64,000 bases of DNA, taken from positions 62,001 through 126,000 of the forward strand of contig JAFLSY010000002.1 of assembly GCA_022510745.1 (NCBI GenBank), given 5' to 3'. Origin of the DNA: Lachnospiraceae bacterium. GTDB taxonomy: Bacteria; Bacillota; Clostridia; Lachnospirales; Lachnospiraceae. The position numbers and the translations under genes were made by a program. The notes beneath the pieces are model-generated. The model had not been told where the DNA came from and searched no databases. It saw nothing but the letters and a program-made list of their open reading frames with translations. This document shows, in pieces, positions 1 to 64,000 of this stretch (position 1 is its first letter; each line of letters starts with the position of its first letter).

Positions 1-351
1 TATGATGAAGAAGAGTTGGAAGGCGGGGATATGCGTACCGTACTGCATTTCCATCCGGCACTGGCACCCGTCAAGATTGGTGTGCTTCCCCTTTCTAAGA
101 AGTTGAACGAGGGAGCGGAGGAAATCTTTACGAAGCTTTCCAAGAAGTATAACTGTGAGTTTGACGACAGAGGCGCCATCGGCAAGAGATACCGCCGTCA
201 GGATGAAATCGGTACACCTTTCTGTATCACCTATGATTTTGATTCAGAAACAGACGGCTGTGTAACCGTTCGTTTCCGTGATTCCATGGAGCAGGAAAGA
301 GTGGCGATTGCGGACTTGGAGACTTACTTTGCAGATAAGTTTGATTTTTAA
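1..351 (+). CDS. glyQS: Glycyl-tRNA synthetase, C-terminal fragment
   Basis: The reading frame is open from base 1, so the gene starts before the window; only about 116 C-terminal residues are present. The segment holds the anticodon-binding domain of the single-chain (alpha2) class II glycyl-tRNA synthetase, recognisable from the HPALAPVK stretch, the RYRRQDEIGTPFC stretch and a final DSMEQERV strand. The enzyme charges tRNA-Gly in the cytoplasm. alaS follows 31 bases after the stop with its own ribosome site, so the two synthetases are probably co-transcribed. The alternative, the two-subunit GlyQ/GlyS type, does not carry these motifs. Confidence 0.93.
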   Translation, partial: YDEEELEGGDMRTVLHFHPALAPVKIGVLPLSKKLNEGAEEIFTKLSKKYNCEFDDRGAIGKRYRRQDEIGTPFCITYDFDSETDGCVTVRFRDSMEQERVAIADLETYFADKFDF

Positions 352-382
352 TGAAAGGTTATAGTATTTGGAGGATAAAGCC

Positions 383-3034
383 ATGAAACCCTACGGCGTA
401 AATGAACTGAGAAGAATGTACCTGGACTTTTTTGAGAGCAAGGGACATCTAAAAATGAAAAGTTTTTCCTTAGTGCCCCATAATGACAACAGTCTGCTTA
501 TTATCAACTCCGGTATGGCGCCTTTAAAGCCTTATTTTACAGGACAGGAAATACCGCCCAGAAAACGGGTGACGACCTGTCAGAAGTGTGTACGTACAGG
601 CGATATTGAAAATGTGGGAAAGACCGCAAGGCATCTTACCTTTTTTGAGATGCTGGGAAACTTCTCTTTCGGAGATTATTTTAAGCATGAAGCCATTGCT
701 TGGAGCTGGGAATTCCTTACCGAGGTGATCGGCATGGATCCGGAAAGACTCTATCCGTCTATTTACAGTGAGGATGACGAGGCTTACGACATCTGGACCA
801 AGGAAATCGGGGTGCCCGGAGAAAAGATTACCCGATTCTACAGGGATGAGAACGGTAAATGCGACAATTTCTGGGAGCATGGCGCAGGTCCCTGCGGTCC
901 CTGTTCCGAAATTTATTATGACAGAGGCATCAAATACGGCTGCGGCAAGCCCGACTGTAAAGTTGGCTGTGACTGCGACCGGTTTATGGAAGTATGGAAC
1001 AATGTCTTTACGCAGTTTGATAACGACGGACACGGTAATTATACGGAGTTGGCACAGAAGAATATCGATACCGGTATGGGCCTGGAAAGACTGGCGGTAG
1101 TGGTACAGGATGTGGATTCTGTATTTGATGTGGATACCATGAAGGCCATCCGCGACAGAATCTGTGCTATTGCAGGTGTGGAATATCAGAAGGAAGAATC
1201 CGTGGATGTATCCGTCCGTCTGATCACGGATCACATCCGTTCCACCACGTTCATGATCAGCGACGGTATCATGCCCAGCAATGAAGGCCGTGGTTATGTA
1301 TTGCGTAGACTGATCCGCCGTGCCGCAAGACATGGAAGGCTCCTTGGCATAAAGGATAAGTTCATGGCAAACTTAAGTGAAACCGTGATTAACGAGTGTA
1401 AGGACGGCTATCCGGAACTGGAAGAAAAGAAGGCATTTATCCTGAATGTACTGACGCAGGAAGAGGATAAGTTTGATAAGACCATCGATCAGGGTCTGGC
1501 CATTTTGGCAGAGATGGAGGAACAGATGCAAAAAGAGGGCTCTAAAGTGCTCTCCGGTGCGGATGCCTTCAAGCTCTATGACACCTATGGTTTCCCCATT
1601 GATCTGACGGAAGAAATTCTGCAGGAAAAGGGACTCTCTTTAGATAATGAGGGATTTACGGCCTGCATGCAGGAGCAAAAGGATAAAGCCCGCAAGGCCC
1701 GTAAGGTTACGAATTATATGGGTGCGGATGTGACCGTCTATGAATCTATTTCCACGGATATTACCACTGCCTTTGTAGGCTATGACAGATTGGTGCATGA
1801 GTCCGTTATCACCGCACTGACCACGGAAAGTGAACTGGCTGAGGCTCTTACGGACGGCGAAGTGGGGACCATTATTGTAGAGGAAACACCTTTCTATGCT
1901 ACCATGGGCGGACAGAATGCCGACACGGGTGTTATCACTACTGCGGACGGTGAATTTACGGTGGAGGATACCGTAAAATTAGTAGGCAACAAGACCGGGC
2001 ATATCGGCCGGGTAACCAAAGGAATGTTCAAGATTGGAGATAAGGTTACCCTTTCGGTAAATGCCGCAAATAGAAGCGATACCTGTAAGAACCACAGTGC
2101 AACCCACTTGCTGCAGAAAGCCCTGCGTGAGGTGCTGGGTACCCATGTAGAGCAGGCAGGTTCTTATGTGGACGGTGAAAGACTGCGTTTTGACTTCAGT
2201 CACTTTACCGCCATGACGAAAGAAGAAATAGAAAAGGTAGAACATATAGTCAATGAGCAGATCGCAAATGCACTTCCGGTAAAAACCGAGGTCATGAGCA
2301 TTGAGGATGCGAAGAAAACAGGCGCAATGGCGCTCTTCGGTGAGAAATACGGGGAAAAGGTACGCGTGGTTTCTATGGGAGATTTCTCTACGGAGCTTTG
2401 CGGCGGTACCCATGTTGCCAATACCGGTGTGATCTCCGTATTTAAGATTATATCCGAAAGCGGTGTAGCCGCAGGTGTCCGCAGAATCGAAGCACTGACC
2501 GGTAACGGCGTGCTGGCTTATTATAAGCAGCTGGAGGAGACTTTGGAAGCGGCTGCAAGAGTAGTGAAGACTACGCCGGCTTCCTTAGTGGAAAAATGTG
2601 AGCATCTGACGGCAGAATTAAAGAGCTTACAGAGTGAGAATGAATCCTTAAAATCCAAGGCAGCCAAGGAAGCTTTGGGAGATGTCATGGATCAGGTCAA
2701 GGAAGTAAAGGGATTAAAGCTTTTAGCAGCCAGTGTGGAGAACGTGGATATGAACGGTCTGCGCGATCTGGGTGATTCCTTAAAAGAGAAATTAGGAGAA
2801 GGCGTAGTCGTGCTCCTTTCCGCAAAAGACGGCAAGGTTAGCATGGTGGCTATGGCAACCGAGGGTGCAGTGGAAAAGGGCGCTCATGCAGGCAACCTGA
2901 TCAAAGGTATCGCTGCTTTAGTCGGCGGCGGTGGCGGCGGCAGACCTAATATGGCACAGGCGGGCGGTAAGGATCCCGCAGGCATTCCCGCAGCGGTAGC
3001 AGAAGCGGAAAAAGTGCTGGCAGAGATGTTGTAA
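383..3034 (+). CDS. alaS: Alanyl-tRNA synthetase
   Basis: Charges tRNA-Ala and edits mischarged Ser/Gly. The 883-residue product has the whole family layout: class II catalytic core, tRNA-binding helical region, editing domain and C-terminal oligomerisation domain ending in a glycine-rich stretch (GGGGGGRPNMAQAGG). The editing-site zinc ligands are visible as H571xxxH575 (NHSATH) and C673xxxH677 (CGGTH). I place the start at ATG 383 because GGAGG lies at 370-374, eight bases upstream; the earlier in-frame TTG at 368 overlaps that ribosome site. Length is normal for bacterial AlaRS. A rho-independent terminator follows at 3057-3100. Confidence 0.97.
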   Translation: MKPYGVNELRRMYLDFFESKGHLKMKSFSLVPHNDNSLLIINSGMAPLKPYFTGQEIPPRKRVTTCQKCVRTGDIENVGKTARHLTFFEMLGNFSFGDYFKHEAIAWSWEFLTEVIGMDPERLYPSIYSEDDEAYDIWTKEIGVPGEKITRFYRDENGKCDNFWEHGAGPCGPCSEIYYDRGIKYGCGKPDCKVGCDCDRFMEVWNNVFTQFDNDGHGNYTELAQKNIDTGMGLERLAVVVQDVDSVFDVDTMKAIRDRICAIAGVEYQKEESVDVSVRLITDHIRSTTFMISDGIMPSNEGRGYVLRRLIRRAARHGRLLGIKDKFMANLSETVINECKDGYPELEEKKAFILNVLTQEEDKFDKTIDQGLAILAEMEEQMQKEGSKVLSGADAFKLYDTYGFPIDLTEEILQEKGLSLDNEGFTACMQEQKDKARKARKVTNYMGADVTVYESISTDITTAFVGYDRLVHESVITALTTESELAEALTDGEVGTIIVEETPFYATMGGQNADTGVITTADGEFTVEDTVKLVGNKTGHIGRVTKGMFKIGDKVTLSVNAANRSDTCKNHSATHLLQKALREVLGTHVEQAGSYVDGERLRFDFSHFTAMTKEEIEKVEHIVNEQIANALPVKTEVMSIEDAKKTGAMALFGEKYGEKVRVVSMGDFSTELCGGTHVANTGVISVFKIISESGVAAGVRRIEALTGNGVLAYYKQLEETLEAAARVVKTTPASLVEKCEHLTAELKSLQSENESLKSKAAKEALGDVMDQVKEVKGLKLLAASVENVDMNGLRDLGDSLKEKLGEGVVVLLSAKDGKVSMVAMATEGAVEKGAHAGNLIKGIAALVGGGGGGRPNMAQAGGKDPAGIPAAVAEAEKVLAEML

Positions 3035-3056
3035 AATAATTTAGAGCATAAGGAGA

Positions 3057-3100
3057 GGGCGTTTCCTCAAGTCATTAAGACTTTTGGAACGCCCTTTTTT
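3057..3100 (+). terminator. Terminator after alaS
   Basis: GGGCGTTTCC (3057-3066) pairs with GGAACGCCC (3086-3094) with a single bulged T, followed by six T residues. The right arm and T run are also the last codons of the minus-strand gene ending at 3075, so the terminator is built partly from that gene's coding sequence. Confidence 0.85.
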
Positions 3101-3563
3101 GCAGTAGATCTTTACATGTTTCCCAGTCAGTATTTATAAATGTGTCACGGTAGAGTCTGATGACAGTTTTATTACCGGCTATCAGCCAGATTTTATTTTG
3201 CTTTTCCCGTATTTCCACAATATCGGAATAGGCATATCTGGCAGTCATCTTTCCTTCGGAAAGTTCGATGCCATCCTCGTTAAATGTAATGATACGCACC
3301 CAGTTTTCCTCACCGTAGGTGGTTGCCAGTCTGCGGTACTGTACTCTCGCAACGACCAGATTTCTTAAAAAGGCTCGGTATAAACAGAAAAGGAAAAACA
3401 GGGTGTAGATTATGGAAATATACCTCAATAAAAACATCGCAATTAGGATCATCAGTGCAATCAGGCACCACATACACATCATTACCAGCCTGAAACCTTT
3501 TATATTATTCTCCCAAGCCCAGGAGCGGAAAATTTTTCGGGTGACTCGATATTGATTTACCAT
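3075..3563 (-). CDS. YcxB-like two-helix membrane protein
   Basis: A 162-residue protein with two adjacent hydrophobic helices at about residues 28-45 and 48-66, then a soluble C-terminal part with alternating strands (RIITFNEDGIELSEG, YSDIVEIREKQNKIWLI). This is the layout of the YcxB-like family, whose function is not established. Start ATG at 3561-3563 is preceded by an AAAGGA ribosome site, and a good promoter lies at 3614-3642. It is a single-gene unit convergent with alaS and divergent from rpsU. Family assignment is by pattern only. Confidence 0.75.
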   Translation of the reverse strand: MVNQYRVTRKIFRSWAWENNIKGFRLVMMCMWCLIALMILIAMFLLRYISIIYTLFFLFCLYRAFLRNLVVARVQYRRLATTYGEENWVRIITFNEDGIELSEGKMTARYAYSDIVEIREKQNKIWLIAGNKTVIRLYRDTFINTDWETCKDLLQKRAFQKS

Positions 3564-3613
3564 ATTATAGATTCCTTTCTATGTCGGAACGGTGGTTCGC
3601 CGTATTTGCATTT

Positions 3614-3642
3614 AGTATAGCAAAAACCATTGTAGAATGCAA
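3614..3642 (-). promoter_or_regulatory. SigA-type promoter of the YcxB-like gene
   Basis: On the minus strand: -35 TTGCAT (3637-3642), 17-base spacer, -10 TATACT (3614-3619) preceded by TGC, an extended -10. It drives the gene beginning at 3563 with a leader of about 45 bases. Confidence 0.75.
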
Positions 3643-3667
3643 ATTCCACATTTCGGTAAAAAAATAG

Positions 3668-3695
3668 TTGACGGAAAAGGTTTTTGTGATATAAT
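3668..3695 (+). promoter_or_regulatory. SigA-type promoter of rpsU
   Basis: -35 TTGACG (3668-3673), 16-base spacer, consensus -10 TATAAT (3690-3695). It lies back to back with the YcxB-like promoter, giving a compact divergent intergenic region. The rpsU leader would be about 90 bases. Confidence 0.85.
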
Positions 3696-3794
3696 GTAAA
3701 TTGTGCATGTGGGTGGAGATATTTTGCCCTTGTACATAATTAACCCATCTCAGTCGAGTTGCTTGAAGGGACTGAAGGGAGGTCAGGTGTAGTC

Positions 3795-3971
3795 GTGTCA
3801 AACGTAATCGTAAAAGAAAACGAAACTTTAGACAGCGCTTTACGTCGTTTCAAGAGAAGTTGCGCGAAAGCGGGTATCCAGCAGGAAATCCGTAAGAGAG
3901 AGCACTACGAGAAACCCAGCGTACGTCGTAAGAAGAAGTCCGAGGCGGCAAGAAAACGCAAATATAACTAA
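3795..3971 (+). CDS. rpsU: 30S ribosomal protein bS21
   Basis: A 58-residue, very basic protein with the conserved bS21 sequence: SNVIVKENE at the N-terminus, [13 protein letters not shown] in the first helix and a Lys/Arg-rich end ([13 protein letters not shown]). It binds the 30S platform near the anti-Shine-Dalgarno region. I place the start at GTG 3795, because the family begins (M)SNVIVKENE and GGGAGGT lies at 3777-3783; a frame running further upstream from TTG 3759 has no support. It is monocistronic, with its own promoter at 3668 and terminator at 3978. Confidence 0.96.
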
Positions 3972-3977
3972 TCTGTA

Positions 3978-4010
3978 AGTCCCAAGTCGGTCTGATTTGG
4001 GACTTCTGTT
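3978..4010 (+). terminator. Terminator after rpsU
   Basis: AAGTCCCAA (3978-3986) pairs perfectly with TTGGGACTT (3997-4005), followed by the T-rich CTGTTTTG. Confidence 0.85.
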
Positions 4011-4054
4011 TTGAATTTGTCGCAGCGTTAGAACTGCAAATGAGGAGTGGAATT

Positions 4055-4651
4055 ATGTTTTGGTCTATACAATTACTGGGAACGGATGTCTATCATCTGA
4101 TCGCTGCTTTTTGTATTTACAGTATGTTGGGATGGCTGATAGAGTCCATATACATGTCTTTCTGTAACCGTAAACTGACAAACCGCGGATTTGCGAAAAG
4201 TCCGTTCTGCCCCATCTACGGTGTCGGTGCAATGGGCGCTTATATATTATTTACGCCGCTCAAGAAGCATTGGTGGGTCGTATATCTGGTAGGGTCCTTT
4301 ACTGCGACCGTCTTTGAGTTTCTGGTGGGTAAGATGATGATACGCCTCTTCGGCGAGTTGTGGTGGGATTATAATGAAAAGCCTTTTAATTATAAAGGTA
4401 TCATTTGTCTGGAAAGCACCATAGCATGGGGATTTTATGCGGTAGGTATCGTGTACTTCCTCCATGCCAGAATCATTGAATTTATTGATATGTTTAAGTT
4501 TGAAACCGGTATACTGGTTATCTCCGTTATTCTGACGATTGTGCTGATAGACTATATCATTCAACTTTTAAAAGCTTTTAAAGTGGATATGAGCAAACCT
4601 AAGAATGCGATCGTGGAGCGATACAAGAACTTTAAGGCCAGATGGAATTAA
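4055..4651 (+). CDS. CmpB-type (PF06541-like) integral membrane protein
   Basis: A 198-residue protein with about five hydrophobic helices. The conserved family features are visible: FCIYSMLGWLIESIY in the first helix, the FCPIYGVGA loop and the ESTIAWGFY motif near residue 125. Members are annotated as putative ABC transporter permeases, but no ATPase partner is adjacent, so transport activity is not shown. Start ATG 4055 is chosen because GAGGAG (4042-4047) precedes it; ATG 4040 overlaps that ribosome site. The terminator after it begins at 4675. Confidence 0.75.
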   Translation: MFWSIQLLGTDVYHLIAAFCIYSMLGWLIESIYMSFCNRKLTNRGFAKSPFCPIYGVGAMGAYILFTPLKKHWWVVYLVGSFTATVFEFLVGKMMIRLFGELWWDYNEKPFNYKGIICLESTIAWGFYAVGIVYFLHARIIEFIDMFKFETGILVISVILTIVLIDYIIQLLKAFKVDMSKPKNAIVERYKNFKARWN

Positions 4652-4672
4652 CAGGAAATCGGGTCATATAAA

Positions 4673-5890
4673 ATGCCGCATTCCCATATCTTTTATGTAA
4701 AGAAAGATAGGGAAGTGCGGCTTTTGTTTTGTAAAATTTGGAAGAAATGTATCGTTTTTACACTGGCTGTGTTTGTTTTGGCCGCAAGCAGCCTGCATGT
4801 ATCCGCGGAAGTTAGTGTTTCGGCACCATCGGCCATCTTGCTTGAGGCTTCTACGGGACAGGTGATCTATGAACGCAATGCAACGGAAAGAAGAAGCCCG
4901 GCCAGCATTACCAAGATTATGACTCTGCTCATTGCTTTTGAGCAGTTGTCTGAGGGGAAAATCACTTTGACGGATGAGGTGACTGTCAGCTCCTATGCCA
5001 TGTCCATGGGCGGCTCCCAGGTATATTTGGAGGCGGGAGAGGTGCAGACTCTGGATACACTGATCAAATGCATTACAGTGGCTTCCGGAAATGATGCTGC
5101 CGTTGCAGTGGCAGAGTACATAGCCGGTTCCGAGGGCGCTTTTGTGGATATGATGAATGAGAAAGCGGCACAGCTTGGAATGCAGGATACGCATTTTGAA
5201 GATTGCTGCGGACTCACCGATTCCGACGATCACTATACCACGGCAAGGGACGTGGCGATCATGTCCAGGGAGCTGATTACCAAATATCCGGAGATTTATA
5301 ACTATACTCAGATCTGGATGGAGGATATTACCCATGTGACACCGCGGGGAAATGTAGTGACTACACTTGCCAATACCAATAAGCTTTTAAAGCAGTATGA
5401 CTGGATCACTGGTTTAAAGACAGGCTCCACGGATAAGGCCAAGTATTGTATAGCGGCTACCGGAAATAAGGATGGTGTGGATATGATTGCGGTAGTCATG
5501 GGAGCGCCGGATCCTACTGAACGTTTCCAGGATGCAGCCACTCTTTTAAATTACGGTTTCAGTATCAGTCAGATTTATACGGATGAGAATACGGATATTC
5601 TGCCCCATGCTTTGGTAGAGGGCGGCATAGAGGAGGAAGTGCCCCTTGTTTATGAAGGAGAGTTTAAGTATCTGGATTTAGGAGGAAACAATTTAAGTCT
5701 GATCGAAAAGGAACTGAAGCTTCCGGAGTCCGTAAAAGCGCCGGTAGAGGAAGGGACGGTGGCAGGTGAGGCCGTCTACCGCTTAAACGGACAGGTGATC
5801 GGACAGATGCCCATACTTTATGGGGCAAATGTGGAAAAGGCATTTTATAAGGATTATTTGTTGAAAATATTTGATTTATTTTTCCTTTAA
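4673..5890 (+). CDS. D-alanyl-D-alanine carboxypeptidase (PBP5/DacF-like)
   Basis: An exported low-molecular-weight penicillin-binding protein that trims the terminal D-Ala of peptidoglycan stems. Counting from ATG 4673, the active-site motifs are S78-I-T-K81, S138-G-N140 and K249-T-G251. A signal peptide ends near SLHVSA. After the peptidase S11 domain comes a beta-rich PBP5-associated domain, then a C-terminal hydrophobic segment (LLKIFDLFFL). The start is uncertain: ATG 4673 touches the base of the upstream terminator stem, and GTG 4715 or TTG 4724 would give a shorter, more typical signal peptide. The gene has a paralogue at 8236. Confidence 0.9.
   Translation: MPHSHIFYVKKDREVRLLFCKIWKKCIVFTLAVFVLAASSLHVSAEVSVSAPSAILLEASTGQVIYERNATERRSPASITKIMTLLIAFEQLSEGKITLTDEVTVSSYAMSMGGSQVYLEAGEVQTLDTLIKCITVASGNDAAVAVAEYIAGSEGAFVDMMNEKAAQLGMQDTHFEDCCGLTDSDDHYTTARDVAIMSRELITKYPEIYNYTQIWMEDITHVTPRGNVVTTLANTNKLLKQYDWITGLKTGSTDKAKYCIAATGNKDGVDMIAVVMGAPDPTERFQDAATLLNYGFSISQIYTDENTDILPHALVEGGIEEEVPLVYEGEFKYLDLGGNNLSLIEKELKLPESVKAPVEEGTVAGEAVYRLNGQVIGQMPILYGANVEKAFYKDYLLKIFDLFFL
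4675..4730 (+). terminator. Terminator of the CmpB-type gene, overlapping the next gene's start
   Basis: A left arm beginning GCCGCATTCCC (4675) pairs with a right arm ending GGGAAGTGCGGC (4721), with the inner ATCTTT/AAAGAT extension, followed by TTTTGTTTT. The hairpin covers the possible start codons of the carboxypeptidase gene. Confidence 0.75.
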
Positions 5891-5965
5891 GATGTGATAT
5901 ACTTAATCGTAATTTGCGATTGGCAGGAAATTTATGACCTGACTTTATCCGGGAAGGAAGAGGAA

Positions 5966-6838
5966 ATGTTTGCCGTACTTTGCACGATATTTGCCATATT
6001 GGTGGTATTCTGCCTATGGGTGATACTCTATGATACCCATCATTTTGTGACGGTGAAGTATCATTTTTCCTCTCACTTGATCAAGAAGCCCACTCGGTTT
6101 ATCATGATTTCCGACCTGCATAATTATCAGTACGGCAGGGAGAACAGCCAGCTTTTAGCCTCTATCAAAAAGGTGGAGCCGGATATGATCCTGATTGCGG
6201 GAGATGTGATCACTGCTGACCGCCATGAGAAATTCGATAAGACGATAGATTTTTTAAAGCAGTTAAAAGAGCAGTACCCCGTATATTACGCCTATGGCAA
6301 TCATGAGCAGAAAATAAATCTTTATAAGAGTTATAAGGACATGGGAGAGCATTTTGAAAAAGCACTTGCACAAACCGGCATCAAGCCGCTGCGCAATACC
6401 CATGTGAGCTTAGCGGACAGGGGTATTGCGATTTACGGACTGGAAATAGAGCATGATTATTACAAGCGTTTTTCGGTAGGTTCCCTGCCGGAGAATTACT
6501 TGGAAAAACTGTTGGGAAGTCCGAAAACAGATGTCTATAGTATTTTACTGGCGCATAATCCGGAACATTTTCCGGATTATGCTAAGTGGGGCGCTGATTT
6601 GGTGCTGTCGGGACATACTCATGGAGGTATTATCAGAGTCCCTTTTTTGGGCGGTTTTATTTCACCGTCGCTGCAGTTGTTTCCAAAGTATGACGGGGGA
6701 CTTTTTAGCGAAGGAAAGACTTCCATGGTGCTGGGGCGGGGGTTAGGTACGCATACCCCCAAAGTACGGCTGTTTAATCCGGCTGAGCTGATTATAGTGG
6801 AGCTACAGCCGGAATCTACAGGAGAGGAATCAAAATAA
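5966..6838 (+). CDS. Membrane-anchored metallophosphoesterase
   Basis: A calcineurin-like phosphoesterase of about 290 residues. All metal-ligand motifs are present in order: SDLH, GD (in IAGDVIT), GNHE, the AHNPE histidine and GHTHGG. A hydrophobic segment at residues about 2-20 (AVLCTIFAILVVFCLWVILY) would anchor it with the catalytic domain outside or at the membrane face, as in the YkuE/YaeI type that acts on lipid-linked substrates; substrate is not shown. I take ATG 5966, preceded by GGAAGAGGAA, over the GTG at 5894. The TAA stop overlaps the scpA ATG by one base, implying co-translation. Confidence 0.87.
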   Translation: MFAVLCTIFAILVVFCLWVILYDTHHFVTVKYHFSSHLIKKPTRFIMISDLHNYQYGRENSQLLASIKKVEPDMILIAGDVITADRHEKFDKTIDFLKQLKEQYPVYYAYGNHEQKINLYKSYKDMGEHFEKALAQTGIKPLRNTHVSLADRGIAIYGLEIEHDYYKRFSVGSLPENYLEKLLGSPKTDVYSILLAHNPEHFPDYAKWGADLVLSGHTHGGIIRVPFLGGFISPSLQLFPKYDGGLFSEGKTSMVLGRGLGTHTPKVRLFNPAELIIVELQPESTGEESK

Positions 6839-7590
6839 TGGCAATACCTGTAAAACTGGAGGTGTTCGAGGGGCCGCTTGACCTGCTTTTGCACCTGATA
6901 GACAAAAATAAAATCGATATATATGATATCCCCATTGTGGAGATAACGGAGCAGTATCTGGACTACATCCGGCAGATGCAGACCGAAGATATGAATGTCA
7001 TGAGTGAGTTTTTACTGATGGCAGCTACGCTTTTGGACATCAAATGCCGCATGCTCCTGCCAAAGGAGATAAACGAGGAGGGCGAGGAGGAAGACCCGAG
7101 AGCAGAACTGGTACAGAGATTGTTGGAATACAAAATGTATAAGTTCATGTCCTTTGAACTCAGGGATAAGCAGGTGGATGCGGGACGCTACCTTTTCAGG
7201 GAGCAGAAACTTCCAAAAGAGGTGGAGAACTATCGCCAGCCCATTGATTATGAGGAATTGATCGGAGAACTGAATCTGCAGAAACTGCAGGATATTTTTA
7301 AATCCATAGTAAGACGGCAGGAGGACAGGATAGATCCCATCCGCAGCAACTACGGCAATATCGAAAAAGAAGAAGTGGATATGGACCAAAAGACCGTCTA
7401 TGTGGAGGACTATATCAAAGGACACAAAACATTCAGTTTTAGGAAGCTTTTGGAAAAACAGCACAGTAAAGTGGAGGTAATCGTCACGTTTTTGGTGATT
7501 CTGGAGATGATGAAGTTAGGAAGGATCAGCATTGCCCAGGAGAATATTTTTGATGATATCATTATCACCTCCAACGAGGCGGCAGAATGA
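6838..7590 (+). CDS. scpA: Segregation and condensation protein A
   Basis: The kleisin subunit of the SMC-ScpAB condensin complex, which compacts and segregates the chromosome. The 250-residue sequence starts with the typical FEGPLDLLLHLIDKNKIDIYD stretch (split here as FEGPLDLLLHLI then DKNKIDIYDI), has the helical middle and ends with a winged-helix C-terminus (VEVIVTFLVILEMMKLGRI). The start overlaps the upstream stop by one base, and its own stop region overlaps the possible first start of scpB, the usual scpA-scpB arrangement. Confidence 0.96.
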   Translation: MAIPVKLEVFEGPLDLLLHLIDKNKIDIYDIPIVEITEQYLDYIRQMQTEDMNVMSEFLLMAATLLDIKCRMLLPKEINEEGEEEDPRAELVQRLLEYKMYKFMSFELRDKQVDAGRYLFREQKLPKEVENYRQPIDYEELIGELNLQKLQDIFKSIVRRQEDRIDPIRSNYGNIEKEEVDMDQKTVYVEDYIKGHKTFSFRKLLEKQHSKVEVIVTFLVILEMMKLGRISIAQENIFDDIIITSNEAAE

Positions 7591-7598
7591 GAGGAAAT

Positions 7599-8180
7599 AT
7601 GGAAAGACAAAAGGCAGAAGCAGTACTGGAGGCCATTCTGTTTACTATGGGAGAAGCCGTGGAGATAAACAGACTGGCTTCGGTGCTGGAAACGGATGAA
7701 AAGGAAGTCAAAGAACTGCTTGCAGGAATGCAGGAGAGATATGAAGAAGAAAACAGGGGAATTTCCCTGATGTGGCTGGAGGAGAGCGTACAGCTGACCA
7801 CCAAGGCGGAACACTATGAATATTTGATCAAGATAGCCAAAACGCCCAGAAAGATGGTGCTGACGGATACGGTCATGGAGACCCTGTCCATCATTGCTTA
7901 TAAACAGCCGGTTACGCGTCTGGAAATCGAACGTATCCGCGGCGTCAGCTGCGACCATGCCATCAATAAGCTGTTAGAGTATGATCTGATCACGGAGTTG
8001 GGAAGGCTGGACGCACCCGGAAGACCCTTGCTGTTCGGTACTACGGAGCAGTTTTTACGCTGCTTCGGTGTTCGTTCCCTGGACGAGCTTCCTGAGCTCT
8101 CCACTGTACAGATGGAGGAGTTTAAGCAGCAGGCTGAGACGGAAGCCGGTATGCTCCAGTCTGAAACAGAAGTGGTTTAA
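7599..8180 (+). CDS. scpB: Segregation and condensation protein B
   Basis: The dimeric partner of ScpA in the condensin complex, made of two winged-helix domains. Recognisable stretches are AVLEAILFTMGE near the start and IAYKQPVTRLEIERIRGV, then the GRPLLFGTTEQFLRCFGV segment. I chose ATG 7599 because GAGAGGA lies just before it; ATG 7587, in frame and overlapping the scpA stop by four bases, is the alternative and adds four residues. A terminator follows at 8200. Confidence 0.96.
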   Translation: MERQKAEAVLEAILFTMGEAVEINRLASVLETDEKEVKELLAGMQERYEEENRGISLMWLEESVQLTTKAEHYEYLIKIAKTPRKMVLTDTVMETLSIIAYKQPVTRLEIERIRGVSCDHAINKLLEYDLITELGRLDAPGRPLLFGTTEQFLRCFGVRSLDELPELSTVQMEEFKQQAETEAGMLQSETEVV

Positions 8181-8199
8181 AAAGAATAAGAATCTCATA

Positions 8200-8247
8200 T
8201 ACATAGTAGCAACGAAGAAAAAGAAAGTTGCTGCTATGTATTTTTTT
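8200..8247 (+). terminator. Terminator of scpB, containing the next gene's start codon
   Basis: TACATAGTAGCAAC (8200-8213) pairs with GTTGCTGCTATGTA (8227-8240) over 14 pairs with one G-T wobble, followed by seven T residues. The ATG at 8236 of the next gene is inside the right arm. Confidence 0.9.
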
Positions 8248-9537
8248 GTAAAGAAAAGAAATATTTTAAAGAAGGGCTGTATCGTAACGGCACTGCTTCT
8301 GGCATTACATACTTTCATCCGGCCCATACCGGCCGTGGCTTTGGAAGAACCGTCCCTGTATGCCACGGCGGCAGTTTTGATGGATGCGGACACGGGAAGA
8401 GTGCTCTATGAGAAAAACGGGGAGGAATTCCTGTCCAATGCCAGTACGACCAAAATTATGACCTGCATTCTGGCACTGGAAAATGCAGATCCGGATGAGG
8501 TGGTGGAGGTGTCTGCCTATGCGGCGAGTATGCCGAAAGTGAAGCTCTTCATGAATGCTGGAGAGCATTTTCTGCTGCGGGATTTACTCTATTCGCTAAT
8601 GCTTGAATCCCATAACGATTCCGCGGTAGCCATAGCGGAACATGTGGGCGGCAGTATGGAAGGATTTGCCGATATGATGAATGAAAAGGCGGCCCAGATC
8701 GGTTGTGAAAATACCCGGTTTATCACACCGAACGGACTGGATGCCACCCAGACTATAACGGACGGAGAGGGAAATATTGTGGAGTATTCCCACGGTACCA
8801 CGGCCAGTGATCTGGCAAGGATCATGGCATATTGCGCATTTCATTCTCCCAAAGCGGAGGAATTTCTGACCATTACCAGAACGGCCTCCTATTCCTTTTC
8901 CAGTAAAGAAGGAAGAAGTTTCTCCTGCACCAACCGTAATGCCTTCTTAAATATGATGGAGGGGGCGCTCACCGGAAAAACCGGCTTCACCAACAAGGCG
9001 GGATACTGTTATGTGGGGGCTCTGGAACGGGACGGCAAGCGTTTTACCATTGCGCTGTTAGCCTGTGGATGGCCCAATAATAAAACCTATAAATGGGCGG
9101 ATTCCCGGGTACTTTTTACGTACGGATTGGAAAATTATTCCTATCACGGATTCTCCGAGGCTGTTTATGATGAACGTGTGTTAAATCCGATACCCGTATT
9201 GGAAGGGCAGACGGAAGAACTGGAGCAGACAGCCTATGTGGAAGTGGAACTTTTAGAGGGAACTGTCACGCCGGACGGTCTGGATTACTTTGGCGCGGAG
9301 CCGGAAGCGGGAGGTGAATGGCAGGTGCTGCTTTCGGGAGGGGAAAGGATAGAGGCGGTCTGGAAGGTCTATACGGAGCTGAAAGCGCCGGTCTATTCGG
9401 GAGAAGAAATCGGATATATCCGTTATATGCTGGGAGATACCGTTCTGCGGGAAGACAAGATCGTCACGACCGGAGAAGTGCAGGCTATTGATTTCGTATG
9501 GTGTTTAATACGGATATTGGAAAAATATGTGTTATAA
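8236..9537 (+). CDS. D-alanyl-D-alanine carboxypeptidase, second copy
   Basis: A second PBP5-like S11 carboxypeptidase, 433 residues. The motifs are S70-T-T-K73, S125-H-N127 and K248-T-G250; the middle motif is SHN rather than the SGN of the paralogue at 4673. A signal peptide (hydrophobic core VTALLLALHTFI) ends near AVA. A beta-rich C-terminal domain follows, then a short hydrophobic tail (FVWCLIRILEKYVL), probably a membrane anchor. ATG 8236 is the only start that fits the signal peptide, yet it sits in the right arm of the scpB terminator and lacks a clear ribosome site. A frame extending back to 8068 would overlap scpB and is rejected. Confidence 0.9.
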   Translation: MYFFVKKRNILKKGCIVTALLLALHTFIRPIPAVALEEPSLYATAAVLMDADTGRVLYEKNGEEFLSNASTTKIMTCILALENADPDEVVEVSAYAASMPKVKLFMNAGEHFLLRDLLYSLMLESHNDSAVAIAEHVGGSMEGFADMMNEKAAQIGCENTRFITPNGLDATQTITDGEGNIVEYSHGTTASDLARIMAYCAFHSPKAEEFLTITRTASYSFSSKEGRSFSCTNRNAFLNMMEGALTGKTGFTNKAGYCYVGALERDGKRFTIALLACGWPNNKTYKWADSRVLFTYGLENYSYHGFSEAVYDERVLNPIPVLEGQTEELEQTAYVEVELLEGTVTPDGLDYFGAEPEAGGEWQVLLSGGERIEAVWKVYTELKAPVYSGEEIGYIRYMLGDTVLREDKIVTTGEVQAIDFVWCLIRILEKYVL

Positions 9538-9571
9538 ACCAAAATTAGTGCTAGTACAATTGGGGATTTTA

Positions 9572-9587
9572 TGTTACAATAGTACAA
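9572..9587 (+). promoter_or_regulatory. Possible promoter of the decarboxylase cluster
   Basis: An extended -10, TG-T-TACAAT (9572-9580), with no convincing -35. The sequence TAGTACAA occurs at 9552-9559 and again at 9580-9587, flanking the -10, and could be an operator pair. Roughly 100 bases of leader precede the first gene. Confidence 0.4.
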
Positions 9588-9686
9588 GCGTTAATAATGG
9601 GGCGGTAGGCGTTTGCTTTTTTGCATAAGCAGCTCCCCCTTGTTATATAGCTATTATTTTTTTACAATAAATGGAGGGCTGAAAAC

Positions 9687-11117
9687 ATGAGTAGTACTTC
9701 AAAAGCGAGTCAAAGAATTGAAGCTTTGCTCGATGACAACAGTTTCGTTGAAATCGGCGCCATGGTAACTGCCAGAGCCACGGATTTCAATCTGAAACAG
9801 ACAGAAACTCCTTCGGACGGCGTTATCACCGGCTACGGAGTGATCAACGGAAATCTGGTGTATGTATACAGCCAGGACGCAGCCGTATTAAACGGTACCG
9901 TCGGTGAAATGCATGCCAGAAAAATCGCCAATCTCTATGATCTGGCCATGAAGACCGGCGCACCCGTGATCGGATTGTTAGATTCCGCTGGTCTTAGATT
10001 GCAGGAGGCTACCGACGCACTGGATGCGTTTGGGGCCATCTACCGCAAAATGACGGATGCATCGGGTGTTATTCCTCAGATCAGTGCAGTATTTGGCAGC
10101 TGTGGCGGCGGACTTGCAGTTATGGCAGCCATGTCTGATTTTACTTTTATGGAATCCAAGGCTGCAAAATTATTTGTAAATTCCCCCAATGCCTTAGCCG
10201 GTAATACCACTGCAAAATGCGATACATCTTCCGCAGCATTCCAGAGCGAAGAAGCAGGCAATGTGGATTTTACAGGCGATGAGGCAGAGGTTTTGGCTGG
10301 CATCAGGAAGTTAGTATCCATTTTACCTGCCAATAACGAAGAGAACCTGGCATTTGACGAGTGCACCGATGATCTGAACAGATTAACTGCTGATCTCGCA
10401 AGCTTTAAAGGAGATACCGCGGCAGCGCTTTCTGTTTTGGCCGACGACAACGATTTTGTTGAGGTGAAAGCAGATTACGCGAAAGATATGGTAACCGGAT
10501 TTATCCGTTTGGACGGTGTAACGGTGGGAGCGGTTGCCAACAGAAGCGAGAAGCTGGACGAGGAAGGCAATGTGGCAGAAAAGTATGAGGCTGTATTGTC
10601 ACCTAAGGGCTGTGAGAAAGCGGCTGATTTCGTAAGTTTCTGTGATGCTTTCGATATTCCGGTGCTGACGCTGACCAATGTGACCGGTTACAAGGCATGT
10701 GAATGCAGTGAAAAGAAGATCGCGAAAGCAGTCGCACACCTTACATATACTTTTGCCAATGCAACCGTACCCAAGGTCAATGTGATCATTGGCAAAGCTT
10801 TGGGCAGTGCCTATGTTGCTATGAATTCCAAGGCAGTCGGCGCAGACATTACCATGGCATGGCCGGATGCGGAAATCGGTTCCATGGATGCCAATCTTGC
10901 CGCTAAGATCATGTATGAAGGTCAGGGCGCCGATGTGATCAAAGAAAAGGCAGCAGAATATGCGGCATTGCAGACCAGTGCAGCCAGCGCTGCAAGGAGA
11001 GGATATGTTGACCAGATAGTAGAGCCGGCCGATACCAGAAAATATGTGATCGGCGCTTTTGAGATGTTGTTTACAAAATGTGAAGAACGTCCGGTCAAAA
11101 AGCATGGAACAGTTTAG
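9687..11117 (+). CDS. Carboxyltransferase subunit, methylmalonyl-CoA/acyl-CoA type (MmdA/12S family)
   Basis: A cytoplasmic biotin-dependent carboxyltransferase of 476 residues with two crotonase-like halves. The N-terminal half has RIEALLDDNSFVEIGA, the SQDAAVLNGTVGEMHARKI stretch and the glycine-rich SCGGGLAVMAAM oxyanion region; the C-terminal half has GFIRLDGVTVGAVANRS and GKALGSAYVAMNSKAVGAD. The family moves CO2 between an acyl-CoA and biotin. It is somewhat shorter than typical MmdA (about 510 residues). It heads a cluster with an OadG-like subunit, a biotin carrier, an OadB-like Na+ pump and a pyruvate/oxaloacetate-type carboxyltransferase. Which acyl-CoA is used cannot be told from sequence. 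Confidence 0.85.
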   Translation: MSSTSKASQRIEALLDDNSFVEIGAMVTARATDFNLKQTETPSDGVITGYGVINGNLVYVYSQDAAVLNGTVGEMHARKIANLYDLAMKTGAPVIGLLDSAGLRLQEATDALDAFGAIYRKMTDASGVIPQISAVFGSCGGGLAVMAAMSDFTFMESKAAKLFVNSPNALAGNTTAKCDTSSAAFQSEEAGNVDFTGDEAEVLAGIRKLVSILPANNEENLAFDECTDDLNRLTADLASFKGDTAAALSVLADDNDFVEVKADYAKDMVTGFIRLDGVTVGAVANRSEKLDEEGNVAEKYEAVLSPKGCEKAADFVSFCDAFDIPVLTLTNVTGYKACECSEKKIAKAVAHLTYTFANATVPKVNVIIGKALGSAYVAMNSKAVGADITMAWPDAEIGSMDANLAAKIMYEGQGADVIKEKAAEYAALQTSAASAARRGYVDQIVEPADTRKYVIGAFEMLFTKCEERPVKKHGTV

Positions 11118-11134
11118 AAAGGGAGATACTTAAT

Positions 11135-12013
11135 ATGAAAAAAATACTGACAATGTTATGTATGCTCACCTGCCTTCTCGGACTGACCGCCTGCGGAGAG
11201 GAACAGCTGACTCAGTTGGAAATCAACAGAGGTGAAACAGCTGCTAACTTAGCCACCGATTTTATGATTCCCTATATGACTTATTTCTTTGATGACGCTC
11301 GTGCGGAGCAGTATCAGAATGATTATGGTGTAGAGGAACTGAAATACGTGACGGAGCAGCAGCTCAACTACGCAATGTATGTATTTTCAACCCAGTATGG
11401 TCTGAATTATGGTGTGGATGAGATCACCGTAGAAGGCAATGCGGTATTAAATGCCATTGTATCCTTTAATGGTGCATATCACACCATGGGGGATATTGAT
11501 ACCAGCAGTAATCTTGTGGGAACCTACAGGTATTCCAACGATAAGAAAACGATTATTGTTACGGTTCCCGTGACAGGTTCCGTTACAAACAGTAAAGGGG
11601 AACCCATTACTGCGGAAGCAGAGATTATTTTTAGTAATGATCTTTTCCTCACCGTAGAGTCCTGCAGCCTAAATATCGAGCGCTCCATGGGCGAACTCAT
11701 GGGCAGGGCGGCTATGGATACTCTGATGGGCATGGGCACCGTATTTTCTGTTCTGATTTTAATCAGTTTAGTTATCTGGGCTTTAGGAGGAATTCCCAAG
11801 CTGCAGGAGAAACTGAGCAAGAAGAACAAGGCAGAAGTGAAGAGTATACAGGAAGAATCAGTGGATAATACCATTGCACAGATTATTGAAAACGAAGAGC
11901 AGCAGGGCGACGACTGTGAACTCGCAGCTGTGATCGCAGCGGCAATTGCCGCCTATGAAGGCAGTGTAAGCACGGACGGCTTTGTAGTCAGAAGCATTAG
12001 AAAAAGAAGATAA
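11135..12013 (+). CDS. OadG-family accessory subunit with lipoprotein signal
   Basis: 292 residues. The N-terminus is a lipoprotein signal with lipobox LTAC (residues about 17-20). An extracellular domain runs to about residue 200, a single membrane helix (FSVLILISLVIWALGG) follows at about 206-221, and a cytoplasmic tail ends CELAAVIAAAIAAYEG, typical of OadG/gamma-type subunits of Na+-pumping decarboxylases. It probably tethers the carboxyltransferase and biotin carrier to the membrane beta subunit. The lipoprotein plus transmembrane combination makes it much larger than the classical gamma chain of about 80 residues. The next gene's ribosome site starts inside its stop region. Confidence 0.75.
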   Translation: MKKILTMLCMLTCLLGLTACGEEQLTQLEINRGETAANLATDFMIPYMTYFFDDARAEQYQNDYGVEELKYVTEQQLNYAMYVFSTQYGLNYGVDEITVEGNAVLNAIVSFNGAYHTMGDIDTSSNLVGTYRYSNDKKTIIVTVPVTGSVTNSKGEPITAEAEIIFSNDLFLTVESCSLNIERSMGELMGRAAMDTLMGMGTVFSVLILISLVIWALGGIPKLQEKLSKKNKAEVKSIQEESVDNTIAQIIENEEQQGDDCELAAVIAAAIAAYEGSVSTDGFVVRSIRKRR

Positions 12014-12028
12014 TTGGAGGATAAGAAG

Positions 12029-12406
12029 ATGAAAAATTATACCATTACCGTTAACGGAAACGTATATGATGTAGTAGTAGAGGAGGGCGCATCCACAGGC
12101 GCTGCCACCCCGGTGAAAGCTCCGGCGGCACCCAAGGCAGCTCCTAAGGCTGCAGCACCCAAGGCAGCCCCTGCAGCAAGCGGCGCAGCAGGCAGCATTA
12201 AGGTAGAAGCCGGTGCAGCAGGTAAAGTATTTAAGATTGACGCTGCTGTAGGTACCGCAGTAAAGAAGGGCGATGCAGTAGTTACTATCGAGGCTATGAA
12301 GATGGAGATTCCCGTAGTAGCTCCCGAAGACGGTACGGTAGCAAGCATTGAAGTATCGGTTGGCGATGCGGTAGAGGCAGGAAAAGTGCTTGCAACCTTA
12401 AACTAA
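12029..12406 (+). CDS. Biotin carrier protein of the decarboxylase
   Basis: A 125-residue biotin/lipoyl-attachment protein. The modified lysine is in EAMKMEIPV near residue 95. A short N-terminal segment is followed by an Ala/Pro/Lys-rich linker (repeats of APKAAPKAA) that lets the domain swing between active sites. ATG 12029 is chosen because GGAGG (12016-12020) precedes it; the TTG at 12014 overlaps that site. Placed between the gamma-like and beta subunits, it is the shared carboxybiotin carrier of the cluster. Confidence 0.93.
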   Translation: MKNYTITVNGNVYDVVVEEGASTGAATPVKAPAAPKAAPKAAAPKAAPAASGAAGSIKVEAGAAGKVFKIDAAVGTAVKKGDAVVTIEAMKMEIPVVAPEDGTVASIEVSVGDAVEAGKVLATLN

Positions 12407-12439
12407 TCGATTAGGAGCAATATTACAGGAGGTCATTCA

Positions 12440-13591
12440 ATGGAATACATAACAAGTACGCTGGACAATCTGCTTCATCAGACAGCGTTTTTCAACCTGA
12501 CGGTCGGAAACTATGTGATGATAGCAGTTGCCTGCTTTTTCCTTTATCTGGCCATAAGACATGAATTTGAACCCTTGCTCTTATTGCCGATTGCATTCGG
12601 TATGCTGCTTGTAAACATTTATCCGGATATTATGCTTCATGCAGAGGATTCGTCAAATGGAGTGGGCGGCTTACTGTATTATTTCTACATTCTGGACGAG
12701 TATGCGCTTCTGCCTTCCTTGATATTCATGGGCGTTGGCGCTATGACGGACTTCGGTCCTTTGATTGCAAACCCAAAGAGCTTCCTTTTGGGAGCTGCGG
12801 CACAGTTCGGTATTTTTGCCGCATATTTCGGAGCAATCGCACTGGGCTTTAACGGAATGGCTGCAGCAGCTATTTCCATTATCGGCGGTGCGGACGGTCC
12901 TACTTCCATTTTCCTGGCAAGTAAGCTGGGACAGACGGGACTTTTGGGTCCCATTGCGGTAGCGGCATATTCCTATATGTCTCTGGTACCTATTATTCAG
13001 CCCCCCGTTATGAAGCTGCTGACCACTGAAAAGGAAAGAAAGATCAAGATGGCACAGCTTCGTCCGGTATCTAAGCTGGAGAGAATTTTATTCCCCATCG
13101 TGGTTACCATCGTGGTGAGCTTGATCCTTCCTACTACAGCGCCCCTTGTAGGTATGCTGATGTTAGGTAACTTATTCAAAGAATCCGGTGTGGTAAGACA
13201 GTTGACCGAAACGGCTTCTAACGCGTTGATGTATATCGTGGTTATCCTGTTAGGTACTTCTGTAGGTGCAACCACCAGTGCGGAAGCGTTCTTAAACTGG
13301 GATACCATCAAGATCGTTGTGCTGGGACTGGCAGCCTTCATATTTGGTACGGCAGCCGGTGTCCTCTTCGGTAAGCTGATGTGCGTACTTACCCATGGTA
13401 AGGTAAATCCGCTGATCGGTTCTGCCGGCGTGTCCGCAGTGCCCATGGCGGCCCGCGTATCCCAGAAGGTAGGTTCGGAAGCAGACCCGACCAACTTCCT
13501 TCTGATGCATGCGATGGGACCGAACGTAGCAGGTGTTATTGGTACGGCCGTAGCAGCCGGTACCTTTATGGCCATATACGGTGTATTTTAA
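12440..13591 (+). CDS. oadB: Na+-pumping decarboxylase beta subunit
   Basis: A 383-residue, highly hydrophobic protein of the OadB/MmdB/GcdB family, which decarboxylates carboxybiotin and exports Na+. The conserved IIGGADGPTSIFLASKL stretch (about residue 150) and the C-terminal GSAGVSAVPMAARVSQ and NFLLMHAMGPNVAGVIG stretches carry the sodium-site and proton-channel residues of the family. A good ribosome site (AGGAGGT) precedes ATG 12440. The TAA stop at 13589-13591 lies inside the left terminal repeat of a palindromic element. Confidence 0.95.
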   Translation: MEYITSTLDNLLHQTAFFNLTVGNYVMIAVACFFLYLAIRHEFEPLLLLPIAFGMLLVNIYPDIMLHAEDSSNGVGGLLYYFYILDEYALLPSLIFMGVGAMTDFGPLIANPKSFLLGAAAQFGIFAAYFGAIALGFNGMAAAAISIIGGADGPTSIFLASKLGQTGLLGPIAVAAYSYMSLVPIIQPPVMKLLTTEKERKIKMAQLRPVSKLERILFPIVVTIVVSLILPTTAPLVGMLMLGNLFKESGVVRQLTETASNALMYIVVILLGTSVGATTSAEAFLNWDTIKIVVLGLAAFIFGTAAGVLFGKLMCVLTHGKVNPLIGSAGVSAVPMAARVSQKVGSEADPTNFLLMHAMGPNVAGVIGTAVAAGTFMAIYGVF

Positions 13592-13750
13592 AGCTGTGCA
13601 TTTCCAAGCGGCCGTCGGCTGCCATGCTCGCATGAGCAGCCGACCGGACGCTTGGAAATATAGAGCGCGAAGCGCGATGAGTAATTTCCGCTTTGCGGAA
13701 ATTACGAATACACAGCTTTAAAATAGAAGCTGGGATACACAGCTTTAAAA
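13586..13750. repeat. MITE-like palindromic element with 13-base terminal inverted repeats
   Basis: TTTTAAAGCTGTG (13586-13598) and CACAGCTTTAAAA (13711-13723) are perfect inverted copies bounding about 138 bases. Inside are a long hairpin (13600-13659; arms ATTTCCAAGCG and CGCTTGGAAAT, inner GTCGGCTGC/GCAGCCGAC), a small GCGC hairpin near 13666-13676, and a perfect-armed hairpin at 13681-13705 (GTAATTTCCGC/GCGGAAATTAC). The right end is duplicated: ATACACAGCTTTAAAATA occurs at 13708-13725 and 13735-13752. It holds no coding sequence, and fits a non-autonomous mobile palindrome or REP-like element. Copies elsewhere cannot be checked here. Confidence 0.7.
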
Positions 13751-13816
13751 TAACATCTGTATCTCAAATTATAAAAAGTTAAATCAGAAATTAATTTTGT
13801 AGGAGGAAAACAGGAA

Positions 13817-15238
13817 ATGTCAGAAGTAAAACCGATTAAAATAACAGAAACCGTCCTGCGTGATGCGCATCAGTCCTTAATTGCTACCAGAATGCCCACC
13901 GAACTGATGCTCCCCATCATTGATAAAATGGACAAAGTAGGATATAACTCTGTAGAGTGTTGGGGCGGCGCTACCTTTGATGCATCCTTAAGATTCTTAA
14001 AGGAGGATCCTTGGGACAGACTTAGAAAATTAAGAGATGGATTTAAGAACACCAAGCTGCAGATGCTCTTCAGAGGGCAGAACATACTGGGTTACAGACC
14101 CTATGCGGACGACGTGGTAGATAGTTTCGTGGAGAAATCCATTGCAAACGGTATCGACATCATTCGTATTTTTGACTGCTTGAATGACTTGCGTAATCTG
14201 CAGGAAGCCGTAAATGCTACCAATAAGATCAAAGCACGGGAGGGCCGCGGCCATGCGCAGGTAGCTCTTTCCTATACTTTGGGAGATGCCTACACCATGG
14301 AATACTGGATCGACATGGCAAAGAAGATTGAGGAAATGGGTGCCGATTCCATCTGTATCAAGGATATGGCAGGTCTGCTGGTTCCTTATAAGGCATCCGA
14401 GATGATCAGGGAGATGAAAGCTGCTACCAAGCTGCCCATTCAGCTGCATACCCACTATACTTCCGGTGTGGCAGGCATGACCTACTTAAAAGCAGTAGAA
14501 GCAGGTGTGGATGTCATTGACTGTGCAATGTCACCGTTTGCAATGGGTACTTCTCAGCCCGCTACTGAAGTTATGGTTGAAACCTTTAAGGGTACTCCCT
14601 ATGACACCGGTTATGATCAGAACTTACTTGCGGAAATCGCAGATTACTTCAGACCTTATAGAGATGAGTGCTTGGCAAGCGGCCTCTTGAATCCTAAGGT
14701 AATGGGTGTGGATATCAAGACCCTGCTGTATCAGGTACCCGGCGGTATGCTTTCCAACATGGTGAGCCAGTTGAAGGAGCAGAACGCGGAAGATAAGTAC
14801 TATGACGTATTGAAAGAAATCCCCATGGTGCGTAAGGATCTGGGTGAGCCTCCTTTGGTTACTCCTTCTTCCCAGATTGTTGGTACACAGGCTGTATTCA
14901 ACGTGCTGATGGGTGAGCGTTATAAGATGGCTACTGACCAGACCAAGGATGTACTGCGTGGTAAGTATGGCCAGACGGTTAAGCCCATGAATCAGGAAGT
15001 TATTGATAAGGTTATTCCCGGTGAGGAAAGAATCACCTGCCGTTATGCGGATCTGCTTTCCAACGAAATGGATAAGCTGGAGTCCGAGATGGCGGAGTGG
15101 AAGCAGCAGGATGAGGACGTATTGTCCTATGCGCTCTTCCCTCAGGTTGCGGTTGATTTCTTCAAATATCGTCAGGCTCAGCAGGAAAAGGTTGATCCTG
15201 CGCAGGCAGACACCAAGAACGGCGCTTATCCGGTATAA
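13817..15238 (+). CDS. oadA: Pyruvate/oxaloacetate carboxyltransferase subunit (5S/OadA-type)
   Basis: A 473-residue TIM-barrel carboxyltransferase that moves CO2 between oxaloacetate/pyruvate and biotin. Visible features are LRDAHQSL with the metal-binding Asp, the carboxylated lysine region CIKDMAGLL, the metal histidines in LHTHYTSG, and the PYC/OADA conserved C-terminal region (QVPGGMLSNMVSQL). It ends without a biotin domain, which is supplied by the separate protein at 12029. It lies behind the palindromic element but ahead of the terminator at 15299, so it is probably still part of the cluster. Confidence 0.93.
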   Translation: MSEVKPIKITETVLRDAHQSLIATRMPTELMLPIIDKMDKVGYNSVECWGGATFDASLRFLKEDPWDRLRKLRDGFKNTKLQMLFRGQNILGYRPYADDVVDSFVEKSIANGIDIIRIFDCLNDLRNLQEAVNATNKIKAREGRGHAQVALSYTLGDAYTMEYWIDMAKKIEEMGADSICIKDMAGLLVPYKASEMIREMKAATKLPIQLHTHYTSGVAGMTYLKAVEAGVDVIDCAMSPFAMGTSQPATEVMVETFKGTPYDTGYDQNLLAEIADYFRPYRDECLASGLLNPKVMGVDIKTLLYQVPGGMLSNMVSQLKEQNAEDKYYDVLKEIPMVRKDLGEPPLVTPSSQIVGTQAVFNVLMGERYKMATDQTKDVLRGKYGQTVKPMNQEVIDKVIPGEERITCRYADLLSNEMDKLESEMAEWKQQDEDVLSYALFPQVAVDFFKYRQAQQEKVDPAQADTKNGAYPV

Positions 15239-15298
15239 TTCTGGCGGGCTGTAAGCATTTATAGAATGAACATAGGAAGGTATAGGTAGGTTCTTTCA

Positions 15299-15328
15299 GG
15301 CATGGGAAGTTTCTTCCCATGCCTTTTT
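15299..15328 (+). terminator. Terminator of the decarboxylase cluster
   Basis: GGCATGGGAAG (15299-15309) and CTTCCCATGCC (15313-15323) form a perfect 11-pair stem with a TTT loop, followed by five T residues. Confidence 0.93.
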
Positions 15329-15363
15329 GGTAACATCCCATGATGAAAAGAGGGGGTATTTTT

Positions 15364-15903
15364 TTGCAGGAAATTTTAAATATATTTACTGCAGAAGGGC
15401 AACATGATGAACTGACACGTATTTTTTCGCTGGAAGCCCAACTGGAGGCTATAGTAGGCGGTTATTATGTAAGTGGTGCAGGGATGGACGAGTGGGTACA
15501 GATTTATTATGACAAAACAGCAAATCCGGAGAAAACTACCCTACGAGAGATTGCAAAGCCCGAAAATATCATTGCATATGTTTCTGAAAACTGCCGCAAG
15601 GCTTTGGTTTTAGAGGCACACCATAGACATTTTAAAGAAGATAGTAAAGGGTATGGGCTGGCTTATTTTTCTTTTTCTTCTTTTGAGGAAGAAATATATT
15701 GCTGTAATAATCCTGCAGCATTACCTTTGGAATTTCAGAACATTGTATGGATAGAGGATGATTTCTTAGAGGATGAAGCCATACCCTTTGACTTTGAAGC
15801 TTTTGAAGTGATAGATACGGGAACGAAATATTTAAATCCAAGACATTTTTCTATTAATCAGATGATGAACTATCTCTATGCGGATTATAGAGTAAAGAAA
15901 TAA
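15364..15903 (+). CDS. Uncharacterised acidic protein
   Basis: About 179 residues, acidic, soluble, with no signal peptide or membrane segment and no family I recognise. Aromatic and acidic patches (WIEDDFLEDEAIPFDFEAFEV) stand out near the C-terminus. I prefer TTG 15364 because AGGGGG (15351-15356) lies just before it; ATG 15340 adds eight residues but its ribosome site would be inside the terminator. It opens a three-gene stretch of uncharacterised genes with a visibly more A+T-rich look than the metabolic genes around it. Confidence 0.7.
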   Translation: MQEILNIFTAEGQHDELTRIFSLEAQLEAIVGGYYVSGAGMDEWVQIYYDKTANPEKTTLREIAKPENIIAYVSENCRKALVLEAHHRHFKEDSKGYGLAYFSFSSFEEEIYCCNNPAALPLEFQNIVWIEDDFLEDEAIPFDFEAFEVIDTGTKYLNPRHFSINQMMNYLYADYRVKK

Positions 15904-15961
15904 TATTAAAAATTAATAACACAAGTGCTTAAATATGTATTTTGCGGAGAGGTACTCAAAT

Positions 15962-16402
15962 ATGAAAAAAACAGTTAAAATTCTTGGAATTATAATTTTA
16001 GCAATAGTGGTTGCATTGATAGCAATCGTTATTTTACCTTTTATAAAAGCTAGCGTTATTGATAATATGGCCTTGAACAAATACCGCAGCCGAATTCTCA
16101 ATGAACTGGAACTGCCTACAGATACTGAGATAGTGGAAACCGTAAGCGGCTGTGGCAATACCGGCGGTACGGGAAACCATACGGAGCTTTTAGTTTCAGT
16201 TTTGGTAAAAAGCGAATTGGATGAGGATGCTTTTTTTGCGTATTATCCTCATGCCTATGAAGCAGAGGAACGTGATTTTGAAACCTGGGCTATGGGATGT
16301 GTAGGGCTATCTTTTAACAAGCCTGAAGAGGAAGGGAATTATTATATTCTGGAGTATATAAAGAGCGCTCCTTGTTCTGATTTTGACTTAAGGGGGCATT
16401 AG
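15962..16402 (+). CDS. Uncharacterised single-pass membrane protein
   Basis: 146 residues: a short Lys-rich start, one hydrophobic helix at about residues 6-28 (ILGIIILAIVVALIAIVIL) and an extracytoplasmic domain with four cysteines (GCGNTGG, GCVGLSF, APCSDF), possibly disulphide-bonded. No family is recognised. GGAGAGG precedes ATG 15962 at suitable distance, so I reject the upstream in-frame ATG 15935. It lies between two other uncharacterised genes and probably shares their transcript. Confidence 0.68.
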   Translation: MKKTVKILGIIILAIVVALIAIVILPFIKASVIDNMALNKYRSRILNELELPTDTEIVETVSGCGNTGGTGNHTELLVSVLVKSELDEDAFFAYYPHAYEAEERDFETWAMGCVGLSFNKPEEEGNYYILEYIKSAPCSDFDLRGH

Positions 16403-16409
16403 AAAGCGG

Positions 16410-17057
16410 ATGTTATTTAATAAGCTCTTTCATTCAGAATATTTTAACATTCATTATGAACCGGAAAATAAAGAACTGGTTGAGTTATTGTCCGGCGTGT
16501 TGCTTGCGGAGATAAATAGGATTATGAAGTTTTTCAAACTGACAGAATTAAAGTCTCCTAAAGAAATTTTTTTGTATGCAAAAACAGAAGAGTATGCAAA
16601 ACATATCAGCCGCTATGTAACACAGTATCAGGATTGGATGGTGGCGGATACCTATGATGGGAATATTCATATTCTGTCTTTAGATGGTTGTAGAAGTACA
16701 AATGCGCATAAAAAGATGGAACAGGATGCTTATGCAAAAATAATCATACATGAGTTTGTACATGCCTGTCAGCAGGAGATAAATCCAAACGCTTACGGCT
16801 GTCAGTGGTTCTGGGAGGCACTTGCCACCAATCTGTCAGGTCAGGTTTACGCAGATATACCGGTGTTATGCGATAAAGAACAGTTGATGTTTTATTATGA
16901 ATCACTTCCAGATCAGTATCCCATCTCTTATCACATAGGAAAGTATATGCTTGAGAAGTATTCTCATGAGAAGTTACTGGAATATGTTTATGAACCTGAG
17001 AAACTGCGGGAAGATGTAGAAGAGATATTAAGGGCAGTTAAAGAAACAAGTGAATAA
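16410..17057 (+). CDS. Putative zinc metallopeptidase (HEXXH)
   Basis: 215 residues with an H114-E-F-V-H118 zinc-binding motif in the context IIIHEFVHACQQ, followed by FWEALATNLSG, where the glutamate of WEALA is in the place of the third ligand of peptidase-MA-like (gluzincin) families. No signal peptide or membrane segment is evident, so it looks cytoplasmic, unless it is delivered by another route. Start ATG 16410 is seven bases after the previous stop. Substrate is unknown; the assignment rests on the motif. Confidence 0.72.
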   Translation: MLFNKLFHSEYFNIHYEPENKELVELLSGVLLAEINRIMKFFKLTELKSPKEIFLYAKTEEYAKHISRYVTQYQDWMVADTYDGNIHILSLDGCRSTNAHKKMEQDAYAKIIIHEFVHACQQEINPNAYGCQWFWEALATNLSGQVYADIPVLCDKEQLMFYYESLPDQYPISYHIGKYMLEKYSHEKLLEYVYEPEKLREDVEEILRAVKETSE

Positions 17058-17082
17058 CGAAAATAATTCTAATATATTCTTG

Positions 17083-17111
17083 ACGTACGTCTTCAGATAA
17101 GCTAGAATAAC
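17083..17111 (+). promoter_or_regulatory. SigA-type promoter of tetR-rpiR with overlapping palindrome
   Basis: -35 TTGACG, 17-base spacer, -10 TAGAAT (in GCTAGAATAAC). The perfect palindrome GACGTACGTC overlaps the -35 and is a good candidate operator for the TetR-family protein encoded just downstream. Confidence 0.65.
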
Positions 17112-17161
17112 AAGTGTTACGGTGGACAAACAGTGTGGATAAAAGTGCGAGGAGGCACATT

Positions 17162-17704
17162 ATGGCTAGAAAAGAATCTATTACGATTCAGGATATTTTA
17201 AATACTGCCTTTGCTATGGCGAGAGAGGAAGGGTTTTCCAATGTAACGGCCAGAAAAGTGGCGGCTAAAGCAGGATGCTCGACCCAGCCGATTTTTAGGG
17301 TGTATAAGAACATGGAAGAGCTATGGCAGGCTGTCTATGAAAAAGCAGTTGTTTTTTTCCATGACTATTATGATTTGTTTCCCAGGACAGGAACGAAGCC
17401 TTTTTCCAATCTGGGCATGGCATATATTGCCTTTGCCAGAGAAGAAAAACATTTATTTCAGCTGTTATTTTTATCGGAACTGCCCGGTAAAAAAGGCCTT
17501 TATGAGGTATTGAACGGCCAGAAGGGAAATGTGCTGGCGGAGATTAATAGAGCTGTGGCCATGGGATGCAAAGATCCACAGGGTATGTTCATGAGGATGT
17601 GGCTTTTTATTCATGGAGCGGCCTGCATGAATCTGACAGGGGATTACGATCTGTCCGATGCGGAAACAAAACATCTATTGGAGCAGGAGTATGTAAATGG
17701 ATAA
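17162..17704 (+). CDS. TetR-family transcriptional regulator
   Basis: 180 residues with the TetR N-terminal helix-turn-helix: ITIQDILNTAFAMAREEGF, then VTARKVAAKAGCSTQPIFRVY, where the recognition helix follows GCSTQPIF. The C-terminal ligand domain is divergent. Start ATG 17162 follows GAGGAGG; a longer frame from 17114 lacks a ribosome site. Its end overlaps the start of the RpiR-type gene by eight bases, so the two regulators are translationally coupled. Probably autoregulated through the GACGTACGTC palindrome; the ligand is unknown. Confidence 0.88.
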   Translation: MARKESITIQDILNTAFAMAREEGFSNVTARKVAAKAGCSTQPIFRVYKNMEELWQAVYEKAVVFFHDYYDLFPRTGTKPFSNLGMAYIAFAREEKHLFQLLFLSELPGKKGLYEVLNGQKGNVLAEINRAVAMGCKDPQGMFMRMWLFIHGAACMNLTGDYDLSDAETKHLLEQEYVNG

Positions 17705-18614
17705 AGCGCAGGATCTGATTACCAGAATCAATGACAAATTCCATACCATGAGCAAAAGCCACAAGGCAATAGCGGGCTACATAAAAGAGCATTATGATCA
17801 GGCGGTCTTTATGACGGCTGCAAAGATGGGAGAGGCTTTAGGTATCAGTGAATCCACGGTTGTTCGTTTTGCTTCCGGTCTGGGCTATGAAGGATATCCT
17901 GAGTTCCAGAAAGAACTGGAAGAATGGGTAAAAAACAAACTCTCCGATGTGCAGCGGATTAATGTAAAGTACGGTCACAGCAGTCAGTCGGAGATTCTTT
18001 CCTCTGTGCTGGGAGCGGATATTGAAAAAATACAGGATACAATCGTGAATCTGGATCCCCACGCTTTTGAGATGGCAGTTTCCGCCATATTAGAGGCCAG
18101 AACGGTATATATTATCGGCTTAAGGAGCTGTGCACCTTTGGCGGATTTTCTGCAGTTTTATCTCAATATGATAAGACCTAACGTGGTGCTTTTAAATACC
18201 ACCAGCGTCAGCGAAACTTTTGAGCAGATGATACGGATAGACGAAAAGGACGCCATTATCGGCATCAGCTTTCCGCGTTATTCCATGCGTACCTTAAAAG
18301 CCATGGAATTTGCTAACGACAGAAACGCAAAGGTGATCAGTGTAACGGATTCCATTCATTCTCCCATGTGCCTGTACTCTTCCTTAAATCTGTTAGCAAG
18401 GAGCGATATGGTATCCATTGTAGATTCCCTTGTAGCGCCTTTAAGTGTGATCAATGCGCTGGTAGTGGCTATGTGCTTAAAGCGGCCGCAAGAAGTTAAG
18501 AGGAACCTGGAAGCGTTGGAAGATGCATGGAATAATTATCAGGTATACTTAAACGATGAGATCAATTTCATCGATGAAAAACCTATTTTGGACAATCCTT
18601 TATTTAAAATGTAA
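17697..18614 (+). CDS. MurR/RpiR-family regulator (HTH plus SIS domain)
   Basis: 305 residues. The N-terminal HTH of the RpiR family is present (AAKMGEALGISESTVVRFASGLGYEGYPEF, in two adjoining stretches), followed by a sugar-isomerase SIS domain from about residue 120 (VYIIGLRSCAPLADF; DAIIGISFPRYS; VISVTDS). Such proteins sense phosphosugars and control sugar or amino-sugar operons. No sugar genes are adjacent, so its target is unknown; being encoded as an overlapping pair with TetR and followed by housekeeping genes is unusual. Confidence 0.92.
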   Translation: MDKAQDLITRINDKFHTMSKSHKAIAGYIKEHYDQAVFMTAAKMGEALGISESTVVRFASGLGYEGYPEFQKELEEWVKNKLSDVQRINVKYGHSSQSEILSSVLGADIEKIQDTIVNLDPHAFEMAVSAILEARTVYIIGLRSCAPLADFLQFYLNMIRPNVVLLNTTSVSETFEQMIRIDEKDAIIGISFPRYSMRTLKAMEFANDRNAKVISVTDSIHSPMCLYSSLNLLARSDMVSIVDSLVAPLSVINALVVAMCLKRPQEVKRNLEALEDAWNNYQVYLNDEINFIDEKPILDNPLFKM

Positions 18615-18636
18615 GAATCAGTGAAAAGGCAAAACT

Positions 18637-19896
18637 ATGAGCAAGGTCATTATAATAGGCGGCGGTGCAGCGGGTATGATGGCTGCCGTGGCTGCCGCGG
18701 AAAATGGGCATAGTATCCTGCTCTTGGAAAAGAATGAGAAACTGGGAAAGAAGCTGTTTATTACGGGGAAGGGCCGATGTAATGTGACCAATGCCTGTGA
18801 TATGGAGGACCTGTTTCAGAATGTGCTTACCAATCCGAAATTTTTATACAGTGCTTTTTATGCCTATGACAATCATAGGCTGATGTCTTTTTTTGAGAAG
18901 GCTGGCTGCCCTTTAAAAACGGAACGCGGGGAGCGGGTATTTCCTGTTTCAGACCATTCCTCGGATATCATTAAGGCACTGATGAGGCGGCTGAAAGAGC
19001 TTTCCGTAGAAGTGGCGCTGCATACCTGTGTAGAGGCATTACTTTGGGAGGAGATAGGAGAAAGAAAGCATATCAAAGGGGTAAGGCTGCAAAATGGCCG
19101 AGAAGAGAGGGCCGATGCAGTGATCGTTGCCACGGGCGGACTTTCCTATGCAAGCACCGGTTCCGATGGGGACGGCTATCGTTTTGCAGAAGAAACTTCC
19201 CATAAATTGATACAAACCAGACCGGGACTGGTGCCATTAGAGGCCGAGGAGAGCTTTTGTGCAAAGCTGATGGGGCTTTCTCTGAAAAATGTAGCGATAT
19301 CGCTGGTATATGGAAGCAAAGAAATCTACAGCGGCTTCGGGGAAATGTTGTTTACCCATTTCGGCGTGAGCGGTCCTTTGATCTTAAGCGCTGCAAGCCA
19401 CTATGTGAAAAGAGCCTGGGGAGAACGGGCTGCGCTTTATATTGATTTAAAGCCGGCGCTTTCCATGGAGCAATTGGACAAGCGTCTGCTGCGGGATTTT
19501 GAAGAGAATAAAAATAAAGCTTTCAAGAATGCACTGGGCGGACTGTTTCCTGCAAAGCTGATTCCGGTTATGATCTCATGTTCCGGCATAGATGGAAATA
19601 AAAAAGTAAATGAGATAACCAGAGAGGAGAGGAAAGGCTTTGCAGATTTGATAAAGCGTTTTCCTTTGACGATAACGGGCACCCGTGGATTTGCGGAAGC
19701 CATCATTACCCAGGGGGGCGTTTCCGTAAAGGATATCAACCCTTCCACCATGGAATCAAAACTGGTGGAAGGCCTTTATTTTGCAGGAGAGGTTTTGGAT
19801 GTGGATGCCCTGACAGGAGGATTTAATTTACAGATAGCATGGTCTACGGGCCATCTGGCCGGAAGCAGTATTCCGACAGATATTTCAAAAAGATAA
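18637..19896 (+). CDS. HI0933/YhiN-type FAD-binding oxidoreductase
   Basis: A 419-residue flavoprotein. The FAD dinucleotide motif is at the N-terminus (IIIGGGAAGMMAAVAAAENG), followed by the family signature KLFITGKGRCNVTN and, near the end, GEVLDVDALTGGFNLQIAWSTGHLAG. The family is annotated as aminoacetone oxidase or NAD(P)/FAD-dependent oxidoreductase, but the cellular reaction is not settled. It sits directly upstream of cmk, an arrangement common in Clostridia, and is probably in one transcript with cmk, ispH and rpsA. Confidence 0.92.
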   Translation: MSKVIIIGGGAAGMMAAVAAAENGHSILLLEKNEKLGKKLFITGKGRCNVTNACDMEDLFQNVLTNPKFLYSAFYAYDNHRLMSFFEKAGCPLKTERGERVFPVSDHSSDIIKALMRRLKELSVEVALHTCVEALLWEEIGERKHIKGVRLQNGREERADAVIVATGGLSYASTGSDGDGYRFAEETSHKLIQTRPGLVPLEAEESFCAKLMGLSLKNVAISLVYGSKEIYSGFGEMLFTHFGVSGPLILSAASHYVKRAWGERAALYIDLKPALSMEQLDKRLLRDFEENKNKAFKNALGGLFPAKLIPVMISCSGIDGNKKVNEITREERKGFADLIKRFPLTITGTRGFAEAIITQGGVSVKDINPSTMESKLVEGLYFAGEVLDVDALTGGFNLQIAWSTGHLAGSSIPTDISKR

Positions 19897-19911
19897 AAGG
19901 AGAAAATGCAT

Positions 19912-20586
19912 ATGGGCTATTGTGTTGCCATAGACGGCCCTGCGGGTGCGGGCAAGAGTACGATCGCAAGGCTGGTTGCGGAAAAGATGAATTTGGTGTA
20001 TGTGGATACGGGAGCCATGTACAGAGCCATGGCCTTGTTTATGCTGCGGGAAAAAGTCTCAAAAGACGATCCCGAGGGCATCAGCAGAAAATGTGAAGAA
20101 GCGGATATCACCATCAAATATGAGAACGGGGAGCAGGTGGTGTATTTAAACGGAGAAAACGTGAATGCTCTGCTGCGCACTGAGGAGGTAAGCAATATGG
20201 CGTCCGTCAGCTCCACTCAAAAGGCCGTGAGGATCAAATTAGTAAATCTGCAGAAACAGATGACAAAAACCACGGATGTCATTATGGACGGCAGGGATAT
20301 CGGTACCTGCGTACTGCCGGATGCAGACGTGAAGATTTATTTAACTGCAAACAGCAGCGTAAGAGCAAAGAGACGTTTTGACGAATTGCAGGCAAAGGGC
20401 GTGGAATGCTCTCTTGCAGAAATAGAAAAAGATATCATTGATAGGGATTATAGGGATATGCACAGGGAAGAGTCGCCTCTTAAGCAGGCGGAGGACGCCA
20501 TACTGGTGGATACTTCCGGGATGACGATAGAGGAAGTGGCAGAGAAGATCATCGGTATCTGTGAGGCAAAGAAAAGGGGTTTTTGA
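19912..20586 (+). CDS. cmk: Cytidylate kinase
   Basis: Phosphorylates CMP/dCMP with ATP. The 224-residue product has the P-loop GPAGAGKST, the YVDTGAMYRA substrate segment, the MDGRDIGTCVLPDADVK segment and the lid region RAKRRFDEL. ATG 19912 is preferred because AAAGGAG ends nine bases upstream; ATG 19906 is only three bases from it. The stop overlaps the possible TTG start of ispH. Confidence 0.96.
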   Translation: MGYCVAIDGPAGAGKSTIARLVAEKMNLVYVDTGAMYRAMALFMLREKVSKDDPEGISRKCEEADITIKYENGEQVVYLNGENVNALLRTEEVSNMASVSSTQKAVRIKLVNLQKQMTKTTDVIMDGRDIGTCVLPDADVKIYLTANSSVRAKRRFDELQAKGVECSLAEIEKDIIDRDYRDMHREESPLKQAEDAILVDTSGMTIEEVAEKIIGICEAKKRGF

Positions 20587-20588
20587 TT

Positions 20589-21437
20589 TTGGAAGTTGTA
20601 CTGGCTAAGAGTATGGGATTCTGCTTTGGAGTAAAGCGAGCCGTGGAAACTGTCTATGAGCAGGCGGGAAAAGGGGAGTCTATCTACACCTACGGAGAAA
20701 TTGTGAACAACGAAGAAGTGGTGGAGGATCTTTGCCGCAGAGGTGTCAAGGTAATAGCCGACAGGGCAGAATTGAAAGAAATAAAAAGCGGAACCGTGAT
20801 CATCCGCGCCCATGGAGTCGCAAGGGATGTTTACGAGCAGATTGCCGCACAGGGTCTGACCTTAATAGACGCTACATGTCCTTTTGTAAAACGGATTCAC
20901 CGTATTGTGGAAAGTGAAAGTGAGGCCGGCAGACAGATCGTAGTGGTTGGCAGTCCACTGCATCCGGAGGTGGAAGGAATTGTAGGATGGTGTAAAAATC
21001 CTGCCGTCATTATCGAAACGACGGAAGAAGCGGAGGCTTTTTTACCTGCGGAGGACAAAGCTTTCTGCATAGTATCTCAAACGACATTTAACTACAAGAA
21101 ATTTCAAGATGTAGTTGAAATTTTTAATAAAAAAGGCTATAATGTTAATATTGCAAAAACTATCTGTAATGCAACGGAAGAACGGCAGAAAGAGGCAAAA
21201 GAAATTGCGGCTTCTGTAGATGCTATGATAGTCATAGGAGGCAGACATAGCTCCAATACCAGAAAGCTTTATGAGATTTGCAGCAGGGAATGTGCGCAGA
21301 CCTATTTTATACAGACACTGGATGACTTGCATTTAGAACTACCCAAATCTGTCCGACTGGTGGGTATTACGGCAGGGGCGTCAACCCCAAACAATATAAT
21401 CGAGGAGGTTCAAAATTATGTCAGAATTAACTTTTGA
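20589..21437 (+). CDS. ispH: 4-hydroxy-3-methylbut-2-enyl diphosphate reductase
   Basis: Last enzyme of the non-mevalonate isoprenoid route, making IPP and DMAPP. The three cysteines that hold its iron-sulphur cluster are present: C12 (GFCFGV), C97 (ATCPFV) and C193 (TICNAT). About 282 residues, a normal single-domain IspH. The start is TTG 20589 (or TTG 20583), both rare; AGGGG lies at about 20575 and translation is probably coupled to cmk. The 3' end overlaps the S1-protein start by 20 bases in another frame; in many Clostridia these two are one fused protein. Confidence 0.95.
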   Translation: MEVVLAKSMGFCFGVKRAVETVYEQAGKGESIYTYGEIVNNEEVVEDLCRRGVKVIADRAELKEIKSGTVIIRAHGVARDVYEQIAAQGLTLIDATCPFVKRIHRIVESESEAGRQIVVVGSPLHPEVEGIVGWCKNPAVIIETTEEAEAFLPAEDKAFCIVSQTTFNYKKFQDVVEIFNKKGYNVNIAKTICNATEERQKEAKEIAASVDAMIVIGGRHSSNTRKLYEICSRECAQTYFIQTLDDLHLELPKSVRLVGITAGASTPNNIIEEVQNYVRINF

Positions 21438-22587
21438 ACAAATGTTGAATGAAGAATCATTAAAGACAATACACACGGGAGAGATAGTTGACGGTACAGT
21501 TATAGATGTTAAGCCTGAGCAGATCGTACTTAATATCAATTACAAGTCAGATGGTATTCTTACCAAGAGCGAGTATACCAATGATCCGAGTGTGGATTTA
21601 ACGACTGTGGTAAAAGCAGGCGATACCATGACGGTAAAGGTCATAAAAGTCAATGACGGAGAGGGACAGGTTCTCTTAAGTTACAAGCGTCTTGCTGCAG
21701 AAAGAGGAAACAAGAGAATAGAAGAGGCCTACAATAACAAAGAGGTTTTAAAGGCCACCGTGGCGCAGGTATTGGAAGGCGGTTTAAGTGTTGTCGTGGA
21801 CGAGGTCAGAATTTTTATTCCTGCCAGCTTGGTTTCCGATACTTACGAAAAAGATTTAAGCAAATATGCAGGTCAGGAGATTGAATTCGTAATCAGCGAA
21901 TATAATCCTAAGAGGAGAAGATATATCGGAGATAGGAGGCAGTTGGTTGCCGCTAAAAAGGCAGAACTGCAGAAAGAACTCTTTGAGCGTATTAAAGAAG
22001 GAGATGTTGTGGAAGGTACCGTAAAGAATGTAACGGACTTCGGCGCATTCATCGATTTAGGCGGTGCTGACGGTCTGCTTCACATTTCCGAGATGTCATG
22101 GGGACGTATTGAACATCCCAAGAAGGTCTTCAAGGTGGGCGACACGATCAACGTGCTGATCAAGGAGATCAATGGCAGTAAGATTGCTTTAAGCTTAAAG
22201 TTCGACGAATTAAATCCTTGGAAGGATGCTGCTGCGAAGTATGCGGTGGGAACGGAAGTGACCGGTACGGTTGCCAGAATGACGGACTTTGGTGCATTTG
22301 TAGAGCTGGAGCCGGGCGTGGATGCTTTGCTGCATGTATCCCAGATTTCCAAAGAGCATATTGAGAAGCCGGCTGATGTACTGAAAGTTGGTGAATCCGT
22401 AACCGCAAAGATTGTGGATTTCAACGAAGAGGATAAGAAGATCAGCTTGAGTATCAAGGCGCTGCTGGCACCCGAGCCCGAAGCCGAGGTTGAAGAAACC
22501 GCAGAAGAGGAAGATGCAGAGGTTGTATCCGTTGATATTGATGCGGTAATTGCGGCAGAGAAGGACGCTGAGGAGAGCGAAGAATAA
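21418..22587 (+). CDS. rpsA: S1-domain RNA-binding protein (ribosomal protein S1-like)
   Basis: 389 residues with four S1 motifs, at roughly residues 20-90, 105-170, 190-260 and 275-345; the last two are the best conserved (GTVKNVTDFGAFIDLGG..GLLHISEMSW and GTVARMTDFGAFVELEPGVDAL). A highly acidic tail (EVEETAEEEDAEVV) follows. It probably helps mRNA bind to the 30S subunit. The start ATG 21418 lies within the last codons of ispH after GAGGAGG. Confidence 0.93.
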   Translation: MSELTFEQMLNEESLKTIHTGEIVDGTVIDVKPEQIVLNINYKSDGILTKSEYTNDPSVDLTTVVKAGDTMTVKVIKVNDGEGQVLLSYKRLAAERGNKRIEEAYNNKEVLKATVAQVLEGGLSVVVDEVRIFIPASLVSDTYEKDLSKYAGQEIEFVISEYNPKRRRYIGDRRQLVAAKKAELQKELFERIKEGDVVEGTVKNVTDFGAFIDLGGADGLLHISEMSWGRIEHPKKVFKVGDTINVLIKEINGSKIALSLKFDELNPWKDAAAKYAVGTEVTGTVARMTDFGAFVELEPGVDALLHVSQISKEHIEKPADVLKVGESVTAKIVDFNEEDKKISLSIKALLAPEPEAEVEETAEEEDAEVVSVDIDAVIAAEKDAEESEE

Positions 22588-22613
22588 ATATATACAGAGT
22601 ATGAGGTGTCGGC

Positions 22614-23390
22614 ATGGCTTATGATTATGAATATTTTAAAAAAGCAGTTTTTGATCTGACAGCTATCAATTTGAATGCTTATAAACAACAGCAAATGAAA
22701 CGGCGGATAGATACCCTGATCAGCAAGAACGGTGTAAAAGAGTATGATAAATATCTGCAGTTATTGAAGACTGATCAGGCCCGTTTCGAAGAATTTGTCA
22801 ATTATCTCACAATCAATGTTTCCGAGTTTTACCGCAATCCGGAGCAGTGGCATATATTGGATAAAGAAGTGATTCCGGAACTGATCGGTAAGTTCGGTAA
22901 GAATTTAAAAATCTGGAGCGCTGCTTGTTCCACGGGAGATGAGCCTTATTCTTTGGTAATGGCGTTGTCCAGACATCTGCCCTTAAGTCAGATTAAGATT
23001 GTTGCTACAGATATTGATAAGCAGGTGATTGCAAAGGCTAAGACGGGGCTCTATGGAGAGAAGAGTCTGGCGGGAGTGCCGGATGATTTAAAACAGAAGT
23101 ATTTTACTAAGATTGGTCCTTCCTATCAGATTTCTCAGGAAATTAAGGATAGAGTGGAATTTAAACAACACAATCTTTTAAAAGATGACTATCCCACGGA
23201 CTGCCATTTAATCGTCTGCAGGAATGTCCTGATTTACTTTACCGAAGAAGCAAAGATAGAGGTTTATAAAAAATTTGCGCGTTCTTTAAAATCGGGTGGT
23301 ATTTTATTTATCGGCAGTACGGAACAGATTATTATTTACAAAGAAATAGGCTATGAACGGAAGAATTCTTTCTTTTATCTGAAGCCTTAA
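22614..23390 (+). CDS. cheR: CheR-type protein-glutamate O-methyltransferase
   Basis: 258 residues. It has the CheR N-terminal helical domain and the SAM-binding domain with NVSEFYRNPEQW, the WSAACSTGDEPYSLVM motif I, and VCRNVLIYFTEEA. The family methylates chemoreceptors using SAM. No receptor, CheA, CheB or flagellar genes are near; it trails the rpsA unit and ends at a bidirectional terminator, so its partner system lies elsewhere. Confidence 0.93.
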   Translation: MAYDYEYFKKAVFDLTAINLNAYKQQQMKRRIDTLISKNGVKEYDKYLQLLKTDQARFEEFVNYLTINVSEFYRNPEQWHILDKEVIPELIGKFGKNLKIWSAACSTGDEPYSLVMALSRHLPLSQIKIVATDIDKQVIAKAKTGLYGEKSLAGVPDDLKQKYFTKIGPSYQISQEIKDRVEFKQHNLLKDDYPTDCHLIVCRNVLIYFTEEAKIEVYKKFARSLKSGGILFIGSTEQIIIYKEIGYERKNSFFYLKP

Positions 23391-23398
23391 AACAATTG

Positions 23399-23436
23399 TA
23401 AAAAGGGTATGTATTTTGATGATACATACCCTTTTT
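23399..23436. terminator. Bidirectional terminator between cheR and the exonuclease gene
   Basis: AAAAAGGGTATGTA and TACATACCCTTTTT form a long stem with a short loop; both strands end in T runs, serving two convergent genes. Confidence 0.9.
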
Positions 23437-23437
23437 C

Positions 23438-24538
23438 TTATGCCTGACACATCATTTCAAGAATATGTTTTGCATAGGCGGCAAAAGCAGGTCTATCCCT
23501 TTTTAATTCGTCGGTCAGTTCAAAAAACAACTCTTTACTTTTATAATCCCGCTTAAAAAAGGGAGTCATAATGGGCTCCCACTCCGGAAGATACAGGGAG
23601 TATTTTCTGGTGTAGCAGGTAGCGGCGGTAGCCTGAAGGCGATGTGCTTTGTCTACGAAAGTGGCGACGGATTTGTGCAGTGCAACATCTTCTATGGGCA
23701 GATAGTAGTAGTCTTTATAGTTGGTATAGAAATACTTCAGTTCCTCCTCATAAATAGGTACCTTGATATGCGCCAGTTCGCCCTCTCCTTTAAAGTAGCA
23801 TTCTCCCACGGCAACAGAGAGAGGCACCGGCAGTGGAGAAGGCAGAAGCATGGTCATGATCAGTTCCTGTCTGCGGTTGCCTATATGGTCCGTATAATAG
23901 TTGGCTTGTACTTTCTTTGCTTTCAGTTCGCCGTTAAAGATGTCATAATAGGACAAAACGGGCAGAATGTTCAACATACCAAAAATATCTTCAAAGTTGT
24001 GGAGCAGCAAGGCAGCACAGGCCAGTTCATCCGGCTGTTGTACATAATCGTGGTAAATCCCGATCAGTTCACCGCCGGAAAATATATCTTCTCTTTTGAT
24101 GCCCAGATATTGTTCAATCGTTTTCTGTTTGCAGTTTGGCAGCCTTAAGAATGATTTGTAAGGGGAAATTCGCTTATACAGATCAATTCCTTTATGGTTA
24201 TCAAAATTATAGGGCATCCCATACTGCTCGCATTTCTGCAGCAGATAGGGCAGATCGAAATTGTTACCGTTAAAATGAACCAGATACTCGAAGCGGGATG
24301 CAAAGTCAAAAAATGCATGTAAAACCTCTTTTTCCTGCTCGTAGGTTTCCGCCATCCACTGTTTGATATACATGCCGTCTTCTTCATAATAAGCGCAGCC
24401 GATCATATACAATACAGAACTTTTTGCTGTAAAGCCGGTAGTTTCAATGTCCAGAAAGAGCACCTGCGTGGGAGGAGCCAGCCGCTCCAGTGGATAGGCC
24501 GGTTTAAAATCATCTAATTTGGTGTTTTCGGTAATCAT
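23438..24538 (-). CDS. RNase H-like exonuclease domain protein (YprB-like)
   Basis: 366 residues. A DEDD-type 3'-5' exonuclease fold is shown by LFLDIETTGF near residue 30, HFNGNNFDLPYL near 93 and an RRQ.. C-terminal region; the family is the RNase_H_2/YprB type whose substrate is unknown. A C-terminal part of about 130 residues follows, rich in Tyr. Start ATG 24536-24538 is preceded by AAGGAGAG on the minus strand; a longer frame to 24571 runs across that ribosome site. It is a single gene divergent from rnfC. Confidence 0.83.
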   Translation of the reverse strand: MITENTKLDDFKPAYPLERLAPPTQVLFLDIETTGFTAKSSVLYMIGCAYYEEDGMYIKQWMAETYEQEKEVLHAFFDFASRFEYLVHFNGNNFDLPYLLQKCEQYGMPYNFDNHKGIDLYKRISPYKSFLRLPNCKQKTIEQYLGIKREDIFSGGELIGIYHDYVQQPDELACAALLLHNFEDIFGMLNILPVLSYYDIFNGELKAKKVQANYYTDHIGNRRQELIMTMLLPSPLPVPLSVAVGECYFKGEGELAHIKVPIYEEELKYFYTNYKDYYYLPIEDVALHKSVATFVDKAHRLQATAATCYTRKYSLYLPEWEPIMTPFFKRDYKSKELFFELTDELKRDRPAFAAYAKHILEMMCQA

Positions 24539-24600
24539 AAAGCTCTCCTTTTGTAAACTTAAGTTTATCATAGCATATTTTTCAACATTTCAGTAGTATT

Positions 24601-24628
24601 TTGTAGAAAAAAATAGTATATTTAAGAT
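24601..24628 (+). promoter_or_regulatory. Candidate promoter of rnfCDGEAB
   Basis: -35 TTGTAG (24601-24606), 16-base spacer, -10 TAAGAT (24623-24628), 34 bases before the AGGAGG-led ATG. Moderate match. Confidence 0.5.
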
Positions 24629-24661
24629 AGAAGATTTACTTAAGAAAAGCAGGAGGTTTTT

Positions 24662-25978
24662 ATGGCCACGTTTACATTTACGGGAGGAATCCATCCTTAT
24701 GACGGCAAGGATTTAACCAAGGATAAGCCCATTAAAACAGTACTTCCTAAGGGAGAACTGGTATATCCCCTGTCACAGCATATCGGCGCGCCTGCGACAC
24801 CTATTGTAAAGAAGGGGGACAAAGTTCTTGTGGGGCAGAAAATAGCGGAAGCATCCGCCTTTGTCAGTGCCCCCGTTTATGCTTCTGTATCGGGAATTGT
24901 TAAGGCCATTGAACCCCGCAGGGTAGTGACCGGGGAGAGTGTGATGAGCATTGTTGTGGAAAACGACGATCGCTATGAAGAAGCAGAATATATGCCGCCC
25001 TTATATCCCGGTAAGAATACCGCGGAGGAGATTATAGAGAGGATCAAAGAAGCGGGTATTGTGGGTATGGGAGGTGCGGGCTTTCCTACTTTTATTAAAC
25101 TTTCACCAAAGAAACCTCAAAAAATAGAATATGTGATAGCGAACTGTGCAGAGTGCGAGCCCTATCTGACTTCGGACTACCGCAGGATGTTAGAGGAACC
25201 GGATAAGCTGATAGACGGCTTAAAAATCTCTTTGAGCCTGTTTCCCAAAGCCCATGGCATTTTGGCGGTAGAGGACAATAAGAGGGATTGTATTGAACTG
25301 CTTAAAAAGTTGATAAAGGATGAGAAGCGTATCAGCGTCAAGGCCCTGAAGACCAAGTATCCGCAGGGATCCGAACGCCAGCTGATCTATGCCACCACAG
25401 GGCGAAAAATAAATCATACCATGCTGCCGGCGGATGTCGGCTGCGTTGTGAATAATGTGGATACGCTGGTAGCCATTCATAGTGCGGTAACGGAAGGCAG
25501 GCCTTTGATGGAACGGATTGTGACCGTAACGGGAGATGCCATACGCATGCCTTGTAATTTTAAAGTGAGGATAGGTACAAATTATCGCGAGCTGATTGAG
25601 GAAGCGGGAGGCTTTCGAGTAAATCCTGCGAAGGTGGTTTCAGGCGGTCCCATGATGGGTTTTGCTCTTTTTGATTTAGACGTACCTACGACCAAGACGG
25701 CATCTGCTCTGTTGGCGCTTTCCAAGGATGATGTTTCGAATATGAAGCCCACGGCCTGTATCAAGTGTGGCAGATGTGTAGAAGTCTGTCCCGGAAGGGT
25801 ACTGCCCAATAAACTGATGGAAGCGGCGCTCCATGACGATGCAGAAACCTTCTTGAAATTGAACGGTATGGAATGCTGTGAATGCGGCTGCTGCAGTTAT
25901 AGCTGCCCGGCTAAACGTCCGCTGACCCAGACGATTAAATCCATGCGCAAGCTGCAGCTTGCCAAAAAGAAAAAGTAG
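24662..25978 (+). CDS. rnfC: Rnf complex subunit C
   Basis: The peripheral NADH-binding subunit of the ferredoxin:NAD+ oxidoreductase that pumps Na+ or H+. 438 residues: N-terminal GGIHPYDGK, the GMGGAGFPTFIKL NADH/FMN-binding glycine loop near residue 138, the ANCAECEPYLTSD stretch, then two [4Fe-4S] clusters, CIKCGRCVEVCP and CCECGCCSYSCP, near residues 365 and 405. Start ATG follows AGGAGG. First gene of a complete, tightly spaced six-gene operon. Confidence 0.97.
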   Translation: MATFTFTGGIHPYDGKDLTKDKPIKTVLPKGELVYPLSQHIGAPATPIVKKGDKVLVGQKIAEASAFVSAPVYASVSGIVKAIEPRRVVTGESVMSIVVENDDRYEEAEYMPPLYPGKNTAEEIIERIKEAGIVGMGGAGFPTFIKLSPKKPQKIEYVIANCAECEPYLTSDYRRMLEEPDKLIDGLKISLSLFPKAHGILAVEDNKRDCIELLKKLIKDEKRISVKALKTKYPQGSERQLIYATTGRKINHTMLPADVGCVVNNVDTLVAIHSAVTEGRPLMERIVTVTGDAIRMPCNFKVRIGTNYRELIEEAGGFRVNPAKVVSGGPMMGFALFDLDVPTTKTASALLALSKDDVSNMKPTACIKCGRCVEVCPGRVLPNKLMEAALHDDAETFLKLNGMECCECGCCSYSCPAKRPLTQTIKSMRKLQLAKKKK

Positions 25979-25990
25979 GAGGAAAGTGCA

Positions 25991-26926
25991 ATGTCTGATT
26001 TACGCAGGGTATCTTCGAATCCCCATGTAAGAAGCAGGCTTAATACCAGCGCCATCATGTTTGCGGTAGTACTGGCGCTGCTTCCGGCGGCAGGTTTCGG
26101 TATCTATAATTTTGGGCTGAGAGCATTGCTCATTATACTCGTCACCGTGGCCTCCACTGTGGTTACGGAATTTTTGTTTGGTCTTTATAAGAAGCAGCAG
26201 ACCATCGGGGATTTATCCGCCGTGGTGACCGGGCTTTTATTAGCAATGAACCTTCCCGTGACAATTCCCTGGTGGGCGGCGGTACTAGGCGGTGTATTTG
26301 CCATTTTAGTGGTAAAATGTCTTTTTGGAGGTCTGGGACAGAACTTCATGAATCCGGCCTTGGCGGCGCGTTGTTTTCTGCTTATTTCGTTTCCGGCGCT
26401 GATGACTAATTTCACTACGGACATTTATACCGGGGCTACGCCTTTAGCGGCCATGAAAGCAGGGGAAGAAATCAGAATACTGGATATGGTGATAGGCAGG
26501 ACGGCAGGCACTATCGGAGAAACCAGTGCAGTGGCTGTTTTGATCGGAGCGTGCATCTTACTTTTTCTGGGAATTATTGATCTGCGGATTCCCGGTACTT
26601 ACATAATTGTTTTTACCCTGTTTATCGGTTTTTTCGGAGGCAGAGGATTTGATATTGCTTATTTAGCCGCCCATTTGGCGGGCGGCGGTCTGATGCTGGG
26701 CGCTTTCTTTATGGCTACGGACTACGTGACCCGCCCGATTACCAAGGGAGGACAGTACCTTTTCGGTGCGGTGCTGGGAATTCTGACAGGGATTTTTAGG
26801 GTCTTCGGTGCAAGTGCGGAAGGGGTGTCCTATGCGATTATTTTGGGCAATCTTCTGGTTCCGTTACTGGAAACGATAACGGTGCCCAAAGCCTTTGGAA
26901 AAGGAGGCCGCAGGTATGAAAAATAA
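25991..26926 (+). CDS. rnfD: Rnf complex subunit D
   Basis: Integral membrane subunit of 311 residues with about nine to ten helices. The covalent FMN site is the threonine in TGATPLAAM near residue 150. The FMATDYVTRPITKGG stretch typical of RnfD/NqrB is also present. Its last codons overlap the rnfG start by 11 bases. Confidence 0.96.
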   Translation: MSDLRRVSSNPHVRSRLNTSAIMFAVVLALLPAAGFGIYNFGLRALLIILVTVASTVVTEFLFGLYKKQQTIGDLSAVVTGLLLAMNLPVTIPWWAAVLGGVFAILVVKCLFGGLGQNFMNPALAARCFLLISFPALMTNFTTDIYTGATPLAAMKAGEEIRILDMVIGRTAGTIGETSAVAVLIGACILLFLGIIDLRIPGTYIIVFTLFIGFFGGRGFDIAYLAAHLAGGGLMLGAFFMATDYVTRPITKGGQYLFGAVLGILTGIFRVFGASAEGVSYAIILGNLLVPLLETITVPKAFGKGGRRYEK

Positions 26927-27548
26927 AGAAGATATGATACAGATGTGGAAAAATGCAGGTATTCTCTTTGGCATTACTTTAGCTGCCGGAATTTTGTTGG
27001 GATTTGTTTATGAGTTGACGAAGGAGCCCATAGCCTATCAGCAGGAATTAAAGGTACAGAGAGCCTGCAGTGCGGTCTTTGCGGACGCGGCTTCTTTTGA
27101 AACAGCCGCTTTGTCTGAAGGGGATTCTGCTTCGCAGGAAGAACAGACAGAGCAATTCCATTCGGAGGGGGCGGAAATCGGAATGATTTATCGGGCGCTG
27201 TCCGAAGAAGGTGAACTCTTGGGCTATGTGATTGACTGCACGGCGAAGGAAGGCTACGGCGGGGATATCGAACTGATGCTGGGAATCAGGATGGACGGTA
27301 CATTGAATGGTGTTTCCATACTCAGCATTTCCGAAACGCCGGGTTTGGGCATGCGGGCGGAAGAAGTGCTGGTACCACAGTTTGCGGGCAGACAGGTTTC
27401 CTCTTTTACCTATGTGAAAACGGGTGCCATAGGTGAAGAACAGATAGATGCCATCAGCGGTGCGACCGTTACCACGAGCGCGTTCACTCAGGCGGTGAAT
27501 GCAGGACTTTCTTATTTTAACAGCATGTTAAAGGGAGGAGAGTACTGA
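26916..27548 (+). CDS. rnfG: Rnf complex subunit G
   Basis: 210 residues: one N-terminal membrane helix (AGILFGITLAAGILLGFVY) and an extracytoplasmic FMN domain. The covalent FMN attachment threonine is in SGATVTTSAF near residue 188, and ISETPGLGMRAEE precedes it. ATG 26916 is selected over the codon at 26895 because GGAGG lies between them. A Glu/Ser/Gln-rich linker (SEGDSASQEEQTEQ) near residue 65 is longer than I would expect. Confidence 0.95.
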   Translation: MKNKEDMIQMWKNAGILFGITLAAGILLGFVYELTKEPIAYQQELKVQRACSAVFADAASFETAALSEGDSASQEEQTEQFHSEGAEIGMIYRALSEEGELLGYVIDCTAKEGYGGDIELMLGIRMDGTLNGVSILSISETPGLGMRAEEVLVPQFAGRQVSSFTYVKTGAIGEEQIDAISGATVTTSAFTQAVNAGLSYFNSMLKGGEY

Positions 27549-27549
27549 T

Positions 27550-28410
27550 ATGAAGGAAAACAGCGCTTTAGAAAGATTATATAACGGTATCCTAAAAGAA
27601 AATCCCACCTTTGTGTTGATGCTTGGCATGTGTCCCACCCTTGCGGTAACGACTTCTGCCATAAACGGTCTTGGCATGGGGTTGACTACGGCGGCGGTAT
27701 TATCATTAAGTAATCTATTGATTTCCCTGCTGCGGAAGCTGATTCCGGACAAGGTTCGGATTCCTGCGTTTATTGTCATTATCGCCTCATTTGTTACCAT
27801 GGCCCAGCTCTTATTGGAGGCCTATCTACCCACGTTGAACGAGGCTTTAGGCGTGTACATTCCGCTGATAGTAGTAAACTGTATTATTTTGGGCAGAGCC
27901 GAATCCTACGCCTATTCCCACGGTCCGGTATCCTCCTTATTTGACGGTATCGGTATGGGCCTTGGATTTTCCCTTGCCCTCACCTGTATCGGTGCGGTGA
28001 GGGAGCTTTTAGGCGCAGGCAAACTCTTCGGTGTAGGTATCATGCCGAAATCCTATACGCCCATAGGCATTTTTGTGCTGGCTCCCGGCGCTTTCTTTGT
28101 GCTGGCGGCACTTACGGCCCTGCAGAATTTTGTGAAGATCAAGGGGACTCAAGAAGGCAGGGATATGAGTAAAATAGGCTCCGGATGCGGTCATGACTGC
28201 TTAAACTGTAAAGAGAGTGATTGTGCAAATCGGGAGAACGTGGATGAAAGTAAAAAGAGCAGTTTTTCAAGCCGAAAGAGCAAGGATGAAAACAAAAAGA
28301 GCAGTTTTTCAAGCCGGAAGAAGAATGAGGAAATAAAAGATACAGATCACATAGAACCCATGGAAGATATAGAATTAGAATTCATTGATTTGGACGAGGA
28401 GGGAAAATAA
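27550..28410 (+). CDS. rnfE: Rnf complex subunit E with cysteine-bearing repeat tail
   Basis: 286 residues. The first about 200 are the six-helix RnfE core (PTFVLMLGMCPTLAVTT; VNCIILGRAESYA). Unlike the usual 200-220 residue subunit, it carries a cytoplasmic tail of about 75 residues that begins with a CX3CX2CX4C motif (GCGHDCLNCKESDC), runs through two copies of KKSSFSSRK, and ends in an acidic stretch (DIELEFIDLDEE). The four cysteines could bind a metal or cluster; that is inference. rnfA starts directly after the stop. Confidence 0.94.
   Translation: MKENSALERLYNGILKENPTFVLMLGMCPTLAVTTSAINGLGMGLTTAAVLSLSNLLISLLRKLIPDKVRIPAFIVIIASFVTMAQLLLEAYLPTLNEALGVYIPLIVVNCIILGRAESYAYSHGPVSSLFDGIGMGLGFSLALTCIGAVRELLGAGKLFGVGIMPKSYTPIGIFVLAPGAFFVLAALTALQNFVKIKGTQEGRDMSKIGSGCGHDCLNCKESDCANRENVDESKKSSFSSRKSKDENKKSSFSSRKKNEEIKDTDHIEPMEDIELEFIDLDEEGK
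28250..28322 (+). repeat. Coding tandem repeat in the rnfE tail
   Basis: The segment AAAAAGAGCAGTTTTTCAAG with its following CCG-AAG occurs twice about 42 bases apart, encoding KKSSFSSRK twice. The near identity at DNA level suggests a recent duplication. Confidence 0.75.
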
Positions 28411-28995
28411 ATGGAATCAGTAAAGGATTTACTCATCATTTTGATCAGCTCTTCTCTGGTAAGTAATGTGGTATTGAGCCAGTTTTTGGGACTTTGTCCC
28501 TTTTTGGGCGTATCTAAGAAAATGAATACGGCAGCCGGCATGGGCAGCGCCATAATTTTTGTTATCACCTTATCCAGTGCCATTGCAGGTGTGATCTATC
28601 AGTACATACTGGTGCGCTTTCATTTGGAATATCTGCAGACCATCGTATTCATTCTGGTCATTGCGGCACTGGTGCAGTTCGTGGAAATGTTCTTAAAGAA
28701 ATTCGTCAAAGGGCTGTATCAGGCTCTGGGTGTGTATCTGCCTCTGATCACGACCAACTGTGCGGTACTGGGTGTGGCATTGACCAATGTGCAGAAGGAA
28801 TACGGTATTTTGGCAGGTGTCGTGAACGGATTTGCCACCGCCCTCGGCTTTTTGATCGCCATTGTGATTCTGGCCGGTCTGCGGGAAAAAATGGCCTATA
28901 ACGATATCCCAGAATCCTTCCGGGGGATGCCCCACGTATTATTAACGGCGGGACTGATGGCCATTGCTTTCTGCGGATTTTCCGGGCTGCTATAA
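28411..28995 (+). CDS. rnfA: Rnf complex subunit A
   Basis: 194-residue six-helix membrane subunit, homologous to RnfE with inverted topology. Characteristic stretches are SSSLVSNVVLSQFLGLCPFLGVS and LPLITTNCAVLGVAL; the cysteines in these two segments are the ones that hold the intramembrane iron-sulphur centre shared with RnfE. Start ATG abuts the rnfE stop. Confidence 0.97.
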   Translation: MESVKDLLIILISSSLVSNVVLSQFLGLCPFLGVSKKMNTAAGMGSAIIFVITLSSAIAGVIYQYILVRFHLEYLQTIVFILVIAALVQFVEMFLKKFVKGLYQALGVYLPLITTNCAVLGVALTNVQKEYGILAGVVNGFATALGFLIAIVILAGLREKMAYNDIPESFRGMPHVLLTAGLMAIAFCGFSGLL

Positions 28996-29007
28996 GGAGG
29001 ATGGAAG

Positions 29008-29799
29008 ATGAATATAATGGGAATTGGAACCGCGGCAGCTTTGATTGGCGGAGTCGGCATCTTCGTCGGATTGTTTTTAGGAGTGGCGGCGATTCTGTTT
29101 AAAGTAAAAGTCGATGAAAAGGAAGAAGCGGTATTAGCAGCCTTGCCGGGCAATAACTGCGGTGGCTGCGGCTATCCGGGATGTGCGGGATTGGCGGCCG
29201 GTATTGCAAAAGGGGAGGCGCCTGTGAACGCCTGTCCGGTGGGCGGAGAAGCTGTCGGAAAACAAATAGCGAAAATTATGGGCGTGGAAAGTACAGACAG
29301 TGTCAGAATGGCTGCTTTTGTACACTGTCAGGGAGACTGTGAAAAGACGCATCCGGACTATGACTATACGGGTGTTGAGGACTGTAAGATGCTCGCCTTT
29401 GTACCGAATGGCGGTCCTAAGTCCTGTAACTATGGTTGTCTGGGATTTGGAAGTTGTATAAAGGCATGTCCCTTTGATGCCATCCATATGGTAAATGGAA
29501 TCGCGGTAGTGGACAGGGAGGCATGTAAAGCCTGCGGAAAATGTGTTGCAGCCTGTCCAAAACATTTGATTTCCTTAGAACCCTATGCGGCTAAGCATAT
29601 TGTAGCCTGCAGTTCCGGGGACAAGGGTCCTGTTACCATGAAAGCATGCACCGTGGGCTGTATCGGCTGCGGTATCTGTGTAAAGAACTGTCCTGCGGGT
29701 GCGGTGACAGTAACGGATTTCCATGCCGCCATAGATCAGGAAAAATGTACGGGCTGCGGCGTCTGTGCCGAGAAATGTCCCAAGCATATCATTATATAA
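29008..29799 (+). CDS. rnfB: Rnf complex subunit B
   Basis: The ferredoxin-accepting subunit, 263 residues. It has one N-terminal membrane helix, then the NCGGCGYPGCAGLA four-cysteine cluster motif near residue 50, then ferredoxin-like clusters (CNYGC..GSCIKACP, CKACGKCVAACP, CIGCGICVKNCP, CTGCGVCAEKCP). Electrons pass from reduced ferredoxin through these to the membrane subunits. Last gene of the rnfCDGEAB operon; I see no clear terminator before 29884. Confidence 0.97.
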   Translation: MNIMGIGTAAALIGGVGIFVGLFLGVAAILFKVKVDEKEEAVLAALPGNNCGGCGYPGCAGLAAGIAKGEAPVNACPVGGEAVGKQIAKIMGVESTDSVRMAAFVHCQGDCEKTHPDYDYTGVEDCKMLAFVPNGGPKSCNYGCLGFGSCIKACPFDAIHMVNGIAVVDREACKACGKCVAACPKHLISLEPYAAKHIVACSSGDKGPVTMKACTVGCIGCGICVKNCPAGAVTVTDFHAAIDQEKCTGCGVCAEKCPKHIII

Positions 29800-29843
29800 A
29801 GATGGCGTTTATGCAATGCTGGATGAATTCCGGGTGCAGTGAG

Positions 29844-29849
29844 TATAAT
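29844..29849 (+). promoter_or_regulatory. Possible -10 of the response regulator gene
   Basis: A consensus TATAAT lies 35 bases before the response regulator start, without a good -35 at 16-18 bases. It would give the regulator a transcript separate from rnf. Confidence 0.35.
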
Positions 29850-29883
29850 AAGCATAGGAATAGCATGGTGAGAAAAGGATATA

Positions 29884-30558
29884 ATGATGAAAACAATTGC
29901 GATCATTGATGATGATGTTCATATTGGAGATGTATTATCAGAAATTTTAGAGAATGCAGGCTATGCTGTAACTCGTGCCTATTCCGGAACAGAAGCGCTC
30001 TATCTTCTCTCAGAGAACAAACCGGATTTGATTCTGTTAGATTTAATGTTACCCGGTCTTTCCGGTGAAGAAATCTTGCCGCACATTAAAAACATACCGG
30101 TTATTATCCTCAGTGCAAAAGTGGATGTGCAAGACAAAGTAACCCTTTTACTTGGCGGTGCTGTTGATTATATCACTAAACCATTCAGCACGGAGGAGCT
30201 TCTTGCCCGTATCACGGTCCAGCTTCGTAAGGCGGAGAAGCCGGATAACGCTACCGTGCTGACGGCGGGTGATTTGGCTCTGGATACCGTATCCCTTGAT
30301 GTGACCGTCAAGGGACAATCCGTAAAACTGACACGGACAGAGTATGCGATTCTCAAACTGCTGATGGCAAATCCAAGACAGGCTATCTCTAAAGGTGTTT
30401 TACTGGATCGAATCAGCTTAGACACCCCTGATTGCACAGAGCGTTCCTTAAAACAACATATCAGTAATCTCCGCAGAAAATTGCAGGATGTTTCCGGTAC
30501 GGACTATATTGAAACCGTATGGGGCATCGGCTTCAAATTAAAAGAACAAAAATCTTGA
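29884..30558 (+). CDS. OmpR-family response regulator
   Basis: 224 residues. Receiver domain with acidic pocket IIDDD, phosphorylated Asp near residue 53 (LILLDLML), T/S (ILSAK) and K (ITKPF). The DNA-binding winged helix is in the second half (LTRTEYAILKLLM; SLKQHISNLRRKL; IETVWGIGFKL). Two adjacent ATG codons (29884, 29887) follow AAAGGA. Encoded ahead of an ABC transporter and histidine kinase it most likely controls; its likely binding sites are the TCTTGAC repeats at 30553-30594, the first of which overlaps its own stop codon. Confidence 0.95.
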   Translation: MMKTIAIIDDDVHIGDVLSEILENAGYAVTRAYSGTEALYLLSENKPDLILLDLMLPGLSGEEILPHIKNIPVIILSAKVDVQDKVTLLLGGAVDYITKPFSTEELLARITVQLRKAEKPDNATVLTAGDLALDTVSLDVTVKGQSVKLTRTEYAILKLLMANPRQAISKGVLLDRISLDTPDCTERSLKQHISNLRRKLQDVSGTDYIETVWGIGFKLKEQKS

Positions 30559-30610
30559 CCAAATCTTGACCTTTTTCTTGACTGCTTTCTTGACCTTTGT
30601 TTTTTATACT
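30553..30610 (+). promoter_or_regulatory. Four helically phased TCTTGAC repeats upstream of the ABC transporter
   Basis: TCTTGAC occurs at 30553-30559, 30564-30570, 30576-30582 and 30588-30594, that is at intervals of 11, 12 and 12 bases, about one DNA turn each. A -10-like TATACT is at 30605-30610, with no -35 at standard distance from it. Direct repeats with a turn-length period are how OmpR-type regulators bind, so this is likely an activated promoter for the transporter genes. Confidence 0.7.
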
Positions 30611-30641
30611 ATGTTTATCAAAACAAAGGAGGTACCACATT

Positions 30642-31556
30642 ATGGATTATGTATTGACGACCAACAGCCTGAATAAAAATTATAAAAATTTTCAGGCATT
30701 AAATGGTCTTACCATGCACGTTCCCAAAGGAGCGATTTACGGCTTCGTCGGGAAAAACGGCGCCGGTAAAACAACACTGATCCGATTGGTTTGCGGATTG
30801 CAGACACCCACATCAGGAGAATACACATTATACGGAAGAAAAAACACGGATAAGGATATTGTGAAATCACGAAGAAGGATGGGCGCTGTTGTAGAGACTC
30901 CGGCTATTTATTCGGATTTGACTGCGGAGGATAATCTGAAGCAGCAATACCTTATCCTTGGGCTGCCATCTTTCGATGGATTAAACGAAATTCTAAAGTT
31001 GGTGGGGCTTGAGAATACCGGAAAAAAGAAAGCAAGGAATTTTTCTCTTGGTATGCGCCAACGGCTTGGAATTGCCGTTGCCCTTGTTGGAGATCCCGAC
31101 TTTTTAGTGCTTGATGAACCTGCAAACGGACTTGATCCGCAAGGTATTGTTGAGATTCGGGAGCTGATATTGAAACTAAACCGCAAGCGGCAGATTACGG
31201 TTTTGATTTCAAGCCATATTCTGGATGAACTTTCGAAACTTGCTACACACTACGGATTTATTGACAACGGGCGCATTATTAAAGAAATCAGTGCCGAAGA
31301 ATTAGCAAAAACTTGCCGGAAATGTGTTTCTGTAGAAGTAAGCAGCACAAAAGTTCTTGCTCATGTTCTTGATAATATGAAGATTGATTATAAAATTCTA
31401 TCTGAAAGAACTGCTGATATTTATGCGAAGATCAATGTCTCTCAGTTGACTCAAGCTCTGGCAAAAGAAAATTGCGAAGTGATTTCTTTAAGAGAGCGTG
31501 AAGATAGTCTGGAAAGCTATTATATCAGTCTGGTTGGGGGTGAGAGGCATGAGTAA
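30642..31556 (+). CDS. ABC transporter ATP-binding protein (BcrA/LanF type)
   Basis: 304 residues. Walker A is GKNGAGKTT, the signature is FSLGMRQRLGIA, Walker B is FLVLDEPANGLDPQG, and the switch histidine is in ISSHILDEL. The C-terminal extension of about 80 residues fits the bacitracin/lantibiotic-export group. ATG 30642 follows AAAGGAGGT; a longer frame from 30597 crosses the promoter region. It overlaps the first permease by eight bases. The substrate is probably a cell-envelope-active peptide, by analogy only. Confidence 0.92.
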   Translation: MDYVLTTNSLNKNYKNFQALNGLTMHVPKGAIYGFVGKNGAGKTTLIRLVCGLQTPTSGEYTLYGRKNTDKDIVKSRRRMGAVVETPAIYSDLTAEDNLKQQYLILGLPSFDGLNEILKLVGLENTGKKKARNFSLGMRQRLGIAVALVGDPDFLVLDEPANGLDPQGIVEIRELILKLNRKRQITVLISSHILDELSKLATHYGFIDNGRIIKEISAEELAKTCRKCVSVEVSSTKVLAHVLDNMKIDYKILSERTADIYAKINVSQLTQALAKENCEVISLREREDSLESYYISLVGGERHE

Positions 31557-32385
31557 GCTGTTACGGGCCAATATGGTGAGGCTGTGGAAAAATAAAATGT
31601 TTTGGCTTTGTATGGGCGGCATGCTCATATATGCAGTAGCTTATATGCTATATGCCGGCCATAACTCTTTTTCTCCTATAACAAGGGAGGCTTATACTCT
31701 TGAACATTACTATTTTCAATTTCTACTGTATGTTGGCTTTTTCTTTGCCGTGGTTACAAGTATGTTTTTGGGAACAGAGTACAGTGAAGATACAATACGA
31801 AACAAACTGATTGTAGGTCACACACGGGCAAATGTATACCTCGCAAATTTAATTGTAACTTTTGTCGCAGCGCTGCTTGTTATGTGCGTGTGGTTTATTG
31901 GCGCATTAGTGGGTGTTCCGGCTCTTGGATTTTTTACGCTCACCCCCGCCGACCTTGTGGGATATTTTCTTTTCTGTGTCCTGCTTGCGGCGGCATATTC
32001 TGCAGTCAACACCTTTGTAGCAATGCTTTCTTCCAAAAATATAATCGCTGTTGTGCTGGTTTCCGTGGCGATGATTCTATGTGCAGCTGTGCTTTATGAT
32101 GCTTTAGAAGCGCCGGAAAAGATAAGCTCCCTGTCCGGCGTAACATTTAGCGGTACAGTACCAATGGAAATAGTGGGAGAAGAAGTATTAAATCCTAAGT
32201 ATACTGGTGGTGCAATGCGCTTTGTTTTCCAGATGCTGATGGATGTTTTGCCAACAGGTCAAAGCGTCAGTGTGGCATTCTTAAAAATTGAACGGCCCGT
32301 TACCATGATACTATCATCAGTGATTGTTACAGTTGGTATAACCGCTTTGGGAATTAAGCTGTTTTGCAAGAAAGATTTGAAATAG
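31549..32385 (+). CDS. ABC transporter permease, first of a pair
   Basis: 278 residues with about six helices. The start MSKLLRANMVRLWKNKMFW, the EYSEDTIRNKLIVGHTR segment, and the NPKYTGGAMRF segment of the extracellular loop are shared with the next gene, so the two arose by duplication. ABC-2-type permease working with the ATPase at 30642. ATG 31549 follows GAGAGG and overlaps the ATPase end. Confidence 0.88.
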   Translation: MSKLLRANMVRLWKNKMFWLCMGGMLIYAVAYMLYAGHNSFSPITREAYTLEHYYFQFLLYVGFFFAVVTSMFLGTEYSEDTIRNKLIVGHTRANVYLANLIVTFVAALLVMCVWFIGALVGVPALGFFTLTPADLVGYFLFCVLLAAAYSAVNTFVAMLSSKNIIAVVLVSVAMILCAAVLYDALEAPEKISSLSGVTFSGTVPMEIVGEEVLNPKYTGGAMRFVFQMLMDVLPTGQSVSVAFLKIERPVTMILSSVIVTVGITALGIKLFCKKDLK

Positions 32386-32398
32386 GAGGGTGAGAAGT

Positions 32399-33238
32399 AT
32401 GAGTAATCTGTTAAGGGCCAATATAGCGAGACTATGGAAAAACAGGGCATTCTGGTTTGGTGTTTTTGTACTGACTGCTTTTGGTATGATAGAAAGAATC
32501 GGTATATTCTTAAGCGAAAAAGAAGATGGTAGTTTAGATGAAGCATTTTGGATTGGAGCACTCGTGATAGGCTTTGTCCTTTCTATTTTTGTCAGTCTAT
32601 TTGTAGGAACGGAGTATGAAGCCGGTACCATAAGAAATAAAGCCATCTCAGGGCATACCCGTTCTGATATCTACCTTGCGAATACCATCGCATGTATCTT
32701 TGCGGGATGGTTCATGTGCTTTGGATGTCTGGCCGCGTCTTTAGTTGTAGGAATCCCATTATTGGGATTTTTTCAAACCCCGCTGCAGATGGTATTTCTT
32801 CAAGGAATCTGTGTATTTGCACTAAGCGCAGCTTATGCGGCAATTTTTACCTTGATTGCCATGCTGTGCCACAACCGTGCCGTGACCTCGAGTATCTGTA
32901 TATCTTTGGCATTTCTGCTGCTGTTTTTGGGAACGGCAATCTCGAATAGGTTGGAGCAGGAAGAAGCTTATTATATACCAAATTACGAGTTGGAACAGTA
33001 TGAGACTGCAGATGAAGAAAACGCGGAATGGGTTTTAAATCCTAACTATATAAGCGGAGCTGAGCGCAACGTCTATGAAATAGCTTTTAGTATTCTTCCC
33101 GGAGGGCAGTCGCTCCAGCTCAGTGGGATGCTGGATGATAGCAAGAGATATGCAGAGATGTTTTTCGCTTCATTTATATGGATTATTCTTTCTTGTAGTT
33201 GTGGAATGGTATTTTTTCGGAAAATTGATTTAAAATAA
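32399..33238 (+). CDS. ABC transporter permease, second of a pair
   Basis: 279 residues, a paralogue of the preceding permease: MSNLLRANIARLWKNRAFW, then EYEAGTIRNKAISGHTR and LNPNYISGAERNVYE. Together they would form the membrane heterodimer of the exporter. ATG 32399 follows AGGAGGGTGAG; the GTG at 32390 lies in that ribosome site. Confidence 0.88.
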   Translation: MSNLLRANIARLWKNRAFWFGVFVLTAFGMIERIGIFLSEKEDGSLDEAFWIGALVIGFVLSIFVSLFVGTEYEAGTIRNKAISGHTRSDIYLANTIACIFAGWFMCFGCLAASLVVGIPLLGFFQTPLQMVFLQGICVFALSAAYAAIFTLIAMLCHNRAVTSSICISLAFLLLFLGTAISNRLEQEEAYYIPNYELEQYETADEENAEWVLNPNYISGAERNVYEIAFSILPGGQSLQLSGMLDDSKRYAEMFFASFIWIILSCSCGMVFFRKIDLK

Positions 33239-33250
33239 AAGGAGTTAGTC

Positions 33251-34132
33251 ATGGGATTTTGGTTATGGGTCATAATCGGCATTTTGGCTTTGGTTATTAC
33301 TGTTCTTATTGCGAAAATTCATATGCTGAGAAAATCCGCAAAGGAAATAAAAGACGCTTTTGCCGAAAGACTCATAACCGATACGAATACGCTGATTGAC
33401 ATTTCATGCAATGACAGGTATATGCGTGATTTGGCAAATTCTATGAATCAGCAGCTCCGCATACTGCGTAAAGAAAGACATCGTTTTCAGCAGGGAGATT
33501 TAGAACTCAAAAATGCTATTACAAATATTTCACACGATTTAAGAACACCGTTAACAGCTATCTATGCATATCTGGATTTGCTAAAACAAGAAGAAACGGG
33601 CGAGAAGGGTAGACAATATTTGACGCAGATTCAGAACCGGACTGAGGTACTTAAAAATCTTACAGAAGAATTGTTCCGTTATAGCGTGGTGACTTCCTCT
33701 GGGGAATTAAAACTCGAACGTATAAATATGGTCAATGTATTGGAGGAAAGTCTGTTATCCTTCTACGGAATGATGCGGGAAAAGGGGATTCGGCCGCAGA
33801 TTGATCTGCCGGAAAATCCGGTCTGGCGTGAATTGGATATTAGCGCTTTAAACCGTATTTTTTCTAATGTAATAAGCAACGCATTGAAATACACGGACGG
33901 AGATTTCTCGGTTTGTATGAAAAATGACGGCAATATTATATTCTCCAATATAGCAGAATCTTTAAATCCGCTGATTGTGGGTAAGCTCTTTGACCGTTTT
34001 TATACTGTAGAAGCAAGCCGCAACTCCACCGGTTTGGGGTTGTCTATTGCAAAACTGTTGACGGAGCGTATGGGAGGTCTGATCAAAGCAGATTATATTG
34101 ACAGAAGATTATCCATCACAGTGCAATTCTAA
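33251..34132 (+). CDS. Sensor histidine kinase
   Basis: 293 residues. One N-terminal membrane helix (FWLWVIIGILALVITVLIA), a short cytoplasmic linker, the phosphorylated H95 in SHDLRTPLTAIY, the N box NVISNALKYT, and the G box STGLGLSIAKLLTERMGG. There is no extracellular sensor domain, as in kinases that sense through a partner transporter. It closes the regulator-transporter-kinase module and very likely phosphorylates the regulator at 29884. Confidence 0.93.
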   Translation: MGFWLWVIIGILALVITVLIAKIHMLRKSAKEIKDAFAERLITDTNTLIDISCNDRYMRDLANSMNQQLRILRKERHRFQQGDLELKNAITNISHDLRTPLTAIYAYLDLLKQEETGEKGRQYLTQIQNRTEVLKNLTEELFRYSVVTSSGELKLERINMVNVLEESLLSFYGMMREKGIRPQIDLPENPVWRELDISALNRIFSNVISNALKYTDGDFSVCMKNDGNIIFSNIAESLNPLIVGKLFDRFYTVEASRNSTGLGLSIAKLLTERMGGLIKADYIDRRLSITVQF

Positions 34133-34186
34133 ATGAAGTGGGACAGATAAATTCTATTTATGAAATAAAGTCGGTTTGATATCATG

Positions 34187-34215
34187 TTGTCATTTTTTCG
34201 GATTCATGGTAAATT
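34187..34215 (+). promoter_or_regulatory. SigA-type promoter of the GH25 gene
   Basis: -35 TTGTCA (34187-34192), 17-base spacer, -10 TAAATT (34210-34215), about 45 bases ahead of the start codon. Confidence 0.65.
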
Positions 34216-34264
34216 GATTGTAGAAGAAATACGCCAACCCTTTTAGAAAGGCAGGGTTATTTAC

Positions 34265-35356
34265 ATGAAATTACCGGAAGAATTTGACAGTCAGCCCAGA
34301 ATGAGTCTGACCGTGGTACGTACTATCATCGGTGTCACATCATTCATGGTTGTGATCCTGATTTTAGTATTAATATTAAACAGGGACAAAAATGCAAACC
34401 CTACCCCCCAAGCCGGAACCCAGACGGAACAGACGATGGCTCAGATTCCTGATGAATCCGTGCCCTATCCGGGAATTGAAAAAGAGGATGGCCTGACCCC
34501 CGATGATTTTGATTTCTGGGATTTGTATCCGGAAGAATCGGCATCCCCTCTGCCGGAGAATACATCTGAGGAAAAAGTAGAGGAGGATCCTTCTACGGAC
34601 GGCAGACACACGCTGGTGGTGCTGCCTAACGGAGAGGAGGAGTGGGTGCTGATCAGCCCCTATCTGCCAAAGCATGAGTATGACTACACCAAACTTGTCA
34701 TGCAGTCCAATCTGATGAAGTACTATTTGGACGGCAAACTGGTATCCTATGTGGGCGTGGATATTTCCAAATATCAGGATTATATTGATTTTGTAAAGCT
34801 GAAAAAGGCCGGTGTGGATTTTGTTATGATCCGGGTGGGCGCCAGGGGCTACGGCAGCGGACAACTGGCGGTGGACGATTATTTCTCGGAGAATATTAAG
34901 CGCGCCACGGATGCCGGACTTCAGATAGGGCTTTATTTTTTCTCACAGGCGATTACAACGGATGAGGCGGTGGAAGAGGCCAATCTGGTATTAGAGAGTA
35001 TCGGAGACTATGATGTTCGCTATCCCATTGCCTTTGATATGGAATCCATTCCCAACGATACGGCCAGAATAGACAATCTGACCAGAGAGGAAAAAACCAG
35101 AATCGCACAGGCATTTTTAGATACCGTGCAGGAAGCCGGTTACATTCCCATGCTTTACGGCAATAAGGAGTGGCTGATAAAGAAGGTGGATCTATCTAAA
35201 CTGACGGACTATGATATATGGCTGTCCCAAGCCGGAGATTTACCGGACTATCCATATAGATTTACCATGTGGCAGTATAGTAATACCGCATCCATTGACG
35301 GAATAGCCGGGTATGCTAATTTAAACATCAGTTTTATAGACTATTCTGAAAAATAA
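34265..35356 (+). CDS. Membrane-anchored GH25 lysozyme
   Basis: 363 residues. A signal-anchor helix at about residues 20-41 (IIGVTSFMVVILILVLIL) is followed by an acidic, Pro/Glu-rich linker to about residue 120 and then a GH25 muramidase domain: GVDISKYQ, MIRVGARGYGSG, GLYFFSQAIT, and IAFDMES with the catalytic acids. It would cleave the MurNAc-GlcNAc bond of peptidoglycan outside the membrane. Its 3' end overlaps the minus-strand AP2-like gene by 16 bases. Confidence 0.93.
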   Translation: MKLPEEFDSQPRMSLTVVRTIIGVTSFMVVILILVLILNRDKNANPTPQAGTQTEQTMAQIPDESVPYPGIEKEDGLTPDDFDFWDLYPEESASPLPENTSEEKVEEDPSTDGRHTLVVLPNGEEEWVLISPYLPKHEYDYTKLVMQSNLMKYYLDGKLVSYVGVDISKYQDYIDFVKLKKAGVDFVMIRVGARGYGSGQLAVDDYFSENIKRATDAGLQIGLYFFSQAITTDEAVEEANLVLESIGDYDVRYPIAFDMESIPNDTARIDNLTREEKTRIAQAFLDTVQEAGYIPMLYGNKEWLIKKVDLSKLTDYDIWLSQAGDLPDYPYRFTMWQYSNTASIDGIAGYANLNISFIDYSEK

Positions 35357-36183
35357 AGTTTATAAAGTTTGTCGGAAACCGGCAGGCGGGTATAGATTTC
35401 AGCATACTCGCCTGCCGTAATATTTTCCAGATAGTTGGGTGTATAGTTTTTGGAGCAGCCGTTTTTCTTCAGAATATCGATCGCTTTATTGTATGCAATG
35501 GCAGCCTCTTCCATGGAGGCGTAAGTACCGATTAAATAATTGCCTTTTACATGGATGCGGGCCTTGTAGACGGGGCCTTTTTTTCCTTCTGTGATCAGGA
35601 CACCATGGTACTGATTGCGGATGATCAGATTTTCACGTCTGAAATCCGTAGAATCCCCATTTTTAAATACATAATCCCTGCCGGGTACGGCATAGTTCTT
35701 GATACCGAAGCGATTTAAGATATTGACCTGCATACCGAAATCAGCAACAAAATAGTGTCCGCCGCGCTTCATGATCTTATGGCTGGCAAAATAGAAAAGA
35801 TCGTCGGTATCGAATTTGAGAATATGCTCTCTGGAATAGTAATAATAAAAATATCGGGAGCGGATATAGATAGGAGTGGGAAAATACATGCCGTTTTCCC
35901 TGAAATTCAGCAGAATTACCCATTTTTCAAAGGGCAGAGCACAGGAAGCGGAATGGTCATCCAAAGCAGGGGGAATATCATTTCGTAACAAGTGATTGGC
36001 TTCCAGATAGGCCGCATGAGCCTGCTCGGGAGTAGGATAGCTGCCCAAGCTGATATGCTTGCATTTATAAGTAACGGAGGAACGGTACACGGTCCGGCCT
36101 TTTTTTTGCGTGGAAGGAAAAACACCCTCTAATTTTTTTTGCATTTTATTATCCATGACTTTCTGTAATCTGCAAACTTTCAT
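35341..36183 (-). CDS. AP2/ERF-like DNA-binding protein with degenerate HNH-like centre
   Basis: 280 residues. A C-terminal stretch (VYKARIHVKGNYLIGTYASMEEAAIAYNKA as two parts, about residues 215-250) has the three-strand-plus-helix pattern of AP2 DNA-binding domains; a second, weaker copy is near the N-terminus (VYRSSVTYKCKHISLGSYP..EQAHAAYLEA). Between them, GDSTDFRRENLIIRN resembles the end of an HNH/homing-endonuclease motif but lacks the catalytic histidines. This suggests a regulator derived from a mobile endonuclease. Start is uncertain (ATG 36183, or internal ATGs). A good promoter lies at 36291-36319 and a dispersed repeat occupies the leader. Confidence 0.72.
   Translation of the reverse strand: MKVCRLQKVMDNKMQKKLEGVFPSTQKKGRTVYRSSVTYKCKHISLGSYPTPEQAHAAYLEANHLLRNDIPPALDDHSASCALPFEKWVILLNFRENGMYFPTPIYIRSRYFYYYYSREHILKFDTDDLFYFASHKIMKRGGHYFVADFGMQVNILNRFGIKNYAVPGRDYVFKNGDSTDFRRENLIIRNQYHGVLITEGKKGPVYKARIHVKGNYLIGTYASMEEAAIAYNKAIDILKKNGCSKNYTPNYLENITAGEYAEIYTRLPVSDKLYKLYFSE
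35381..35416 (+). terminator. Hairpin behind the GH25 gene, inside the AP2-like coding region
   Basis: GGCAGGCGGGTAT (35381-35393) pairs with ATACTCGCCTGCC (35404-35416) with one mismatch, followed by GTAATATTTT. It is 25 bases past the GH25 stop and may end that transcript even though it lies in the opposite-strand gene. Confidence 0.5.
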
Positions 36184-36209
36184 GCAAATTTATTTGCATT
36201 GCGCAGGCA

Positions 36210-36261
36210 CAATATTTGCAATGACTTGCAAGCAAGTCATGTGAAAATTTATTTTTCACAC
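36210..36261 (-). repeat. Dispersed triple-hairpin repeat, copy 1
   Basis: Read on the minus strand it contains TGTGAAAA/TTTTCACA and ATGACTTGC-TT-GCAAGTCAT hairpins, then TTGCAAATATTG. It matches copy 2 (59088-59140, plus strand) at 49 of 53 aligned columns. A further GCAAAT/ATTTGC hairpin lies just beyond, at 36184-36197. It sits between the promoter and start of the AP2-like gene, so it would be in that gene's mRNA leader. Confidence 0.85.
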
Positions 36262-36290
36262 TGCACTCCTGTGAAGAATTTCTTTTCTAA

Positions 36291-36319
36291 AGTATACCAA
36301 ATTTAAGAAAAAAGTACAA
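36291..36319 (-). promoter_or_regulatory. SigA-type promoter of the AP2-like gene
   Basis: Minus strand -35 TTGTAC (36314-36319), 17-base spacer, extended -10 TG-G-TATACT (-10 at 36291-36296). The resulting leader is about 100 bases and contains the dispersed repeat. Confidence 0.75.
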
Positions 36320-36398
36320 ATAAGAAATATTTTGGGATACTGCTGTATAAAATATACAGAGTAGGATTTGGACATCCCTGCTTGGAAAAGAGGACAAG

Positions 36399-37019
36399 AT
36401 GTATAAAAAATATATATTGGCACTGGTACTATTTAATCTGATTATTGTAATGGCGATCATCAATATCACGGCACTTAAGGTCAATCATATTTTGACTACG
36501 CCTGCTTTTTTACTGAATATGGAGAAAACGCTTGCGCCCCCTGTACAGACAAGCTATGAAAAGTTGAATGAAACGGTATCTTCCGGACAGCGCATCATTG
36601 GCTATATCCTGTTAGAGCAGCCGGAGAAAATCACGCTTTCTGAGGAGGATTATGAGGTGCTGCTGCGTATCGTGGAAGCGGAAGCCGGAGGAGAGGATAT
36701 AGAGGGCAGAATGCTGGTGGCCAATGTGGTCTTAAATCGTGTGGCCGATGAACGCTTCCCGGATACGGTGAAAGAAGTAGTGTTTCAAAGAGAGCATGGA
36801 GTGGCTCAGTTTTCACCTGCCTATAGCGGCAGATATGACAGGGTGGTTGTCAGCGAGGATACGATAGAGGCTGTGGACAGAGTTTTGGCAGGGGAAGATA
36901 TATCGGAAGGAGCCTTGTTTTTCGCTTCCCGGAAACATGCAGGCTCTGATAAAATGCGATGGTTTGATGAGCATCTTACATTTTTGTTTTCTCATGGAGG
37001 ACACGAGTTCTTTCATTGA
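36399..37019 (+). CDS. SleB-like cell-wall hydrolase
   Basis: 206 residues. An N-terminal membrane helix (YILALVLFNLIIVMAIINI) anchors a C-terminal hydrolase_2 domain of the SleB/CwlJ family: LLRIVEAEAGGE with the catalytic glutamate near residue 95, then GRMLVANVVLNRV and FSPAYSGRYD. The family are muramidase/transglycosylase-type spore cortex or wall hydrolases; a vegetative role is equally possible. The ribosome site AGAGGA precedes ATG 36399. Confidence 0.88.
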   Translation: MYKKYILALVLFNLIIVMAIINITALKVNHILTTPAFLLNMEKTLAPPVQTSYEKLNETVSSGQRIIGYILLEQPEKITLSEEDYEVLLRIVEAEAGGEDIEGRMLVANVVLNRVADERFPDTVKEVVFQREHGVAQFSPAYSGRYDRVVVSEDTIEAVDRVLAGEDISEGALFFASRKHAGSDKMRWFDEHLTFLFSHGGHEFFH

Positions 37020-37044
37020 TTTTTAACCGTCGGTATGCTATACT
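37016..37044 (+). promoter_or_regulatory. SigA-type promoter of thrC
   Basis: -35 TTGATT (37016-37021, overlapping the stop of the preceding gene), 17-base spacer, extended -10 TG-C-TATACT (-10 37039-37044). About 70 bases of leader precede thrC. Confidence 0.7.
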
Positions 37045-37119
37045 ACTTACAATCGTCTGGAAGGAATCGGACTTGTTAGGAAAATGTATATGCGCATTCC
37101 GCGCGGATAGGAGTTACCA

Positions 37120-38613
37120 ATGGAAGAGATATTATATAAAAGCACCAGAAGCGCTCAGGCTCCGGTGAAAGCATCGGAAGCTATTTTAAAGGGTCTTTCT
37201 GAAGACGGCGGACTGTTTGTACCGGAGAAGATTCCGGTACTGGATGTGAGTTTAAAGGCGCTTTCCCAAATGGGCTATAAGGAAGTAGCTTATGAGGTAA
37301 TGAAGCTGTTTCTGACAGATTTTACGGAAGCGGAATTGAAAGGCTGTATTGAGCGTGCTTATGACGAAAAATTTGATACTGAAGTGATTGCACCCTTAAC
37401 AGAAGCAGAAGGCGCTTATTACTTGGAACTGTTCCATGGTGCGACCATTGCTTTTAAAGATATGGCGCTTTCCATTCTGCCTCATTTGATGATCACTTCG
37501 GCAAGAAAGAATAATGTAAAAAATGATATTGTAATTTTGACCGCTACCAGCGGAGATACCGGTAAGGCTGCTCTGGCTGGCTTCGCGGATGTAGCGGGTA
37601 CTAAGATCATTGTATTTTACCCCAAGCACGGTGTCAGCCCTATTCAGGAAAAGCAGATGGTAACCCAAAAGGGGGAGAACACTTATGTAGTGGGAATCAC
37701 CGGGAATTTTGACGATGCCCAGACAGGAGTGAAGCAGCTTTTTAATGATAAGGAGTTAGAGCGGGAGATGGCAGATGCGGGATTCCAGTTTTCTTCCGCA
37801 AATTCCATCAATATCGGACGTCTGGTACCTCAGATTGTTTATTATGTATATGCATATACCAGACTTTTGGCAGGTGGCAAATTAGGAGAGGGTGAGCAGA
37901 TGAATGTGGTTGTGCCCACCGGAAACTTCGGAAATATTCTGGCCGCATTTTATGCAAAGAATATGGGACTTCCCATTGCAAAATTAATTTGTGCCTCCAA
38001 TGACAATAAGGTCTTGTATGATTTTTTTGCTACCGGTACCTATGATAAAAACAGAGAGTTTGTGCTGACATCTTCCCCGTCCATGGATATTTTGATCTCC
38101 AGTAATCTGGAACGTTTGATTTATCGGATTGCAGGCAATGATGCAGATAAAAACGCAGCGTTGATGAGTGCCTTAAGCGGAGAAGGAAAATACGAGATCA
38201 CCCCTGAAATGAGAGCGCAGTTAACTGATTTCTTTGGCGGCTTTGCAAGTGAAGAGGAAACCGCGGCTACCATTAAACGTATTTATGAGACCTGCGGTTA
38301 TGTGATCGATACCCACACCGCAGTAGCGGCCACGGTTTATGAGAAGTATAAGACTGAATCTCAAGACAATACGAAGACTGTTATTGCTTCCACTGCAAGT
38401 CCCTTCAAATTTACCAGAAGCGTTATGAACGCCATTGATGTAAAATATGATGCCTGGGATGATTTTGCTCTGGTGGATGAACTCTCCAAGCTTGCCAATG
38501 TAGATGTACCCGGGGCCATCGAAGAGATCCGTACCGCTCCCGTTGTACATGATAGAGTGTGTGATAAGGAAGAGATGAAAGCGGTAGTGAAAGAGTTTTT
38601 GAAGCTGACATAA
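37120..38613 (+). CDS. thrC: Threonine synthase
   Basis: Converts O-phosphohomoserine to threonine with PLP. 497 residues, the long (yeast/E. coli-like) class. The PLP lysine is in ELFHGATIAFKDMAL near residue 112; the substrate/phosphate segments TATSGDTGKAALAGF and VVPTGNFGNILAAFYA are present. No other threonine-pathway genes are adjacent. Ends at a terminator shared with the convergent citrate synthase gene. Confidence 0.96.
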   Translation: MEEILYKSTRSAQAPVKASEAILKGLSEDGGLFVPEKIPVLDVSLKALSQMGYKEVAYEVMKLFLTDFTEAELKGCIERAYDEKFDTEVIAPLTEAEGAYYLELFHGATIAFKDMALSILPHLMITSARKNNVKNDIVILTATSGDTGKAALAGFADVAGTKIIVFYPKHGVSPIQEKQMVTQKGENTYVVGITGNFDDAQTGVKQLFNDKELEREMADAGFQFSSANSINIGRLVPQIVYYVYAYTRLLAGGKLGEGEQMNVVVPTGNFGNILAAFYAKNMGLPIAKLICASNDNKVLYDFFATGTYDKNREFVLTSSPSMDILISSNLERLIYRIAGNDADKNAALMSALSGEGKYEITPEMRAQLTDFFGGFASEEETAATIKRIYETCGYVIDTHTAVAATVYEKYKTESQDNTKTVIASTASPFKFTRSVMNAIDVKYDAWDDFALVDELSKLANVDVPGAIEEIRTAPVVHDRVCDKEEMKAVVKEFLKLT

Positions 38614-38659
38614 TTTAATACCAAACAGAAAACATTGAAAAAGCGCGATTTTTTTGTTC

Positions 38660-38692
38660 AAAAAAGCCACTGCACTACTGCAATGGCTTTTT
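38660..38692. terminator. Bidirectional terminator between thrC and gltA
   Basis: AAAAAGCCA-C-TGCA pairs with TGCA-A-TGGCTTTTT around a CTAC loop; T runs on both strands. Confidence 0.88.
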
Positions 38693-38712
38693 GTCATCTA
38701 ATGATATTTCAT

Positions 38713-40077
38713 TTAACGGTACTTAAGAGAAATATAGGATTTGTCTTCACCAATAGGCTTGTAAGCGGGACGGATGATTTTGCCGTTGTTGGCAAGTTCT
38801 TCCAGTCGGTGTGCGCTCCATCCCACGATACGCGCAATAGCAAAGATGGGAGTGTAGAGCTCCATGGGAAGCCCCAGCATATGATAGACGAAGCCGGAGT
38901 AGAAGTCCACATTGATGCTGACGCCCTTGTACATCTGGCGCTCATTGGCAATAAGCTGGGGAGCCAGTCTTTCTACCATGGAGTAAAGGGCAAATTCCTT
39001 TTGCAGTCCTTTTTCCACGGAGAGCTTTTCTACAAAAGTTTTGAAGGATACAGCACGGGGATCTGATTTGGAATAGATAGCGTGTCCTACACCATAAATT
39101 AGACCCGCATGGTCGAACGCTTCCTTGTGCAGAAGCTTCTTTAAGTAATCGGAAACCTCTTCCTCATCCGCCCAGTCTTTAACTGCCTGTTTCATATCCT
39201 CAAACATCTGTACTACCTTGATATTGGCGCCGCCGTGTCGGGGACCTTTTAAGGAACCAATGGCTGCTGCGATCGTAGAGTAGGTGTCCGTCAAAGAGGA
39301 GGTTACCACATGGGTGGTAAAAGAGGAGTTGTTGCCGCCGCCGTGCTCCATGTGAAGCACTAGGGCAATATCCAGTATGCGTGCCTCTAAAGGCGTATAT
39401 GCGCTGTCAGGACGCAGAATATGTAAAATATTTTCCGCGGTGGAAAGCTCAGCTATGGGTTTATGGATGAACAGACTGTTGCCATCATGGTAGTGGCTGT
39501 AAGCCTGATACCCATAAATAGAAAGCATGGGGAATAAGGCAATCAACTGCAGACACTGACGCAGTACATTGGGAATAGATACATCGTCCGCCCTATCATC
39601 ATAGGAGTAGAGCGTAAGGACGCTTCTGGCCAGAGTATTCATCATATCCCTGCTGGGTGCTTTCATAATAATGTCCCGCACAAAACTGGTGGGCAGACTG
39701 CGATATCCGCCAAGCAGTTCCTGAAATTCAGCCAGTTCATGATTGGAGGGCAGTTTACTGAATAAAAGCAGATAGGCAATCTCTTCAAAACCGAAACGGT
39801 TCTCGCTGGTAAAGCCTTCTACCAGATCCTGCACGTCATAGCCGCGGTAAAATAAGCGTCCATGTGCGGGCACTTCTTCACCGTTTACGAGTTCCTTTGC
39901 GCGGACATCGGAAATATGAGTCAGACCTGCCAGAACACCTTTTCCGTTTAAGTCTCTAAGACCTCTTTTTACTTCATATTTTGTGAATAATTCAGAATCT
40001 ATGATACCGGCTTCTTCAGATAACTTTGCAAGCCGTAAAATCTCTGGTGTAATATCGGAATATGTATTGTGCTCCAT
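38713..40077 (-). CDS. gltA: Citrate synthase
   Basis: Condenses oxaloacetate with acetyl-CoA. 454 residues, with the conserved RLFYRGYDVQDLVEGF start of the fold, LVLHMEHGGGNNSSFTTHVV holding the first catalytic histidine, and GHAIYSKSDPRA holding the second. The N-terminus is about 60 residues longer than in the short bacterial type, as in other Clostridia. ATG follows AAAGGAG. A 2-methylcitrate synthase role cannot be excluded. It is a single-gene unit. Confidence 0.94.
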   Translation of the reverse strand: MEHNTYSDITPEILRLAKLSEEAGIIDSELFTKYEVKRGLRDLNGKGVLAGLTHISDVRAKELVNGEEVPAHGRLFYRGYDVQDLVEGFTSENRFGFEEIAYLLLFSKLPSNHELAEFQELLGGYRSLPTSFVRDIIMKAPSRDMMNTLARSVLTLYSYDDRADDVSIPNVLRQCLQLIALFPMLSIYGYQAYSHYHDGNSLFIHKPIAELSTAENILHILRPDSAYTPLEARILDIALVLHMEHGGGNNSSFTTHVVTSSLTDTYSTIAAAIGSLKGPRHGGANIKVVQMFEDMKQAVKDWADEEEVSDYLKKLLHKEAFDHAGLIYGVGHAIYSKSDPRAVSFKTFVEKLSVEKGLQKEFALYSMVERLAPQLIANERQMYKGVSINVDFYSGFVYHMLGLPMELYTPIFAIARIVGWSAHRLEELANNGKIIRPAYKPIGEDKSYISLKYR

Positions 40078-40252
40078 AGGCAGCTCCTTTCTCCGTAAAA
40101 TAAATGATCCATAAAATAAGTGATATTTTTAATATCTTAACATGAGGAATAATTTTGTGGCAAGCTAAAACGCCGATTTCATAAACTTTTCATAAATGAT
40201 GGATTTTTTGTGGAAAGCGTATTACAATAAAACGTAAGCAAAGAATTCGGCC

Positions 40253-40280
40253 TGCAGGTCACGGAATGCAGGTTACAGAA
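40253..40280 (+). repeat. Adjacent 14-base direct repeat before deoC
   Basis: TGCAGGTCACGGAA (40253-40266) and TGCAGGTTACAGAA (40267-40280) are head-to-tail copies with two differences, ending at the deoC ribosome site. Could be a regulator site or mRNA element; otherwise incidental. The rest of 40078-40252 shows no convincing element beyond an A+T-rich region. Confidence 0.5.
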
Positions 40281-40293
40281 AGGTGAAAATAGG

Positions 40294-40971
40294 ATGAAAG
40301 TTTCGGAAATGTTAAGACATGTGGATCATACCAAGCTGCAGGCTTTCACTGCTTGGCAGGATATCGTGAAGCTCTGTGAAGAAGCGATACGCTTCCGTAC
40401 GGCTTCGGTATGTATTCCTCCCGCCTACATCCGGCGTGTACATGAGACCTACGGGGACAAGCTGAATATTTGTACCGTGGTAGGCTTTCCTTTGGGCTAC
40501 AGTGCTACGGCGGCTAAAGCCGCGGAAATAGAACAGGCACTGAAAGACGGCTGTAATGAAATTGATATGGTAATCAATATCAGCGATGTAAAAAACGGGG
40601 ATTACGACAAAGTAAAAGCCGAAATCGCTACACTGAAAAAATGTTGCGGACAGCATGTGTTAAAGGTGATCGTGGAAACCTGCTACCTGACGGAGGAAGA
40701 AAAAATAGCTATGTGCAGGGCGGTAACAGAAGCCGGTGCAGACTATATCAAGACTTCCACGGGTTTTGGTACGGGCGGCGCCACCAAAGAAGATGTGGAG
40801 TTGTTTAAAAAGCATATCGGCCCTAACGTAAAAATAAAAGCAGCGGGAGGCGTAAGCTCTCTTGACGATTTGGCTATGTTTTTGGAGCTTGGATGCGACA
40901 GGGTAGGTACCTCTAAAGCAGTTGCTCTCTGTGAGGAAATGGATCTGGAGGCAGAGTATGGAAAATATTGA
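40294..40971 (+). CDS. deoC: Deoxyribose-phosphate aldolase
   Basis: Cleaves 2-deoxyribose 5-phosphate to glyceraldehyde 3-phosphate and acetaldehyde. 225 residues; the Schiff-base lysine is in DYIKTSTGFGTGGAT near residue 152, with the HTK at residues about 11-13, the ICTVVGFPLG stretch and the second active-site lysine in VKIKAAGG. Its 3' end overlaps pepP by 14 bases. Confidence 0.95.
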   Translation: MKVSEMLRHVDHTKLQAFTAWQDIVKLCEEAIRFRTASVCIPPAYIRRVHETYGDKLNICTVVGFPLGYSATAAKAAEIEQALKDGCNEIDMVINISDVKNGDYDKVKAEIATLKKCCGQHVLKVIVETCYLTEEEKIAMCRAVTEAGADYIKTSTGFGTGGATKEDVELFKKHIGPNVKIKAAGGVSSLDDLAMFLELGCDRVGTSKAVALCEEMDLEAEYGKY

Positions 40972-42760
40972 AATAAAAAGCAGACTGAAGGCGCTGCGGG
41001 AGGAAATGCAGAAAGCGGGCATGGATTTTTATCTGATCCCTACCGCTGATTTTCACAATTCCGAATATGTGGGCGACTACTTTAAAGTACGGGAATTTTT
41101 TTCCGGTTTTACCGGCTCTAACGGTACCTTGCTGATCTGGCAGGAGGGAGCGGGGCTGTGGACGGATGGCCGTTACTTTGTGCAGGCTGAGAAAGAACTG
41201 GAAGGAACAGGTATCGAGTTATTCCGTATGGCGGAGGAAGGTGTTCCCGATATACCGGAGTTTCTGGAAAGCCATATGCAAAAGGGGCAGACTTTGGGTT
41301 TTGACGGCAGAGTGGTAACGGCAAAGGAAGGTGAGAAGCTTGCCAAAATACTTTCTTCCAAGGAGATTACCCTTGCCTGCGAAAAGGATCTGGCACAGGC
41401 TGTATGGGAAGAACGTCCGGCACTCTCTTGTAAGTCTTTGCAATTATTGGAGCTTTCTCTTGCAGGAATGGAAGTAAAGGAAAAGCTGCGTCTGATAAGG
41501 GATGCTCTCAAAAAGGAAAAAGCATCCGCCTTGTTATTTACAAAACTGGATGAACTGATGTGGCTGCTCAATGTGCGGGGCGGGGATATAGAGTGTAATC
41601 CGGTGGCTTTATCCTATGGTTATCTGAGTGAGGAAAAAATGTATTTCTTTGTGCAGGAGGCGGCTTTGGATAAGTCGGCACAGGGTTTTTTCCAAAGTCA
41701 GGGAATAGAGGTGCTTCCTTATGAAACAATAGGCGGCTTTTTAGGGCAGGAAATAAAGGATGATATCGTTTTATTAGACAGCAGCCAGTGCAGTTACAGC
41801 CTCTATAAGAAAGTACAAGCATCAGCCCGGGGGATTGTGGAAGGTATAAGTCCGGCAGAGGCCCTAAAAGCGGTGAAAAATCCGGTAGAACTGGAAAATA
41901 TGAAAAAGGTCTATCTGCAGGATAGCGTTGTACTGACAAAATTTATTTACTGGCTGAAGAAAAATATCGGCAAAGAGAAAATGACAGAATTGTCGGTTGC
42001 TGAATATTTGGATAATTTAAGAAGTAAAATTCCCGGTTTTCTGGAACTGTCATTTCCTACTATTTCGGCCTACGGGGAAAATGCTGCCATGATGCACTAT
42101 GAAGCCACACCGGAAAACTATAAAGAGCTGAAAGCGGAAGGCTTGCTTTTAGTGGACTCAGGAGGGCAGTATTTAGGAGGTACCACCGATGTGACAAGAA
42201 CCGTTGTATTGGGGCCTGTATCGGAGGAAATCAAGCGTCAATACACTGCTGTTGTAGCGGGAATGTTACGATTGAGCAGGGCTCGTTTTCTTTACGGCTG
42301 TTCAGGCAGAAACCTAGATATTCTGGCAAGGGCACCGCTTTGGGATATGGGTATCGACTATAAATGCGGTACCGGCCACGGAATAGGGTATATCCTGAAT
42401 GTCCATGAAGGCCCTCAGAGTATCCGCTGGCGGTTTGCCCAAGGAGCGAGGGAAGCGGTTTTGGAAGAAGGCATGATCGTGTCTGATGAGCCGGGCGTCT
42501 ATATGGCGGGCAGCCACGGTATCCGAATTGAAAATATTCTGGCCGTAAAAAGGGATATAAAAAATGAATCCGGTCAGTTTATGCATTTTGAACAGCTGAC
42601 TTATGTTCCCATAGATTTAGAAGCTATTGATGCGTCATATATGACTAAAGAGGACCGTCTTGCCCTGAATGAGTATCATAGTCAGGTATATGAAAAAATT
42701 TCTCCCTTCTTGGATGAGGAAGAGAAAGAGTGGCTGAAGGAAGTTACAAGATGGATATAA
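40958..42760 (+). CDS. pepP: Xaa-Pro aminopeptidase (M24B, three-domain)
   Basis: 600 residues: two creatinase-like N-terminal domains (to about 160 and 310) and a pita-bread peptidase domain. Metal ligands are visible as Asp in LLVDSGGQYLGGTTDVTRT (two Asp), His in GTGHGIGY, Glu in VSDEPGVY and Glu in IRIENI. It removes N-terminal residues before proline, presumably in the cytoplasm. GGAGG precedes ATG 40958; a frame from 40922 lies within deoC. Similar in size to the eukaryotic-like aminopeptidase P found in Clostridia. Confidence 0.94.
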   Translation: MENIEIKSRLKALREEMQKAGMDFYLIPTADFHNSEYVGDYFKVREFFSGFTGSNGTLLIWQEGAGLWTDGRYFVQAEKELEGTGIELFRMAEEGVPDIPEFLESHMQKGQTLGFDGRVVTAKEGEKLAKILSSKEITLACEKDLAQAVWEERPALSCKSLQLLELSLAGMEVKEKLRLIRDALKKEKASALLFTKLDELMWLLNVRGGDIECNPVALSYGYLSEEKMYFFVQEAALDKSAQGFFQSQGIEVLPYETIGGFLGQEIKDDIVLLDSSQCSYSLYKKVQASARGIVEGISPAEALKAVKNPVELENMKKVYLQDSVVLTKFIYWLKKNIGKEKMTELSVAEYLDNLRSKIPGFLELSFPTISAYGENAAMMHYEATPENYKELKAEGLLLVDSGGQYLGGTTDVTRTVVLGPVSEEIKRQYTAVVAGMLRLSRARFLYGCSGRNLDILARAPLWDMGIDYKCGTGHGIGYILNVHEGPQSIRWRFAQGAREAVLEEGMIVSDEPGVYMAGSHGIRIENILAVKRDIKNESGQFMHFEQLTYVPIDLEAIDASYMTKEDRLALNEYHSQVYEKISPFLDEEEKEWLKEVTRWI

Positions 42761-42810
42761 ACGAAGAAATATCAGATTATAAATTTCTATATTTTTCCTT
42801 CTTTTTTATC

Positions 42811-42839
42811 TTGTAATATGTGCCAAAATTGAATATAAT
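42811..42839 (+). promoter_or_regulatory. SigA-type promoter of the 6S RNA gene
   Basis: -35 TTGTAA (42811-42816), 17-base spacer, consensus -10 TATAAT (42834-42839). Transcription would begin at about 42846, matching the base of the RNA's closing stem. Confidence 0.87.
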
Positions 42840-42843
42840 AAAG

Positions 42844-43033
42844 GTAACCTGGAATGCACGATAACTCTTGTTAGTTTTGAACCTACATCTACTTTAAACG
42901 GGATTCCTATATTGTCATGTGGCTGTCAAGCCTCCACTCGAAAGAGGATTGCAGGGGAAGGCAAAAGCATGATTGCGGTCACCCACCTAGCATTGCTAGG
43001 AGTCAAAAGACAAGAGCCGGCATTTTGGGGTAC
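42844..43033 (+). ncRNA. ssrS: 6S RNA (RNA polymerase-binding regulator)
   Basis: A non-coding stretch of about 190 bases with its own strong promoter and terminator. The ends close into a 14-position stem: GTAACCTGGAATGC (42844-42857) against GCATTTTGGGGTAC (43020-43033), all but one position pairing. Inner segments such as CCTCCACTCGAAAGAGG and GCGGTCACCCACC look like those of Firmicutes 6S RNAs. The long closing stem, size and lack of an open frame fit RNA that traps housekeeping RNA polymerase. Recognition is from memory of the family, not a covariance search. Confidence 0.72.
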
Positions 43034-43041
43034 ATAAGATA

Positions 43042-43071
43042 AAAAAGAGCAGCTTGGTGGCTGCTCTTTTT
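43042..43071 (+). terminator. Terminator of the 6S RNA gene
   Basis: AAAAAGAGCAGC and GCTGCTCTTTTT form a perfect 12-pair stem with a TTGGTG loop. Confidence 0.93.
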
Positions 43072-43096
43072 GCAGAATAAGCAATAGGAGGGTATA

Positions 43097-44980
43097 GTGC
43101 GAAAAAAAGCGGTCTTATGTATCATTGGAATTTTATTATTATTCCTGCTTGGTATAGTGGGACTTTCCGGAAAAAAGAAAATAGAAGAGTCAAAACCGGA
43201 GGAGGAAGAACCTAAACTTCCGGTGGTAGAAGTATATACCAATGTCTATTTGACGGACCTTACAAATACATATCTTTCTTTTTTTGACGGTGAGGAGAGA
43301 AGCTATCCACTGTCGGAGGAAAGGGTCGTCAAAGATACGGCGCTGGGACTGGAGGGCAGTCTGGTGGATATCACCGTTACAGACGGTGTGGTTACCGGCG
43401 CATACATAAGGGGAACGGAAAAAGTGAGCGGAAAGGTGCTCGGGGTAGAAGCAGGAAAGGGCGTGGAATTGGAGGGCTATGGTTTTCTGTCCTTTTCGGA
43501 AGACGTACGGTTTTTTATGCTGTACGGGGGCTTGTGTCTGGGGACGGAGCAGGATATACGAATCGGATACCAATTTGCGGATTTTGTGCTGGAAGACGGA
43601 AAAATCTGCGGAGTGTTACTCACTGCGGACGAGACCATGGAGTATATCCGCGTTTTGATTAAAACAAGCGGATATGCGGGGAACTATCATGAAGCAGTGG
43701 CTTTATCCTGCGATACGGACTATACGCTGCTTTATGAAAGAGAAGGCGTTGTGGCAAGTGAGGCATATTCGGCAGGAGAGAGCATTGCAGTGACGCCTGA
43801 CAGCACCTATTTTGCAGAAGGAGAGGCGGGACGGGTACAGATAATTCCCTCCGCTCTTACCGGCAGGATCAGCTTATTGTCCGTAACCAGAAGTCAGGGA
43901 ACGCCGGCTTACCGGGGGACTCTGGAGATTTCCTGTGTGGACGGAGGATTAATTGTCATAAACGAAGTGCTGTTAGAGGAATATCTGTATGCGGTAGTAC
44001 CCAGTGAGATGCCTTCCGGCTATCCGTTAGAAGCCTTAAAAGCACAGGCTGTCTGTGCGAGAACTTATGCGTATGCCCGCATGCTGCATCCGGGTCTAGC
44101 CGGGTTTGGCGCTCATGTGGATGACAGTACCGGTTATCAGGTATATAATAATATTTTAGAGCAGAACAGCACCACCACCGCGGTACGGGAAACCATGGGA
44201 CAGCTGTTGTATGCGGCGGACGGTAGTCTGGTAGATGCTTATTATTATTCCACATCCTGTGGGTTTGGATCGGATGAGCATGTCTGGAAGTCGGAAACAG
44301 CACCCGAACTTCCTTATCTTTCTGCCCGGTCCATCAGTGAAGAAGGGATGGCAGGAGTCGAACTTTCGTATACAGCGGAAAGTATGAAGAAAGAAGATGT
44401 CTTTGCACAGTTTTTAAAAGAACCCCCGGAATCGGATTTTGAAAAACAGGAACCATGGTATCGCTGGAGCTATGAGGTGGAAAAACTGAGCACGGACAGA
44501 ATGCTTGATATGCTGCAGAGCAGGTATGCCGCCAATAATAAACTGGTGCTCACCCTTAGGGACGGAGAATATGTCAGCGCCCCCATAGAAAAGCTTGGGG
44601 ATATCAAATCCATTACCGTTATGAAGCGGAATGCCGGCGGCGTAGCGGATGAATTGGTAATCGAGAGCAGCACAGGTACCTACAAGGTGATTTCGGAGTT
44701 GAATATCCGGTATGTGCTGTGCGACGGAAAAACGAAAGTATGCAGGCAGGACGGCAGTGAGGTGGAGATGGCGAACTTACTTCCCAGCGCATTTTTTGTG
44801 ATCACTCCCATCTATGATGGAGAGAATGTAAAGGGCTATCAGATTTTAGGCGGCGGTTTCGGCCATGGTGCGGGAATGTCTCAGAACGGCGCAAGAGCCA
44901 TGGCGCAGGCAGGTTTCAATGCCCAAGAGATATTGCATTTTTTTTATCAGGACAGTACGATACGGAGAGTAGGACAGTAA
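43097..44980 (+). CDS. SpoIID/LytB-domain protein
   Basis: 627 residues, GTG start after GGAGGG. An N-terminal membrane helix (AVLCIIGILLLFLLGIVGL) is followed by an acidic linker and a beta-rich region to about residue 270, then the SpoIID/LytB domain: NEVLLEEYLYAVVPSEMPSGYP, LKAQAVCARTYA, and at the C-terminus GGGFGHGAGMSQNGARAMA. SpoIID is a lytic transglycosylase of sporulation; this protein is far longer than canonical SpoIID, so may be a vegetative or amidase-enhancer type. Its TAA overlaps the next ATG by one base. Confidence 0.9.
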   Translation: MRKKAVLCIIGILLLFLLGIVGLSGKKKIEESKPEEEEPKLPVVEVYTNVYLTDLTNTYLSFFDGEERSYPLSEERVVKDTALGLEGSLVDITVTDGVVTGAYIRGTEKVSGKVLGVEAGKGVELEGYGFLSFSEDVRFFMLYGGLCLGTEQDIRIGYQFADFVLEDGKICGVLLTADETMEYIRVLIKTSGYAGNYHEAVALSCDTDYTLLYEREGVVASEAYSAGESIAVTPDSTYFAEGEAGRVQIIPSALTGRISLLSVTRSQGTPAYRGTLEISCVDGGLIVINEVLLEEYLYAVVPSEMPSGYPLEALKAQAVCARTYAYARMLHPGLAGFGAHVDDSTGYQVYNNILEQNSTTTAVRETMGQLLYAADGSLVDAYYYSTSCGFGSDEHVWKSETAPELPYLSARSISEEGMAGVELSYTAESMKKEDVFAQFLKEPPESDFEKQEPWYRWSYEVEKLSTDRMLDMLQSRYAANNKLVLTLRDGEYVSAPIEKLGDIKSITVMKRNAGGVADELVIESSTGTYKVISELNIRYVLCDGKTKVCRQDGSEVEMANLLPSAFFVITPIYDGENVKGYQILGGGFGHGAGMSQNGARAMAQAGFNAQEILHFFYQDSTIRRVGQ

Positions 44981-45816
44981 TGCAAAAACTCTATTTGATG
45001 CTTCAGGATTTTCAGAAAGAAATGAATAAAAAAAATATCAGTTCTTTTGCAGCCAGCATGGCTTTTTTCCTGTTTCTTTCCCTGGTTCCGATGCTGATCC
45101 TGGTCTGTGCCATCATACCCTATACCTCTTTAACTGAGCAGAATCTGGTAAATCTGATCACGGAGTTTACCGTGGATGCATTGGATCCTTTGATTCGCGG
45201 CGTGATTGCGGATGTGTATCGTAAACCCGTAGGAATTCTGTCCGTTGCGGCAATCACCACACTTTGGTCTGCTTCCAAAGGTATTTTGGCATTGATAAGA
45301 GGTCTGAATGAAGTCAATGAAGTGGAGGAACAGAGAAACTATTTTGTTCTCCGGACACTTGCTTCTTTCTATACTTTTATCATGATTGTTATATTGGTAT
45401 TGTCTTTAGCGCTCAATGTCTTTGGCAATGTACTGGCTGATATTATTTTAGCAAAGCTGCCGAAAACCAGAATCATATTTGACTTTTTTATGCACTTTCG
45501 CTTTTTAGCGGTATGGTTAGTTCTGACAGTGCTTTTTACCACTATTTACACCTATGTGCCCAACAAGAAACTGAAGTATAAAATGCAGCTTCCGGGAGCA
45601 CTGTTTTCCGCAGTAGTCTGGAACATTTTCTCCTATTTCTTTTCCCTTTATGTGGATAATACAAACAGTTTCAGTACCTATGGAAGTCTTTCCATTATCG
45701 TAATCATCATGCTATGGTTGTATTTCAGTATGTATATTCTTCTGATCGGAGCTCAGCTTAACCGTTTCTTTGAACCGGACTATAAAAAATGGTATGGAAG
45801 GATGAAAAGAACTTGA
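44980..45816 (+). CDS. YihY/BrkB-family membrane protein
   Basis: 278 residues with about six hydrophobic helices. Family stretches are visible: SSFAASMAFFLFLSLVPML, TLWSASKGILALIRGLN and YGSLSIIVIIMLWLYFSMYILLIGAQLN. The family is often labelled ribonuclease BN by error; function is unknown, probably membrane or envelope related. The stop codon overlaps the -35 of the pheST promoter. Confidence 0.9.
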   Translation: MQKLYLMLQDFQKEMNKKNISSFAASMAFFLFLSLVPMLILVCAIIPYTSLTEQNLVNLITEFTVDALDPLIRGVIADVYRKPVGILSVAAITTLWSASKGILALIRGLNEVNEVEEQRNYFVLRTLASFYTFIMIVILVLSLALNVFGNVLADIILAKLPKTRIIFDFFMHFRFLAVWLVLTVLFTTIYTYVPNKKLKYKMQLPGALFSAVVWNIFSYFFSLYVDNTNSFSTYGSLSIIVIIMLWLYFSMYILLIGAQLNRFFEPDYKKWYGRMKRT

Positions 45817-45841
45817 CTTTTTTATACGGGCTGATTAAAAT
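45813..45841 (+). promoter_or_regulatory. SigA-type promoter of the pheST T-box operon
   Basis: -35 TTGACT (45813-45818), 17-base spacer, -10 TAAAAT (45836-45841). The -35 contains the TGA stop of the preceding gene. Confidence 0.8.
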
Positions 45842-45848
45842 GTTTTTA

Positions 45849-46139
45849 GTGTAAAGGCAAAGAAGGTGTCAGTAGCCATTCATTTTCTTTCAGAGAGAGG
45901 GAGTCATCGGCTGTAAGCTTCCTTAAGTACGGTGAATGTGTGAATTTCCCACCGGAGCTGCCCTTTGAAATTTTGCGGTATCTGGTTTGCAGAACCATGA
46001 AAGAGTAGGATGGGACGTGAACGTGCGTTAAACGTAAGAGAGTCTGCTTTTGGCAGGAAATTGGGTGGTACCGCGGAGAAGTTCGTCCCTTGTGTATGTG
46101 TGCATGACTGCACTGCATATGCGAGGGATTTTTATTTTT
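45849..46139 (+). promoter_or_regulatory. T-box leader of pheST (tRNA-Phe sensing)
   Basis: A long untranslated leader with the diagnostic T-box bulge GGGTGGTACCGCGG (46070-46083). Upstream is a stem I-like part with AGAGAGAGGGAGTC and GGCTGTAAGC; the candidate specifier is TTC (about 45946-45948, in GAATTTCCC), a Phe codon matching the downstream genes. The terminator has a 12-pair stem, CCCTTGTGTATG (46086-46097) with CATATGCGAGGG (46115-46126), followed by a T-rich run. Uncharged tRNA-Phe would favour the antiterminator and expression of pheST. Confidence 0.92.
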
Positions 46140-46208
46140 GAAGGAATTTTTTCACGAAGGCATAAGGCAAGCGGAATAAAACCACCATAAAAAAGAAAGG
46201 AACCGGAT

Positions 46209-47243
46209 ATGAAAGAGAAATTAAATGCAATCAAGGAACAGGCCATTGCTCAGATTGAAGCGGTAGGGGCACAGAGCGCACAAGCGTTGGATAAGTTAAA
46301 TGACATTCGTGTCAACTACCTTGGCAAAAAGGGAGAACTGACGGCTCTGTTAAAGGGCTTGAAGGATGTCGCTCCCGAGGAGAGACCCAAGGTGGGACAG
46401 ATGGTAAATGACGTGCGTGCCGAAATCGAACAGGTTTTGGAAAAGGCCACGGAAAAGATGAAAAAGGCCGCGATGGAGGGCCGGCTGGCAGTGGAAAAGA
46501 TAGATGTAACACTCCCTGCTAAGAAGAGCATTATCGGACACAGACATCCCAATACCATCGCACTGGAAGAGGTAGAGCGCATTTTTGTAGGCATGGGTTA
46601 CGAGGTGGTGGAAGGGCCGGAGATAGAAAAGGATTATTACAATTTTGAAGCGTTGAATATTCCCGACGATCACCCGGCTAAGGATGAGCAGGATACTTTC
46701 TATATTAACGGAGATATTTTGCTGCGCACCCAGACTTCCGGTACACAGGTGCATGAGCTGGAAAAGGGCAGACTTCCCATCCGTATGCTGGCGCCCGGCA
46801 GAGTATTCCGTTCGGATGAAGTGGATGCCACCCATTCTCCTTGTTTCCATCAGGTAGAGGGACTGGTAGTGGATAAGGGTATTACCTTTGCTGATTTAAA
46901 AGGTACGCTGGCAGAGTTTGCAAGGGAGCTATTCGGGGAGGAGACCAAGGTGAAATTCCGTCCCCATCATTTCCCTTTCACGGAGCCTTCCGCAGAGATG
47001 GATGTTACTTGTTTTAAATGCGGCGGCAGTGGCTGCCGTTTCTGTAAGGGCAGTGGCTGGATTGAGATTTTAGGCTGCGGTATGGTGCATCCTCACGTAC
47101 TTCAGATGAGTGGTGTGGATCCTGAGGAATATACCGGATTTGCTTTTGGCGTCGGACTGGAGCGTATCGCCCTCTTGAAGTATGAAATTGACGACATGCG
47201 CCTTTTATACGAAAATGATATTCGTTTTTTGAAGCAGTTTTAG
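46209..47243 (+). CDS. pheS: Phenylalanyl-tRNA synthetase alpha subunit
   Basis: 344 residues; N-terminal coiled coil that grips tRNA, then the class II catalytic domain (motif 2 region RTQTSGTQVHELE and MLAPGRVFRSDEVDATHSPCFHQVEG; motif 3 GFAFGVGLERIALLKY). It contains a CX2CX4CX2C zinc-ribbon-like insert (CFKCGGSGCRFC) near residue 275. The AAAGGA ribosome site follows the T-box leader. Confidence 0.97.
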   Translation: MKEKLNAIKEQAIAQIEAVGAQSAQALDKLNDIRVNYLGKKGELTALLKGLKDVAPEERPKVGQMVNDVRAEIEQVLEKATEKMKKAAMEGRLAVEKIDVTLPAKKSIIGHRHPNTIALEEVERIFVGMGYEVVEGPEIEKDYYNFEALNIPDDHPAKDEQDTFYINGDILLRTQTSGTQVHELEKGRLPIRMLAPGRVFRSDEVDATHSPCFHQVEGLVVDKGITFADLKGTLAEFARELFGEETKVKFRPHHFPFTEPSAEMDVTCFKCGGSGCRFCKGSGWIEILGCGMVHPHVLQMSGVDPEEYTGFAFGVGLERIALLKYEIDDMRLLYENDIRFLKQF

Positions 47244-47261
47244 GGCGGAAAGGAGTAGGAG

Positions 47262-49694
47262 ATGAATACAGCATTATCATGGATTAAAGCATATGTGCCC
47301 GAGTTAGAGTGTACGGACCAGGAATACTGCGACAGGATGACTTTGAGCGGTACCAAGGTGGAGGGCTATGCCAGACTGGATAAAAATCTGGAAAAAATAG
47401 TAGTAGGTGAAATCAAGAAAATTGAACGGCATCCCGACGCTGATAAACTGATCGTATGTCAGGTAAATATCGGAAGTGAAGAGATACAGATCGTAACCGG
47501 TGCCCCCAATGTAAAAGAAGGTGACAAAGTGCCCGTGGTTTTGGATGGCGGCAGAGTGGCAGGCGGCCACGACGGCGGTCCTCTTCCGGAAGAAGGTATT
47601 AAAATCAAAGCCGGTAAGTTAAGAGGCGTGGAGTCAAACGGTATGATGTGCTCCATTGAGGAACTGGGCTCTTCTAGGGATATGTATCCGGAAGCGCCGG
47701 AAAACGGAATTTATATTTTGCCCGAAGATGCAGTACCGGGCGAGGATGCAGTAGCGCTTTTGGGTATGCGCGACACTGTTTTTGAGTATGAGGTTACCAG
47801 TAACCGTGTAGACTGTTACAGTGTATTGGGAATTGCCAGAGAAGCGGCGGTTACTTTTGATAAGCCTTTTCTGCCGCCGGTAGTAGAGGTAGTGGAAAAC
47901 GGTGAGGACGTAAATGATTATGTCAGTGTAGAGGTGGAGGATACTGATTTGTGCAGCAGATATTGCGCAAGGGTCTGCACCAATATCAAAATCGCACCTT
48001 CTCCGGAATGGATGCAGAGGAGATTGGCGGCAAGCGGTATCCGTCCCATCAACAATCTGGTAGATATTACCAACTATGTAATGGAGGAATACGGACAGCC
48101 CATGCACGCCTTTGATTTGGATACGGTGGCAGGGCATAAGATCATTGTCCGCAGGGCCAAGGACGGAGATGAATTCCAGACCTTGGACGGACAGATTCGA
48201 AAGCTGGATAAGGATATCCTGATGATCTGTGACGCGGAAAAGGAAATCGGTATTGCGGGTATCATGGGCGGTGAGAATTCCAAGATCACCGACAGTGTAA
48301 AGACCGTATTATTTGAGGCCGCTACGTTCAATGGGCCCAATATCCGAAAATCTGCGAAAAGATTAGGACTGCGTACAGATGCATCCGGCAAATTCGAGAA
48401 AGGCTTAGACCCCGTCAATGCGCGTGATGCCATTGACAGAGCCTGCCAGTTGATTCAGGAATTAGGCTGCGGCGAGGTGGTAGGCGGTACGGTGGATGTA
48501 TGCGCTCCCCTTTCTCCTCTGCGCATGCTTCCTTTTGAGCCCAAGAAATACAATGAACTGTTGGGAACCGATGTTTCTAAAGAGCAGATGCTTTCCATTT
48601 TTGAAAAGCTGGGTATCCGTATCTTAAAAGGTGCGGACGGACAGATTAATTTGGAAATTCCTTCCTTCAGACAGGATTTGTTAAGCAGGGCCGATCTGGC
48701 TGAGGAAGTGGCAAGATTCTACGGCTATGATAAGATTCCGGTGACGCTGCCTAAGAGCAGTTCTACCACAGGTAAGCTTTCCTTCAAACTCCGTATAGAG
48801 CAGAAGGCCCGTGATATTGCGGAATACTGCGGCTTCTCCCAGGGTATGAGTTATTCCTTTGAAAGCCCCAAGGTATTTGATAAGCTGCTTTTGGATGCAG
48901 AGGATAAGACTAGAGAGGCCATTACCATTTCCAATCCCTTAGGAGAAGATTTTTCCATTATGAGAACCATCTCCCTAAACGGTATGCTTTTAAGCCTTTC
49001 TTCCAACTACAACAGAAGAAATAAGGATGTGCGTCTCTATGAACTGGGCAATATTTATGTTCCTAAGGCTCTGCCGTTGACGGAACTGCCGGATGAGAGA
49101 ATGCAGTTTACACTGGGCTTTTACGGATCCGGAGATTTCTATACCTTAAAGGGTGTCATTGAAGAGTTTTTCGAGAGCATAGGCATAAAAGAGAAACTGA
49201 CTTATGACCCTGCGGCAGGCAAGAATTTCCTGCATCCCGGACGTCAGGCTAACATCCTGTATAAGGGACAGTTGTTGGGTTACTTAGGGGAAGTACATCC
49301 TTTGGTATGTGAAAATTATTCCATCGGAACGAAGGCTTATGTAGCGGTAATTGATATGCCCACGGTACTTCCTTTTGCTACCTTTGACCGCAAGTATGAG
49401 GGTATTGCAAAATATCCTGCGGTTACCAGGGATATTTCCATGGTGGTGGAGAAGACAGTGTTGGCAGGAGAGATTGAGGCTGTGATTGAACAGCGTGGCG
49501 GTAAGCTCTTAGAGTCTTACAGTCTGTTTGATGTTTATGAAGGAAACCAGATCAAGGAAGGCTGCAAATCCATGGCATATACCATTTCCTTCAGAGCACA
49601 GGACAGAACGTTAGAGGAAGCGGATGTAGCCGGAGCCATGAAGAAGATATTAAACGGATTGGAACAGCTGGGTGCCCAGCTGCGTGATAAATAA
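47262..49694 (+). CDS. pheT: Phenylalanyl-tRNA synthetase beta subunit
   Basis: 810 residues, full length: N-terminal tRNA-binding OB-fold domain (VGEIKKIERHPDADKLIVCQV), B3/B4 editing domain, B5 domain and a C-terminal anticodon-binding ferredoxin-like domain (KYPAVTRDISMVVEKTV). Partner of pheS in the alpha2-beta2 enzyme; spaced by 18 bases with GGAAAGGAG. Confidence 0.97.
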   Translation: MNTALSWIKAYVPELECTDQEYCDRMTLSGTKVEGYARLDKNLEKIVVGEIKKIERHPDADKLIVCQVNIGSEEIQIVTGAPNVKEGDKVPVVLDGGRVAGGHDGGPLPEEGIKIKAGKLRGVESNGMMCSIEELGSSRDMYPEAPENGIYILPEDAVPGEDAVALLGMRDTVFEYEVTSNRVDCYSVLGIAREAAVTFDKPFLPPVVEVVENGEDVNDYVSVEVEDTDLCSRYCARVCTNIKIAPSPEWMQRRLAASGIRPINNLVDITNYVMEEYGQPMHAFDLDTVAGHKIIVRRAKDGDEFQTLDGQIRKLDKDILMICDAEKEIGIAGIMGGENSKITDSVKTVLFEAATFNGPNIRKSAKRLGLRTDASGKFEKGLDPVNARDAIDRACQLIQELGCGEVVGGTVDVCAPLSPLRMLPFEPKKYNELLGTDVSKEQMLSIFEKLGIRILKGADGQINLEIPSFRQDLLSRADLAEEVARFYGYDKIPVTLPKSSSTTGKLSFKLRIEQKARDIAEYCGFSQGMSYSFESPKVFDKLLLDAEDKTREAITISNPLGEDFSIMRTISLNGMLLSLSSNYNRRNKDVRLYELGNIYVPKALPLTELPDERMQFTLGFYGSGDFYTLKGVIEEFFESIGIKEKLTYDPAAGKNFLHPGRQANILYKGQLLGYLGEVHPLVCENYSIGTKAYVAVIDMPTVLPFATFDRKYEGIAKYPAVTRDISMVVEKTVLAGEIEAVIEQRGGKLLESYSLFDVYEGNQIKEGCKSMAYTISFRAQDRTLEEADVAGAMKKILNGLEQLGAQLRDK

Positions 49695-49717
49695 TAAAGA
49701 AAGGCAGAGACATTTTT

Positions 49718-51151
49718 ATGGAAAGAAAGAACTTATGGGAAACCTATGATGCAAAACAGCTAAAGGAGCTGGAGAAAATTTGCGCTGAATACAGGGATTT
49801 TCTGGATAGAGGAAAGACCGAAAGAGAATGTATTGACACGATTGTCAACACCTTGGAAAAAGCGGGCTATACGGAACTGCAAAAGGCTGTAGCAGCAGGA
49901 AAGAAATTAAAGCAGGGTGACAAGGTATATGCCGTTTGGATGAATAAATCCATTGCGATCTACCAGTTAGGCAGCAAACCTATCGAGGATGGCTTAAATA
50001 TTTTAGGCGCTCATATCGATTCTCCCAGAATGGACGTGAAGCAGAATCCGCTCTATGAAGAGGGTGGCTTTGCGTATCTGGATACCCATTATTACGGTGG
50101 TGTCAAGAAATATCAGTGGGTAACCATCCCCCTTGCCCTGCATGGCGTCATTGTGAAGAAAGACGGTACCACGGTAGAATTAAATATAGGGGAAGAAGAG
50201 GACGATCCTGTTTTCTTTATCTCCGATCTGCTGATACATCTGGCCGGAGAGCAGTTGGAGAAAAAGGCTTCCAAGGTCATAGAAGGCGAAGCACTGGATC
50301 TGATCGTAGGAAACAAACCGTTAGTAATCGCACCGGAAAAAGACGGGGATGCTGATAAGAAAGAGGACAAGAAAGAAGCGAAAGAGGCCGTTAAGGCAGG
50401 TATTCTGGATATTTTAAAGAATACCTATGGCGTGGAGGAAGAGGACTTTATCTCCGCAGAATTAGAAATCGTACCTGCAGGAAAGGCCAGAGAGGCCGGC
50501 CTGGACAGAAGCATGATCTTAGCTTACGGGCAGGATGACAGAGTCTGTGCTTATACTTCCTTAAAAGCTATGTTGGATACAAAGAAGACGGAACGGACTA
50601 TGTGCTGTATTCTGGTAGATAAAGAAGAAATCGGTTCTGTTGGGGCTACCGGTATGCAGTCTAAGTTCTTTGAAAACAGCCTGGCAGAGCTGATGGCTCT
50701 TACAGGAGAATACAGTGAACTGGCTTTAAGACGCGCATTGGCGCGTTCCTGTATGCTTTCCTCCGATGTAAGCGCCGGTTTCGACCCGAATTTTGCTTCC
50801 AGTTTTGAAAAGAAGAATGCTGCATTTTTAGGAAACGGCATGGTATTTAACAAATTTACAGGTTCCAGAGGAAAATCCGGATCCAATGATGCCAATGCGG
50901 AATTCATGGCGCATATCAGAGGCATTTTTGATAAGAAGAACATTCACTTCCAGACTGCGGAGTTAGGTAAAGTAGATGTGGGCGGCGGCGGTACCATCGC
51001 TTACATTCTGGCTCTCTACGGTATGAACGTGATTGACAGCGGTGTGGCAGTACTTAATATGCACGCACCATGGGAAGCAACCAGCAAAGCGGATATTTAT
51101 GAAACCTATCGGGGGTATAAGGCCTTTGTTGAAGGAGCCAGCCTGACATGA
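49718..51151 (+). CDS. M18-family aminopeptidase
   Basis: 477 residues, cytoplasmic zinc aminopeptidase (aspartyl aminopeptidase type). Metal and catalytic motifs are seen in order: [52 protein letters not shown] and, at the end, [14 protein letters not shown] lysine/glutamate-rich insert ([14 protein letters not shown]) near residue 210 is a likely flexible loop. Its end overlaps queA by four bases. Confidence 0.93.
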
Positions 51152-52182
51152 CGGAGTTAAAAACATCCGATTTTTATTTTGATCTGCCCGAGGAGCTGAT
51201 TGCGCAGGACCCTTTGCGTGAGCGCTCCTCCTCCCGGCTGCTGTTTCTGAATAAGGAGACCGGGGAAACGGAGCATCACGTCTTTCGGGAGATCAAAGAA
51301 TATTTAAGGCCGGGGGACTGTCTGGTTTTAAACAATACCAAGGTCATACCGGCCAGACTTTTCGGCTGCAAGGCGGATACCGGCGGGACAGTGGAGGTGC
51401 TGTTACTAAAGAGGCGGGAAAAAGACATCTGGGAAACGCTGGTAAAACCGGGGAAGAGGTGTAAGCCCGGTACGCATCTGGTGTTTGGAGAGGGCTTGTT
51501 AAAAGGAGAAGTTTTGGAGACGGTGGAAGAAGGAAACCGACTGATCCGCTTTTCCTACGAGGGCATCTTTGAGGAAATTCTGGATAAACTGGGTGAAATG
51601 CCCCTGCCTCCTTATATCACGCACAAGCTGCAGGATAAAAACCGCTATCAGACGGTTTATGCCAAGTACGAAGGCAGTGCGGCGGCGCCTACTGCGGGGC
51701 TGCATTTTACAAAAGAACTGTTAAAAGAACTGGAAGATAAAGGGGTTACGCTGGTCTATGTAACCCTGCATGTGGGACTGGGAACTTTTCGTCCGGTGAA
51801 GGTAGAGAATGTACTGGAACATCACATGCATTCAGAATATTACGAGGTAACGGAAGAGGCAGCGGATACCATCAACCGCATAAAAACGGAGGGAGGCCGT
51901 GTTATCTGTGTTGGAACTACCAGCTGTCGGACGTTAGAGAGTGCGGCGGATGCAAACGGAAAGGTGCGTGCAGGCTGCGGCAACACGGAGATTTTTATCT
52001 ATCCGGGCTATCGGTTTAAGGTATTGGATGCACTCATCACCAATTTCCATCTGCCGGAATCCACCTTAGTCATGTTGGTTTCGGCCCTGGCCGGCAGAGA
52101 GCATGTGCTTTCGGCTTATGAGGAAGCGGTGCGTGAAAGATACCGATTTTTTTCCTTTGGGGATGCGATGCTTATCTATTAA
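51148..52182 (+). CDS. queA: S-adenosylmethionine:tRNA ribosyltransferase-isomerase
   Basis: Makes epoxyqueuosine in the wobble base of certain tRNAs. 344 residues; conserved stretches [47 protein letters not shown] and [18 protein letters not shown]. The ATGA overlap with the aminopeptidase gene shows coupled translation. No other queuosine genes are in the window; tgt is a common neighbour elsewhere. Confidence 0.97.
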
Positions 52183-52192
52183 AGAGCTACGG

Positions 52193-52221
52193 TTTACTTT
52201 TTTGATGTGTTTTGTTATAAT
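52193..52221 (+). promoter_or_regulatory. SigA-type promoter of the PilZ gene
   Basis: -35 TTTACT (52193-52198), 17-base spacer, consensus -10 TATAAT (52216-52221), just behind the queA stop. Confidence 0.75.
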
Positions 52222-52266
52222 GAGCATATCAATACGGAGAAATCCGGGGAAGGTTACGGTGCGAAT

Positions 52267-52599
52267 ATGGAAGAAAGAAGAAAAACAATACGGACCCAGT
52301 TACAGTCCACTCTGGTAGTAAAACGGCTGGATGGCGGGAAAGAAGAAAAAGTGGGAATTGAGATCGTGGATGTTTCCAAGAGCGGTGTGGGTTTTCTATG
52401 CACCGAGCCACTTACCATAGGAGCGGTTTATGAGGCCAATCTCACTATTTGGACGAAGGAAGTACTCCACGCCATATTGGAAATCGTGAGGATAGAGAAG
52501 CAGGAAGGGGTTTTTTCTTATGGTGCTATTTTTGTGGGAATGCCGGAAATGGATGCTTCCCGCATAGAGACTTACCAGACTATGGAAGCTATCAAATAA
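52267..52599 (+). CDS. PilZ-domain protein
   Basis: 110 residues, a stand-alone PilZ domain. The c-di-GMP-binding signature is complete: R5xxxR9 (ERRKTIRTQ) and DVSKSGVGF near residue 34. It would bind cyclic di-GMP and act on an unidentified partner. Its own promoter is at 52193; the ribosome site is weak. One base separates its stop and the next ATG, linking it to the VanZ-like gene. Confidence 0.88.
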   Translation: MEERRKTIRTQLQSTLVVKRLDGGKEEKVGIEIVDVSKSGVGFLCTEPLTIGAVYEANLTIWTKEVLHAILEIVRIEKQEGVFSYGAIFVGMPEMDASRIETYQTMEAIK

Positions 52600-52600
52600 G

Positions 52601-53092
52601 ATGATTAAGCAGAAAAAGAAAATAGCCATTGTATCAGGGCTTTTACTCATTGTGCTTTATTTCCTCATTTTTGGATTTTCCGCACAGGACGGGGAAACCT
52701 CCGGAAGTATCAGCTTGAATCTGTCACGTTACGGTGTGACATTTTGGAATAGATTGAACGGAGGGCTGTTAAATGAGCAGATGATCAAGGCTTTAGCCGA
52801 TCATCTTGACCATCCTCTGCGTAAAGCGGCTCATTTTACCGAGTATGCGGTAATGGGCATATTGGTCTGTTGCTTTTTATGTGCTTTTATAAAGTTACTT
52901 AAAAAAATATTTTTTTGTTCCGTGTTTTGGATTTTTGTATCCGCAGCGCTGGATGAACTGCATCAGTATTTTGTACCGGGCAGGTGGGCCAGTGTTGCGG
53001 ATGTATTTTTAGACACCTGTGGTGGCGCGGTGGGAGCGGTTCTGTGCTGTCTGATTTTGTACCGCACCGAAAAGAGAAGAGATCATAGATGA
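52601..53092 (+). CDS. VanZ-like membrane protein
   Basis: 163 residues with about four helices. The VanZ-family pattern is clear: HFTEYAVMGILVC with a conserved acidic residue, ALDELHQYFVPGRWASVADVFLDTCGGAVGAV. VanZ in enterococci lowers teicoplanin susceptibility; stand-alone homologues like this are widespread and uncharacterised, so no resistance role is implied. Translation is probably coupled to the PilZ gene. Confidence 0.9.
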   Translation: MIKQKKKIAIVSGLLLIVLYFLIFGFSAQDGETSGSISLNLSRYGVTFWNRLNGGLLNEQMIKALADHLDHPLRKAAHFTEYAVMGILVCCFLCAFIKLLKKIFFCSVFWIFVSAALDELHQYFVPGRWASVADVFLDTCGGAVGAVLCCLILYRTEKRRDHR

Positions 53093-53113
53093 AGGACGCC
53101 TCACGGCGTCCTT
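53092..53113. terminator. Bidirectional terminator between the VanZ-like gene and tyrA
   Basis: AAGGACGCC-TCAC-GGCGTCCTT, a perfect nine-pair stem overlapping both stop codons, with short T/A-rich flanks (TTATTT). Confidence 0.7.
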
Positions 53114-54203
53114 ATTTGATATCGTAATGCTGTTCTTCTAAAATAGTTCTGGTCTTTAACATAGCCTCTTCATCATAGAATTCCAAACGCATGGAGCCTT
53201 CAGCCGCTTCTCTGTTGTGGGTAATACCGATATTCTTAATGCTGATGCCGTGCTCTGCCAAAAGACTTACAATGGAGGCAAGGGAACCTGGTTTATCTGC
53301 AATATCCAGTGTCAGGTCGTATACCCGTTTGATGGGGCCGCTGGAGGAGTTGACAAAGGAGTCCCGGTAAACTCTGGCGGAATCAAACAACTCATAGAGG
53401 GTATCTGCATCCTTGTTTTCCAGTGCAGCTTTGGTCTGCTGCAGGGCTTCTATATATCGCTGCAGCAGGCAGACAATATTTTCTCCGTTACTTAAACAGA
53501 TTTGCTGCCACATAACAGGTGAAGAGGAAGCAATACGGGTAATATCTTTAAAACCGCCGGCGGCAATCTGTTTCATCGTGCCCTCTAAAGAATCCGAGTC
53601 CCGTACCAGATTTACCAGCGTGGAAGCGATGACATGGGGCAGGTGACTGATCGCTGCAGTGATAAAATCATGTTCTTCGTAAGAAAGTACCAGAGGAATG
53701 GCGCCCATTTTTTGGACCAGATCACGATAGGCAGCCAGCTTCTCTGAATCGGTTTGCTCCGAAGGCGTCAAAATATAATAGGCATTCTGCAATAACAATG
53801 CTTTGGAATTGACATAGCCGAAGCGTTCGCTGCCCGCCATGGGATGTCCGCCGATAAACTGCGATAAAAGGCCCGATTCTTTCACATGCTGATGGATGGC
53901 AGTCTTGACACTGCCTACATCCGTCAGAATACAATCAGGAGAGATCACTTGCTTTACTGCCAAAAGGTTTTCATCATTGCAGGAAACCGGTGCACATAAA
54001 AACAGATAGTCACAGGCGGAAAAGCTTTCGTCTATGGCATCGGTGATGTTATCGGCAACTCCTTCTCTTAAAGCTAAAGCTAAGGAGTCTTTATTGATAT
54101 CATATACTATAATGCGGGTATGGGGCAGGGCTTCTTTTATGGCTTTGGCGATGGAACCGCCGATCAGTCCCAGCCCGATAAAACCGCAGGTTAATTCAGA
54201 CAT
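53112..54203 (-). CDS. tyrA: Prephenate dehydrogenase
   Basis: Oxidative decarboxylation of prephenate in tyrosine synthesis. 363 residues: NAD motif GFIGLGLIGGSIAKA, TDVGSVKTAI, GGHPMAGSERFG, SHLPHVIAS, then an ACT regulatory domain near residues 290-360 (LTLDIADKPGSLASIVSLLAEHGISI in part), implying feedback by an aromatic amino acid. A single-gene unit with its own promoter and a hairpin in its leader. Confidence 0.95.
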   Translation of the reverse strand: MSELTCGFIGLGLIGGSIAKAIKEALPHTRIIVYDINKDSLALALREGVADNITDAIDESFSACDYLFLCAPVSCNDENLLAVKQVISPDCILTDVGSVKTAIHQHVKESGLLSQFIGGHPMAGSERFGYVNSKALLLQNAYYILTPSEQTDSEKLAAYRDLVQKMGAIPLVLSYEEHDFITAAISHLPHVIASTLVNLVRDSDSLEGTMKQIAAGGFKDITRIASSSPVMWQQICLSNGENIVCLLQRYIEALQQTKAALENKDADTLYELFDSARVYRDSFVNSSSGPIKRVYDLTLDIADKPGSLASIVSLLAEHGISIKNIGITHNREAAEGSMRLEFYDEEAMLKTRTILEEQHYDIK

Positions 54204-54216
54204 AATGCACCTCGTA

Positions 54217-54240
54217 CGAAAACAGCCATCCGGCTGTTTT
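54217..54240 (-). promoter_or_regulatory. Leader hairpin before tyrA
   Basis: AAAACAGCC-GGAT-GGCTGTTTT (minus strand) lies between the promoter and the tyrA ribosome site. No T run follows on the tyrA strand, so it is not an obvious terminator in that direction. It may affect translation or mRNA stability. Confidence 0.45.
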
Positions 54241-54262
54241 TATTTGCTTTTTGAATAGATAT

Positions 54263-54291
54263 ATTTTAGCATGATGCTGTTTTTACGTCAA
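54263..54291 (-). promoter_or_regulatory. SigA-type promoter of tyrA
   Basis: Minus strand -35 TTGACG (54286-54291), 17-base spacer, extended -10 TG-C-TAAAAT (-10 at 54263-54268). Confidence 0.8.
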
Positions 54292-54316
54292 TCTTGGATA
54301 AAATGTGTAAATAAAC

Positions 54317-54345
54317 TTGTAATTAGAATAAATATTTAGTAAAAT
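54317..54345 (+). promoter_or_regulatory. SigA-type promoter of the EF-G-like gene
   Basis: -35 TTGTAA (54317-54322), 17-base spacer, -10 TAAAAT (54340-54345), about 75 bases before the start codon. Confidence 0.75.
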
Positions 54346-54421
54346 ATACCCATAGTGTTTTACGAATTTGAAGATAATTTGTAAATAAGCACAAAAATCA
54401 ACAGGAAAGGATGTAATCAGC

Positions 54422-56512
54422 ATGAAAGTTTACACGACCGACAAAATCCGCAACGTTGTTTTATTGGGGCATGGCGGCTCCGGTAAGACCAGTCTGGCTG
54501 AGGCTATGGCTTATTTATCTGGAATCACTTCCCGTATGGGTAAGGTAGAGGACGGCAATACGGTAAGCGACTACAGCAAGGAAGAGCAGAAAAGGCAGTT
54601 TTCCATTTCTACTTCCGTCATTCCGGTGGAATGGGAGGGCTATAAGATCAATATTCTTGATGCCCCCGGTTATTTTGATTTTGTCGGAGAGGTGGAGGAG
54701 GCTGTCAGCGCGGCAGGTGCAGCCATCATCGTAGTAAACGGCAAATCCGGCATAGAAGTAGGAACGGAAAAAGCTTGGGAACTTTGTGAGAAATATAAGC
54801 TGCCCCGCTTTATCTATGTAACCAATATGGACGTGGACAATGCCTCCTTTAGACAGGTAGTAGAGGATATGACCGAGAAATATGGCAAGAAAATAGCGCC
54901 GTTCCATCTGCCCATCCGTGAGAATGAAAAATTTGTGGGATATGTCAACGTAATTTCCGAAACAGGTCACAGATGGCAGGGCAAGGACGTTGTGGACTGT
55001 GAGGTGCCGGAATATAATAAGCCCAACCTTCAGATCTGCAGAGATGCTCTTTTAGAGGCGGTGGCGGAAACCAGCGAGGAAATGATGGAGCGTTATTTCG
55101 GCGGAGAGGTATTCTCCGAGGCGGAAATCCGTGCAGCCCTGCGTACCAATGTTTGTGATGGCAGCATCGTTCCCGTAAGTATGGGATCCAATACACTCTG
55201 CCAGGGGGTTTATACCCTTTTGGACGATATTATCAAATATCTGCCCAGTCCCGAGAACCGTAAGATTGCCGGTATCAATATGAAGACCAATGATATTTAC
55301 AATGCGGACTATGACTTCTCCAAGGCAAAATCGGCTTACATATGGAAGACCATCGTGGATCCGTTTATCGGTAAATACTCTTTGATAAAGGTGAACTCCG
55401 GCGTTTTAAAAACGGACGATTTGATCTACAATGTGGACAGGGATATTGAAGAAAAGATAGGTAAGCTCTACGTGCTGCAGGGCAATAAGCCTATAGAAGT
55501 GCCTGAACTGCATGCAGGAGATATCGGAGCTTTGGCAAAACTGACCGCGGCCAGAACGGGCAACAGCCTTTCCACAAAGGCCATTACCATCAAATACGGT
55601 AAATGGGAGATTTCCAAGCCCTATACTTATATGCGCTATAAACCCAAGAATAAGGGGGATGTGGATAAGATTTCCCAGGCACTGCAGAAGATGTCCCATG
55701 AGGACCAGACCCTGCAGATCGTCAACGATGCGGAGAACAGGCAGACCCTCTTATACGGTATCGGTGAGCAGCATCTGGATATTGTAGCCAGCAGGCTTCT
55801 GAATGAATACAAGGTGGAAATTGAACTGGCAAAGCCTAAGATTGCCTATAAGGAAACCATCAAGAAGACTTCAGATGTGGAATATAAGTACAAGAAGCAG
55901 TCCGGCGGACACGGACAGTACGGTCATGTTAAGATGAGATTTTCTTCTTCGGGAGATTTGGAAACACCGTTTGTCTTTGAACAGGAAGTTGTGGGCGGTG
56001 CGGTTCCCAAGAATTTCTTCCCAGCTGTGGAAAAGGGACTGCAGGACTCCGTTGAGAGAGGACCTATGGCGGCTTATCCGGTAGTGGGTGTGAAAGCGGT
56101 GCTCTATGACGGCTCCTATCATCCGGTGGACTCTTCTGAAATGGCCTTTAAGATGGCAACGATCCAAGCCTTCAAGAAAGGCTTTATGGAAGCAGGGCCG
56201 GTACTCTTAGAGCCCATTGCATCCTTGAAAGTAACGGTACCGGATTCTTATACCGGAGATATCATGGGCGATCTGAACAAGCGCCGCGGCAGAGTGTTGG
56301 GAATGAATCCTTTATCCGGCGGCAAGCAGGTGATCGAAGCGGATATTCCCATGAGCAGCCTATACGGTTACTGTACGGATCTGCGCTCCATGACCGGCGG
56401 ACGGGGTGAATACACCTACGAATTCGCCCGCTATGAACAGGCTCCCTCCGATGTACAGGAGAAAGAAGTAGCGGAAAGAGCTGCAAAGGTAGCGGAAGGG
56501 AATGTGGAGTAA
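54422..56512 (+). CDS. Elongation factor G-like GTPase (EF-G paralogue)
   Basis: 696 residues with the five-domain EF-G layout. G1 is GHGGSGKTS, G3 DAPGYFDF; the G4 motif reads TNMD rather than the usual NKMD, so the guanine-specific lysine is replaced. Domain IV begins near SGGHGQYGHVKM, and domain V contains PMSSLYGYCTDLRSMTGGRGEYTYEF. This matches the second, non-canonical EF-G group seen in Clostridia, whose function is unsettled; it stands alone, away from rpsL-rpsG-tuf, supporting paralogue status. Confidence 0.9.
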   Translation: MKVYTTDKIRNVVLLGHGGSGKTSLAEAMAYLSGITSRMGKVEDGNTVSDYSKEEQKRQFSISTSVIPVEWEGYKINILDAPGYFDFVGEVEEAVSAAGAAIIVVNGKSGIEVGTEKAWELCEKYKLPRFIYVTNMDVDNASFRQVVEDMTEKYGKKIAPFHLPIRENEKFVGYVNVISETGHRWQGKDVVDCEVPEYNKPNLQICRDALLEAVAETSEEMMERYFGGEVFSEAEIRAALRTNVCDGSIVPVSMGSNTLCQGVYTLLDDIIKYLPSPENRKIAGINMKTNDIYNADYDFSKAKSAYIWKTIVDPFIGKYSLIKVNSGVLKTDDLIYNVDRDIEEKIGKLYVLQGNKPIEVPELHAGDIGALAKLTAARTGNSLSTKAITIKYGKWEISKPYTYMRYKPKNKGDVDKISQALQKMSHEDQTLQIVNDAENRQTLLYGIGEQHLDIVASRLLNEYKVEIELAKPKIAYKETIKKTSDVEYKYKKQSGGHGQYGHVKMRFSSSGDLETPFVFEQEVVGGAVPKNFFPAVEKGLQDSVERGPMAAYPVVGVKAVLYDGSYHPVDSSEMAFKMATIQAFKKGFMEAGPVLLEPIASLKVTVPDSYTGDIMGDLNKRRGRVLGMNPLSGGKQVIEADIPMSSLYGYCTDLRSMTGGRGEYTYEFARYEQAPSDVQEKEVAERAAKVAEGNVE

Positions 56513-56535
56513 AAGGCTGAGCCTTATATTCCTGC

Positions 56536-56564
56536 TTGACAGAAAAGCGCAAAACGGATAAAAT
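56536..56564 (+). promoter_or_regulatory. SigA-type promoter of leuS
   Basis: Consensus -35 TTGACA (56536-56541), 17-base spacer, -10 TAAAAT (56559-56564). Transcription would start near 56571. Confidence 0.88.
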
Positions 56565-56621
56565 GTAGGCAGTTTCAGTATAAGGAATTGCAGAGAAGTA
56601 AAAGAGTAATACCACAAATGG

Positions 56622-56657
56622 AAAGCCCTTTCGTCTCTAGAAAACGAAAGGGCTTTT
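56622..56657 (+). terminator. Hairpin terminator in the leuS leader (possible attenuator)
   Basis: AAAGCCCTTTCGT (56622-56634) pairs with ACGAAAGGGCTTT, followed by TTTTGTT. It lies between the leuS promoter and ATG 56679 with no room for another promoter after it, so every leuS transcript must read through it. Confidence 0.85.
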
Positions 56658-56678
56658 GTTATGAGGAGGAAAATCAGA

Positions 56679-59093
56679 ATGGCAGAACCGTATAACCACA
56701 GCGAGGTGGAAGCAAAATGGCAGAAAGTATGGGATGATGAGAAGGCCTTTGCCACCTCTGAGGACTATAGCAAACCCAAGTACTATGCGCTGGTAGAATT
56801 TCCCTACCCTTCAGGACAAGGACTGCATGTAGGGCATCCCCGTCCCTATACCGCATTGGATATTGTGGCAAGAAAGAGGAGGATGCAGGGCTATAATGTG
56901 CTCTATCCCATGGGGTGGGACGCTTTTGGTCTGCCCACGGAAAACTATGCGATCCAGAATCATATTCATCCCAGAATCGTAACCAAGAATAATGTGGAGC
57001 GTTTTAAGGGACAGCTGCATGCATTGGGTTACTCCTTTGACTGGGACAGAGAGATCAACACGACGGACGAGCAGTATTATAAATGGACGCAGTGGATCTT
57101 TTTAAAGCTTTTTAATGCGGGATTGGCTTATAAGAGTGAAATGCCCATCAATTGGTGTACCTCCTGTAAGGTAGGTCTGGCCAATGAAGAAGTTGTAAAC
57201 GGTGTTTGCGAGCGCTGCGGTTCCGAGGTTGTCCGCAAGGTCAAGAGCCAGTGGATGTTGAAGATTACGGAATATGCGGATAAACTGTTGGAAGGCTTGG
57301 ACAGCGTGGACTATGTGGAGCGTGTCAAAGTATCCCAAAAGAACTGGATCGGTAAATCCACCGGTGCGGAAGTGGACTTTATCCTCAAGGATAAAGAAGA
57401 TAAACTGACGGTCTATACGACCAGACCGGATACCCTTTTTGGTGTTACCTATATGGTTATGAGCCCGGAGCATCCTTTTATTGATAAGTATAAGGCAGAT
57501 ATTCAAAACTGGGATGCAGTAGTGGCATACAGAGAGCAGGCGGCACGGAAATCCGATTTTGAACGTACCGAGATTGCGAAGGATAAGACCGGTGTCATGT
57601 TAGACGGTCTGAGAGCAGTAAATCCGGTCAACGGCAAGGAAATTCCGGTATGGATATCCGATTATGTTCTTATGACCTACGGTACCGGCGCTATTATGGC
57701 GGTACCTGCACATGATGAGAGAGACTGGGAGTTTGCAAAGAAGTTTGATATGCCCATTATCGAAGTGGTGGCAGGCAGTCCCGTGGACGTGAATGAAGCA
57801 GTCTATACGGATGTGGCTAACGGCACCTTGGTGAATTCTGAATTCTTAAATGGTCTTTCTGTTGCGGATGCAAAGAAGAAGATTATTGAGTTTTTAACCG
57901 AAAAAGGTATTGGACATGAAAAGACCAATTTCAAATTGAGGGACTGGGTATTCTCCAGGCAGCGTTACTGGGGAGAGCCGATTCCCATTGTGCACTGTGA
58001 AAAATGCGGCTATGTGGCATTGCCGGAAAGCGAGCTGCCGTTAGAGCTTCCCGAAGTAGAAAGTTATATGCCTACCGATAACGGGGAATCCCCTCTGGCG
58101 CATATGACGGATTGGGTGAATACTACTTGTCCGCACTGTGGCGGACCTGCAAAACGGGAGACGGATACCATGCCCCAATGGGCGGGTTCCTCATGGTATT
58201 TCTTAAGATATACCGACCCGAAGAATGAGAAAGAACTGGCAAGTAAAGAGGCACTGAATTATTGGATGCCCGTAGACTGGTACAATGGCGGCATGGAGCA
58301 TACCACACTGCATCTTTTGTATTCCCGTTTCTGGCACAGATTCCTTTATGACCAGAAAGTAGTGCCCTGTCCTGAGCCTTATCAGAAGAGAACCTCCCAC
58401 GGCATGATTTTAGGGTCCAACGGGGAGAAGATGAGTAAATCCAGAGGAAATGTAGTCAATCCCGACGATATTGTCAGGGAGTACGGTGCGGATACTCTGC
58501 GTACTTATGAGATGTTCATCGGTGCATTTGATTTAAGCGCAGCATGGTCAGAGGACGGTGTAAAGGGCTGCCGCAGATTCTTGGAGAGAGTGTGGAAACT
58601 GCAGGATATTTTGGTGGACGGAGAAGAATATTCCTCCGATATGGAAACTAAAATGCATCAGACCATTAAAAAAGTCAGCTCGGATTTTGAGAATCTGAAG
58701 TACAATACGGCTATTGCAGCCATGATGGCTCTGCTCAATGACTTTTATAAGAAAAATGAAGTTACAAAAGGGGAATTTAAGACGCTGCTTACCCTCTTAA
58801 ATCCCGTTGCGCCCCATATTACGGAGCAGCTTTGGGAGACAGTGGGATACAGCGGAAGGATTTATCAGACTACCTGGCCCGAATATGATGAAGCCAAGAC
58901 CGTGGAAGCCAACGTAGAAGTTGCCGTACAGATAAACGGCAAAACCAAGGCTACTATTCTGATTCCCAAGGAGGAAGAAAAGGAGAAAGTATTGGCACTT
59001 GCGAAGGAAGCACTGGGAAGTAAACTTTCCGGTACTGTGGTAAAAGAAATCTATGTACCCGGCAGAATTGTCAATCTGGTAGTGAAAGTGTGA
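56679..59093 (+). CDS. leuS: Leucyl-tRNA synthetase
   Basis: 804 residues, class Ia. HIGH-like motif is HVGHPRPYT near residue 46; KMSKS is in [10 protein letters not shown] near residue 585; the CP1 editing domain carries TTRPDTLFG and a [16 protein letters not shown] stretch; a zinc-finger-like CTSCKVG/CERCG segment and CPHCG follow. ATG 56679 is chosen because GAGGAGG (56663-56669) precedes it; ATG 56661 overlaps that site. The TGA stop is part of a dispersed repeat. Confidence 0.97.
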
Positions 59094-59140
59094 AAAATAG
59101 ATTTTTCACATGGCTTGCTTGCAAGACATTGCAAATATTG
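59088..59140 (+). repeat. Dispersed triple-hairpin repeat, copy 2
   Basis: Starts with GTGTGA, whose TGA is the leuS stop codon, and continues with GTGAAAAATAGATTTTTCAC and ATGGCTTGC-TT-GCAAGACAT hairpins, ending TTGCAAATATTG. It matches copy 1 at 36210-36261 (minus strand) at 49 of 53 columns. Confidence 0.85.
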
Positions 59141-59157
59141 GGCCGCAGGGCTAAAGA

Positions 59158-59195
59158 TAAAAGGCGCCGGTCAGTGAACCGGCGCTTTTTTCATA
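59158..59195. terminator. Bidirectional terminator after leuS
   Basis: AAAGGCGCCGGT and ACCGGCGC pair with a CAGTGA loop; T run on the plus strand and AAAA/TTTT on the other. Serves leuS and the minus-strand gene ending at 59171, which it overlaps. Confidence 0.88.
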
Positions 59196-59446
59196 AGGTT
59201 ATCGATCTGCTGCAGCTCCTCCGGTGTGCTGTATTTTTTGATGGCGTTTATCACTGTGCCAACCTCTGCGGAGGAAAAGGAAATGGCTTCAGCTTTTGCC
59301 TGTTTCATTTTTGCCATCATAAAGGCCATGAGTTCTTTCTGGTTTTTTCCCTGACATCCGGTAACCAGTTCGCTTAAAAATAGCAGTTTATTTTCTTCTA
59401 TATTGCTGAGGGAAGGATCTGACATCCATTCGGGTCTGTTTTCCAT
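59171..59446 (-). CDS. Small uncharacterised protein
   Basis: 91 residues, helical and charged, no membrane segment. The middle (LLFLSELVTGCQGKNQKELMAFMMAKMKQAKAEAISFSS, residues about 20-58) looks like two amphipathic helices, followed by EVGTVINAIKKYSTPEELQQID. No family recognised. ATG at 59444-59446 follows AAGGGGTG; a longer frame to 59533 crosses the upstream gene. Second gene of a two-gene minus-strand unit, 25 bases after the first. Confidence 0.75.
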   Translation of the reverse strand: MENRPEWMSDPSLSNIEENKLLFLSELVTGCQGKNQKELMAFMMAKMKQAKAEAISFSSAEVGTVINAIKKYSTPEELQQIDNLMKKAPVH

Positions 59447-59471
59447 ATTTACACCCCTTATTTTTCTTCCA

Positions 59472-59909
59472 TTATTTTGACAGCATCTGAAACATTTGCA
59501 TAAAATCCTGTGCGCCGCTTTCTCCTTCTCCAAAGGAGAAGCCTTCCGGGAACAACTCCTTCATCATATTGACGGTTTCCATCATTTCCTCGGCATTTTT
59601 GATGGTGGAGAAGAGCCCTATCAGTTGCTCCACCTGTTTTCTTTCTGCATAGGAGCAGTAGGGGAGAATCTCATGGTAGAGCTGTGAGCTATCCGACAAA
59701 AACTCCCTTGGCATACAGCCGAAGGGATGATGTTTGAAGTATGCGGCGGTATATTTAAATTCCAGATACTTGATATAGACGGCAAGCTGCCGCTGCAGGG
59801 ACTCATCCAGATAGGGGAGAAGCAGCTTATATATCTGAATATGGTTGGTTGTAAAGAGTGCGTCGAAGGCACGTATACTGTCTTTTTTTTCAGGCTCATC
59901 CCTGCTCAT
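59472..59909 (-). CDS. Small uncharacterised protein
   Basis: 145 residues, soluble and mainly helical. Notable stretches are FTTNHIQIYKLLLPYLDES, LAVYIKYLEFKYTAAYF and a Met-rich C-terminus (MMETVNMMKELFPEG, DFMQMFQMLSK). No family recognised. GGAGAAAAGG precedes its ATG at 59907-59909. It is translated just ahead of the 91-residue protein; both share hydrophobic-Met helices and may act together. Confidence 0.72.
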   Translation of the reverse strand: MSRDEPEKKDSIRAFDALFTTNHIQIYKLLLPYLDESLQRQLAVYIKYLEFKYTAAYFKHHPFGCMPREFLSDSSQLYHEILPYCSYAERKQVEQLIGLFSTIKNAEEMMETVNMMKELFPEGFSFGEGESGAQDFMQMFQMLSK

Positions 59910-59966
59910 ATACCTTTTCTCCCTATGTGTTCTTCGATTTAATCTTATGAAATTCGGCGATTATGT

Positions 59967-60004
59967 ATGCGTGAAACAGGCTCTCTAAAAGAGCCTGCAC
60001 GCAT
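59967..60004. terminator. Long hairpin behind the Asn/Cys-rich gene
   Basis: ATGCGTG-AAA-CAGGCTC (59967-59983) pairs with GAGCCTG-CACGCAT (59991-60004), 14 pairs with an AAA bulge. The T tract is poor on either strand, so it may act as an mRNA 3' end or as a transcription stop of uncertain efficiency. Confidence 0.5.
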
Positions 60005-60012
60005 CAGAGTCG

Positions 60013-60237
60013 CTAATTGTTGCAGCCGTTGCCGCACAAGCAGGAGATCAACAGAATCCAGATCAGCAGATCACAGCTGTTGTTGCCCCAGCCATCGTTG
60101 TTGTTCAGAAGGCCGATTCCATTGTTGTTGCCGTTGCAGAAAGCAAGCAGCAGGATGATCCAGATCAGATTGTTGCCGAAACCGCTGCGGCCATCATTGC
60201 CGGAGCATCCGCAGTTACTAGCAGTTAAATCGCTCAT
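60013..60237 (-). CDS. Small Asn/Gly/Cys-rich protein with two hydrophobic segments
   Basis: 74 residues. Two hydrophobic stretches (NLIWIILLLAFC at about 24-35 and DLLIWILLISCLC at about 56-68) are separated by Asn/Gly-rich spacers (NGNNNGIGLLNNNDGWGNN) and bounded by cysteines (NCGCSG at the start, CGNGCNN at the end). The layout resembles small Asn/Gly/Cys-rich proteins of spore-formers, but I do not recognise a defined family. ATG at 60235-60237 follows AGAGGTG. It has its own promoter and lies next to the sortase gene, divergently. Confidence 0.72.
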   Translation of the reverse strand: MSDLTASNCGCSGNDGRSGFGNNLIWIILLLAFCNGNNNGIGLLNNNDGWGNNSCDLLIWILLISCLCGNGCNN

Positions 60238-60262
60238 ATTAAGCACCTCTAGGTTTTTTTAT

Positions 60263-60291
60263 GGTTTATCTTATGTGGGTGGGCATGTCAA
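60263..60291 (-). promoter_or_regulatory. SigA-type promoter of the Asn/Cys-rich gene
   Basis: Minus strand -35 TTGACA (60286-60291), 17-base spacer, -10 TAAACC (60263-60268). Confidence 0.65.
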
Positions 60292-60334
60292 TGTTTCCAG
60301 GTTATGCAGAAAAATTTTAAAAAATATTAAGGGC

Positions 60335-60362
60335 TTGCATTAATTTCAAGATGTAGTAAAAT
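60335..60362 (+). promoter_or_regulatory. SigA-type promoter of the sortase gene
   Basis: -35 TTGCAT (60335-60340), 16-base spacer, -10 TAAAAT (60357-60362). Transcription would start near 60369, after the ATG at 60367, which is a reason to reject that ATG as the start. Confidence 0.65.
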
Positions 60363-60411
60363 AGAAATGTATAATAAAATTAGGAACAGTGTGTGTTCGA
60401 GGCTGATGAAT

Positions 60412-61611
60412 ATGGGTACACAGATGGTTTCGGGAAGGCAGTTTCGAAATGCCGCCGATTATGAGGCGGCGCTCAAGGATGCCGAATATATAGATGCACT
60501 CAAAAAAAGATATGATCTGAACACCGCAGAAGGGGTGGCTTCCCTCCTGCAGGATCTGCGCAGCGGAAAATATCGTTTTCGTACTATTTTAGGACAGGAT
60601 TTAAAAGAAGAACTGGAAGAACTGCTGGCCCAGAAAAAGAAAGAAGCTGCTGCAGATATTGGAAAAAAAGGAAAAAGAGGCGGGACCTCAAAGTCCAAAG
60701 CCGGACCCGGAAAGCAGATGACAGCGGATAAACGGCAGAGAGGCAAAAGCGCGGGGAGTGGCAAGAAGCTGGAAGATTATGATGCGGATATGCAGAAATC
60801 CATTTTGCGGGAGTTAAAAAAGCAGGAGCGCATCAGAAGGCTTGTGATTCTGCTCTGTCTCTGTGTGGCAGGCGGCTGTTTTGGCTATCTGGGTATTTAT
60901 TCCTATCAGACCAGTAGACTGGATGCCTATGCGGATGCCCAGAGAAAGCTGGTCGGCACTACAGGTATTGTTGCGGATCAGACACTGGAGACGGTGGTGA
61001 TCCACTATGATAATCAGGAACTTATAGTACCGGATGTTCTTGAGGATTATAAAACTTTATATACTTTAAACAGAAATCTAATCGGATGGGTAAAAATTGA
61101 CGATACATATATAGATTACCCTGTATTGCAGACAACGAACAACGAGTACTACTTAGATCACAATTTTGATCAAGAACAGGATAAGAACGGCAGCATATTT
61201 TTAGATAAGGATGGCAGCATCTTTCCAAGAAGTGACAATCTGATCATTTATGGGCATCATATGCGGAGCGGCCGGATGTTCGGGCAGTTAAATAAGTACA
61301 GCTCGGAGTCCTTTTATAATGATCATAAGTACATACAATTTGATACCATCTATGAAAAGGGTACCTATGAGATCATGTACGTGTTCCGTTCCAAAATATA
61401 TGAAGAAAGTGAAATAGTTTTTAAATACTATCAGTTCATCAACGCGGCATCGGAGATGGAGTTTGACTCCAATATGCGGGAAATGGCAGCGATGTCCCTG
61501 TATGACACCGGCGTGACGGCGCAGTACGGCGATGAACTTTTGACTCTGTCTACCTGCGATTATTACACGGATTACGGCCGTTTTGTAGTAGTGGCAAAAC
61601 GAATCTATTAA
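60412..61611 (+). CDS. srtB: Class B sortase with long cytoplasmic N-terminus
   Basis: About 399 residues. An N-terminal cytoplasmic region of about 140 residues, very Lys/Gly-rich (GKKGKRGGTSKSKAG), precedes a membrane helix (LVILLCLCVAGGCFGYLGIY) and the sortase domain. Counting from ATG 60412 the catalytic residues are H282 or H283 (IIYGHHM), C382 (LSTCDY) and R390 (GRFVVVAKR). ATG 60412 is chosen because GAGG at 60399-60402 is nine bases upstream and the promoter at 60335 would start RNA beyond ATG 60367. It would join surface proteins to peptidoglycan or to each other. The large LRR protein follows 29 bases later. Confidence 0.9.
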   Translation: MGTQMVSGRQFRNAADYEAALKDAEYIDALKKRYDLNTAEGVASLLQDLRSGKYRFRTILGQDLKEELEELLAQKKKEAAADIGKKGKRGGTSKSKAGPGKQMTADKRQRGKSAGSGKKLEDYDADMQKSILRELKKQERIRRLVILLCLCVAGGCFGYLGIYSYQTSRLDAYADAQRKLVGTTGIVADQTLETVVIHYDNQELIVPDVLEDYKTLYTLNRNLIGWVKIDDTYIDYPVLQTTNNEYYLDHNFDQEQDKNGSIFLDKDGSIFPRSDNLIIYGHHMRSGRMFGQLNKYSSESFYNDHKYIQFDTIYEKGTYEIMYVFRSKIYEESEIVFKYYQFINAASEMEFDSNMREMAAMSLYDTGVTAQYGDELLTLSTCDYYTDYGRFVVVAKRIY

Positions 61612-61640
61612 ACCGGATTTCCGGATGAAGGAGATGCGAA

Positions 61641-64000
61641 ATGGCAAAGAAAAGTGAAAAGAAAAAGAATATCGGGGTAAGAAGGAGGATACGCAAGACC
61701 TTAGGCGCGACCTGCTTGATAACGGCGCTTTTGGTAGCGGCCATCCCGGTGCCGGAAGCGAGCGCTGCGGTAGCCGGGGACAGTAAGCTGACTTGGGTAA
61801 AAGAAATTGCCGGGGGCAGCGGTACGCAGGGGAACTCTACGATTCCGTTAATTGATGAAAAATGTGATACCATCTATACTACGGAAGATAAGCTTTTTCA
61901 GTTTGCCTGGGTTCCAAGACCTGGGGCTAGTAACAGTGATAATATTGCCGTAATATTGCGTTTTAGCGGCGGTACTTTGGATGGTGGTAATCTGGAGATT
62001 CCCGATACAGTAGATGCCTATACCAAATATAACGACAATGATGGCAACTCAAGCTATGTGGCAGTGGGAAAGAATCATGCCCCCCTGTTTTACATATCAA
62101 AGTATGTGTATGTAAAGGATCAATCCGGTAATGATACGGAGACGATAGATTATGACAAGTGTACCTATTCGCCCTGTTACGTGGACGATCGTTTAGGAAC
62201 CAGAGGGCAGATAGACGGCTGGGGGTATATGGATGCGAACAAGACCGTAGAACGTCCGCTGGATCAGTTTTATTATAAGTCCGGTGACCGCTATGTAGCG
62301 ACCTCTACATCCGATGTACAGTGGATTCGTAATGTAACGGTCGCTTATATCGGAAACCAGTACTTGGTGGCTAATACTGATGCCTCCACTGGTCAGGAAG
62401 GTGCATATCAGGAATATAAGGTAGCCAGCGGAACCTATAATGACAATCCTGACAATGGTGTATTTGCTAATAAGGGTAATATTGTCAATCTTACTGTAGG
62501 AGACGATCTGATCGGTATCGGTAACTATGCTTTTTATAACTGTACCGGTCTGAAGACTATTAAGGTTGGAAACGGTATTGAGGAGATCGGACATCATGCC
62601 TTTGCCAGCTGTATCAATATGCTTTCCATTGACATAGATTTCTACAGTAATTTGACCTATATTTCCGATTACGCTTTTCAGTATTGTAGGGCTATGACCA
62701 GTTTTATACTGCCCGCCAACGTGACCAGAATCTTTGATAATGCCTTTGAGGGATGCAGTGCATTGACCAATGTGGACTTAGACGGTATTGCTGCGAAGGG
62801 AAATACTGCATTAAGTCAGTTGGGATATAATGTCTTTAAGGACTGTATCGCATTAGAGGAGTTGGTTTTGCCTGTATCCATGACAGGCACTGCCGGAACC
62901 GATGGGCTGCATTTGAATAATTTTGCAGGCTGTAGCAATCTGCGCCATGTCAAAGTCAAATCCGGTAGTTTGCAGTTATGGGCGGATGAGGGAGCCGGAG
63001 CAAAATTTACAGTGAATGATTTTAAGGAACAGGTACACCCCACATTTTATTTTGAGGCGGATGATCTTTCCGGTACCCATAATTATACAAAGGAACATGC
63101 TATTGCCTTTAATTATATGGGGACGGATGTATTTGAAATCATTATTATTGAAAAAGGAACCACGCAAGATAAGGTTAAGCTGACCTATAGAGTAAATCGC
63201 AGTAATCAACTGACGTTTTTCGATATGGAAGCTCCGGTGGAAGAGGTAACCATTCCTACTACCATCGGTCCTTATGGCGTATCCGCCATTAACGCTGGTT
63301 CTTTCAGCGGGAACTCTGGCAGCTGCTTCTTAAAGAAGATCACCATTCCAGGTACGGTGACTATAATCGGTGACGATGCATTTTTAGGCTGCCATAATTT
63401 AAAGCATGTGATCTTTTTGGAGGCCGGCAATATCAAAAGTATTGGGACTCGGGCCTTTGCTACTCAACAGGTACCGGGTGCACATAGTACCGGATGCGAC
63501 GGACACTTGGATCAGACTCCGGTGCTGACCTTTACGGGTACAGTAGGAAATGATATCGTGCCCTATAACTGGGCGATGAATGCGAACAACTATATTAACT
63601 ATGGTACGCAGAATCGCTCCTATGTAACGTATTACAGCGGCTGGCCCACCAATTTAGAGATTCAGTATGTTGTGGACATGGAGACCGGAGAAGGAGCAGC
63701 TACTCTGGTAAATTATCCCGCTTATACGGAGCTGAATAAATATAACAAAGATTCATATCCTTATATGACGGATGAATATTTGGAAGCTGCACAGAAAGCA
63801 GTGGAAGATTATAATGCTTGGAAAAGTGATAAGAGCCATGTTGTGCCGGATAACGAATGGCAGATTATCAATGCGGCATTGAAGGTAGAAGTGCCCACCG
63901 GTGTGAAGATGATCTGGCCGGGACTGTTTTCAGGTAAGACCACCACAGTGACGGTTTTGCAGAACGGGACACGTAGTTATGATATTGAAACGGCTAAGGA
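61641..64000 (+). CDS. Secreted BspA-like leucine-rich-repeat protein, N-terminal part
   Basis: The frame from ATG 61641 is open to the last base, so at least 786 residues are encoded and the C-terminus is outside the window. GAAGGAG precedes the start. A basic N-terminus (MAKKSEKKKNIGVRRR) and hydrophobic core (TCLITALLVAAIPVP) ending ASA form a signal peptide. From about residue 290 on there are BspA-type repeats, such as IGNYAFYNCTGLKTIKVG, IGHHAFASCINMLSI and ISDYAFQYCRAMTSF, with further copies near residue 575. Such proteins act in adhesion. Being directly behind a sortase gene suggests it is the sortase substrate; a sorting motif would be beyond the window. Confidence 0.9.
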   Translation, partial: MAKKSEKKKNIGVRRRIRKTLGATCLITALLVAAIPVPEASAAVAGDSKLTWVKEIAGGSGTQGNSTIPLIDEKCDTIYTTEDKLFQFAWVPRPGASNSDNIAVILRFSGGTLDGGNLEIPDTVDAYTKYNDNDGNSSYVAVGKNHAPLFYISKYVYVKDQSGNDTETIDYDKCTYSPCYVDDRLGTRGQIDGWGYMDANKTVERPLDQFYYKSGDRYVATSTSDVQWIRNVTVAYIGNQYLVANTDASTGQEGAYQEYKVASGTYNDNPDNGVFANKGNIVNLTVGDDLIGIGNYAFYNCTGLKTIKVGNGIEEIGHHAFASCINMLSIDIDFYSNLTYISDYAFQYCRAMTSFILPANVTRIFDNAFEGCSALTNVDLDGIAAKGNTALSQLGYNVFKDCIALEELVLPVSMTGTAGTDGLHLNNFAGCSNLRHVKVKSGSLQLWADEGAGAKFTVNDFKEQVHPTFYFEADDLSGTHNYTKEHAIAFNYMGTDVFEIIIIEKGTTQDKVKLTYRVNRSNQLTFFDMEAPVEEVTIPTTIGPYGVSAINAGSFSGNSGSCFLKKITIPGTVTIIGDDAFLGCHNLKHVIFLEAGNIKSIGTRAFATQQVPGAHSTGCDGHLDQTPVLTFTGTVGNDIVPYNWAMNANNYINYGTQNRSYVTYYSGWPTNLEIQYVVDMETGEGAATLVNYPAYTELNKYNKDSYPYMTDEYLEAAQKAVEDYNAWKSDKSHVVPDNEWQIINAALKVEVPTGVKMIWPGLFSGKTTTVTVLQNGTRSYDIETAK

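Follow-up and report, generated by a model that had tools for sequence, protein, structure and literature searches.

Extent and Parts of Copy 1

In the window, the whole 64,000-nucleotide stretch of Lachnospiraceae DNA analysed here, the leader of an AP2-like gene contains a repeat that folds into successive hairpins, which raises the question of what this repeat is and how it came to lie so close to a start codon. We consider it highly probable that it is a non-autonomous mobile palindromic element, which sits in sense downstream of the native Shine-Dalgarno (SD) sequence, just before the start codon, and supplies an SD to replace the native one. As far as sequence comparison reaches, its mobility or insertion polymorphism, its placement, its orientation, its structure and the SD strength of its 3′ end are all demonstrated.

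The original prediction described this repeat together with a second copy 23 kb away, and both are real: the arms 36206–36256 and 59094–59144 are 86% complementary without gaps, and BLAST gives 91% over 58 nt with a gap, which makes the earlier count of 49 matching columns out of 53 plausible. Of the coordinates given at that time (36184–36261), the 5′ edge at 36261 is exact, but the 3′ limit falls short, as the element reaches ~36149. Its location between promoter-side sequence and the start codon was also confirmed, the native start being at 36144. Copy 1 reads on the minus strand, in the same direction as the AP2-like gene, and its 3′ end is possibly flanked by TA. The start given by the ORF finder, 36183 (280 aa), falls inside the element, and comparison with G015, the closest relative found, places the native start at 36144. 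The AP2 Pfam match of the encoded protein is weak (22.4 bits, with a cut-off of 33.3). The features of the locus, all on the minus strand, are as follows.

36266–36270, minus strand: native SD AGGAG of the AP2-like gene, now split from its start codon; CACAGGAGTG is also present at the empty site of G015
36142–36264, minus strand: covariance-model match of copy 1 (CM R1, 66.7 bits)
~36149–36261, minus strand: mobile hairpin element copy 1 (GTGTGAAAAAT...CATGGATAA), 113 nt, with boundaries from the empty site in G015
36240–36261, minus strand: hairpin H1 (GTGTGAAAAATAAATTTTCACA), from the sequence and from helix covariation across 35 copies
36222–36239, minus strand: variable hairpin H2 (TGACTTGCTTGCAAGTCA), which many family members lack
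36206–36220, minus strand: 5′ strand of helix S1 (TGCAAA) and beginning of the apical part (TATTGTGCC); the helix is supported by covariation
36182–36199, minus strand: variable apical hairpin (ATGCAAATAAATTTGCAT), from the sequence
36165–36177, minus strand: 3′ strand of helix S1 (TTTGCA) and beginning of the conserved 3′ module, from the sequence
36159–36163, minus strand: element-borne SD-like GAAAG (consensus GAAAGG), from the sequence and SD energies
36149–36259, minus strand: upstream ORF with GTG start, 36 codons, open here, its TAA 4 nt 5′ of the native start
35341–36144, minus strand: AP2-like gene with native ATG at 36144–36142, the start taken from comparison with G015

Placement between the Shine-Dalgarno Sequence and the Start Codon

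The key feature of the element, absent from the original prediction, is where it sits: nearly every copy lies in sense, 3′ of a native SD and a constant 2–3 nt before the native start codon. In the first table of copies (46 rows, 45 elements), most are directly preceded by what looks like a native SD (GGAGG or similar), the downstream gene starts 2–3 nt 3′ of the element, and the orientation is always sense. Since the covariance model had been trained on sequences ending in ATG, the placement was retested without flank information. An internal pattern, searched in three genomes, yielded 49 matches. Of 46 copies compared, nearly all had on their 3′ side either an ATG at a fixed distance or a nested copy, and 34 of the 36 left flanks that were scored contained an SD-like sequence no more than 14 nt from the element. 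When a pattern of the 3′ end without the start codon was used, 51 matches were obtained, nearly all in records titled Lachnospiraceae or one of its genera. ATG or GTG stands exactly 2 nt after GGTTATTA in about 35 of these (chance expectation, ~1.6), and about four more lead into a nested copy.

The start codon belongs to the target and not to the element, because some of the starts at this position are GTG and the downstream codon register is kept in relatives. The downstream genes are unrelated to each other and include nadE, rpoD, frr, secE, trxB, dapA, thrS and proC.

Empty Sites and Nested Copies

At the AP2-like site, G015 is empty and reads CACAGGAGTG-TA-AA-ATG, while the window is filled and reads CACAGGAGTG-CA-[GTGTGA...GGATAA]-TA-AA-ATG; the number of codons is equal in both up to a conserved G-V. 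The element is likewise absent from nadE in G015. Another pair of genomes differs at gmd, where G067 lacks the element (GGAGGTTA-AT-GTG) and G098 carries it (GGAGGTTA-[element]-GTATG). As the relatives are represented by one genome per species, mostly drafts, these empty sites are comparisons between species. A further state is seen at frr in G015 (the pyrH-frr junction, L170), where only a relic of the 3′ SD module is left of an old insertion; here, decay has spared the replacement ribosome-binding site.

Near-identical copies and nested tandem copies show that insertion has occurred repeatedly into one type of site, including the 3′ end of the element itself. A duplication of TA or A at the insertion site is possible. 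In the second subfamily, the left AA and the right AA or AG do not always match, and close pairs gave no exact boundaries there, as the orthologues are too diverged. Judged from these sequences, the repeat is a mobile insertion. The earlier suggestion of a mobilised palindrome thus gains support from the empty sites, the many near-identical copies, the nested tandem copies and the covariation described below.

Covariation of the Folded Structure

Helices H1 and S1 were evaluated in 35 diverse copies, which are related, so that the counts are not probabilities. Standard pairs occupy 92.7% of the cells in these two helices. Changes on both sides of a pair occur at 12 of 19 pairs, in 50 cells against a shuffled mean of 12.3, with none of 500 shuffles as high and the slid controls well below.

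For the pairing between the S1 loop and the 3′ strand (pseudoknot helix S2), no covariation beyond shuffles was found within the main subfamily. Across subfamilies, the two arms do co-vary (CCGGAGCG/CGCTCCGG, CCGCAG/CTGCGG, CTTGC/GCAAG, CTGTCA/TGACAG and CGCGCTGCT/AGCAGCGCG), and a cross-subfamily landmark test gave a score of 311 compared with 224.6 for shuffled partners (0 of 5000 as high; the copies are related). The apical loop of S1 therefore probably pairs with the strand just 5′ of the SD of the element, as judged across subfamilies only.

Copies in the Window, the Genome and the Family

In addition to copy 1, the window contains one truncated copy and two weaker matches, all on the plus strand.

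59088–~59143, plus strand: copy 2, a 3′-truncated relic that begins in the stop codon of the leuS-like gene and so provides its TGA
40219–40296, plus strand: probable third copy, degenerate, its end coinciding with the start codon (40294) of a DeoC/LacD-like aldolase gene (CM E = 3e-4)
34229–34267, plus strand: possible relic of the 3′ module (AGAAAGGCAGGGTTATTTACATG), its end likewise at a start codon, that of a GH25 gene (CM E = 0.036)

Two RNAs in the window exceed their Rfam gathering scores, namely a 6S RNA (42843–43035, plus strand) and a T-box leader (45851–46093, plus strand). For the element itself, no Rfam family matched at gathering or relaxed thresholds.

The search for further copies that the original prediction had proposed found the element at seven places by BLAST in its own genome (G000, 3.16 Mb, 17 contigs), with 12 covariance-model matches at E ≤ 0.01, and many dozens of matches in relatives. 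What emerged was not a pair of copies devoid of conserved pairing but a family with many members and strong compensatory changes. At E ≤ 0.001, the covariance model scores in 68 of 121 genomes of the genus sample and in 29 of 200 genomes of a family-wide sample, which holds one genome per genus for nearly all genera. Some genomes hold at least 20 near-identical copies as well as tandem arrays. Exact-pattern matches in the named collection are nearly all from Lachnospiraceae, Acetatifactor, Lachnoclostridium or Bacterium C-53. One copy lies on a contig labelled ‘Muribaculum sp.’ (L395, JAMPGV010000012.1), a label that is probably wrong. A plasmid search gave no match to the element, and a viral scan with the exact pattern found none. 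A phage origin was considered on account of one match titled ‘Bacteriophage sp.’ (L441, MT838376.1), with the element at the start of the record; this contig is unverified, carries a yidC-like bacterial gene and is not evidently phage.

Across the family, the element is ~85–130 bases long. On the element strand, the main subfamily has the consensus TAGTGTGAAAAATAAATTTTTCACA-[optional hairpin]-CGCAAATTTGTGCCTGCGG-[optional hairpin]-CCCAAATTCGCAGGTTACGGAAAGGCATGGTTATTA-NN-ATG, and the second subfamily (G065, G123 and G107) has the consensus AGATTGAAAATTAAAATTTTCAATCGCGAGATTTGTGTCCGCGCGCTGCTTGACACAAACTCGTTATGCGCAAAGAGCAGCGCGGAAATGAGGTATAA-N(N)-ATG, for which a 33-base internal pattern gave 17, 21 and 11 matches in the three genomes, respectively. 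Longer relatives of the element at four loci (L085, L092, L093 and L326) have a strong pairing of the CCGGAGCG/CGCTCCGG type immediately 5′ of GGAATGGAGG; they represent a distinct subfamily found in other genera and in G065. In G250 (L094–L099), a second hairpin unit of another kind (GAAAAATGTC...TTTTTCAACCATGAATTTATGCCTGC..GCAGGCATGGAGG), itself terminated by an SD, stands in front of many copies, which suggests the stacking of two element types.

The Element-Borne Shine-Dalgarno Sequence and the Upstream Reading Frame

Calculated SD energies have medians of −8.7 to −9.7 in the 5′ flank of the element and −10.4 to −11.2 at its 3′ end, compared with −9.6 for the genes of the window and −3.8 for random 20-mers. 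By this calculation, the 5′ flank and the 3′ end of the element are both as SD-like as ordinary genes.

An upstream ORF starts from GTG or TTG in H1, ~5 nt after the native SD. In the main subfamily, 40 of 45 copies keep the GTG frame open, compared with 17 in shuffles and with 2 and 9 for the other two frames; the copies are related, and these counts are not independent. The ORF falls into three frame classes, which end in fusion with the gene in frame, in a stop just before the ATG or in overlap with the ATG. It is also open in many copies of the second subfamily. As a general function, the upstream ORF fails in four other genera or subfamilies: since most copies in the subfamilies of G031, G339, G230 and G270 have it closed or lack its start, translation through the element would be at most a subfamily trait.

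Alternative Explanations and Proposed Mechanism

A vertically inherited cis-regulatory RNA, comparable to a riboswitch or a protein-binding leader and controlling the translation of a regulon that includes the AP2-like gene, would account for a covarying structure directly 5′ of an SD and for a leader position that is always in sense. However, the downstream genes are unrelated, presence differs at orthologous genes, with empty sites disfavouring inheritance of this kind, near-identical copies and tandem arrays occur, and Rfam holds no match, so that we regard this explanation as very unlikely. The earlier proposal of a regulatory RNA module is conceivable for a structured leader with an SD, but the unrelated downstream genes give no sign of a regulon. 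Use of the repeat by the AP2-like protein finds no support, as the family precedes dozens of other genes and the AP2-like gene of the closest relative lacks the element. The open reading frame raises another explanation, namely a translated insertion resembling the Rickettsia palindromic elements (RPEs), in which the native SD would start the upstream ORF, and this ORF would either fuse in frame to the gene or terminate at its start codon and couple the translation of both. The open GTG frame of the main subfamily, the limited ways in which the three frame classes end and the open frames of the second subfamily speak for it; the closed or startless frames of the four other subfamilies speak against it, and its C-terminal part is read in differing frames, so that there is no conserved peptide. 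We see it as possible but rather doubtful.

The remaining alternatives concern how the copies arrived. If insertion were random or weakly specific, and only copies at gene starts survived because the new SD compensated there, fixed placement would follow from selection. Selection against insertion within genes is certain, and the SD of the element does require a defined spacing to the start. On the other hand, near-identical and hence recent copies already stand at the fixed distance from the ATG, and intergenic sites away from gene starts, where a copy should be tolerable, are nearly absent from the searches that were independent of the flanks; selection could account for part of the fixed placement, while survival as the whole explanation seems conceivable but on the unlikely side. 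Mobilisation as a REP-like element by a Y1 transposase of the IS200/IS605 type (RAYT), acting on hairpins in single-stranded DNA, would fit the hairpins adjoining both ends, the lack of inverted repeats, the asymmetric orientation and the presence of Y1 genes in the genome of the window. Nevertheless, no match to Y1_Tnp (PF01797) was found in four heavy carriers, G065, G250, G339 and G031 (14–25 copies each, those of G065 near-identical; drafts 85–99% complete), which makes this explanation highly improbable. No terminal inverted repeats were found in the element, no parent transposon was found, and the fetched loci contain no autonomous longer form with a gene between the two halves.

Under the preferred explanation, that of a non-autonomous mobile element, insertion would take place in the spacer between SD and start, 2–3 nt before the native start codon. 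The inserted unit would consist of the 5′ hairpin H1, the conserved helix S1, optional extra hairpins and an SD spaced correctly for the native start. This carried SD would replace the ribosome-binding site that the insertion has split, and translation of the gene would probably be maintained, driven by the new SD. The new ribosome-binding site could then be hit again, yielding tandem nested copies. We infer that the hairpins act as signals read by the mobilising machinery, and the fixed placement would reflect the choice of target rather than selection alone. A bolder version holds that the element represents a new class that targets translation-initiation sites: as a pseudoknotted RNA/DNA module, it would insert at a constant spacing to the start codon and replace the split ribosome-binding site; sites between SD and start would perhaps be found through the RNA of the element or through the initiating ribosome. 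This version is tentative and we hold it to be unlikely. An enzyme that mobilised such an element would be either a recombinase or a reverse transcriptase, one that favours translation starts to an unusual degree.

In many gut Lachnospiraceae, housekeeping genes (rpoD, frr, nadE, secE and trxB) appear to have had their ribosome-binding sites rewired and not destroyed, by a mobile element that would persist at an essential place because it brings the repair with it. For annotation, the element leads to wrong start-codon calls, as at 36183, and probably to many.

Comparison with Known Mobile Elements

In the open-access literature, which is part of all literature, no element family located between SD and start codon was found described, and this family of hairpin elements in Lachnospiraceae is apparently undescribed. 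Bacterial MITEs such as Correia/NEMIS, RUP and ERIC are non-autonomous elements of less than 200 bp with stem-loop transcripts and possible TA ends (PMC2229807). The element resembles them in being short, in lacking a transposase gene, in its many copies and in its insertion polymorphism, but it differs by the absence of the terminal inverted repeats, shared with a parent transposon, by which MITEs are defined, by its fixed orientation and by its fixed site at gene starts. Like REP/RAYT repeats, it consists of short hairpin units spread across intergenic space; in contrast to them, it is placed between SD and start, and several carriers have no Y1 transposase match. RPEs are palindromic and mobile, and genes can gain an open in-frame stretch from them (PMC2229807, PMC10969869). 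While RPEs reside inside coding genes, the element lies upstream of native starts, with in-frame fusion in only part of the copies.

MIRU units are 40–100 bp long, interspersed and often in tandem, and their small ORFs overlap the flanking stop and start codons. In Mycobacterium tuberculosis, some of these short intergenic units reach to the start codon of the gene that follows, and their copy number is polymorphic (PMC2734929). The element, too, is a short unit scattered over gene junctions, in places as tandem copies. By description, however, it is probably unrelated to MIRU in sequence, belongs to an unrelated host, and has conserved covarying hairpins and a carried SD; it inserts between SD and start and not at overlapping stop and start codons, and its small linking ORF is open in the main subfamilies only and not in all members. 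The hosts also belong to different phyla, exact-pattern matches of the element being almost confined to records of the Lachnospiraceae type.
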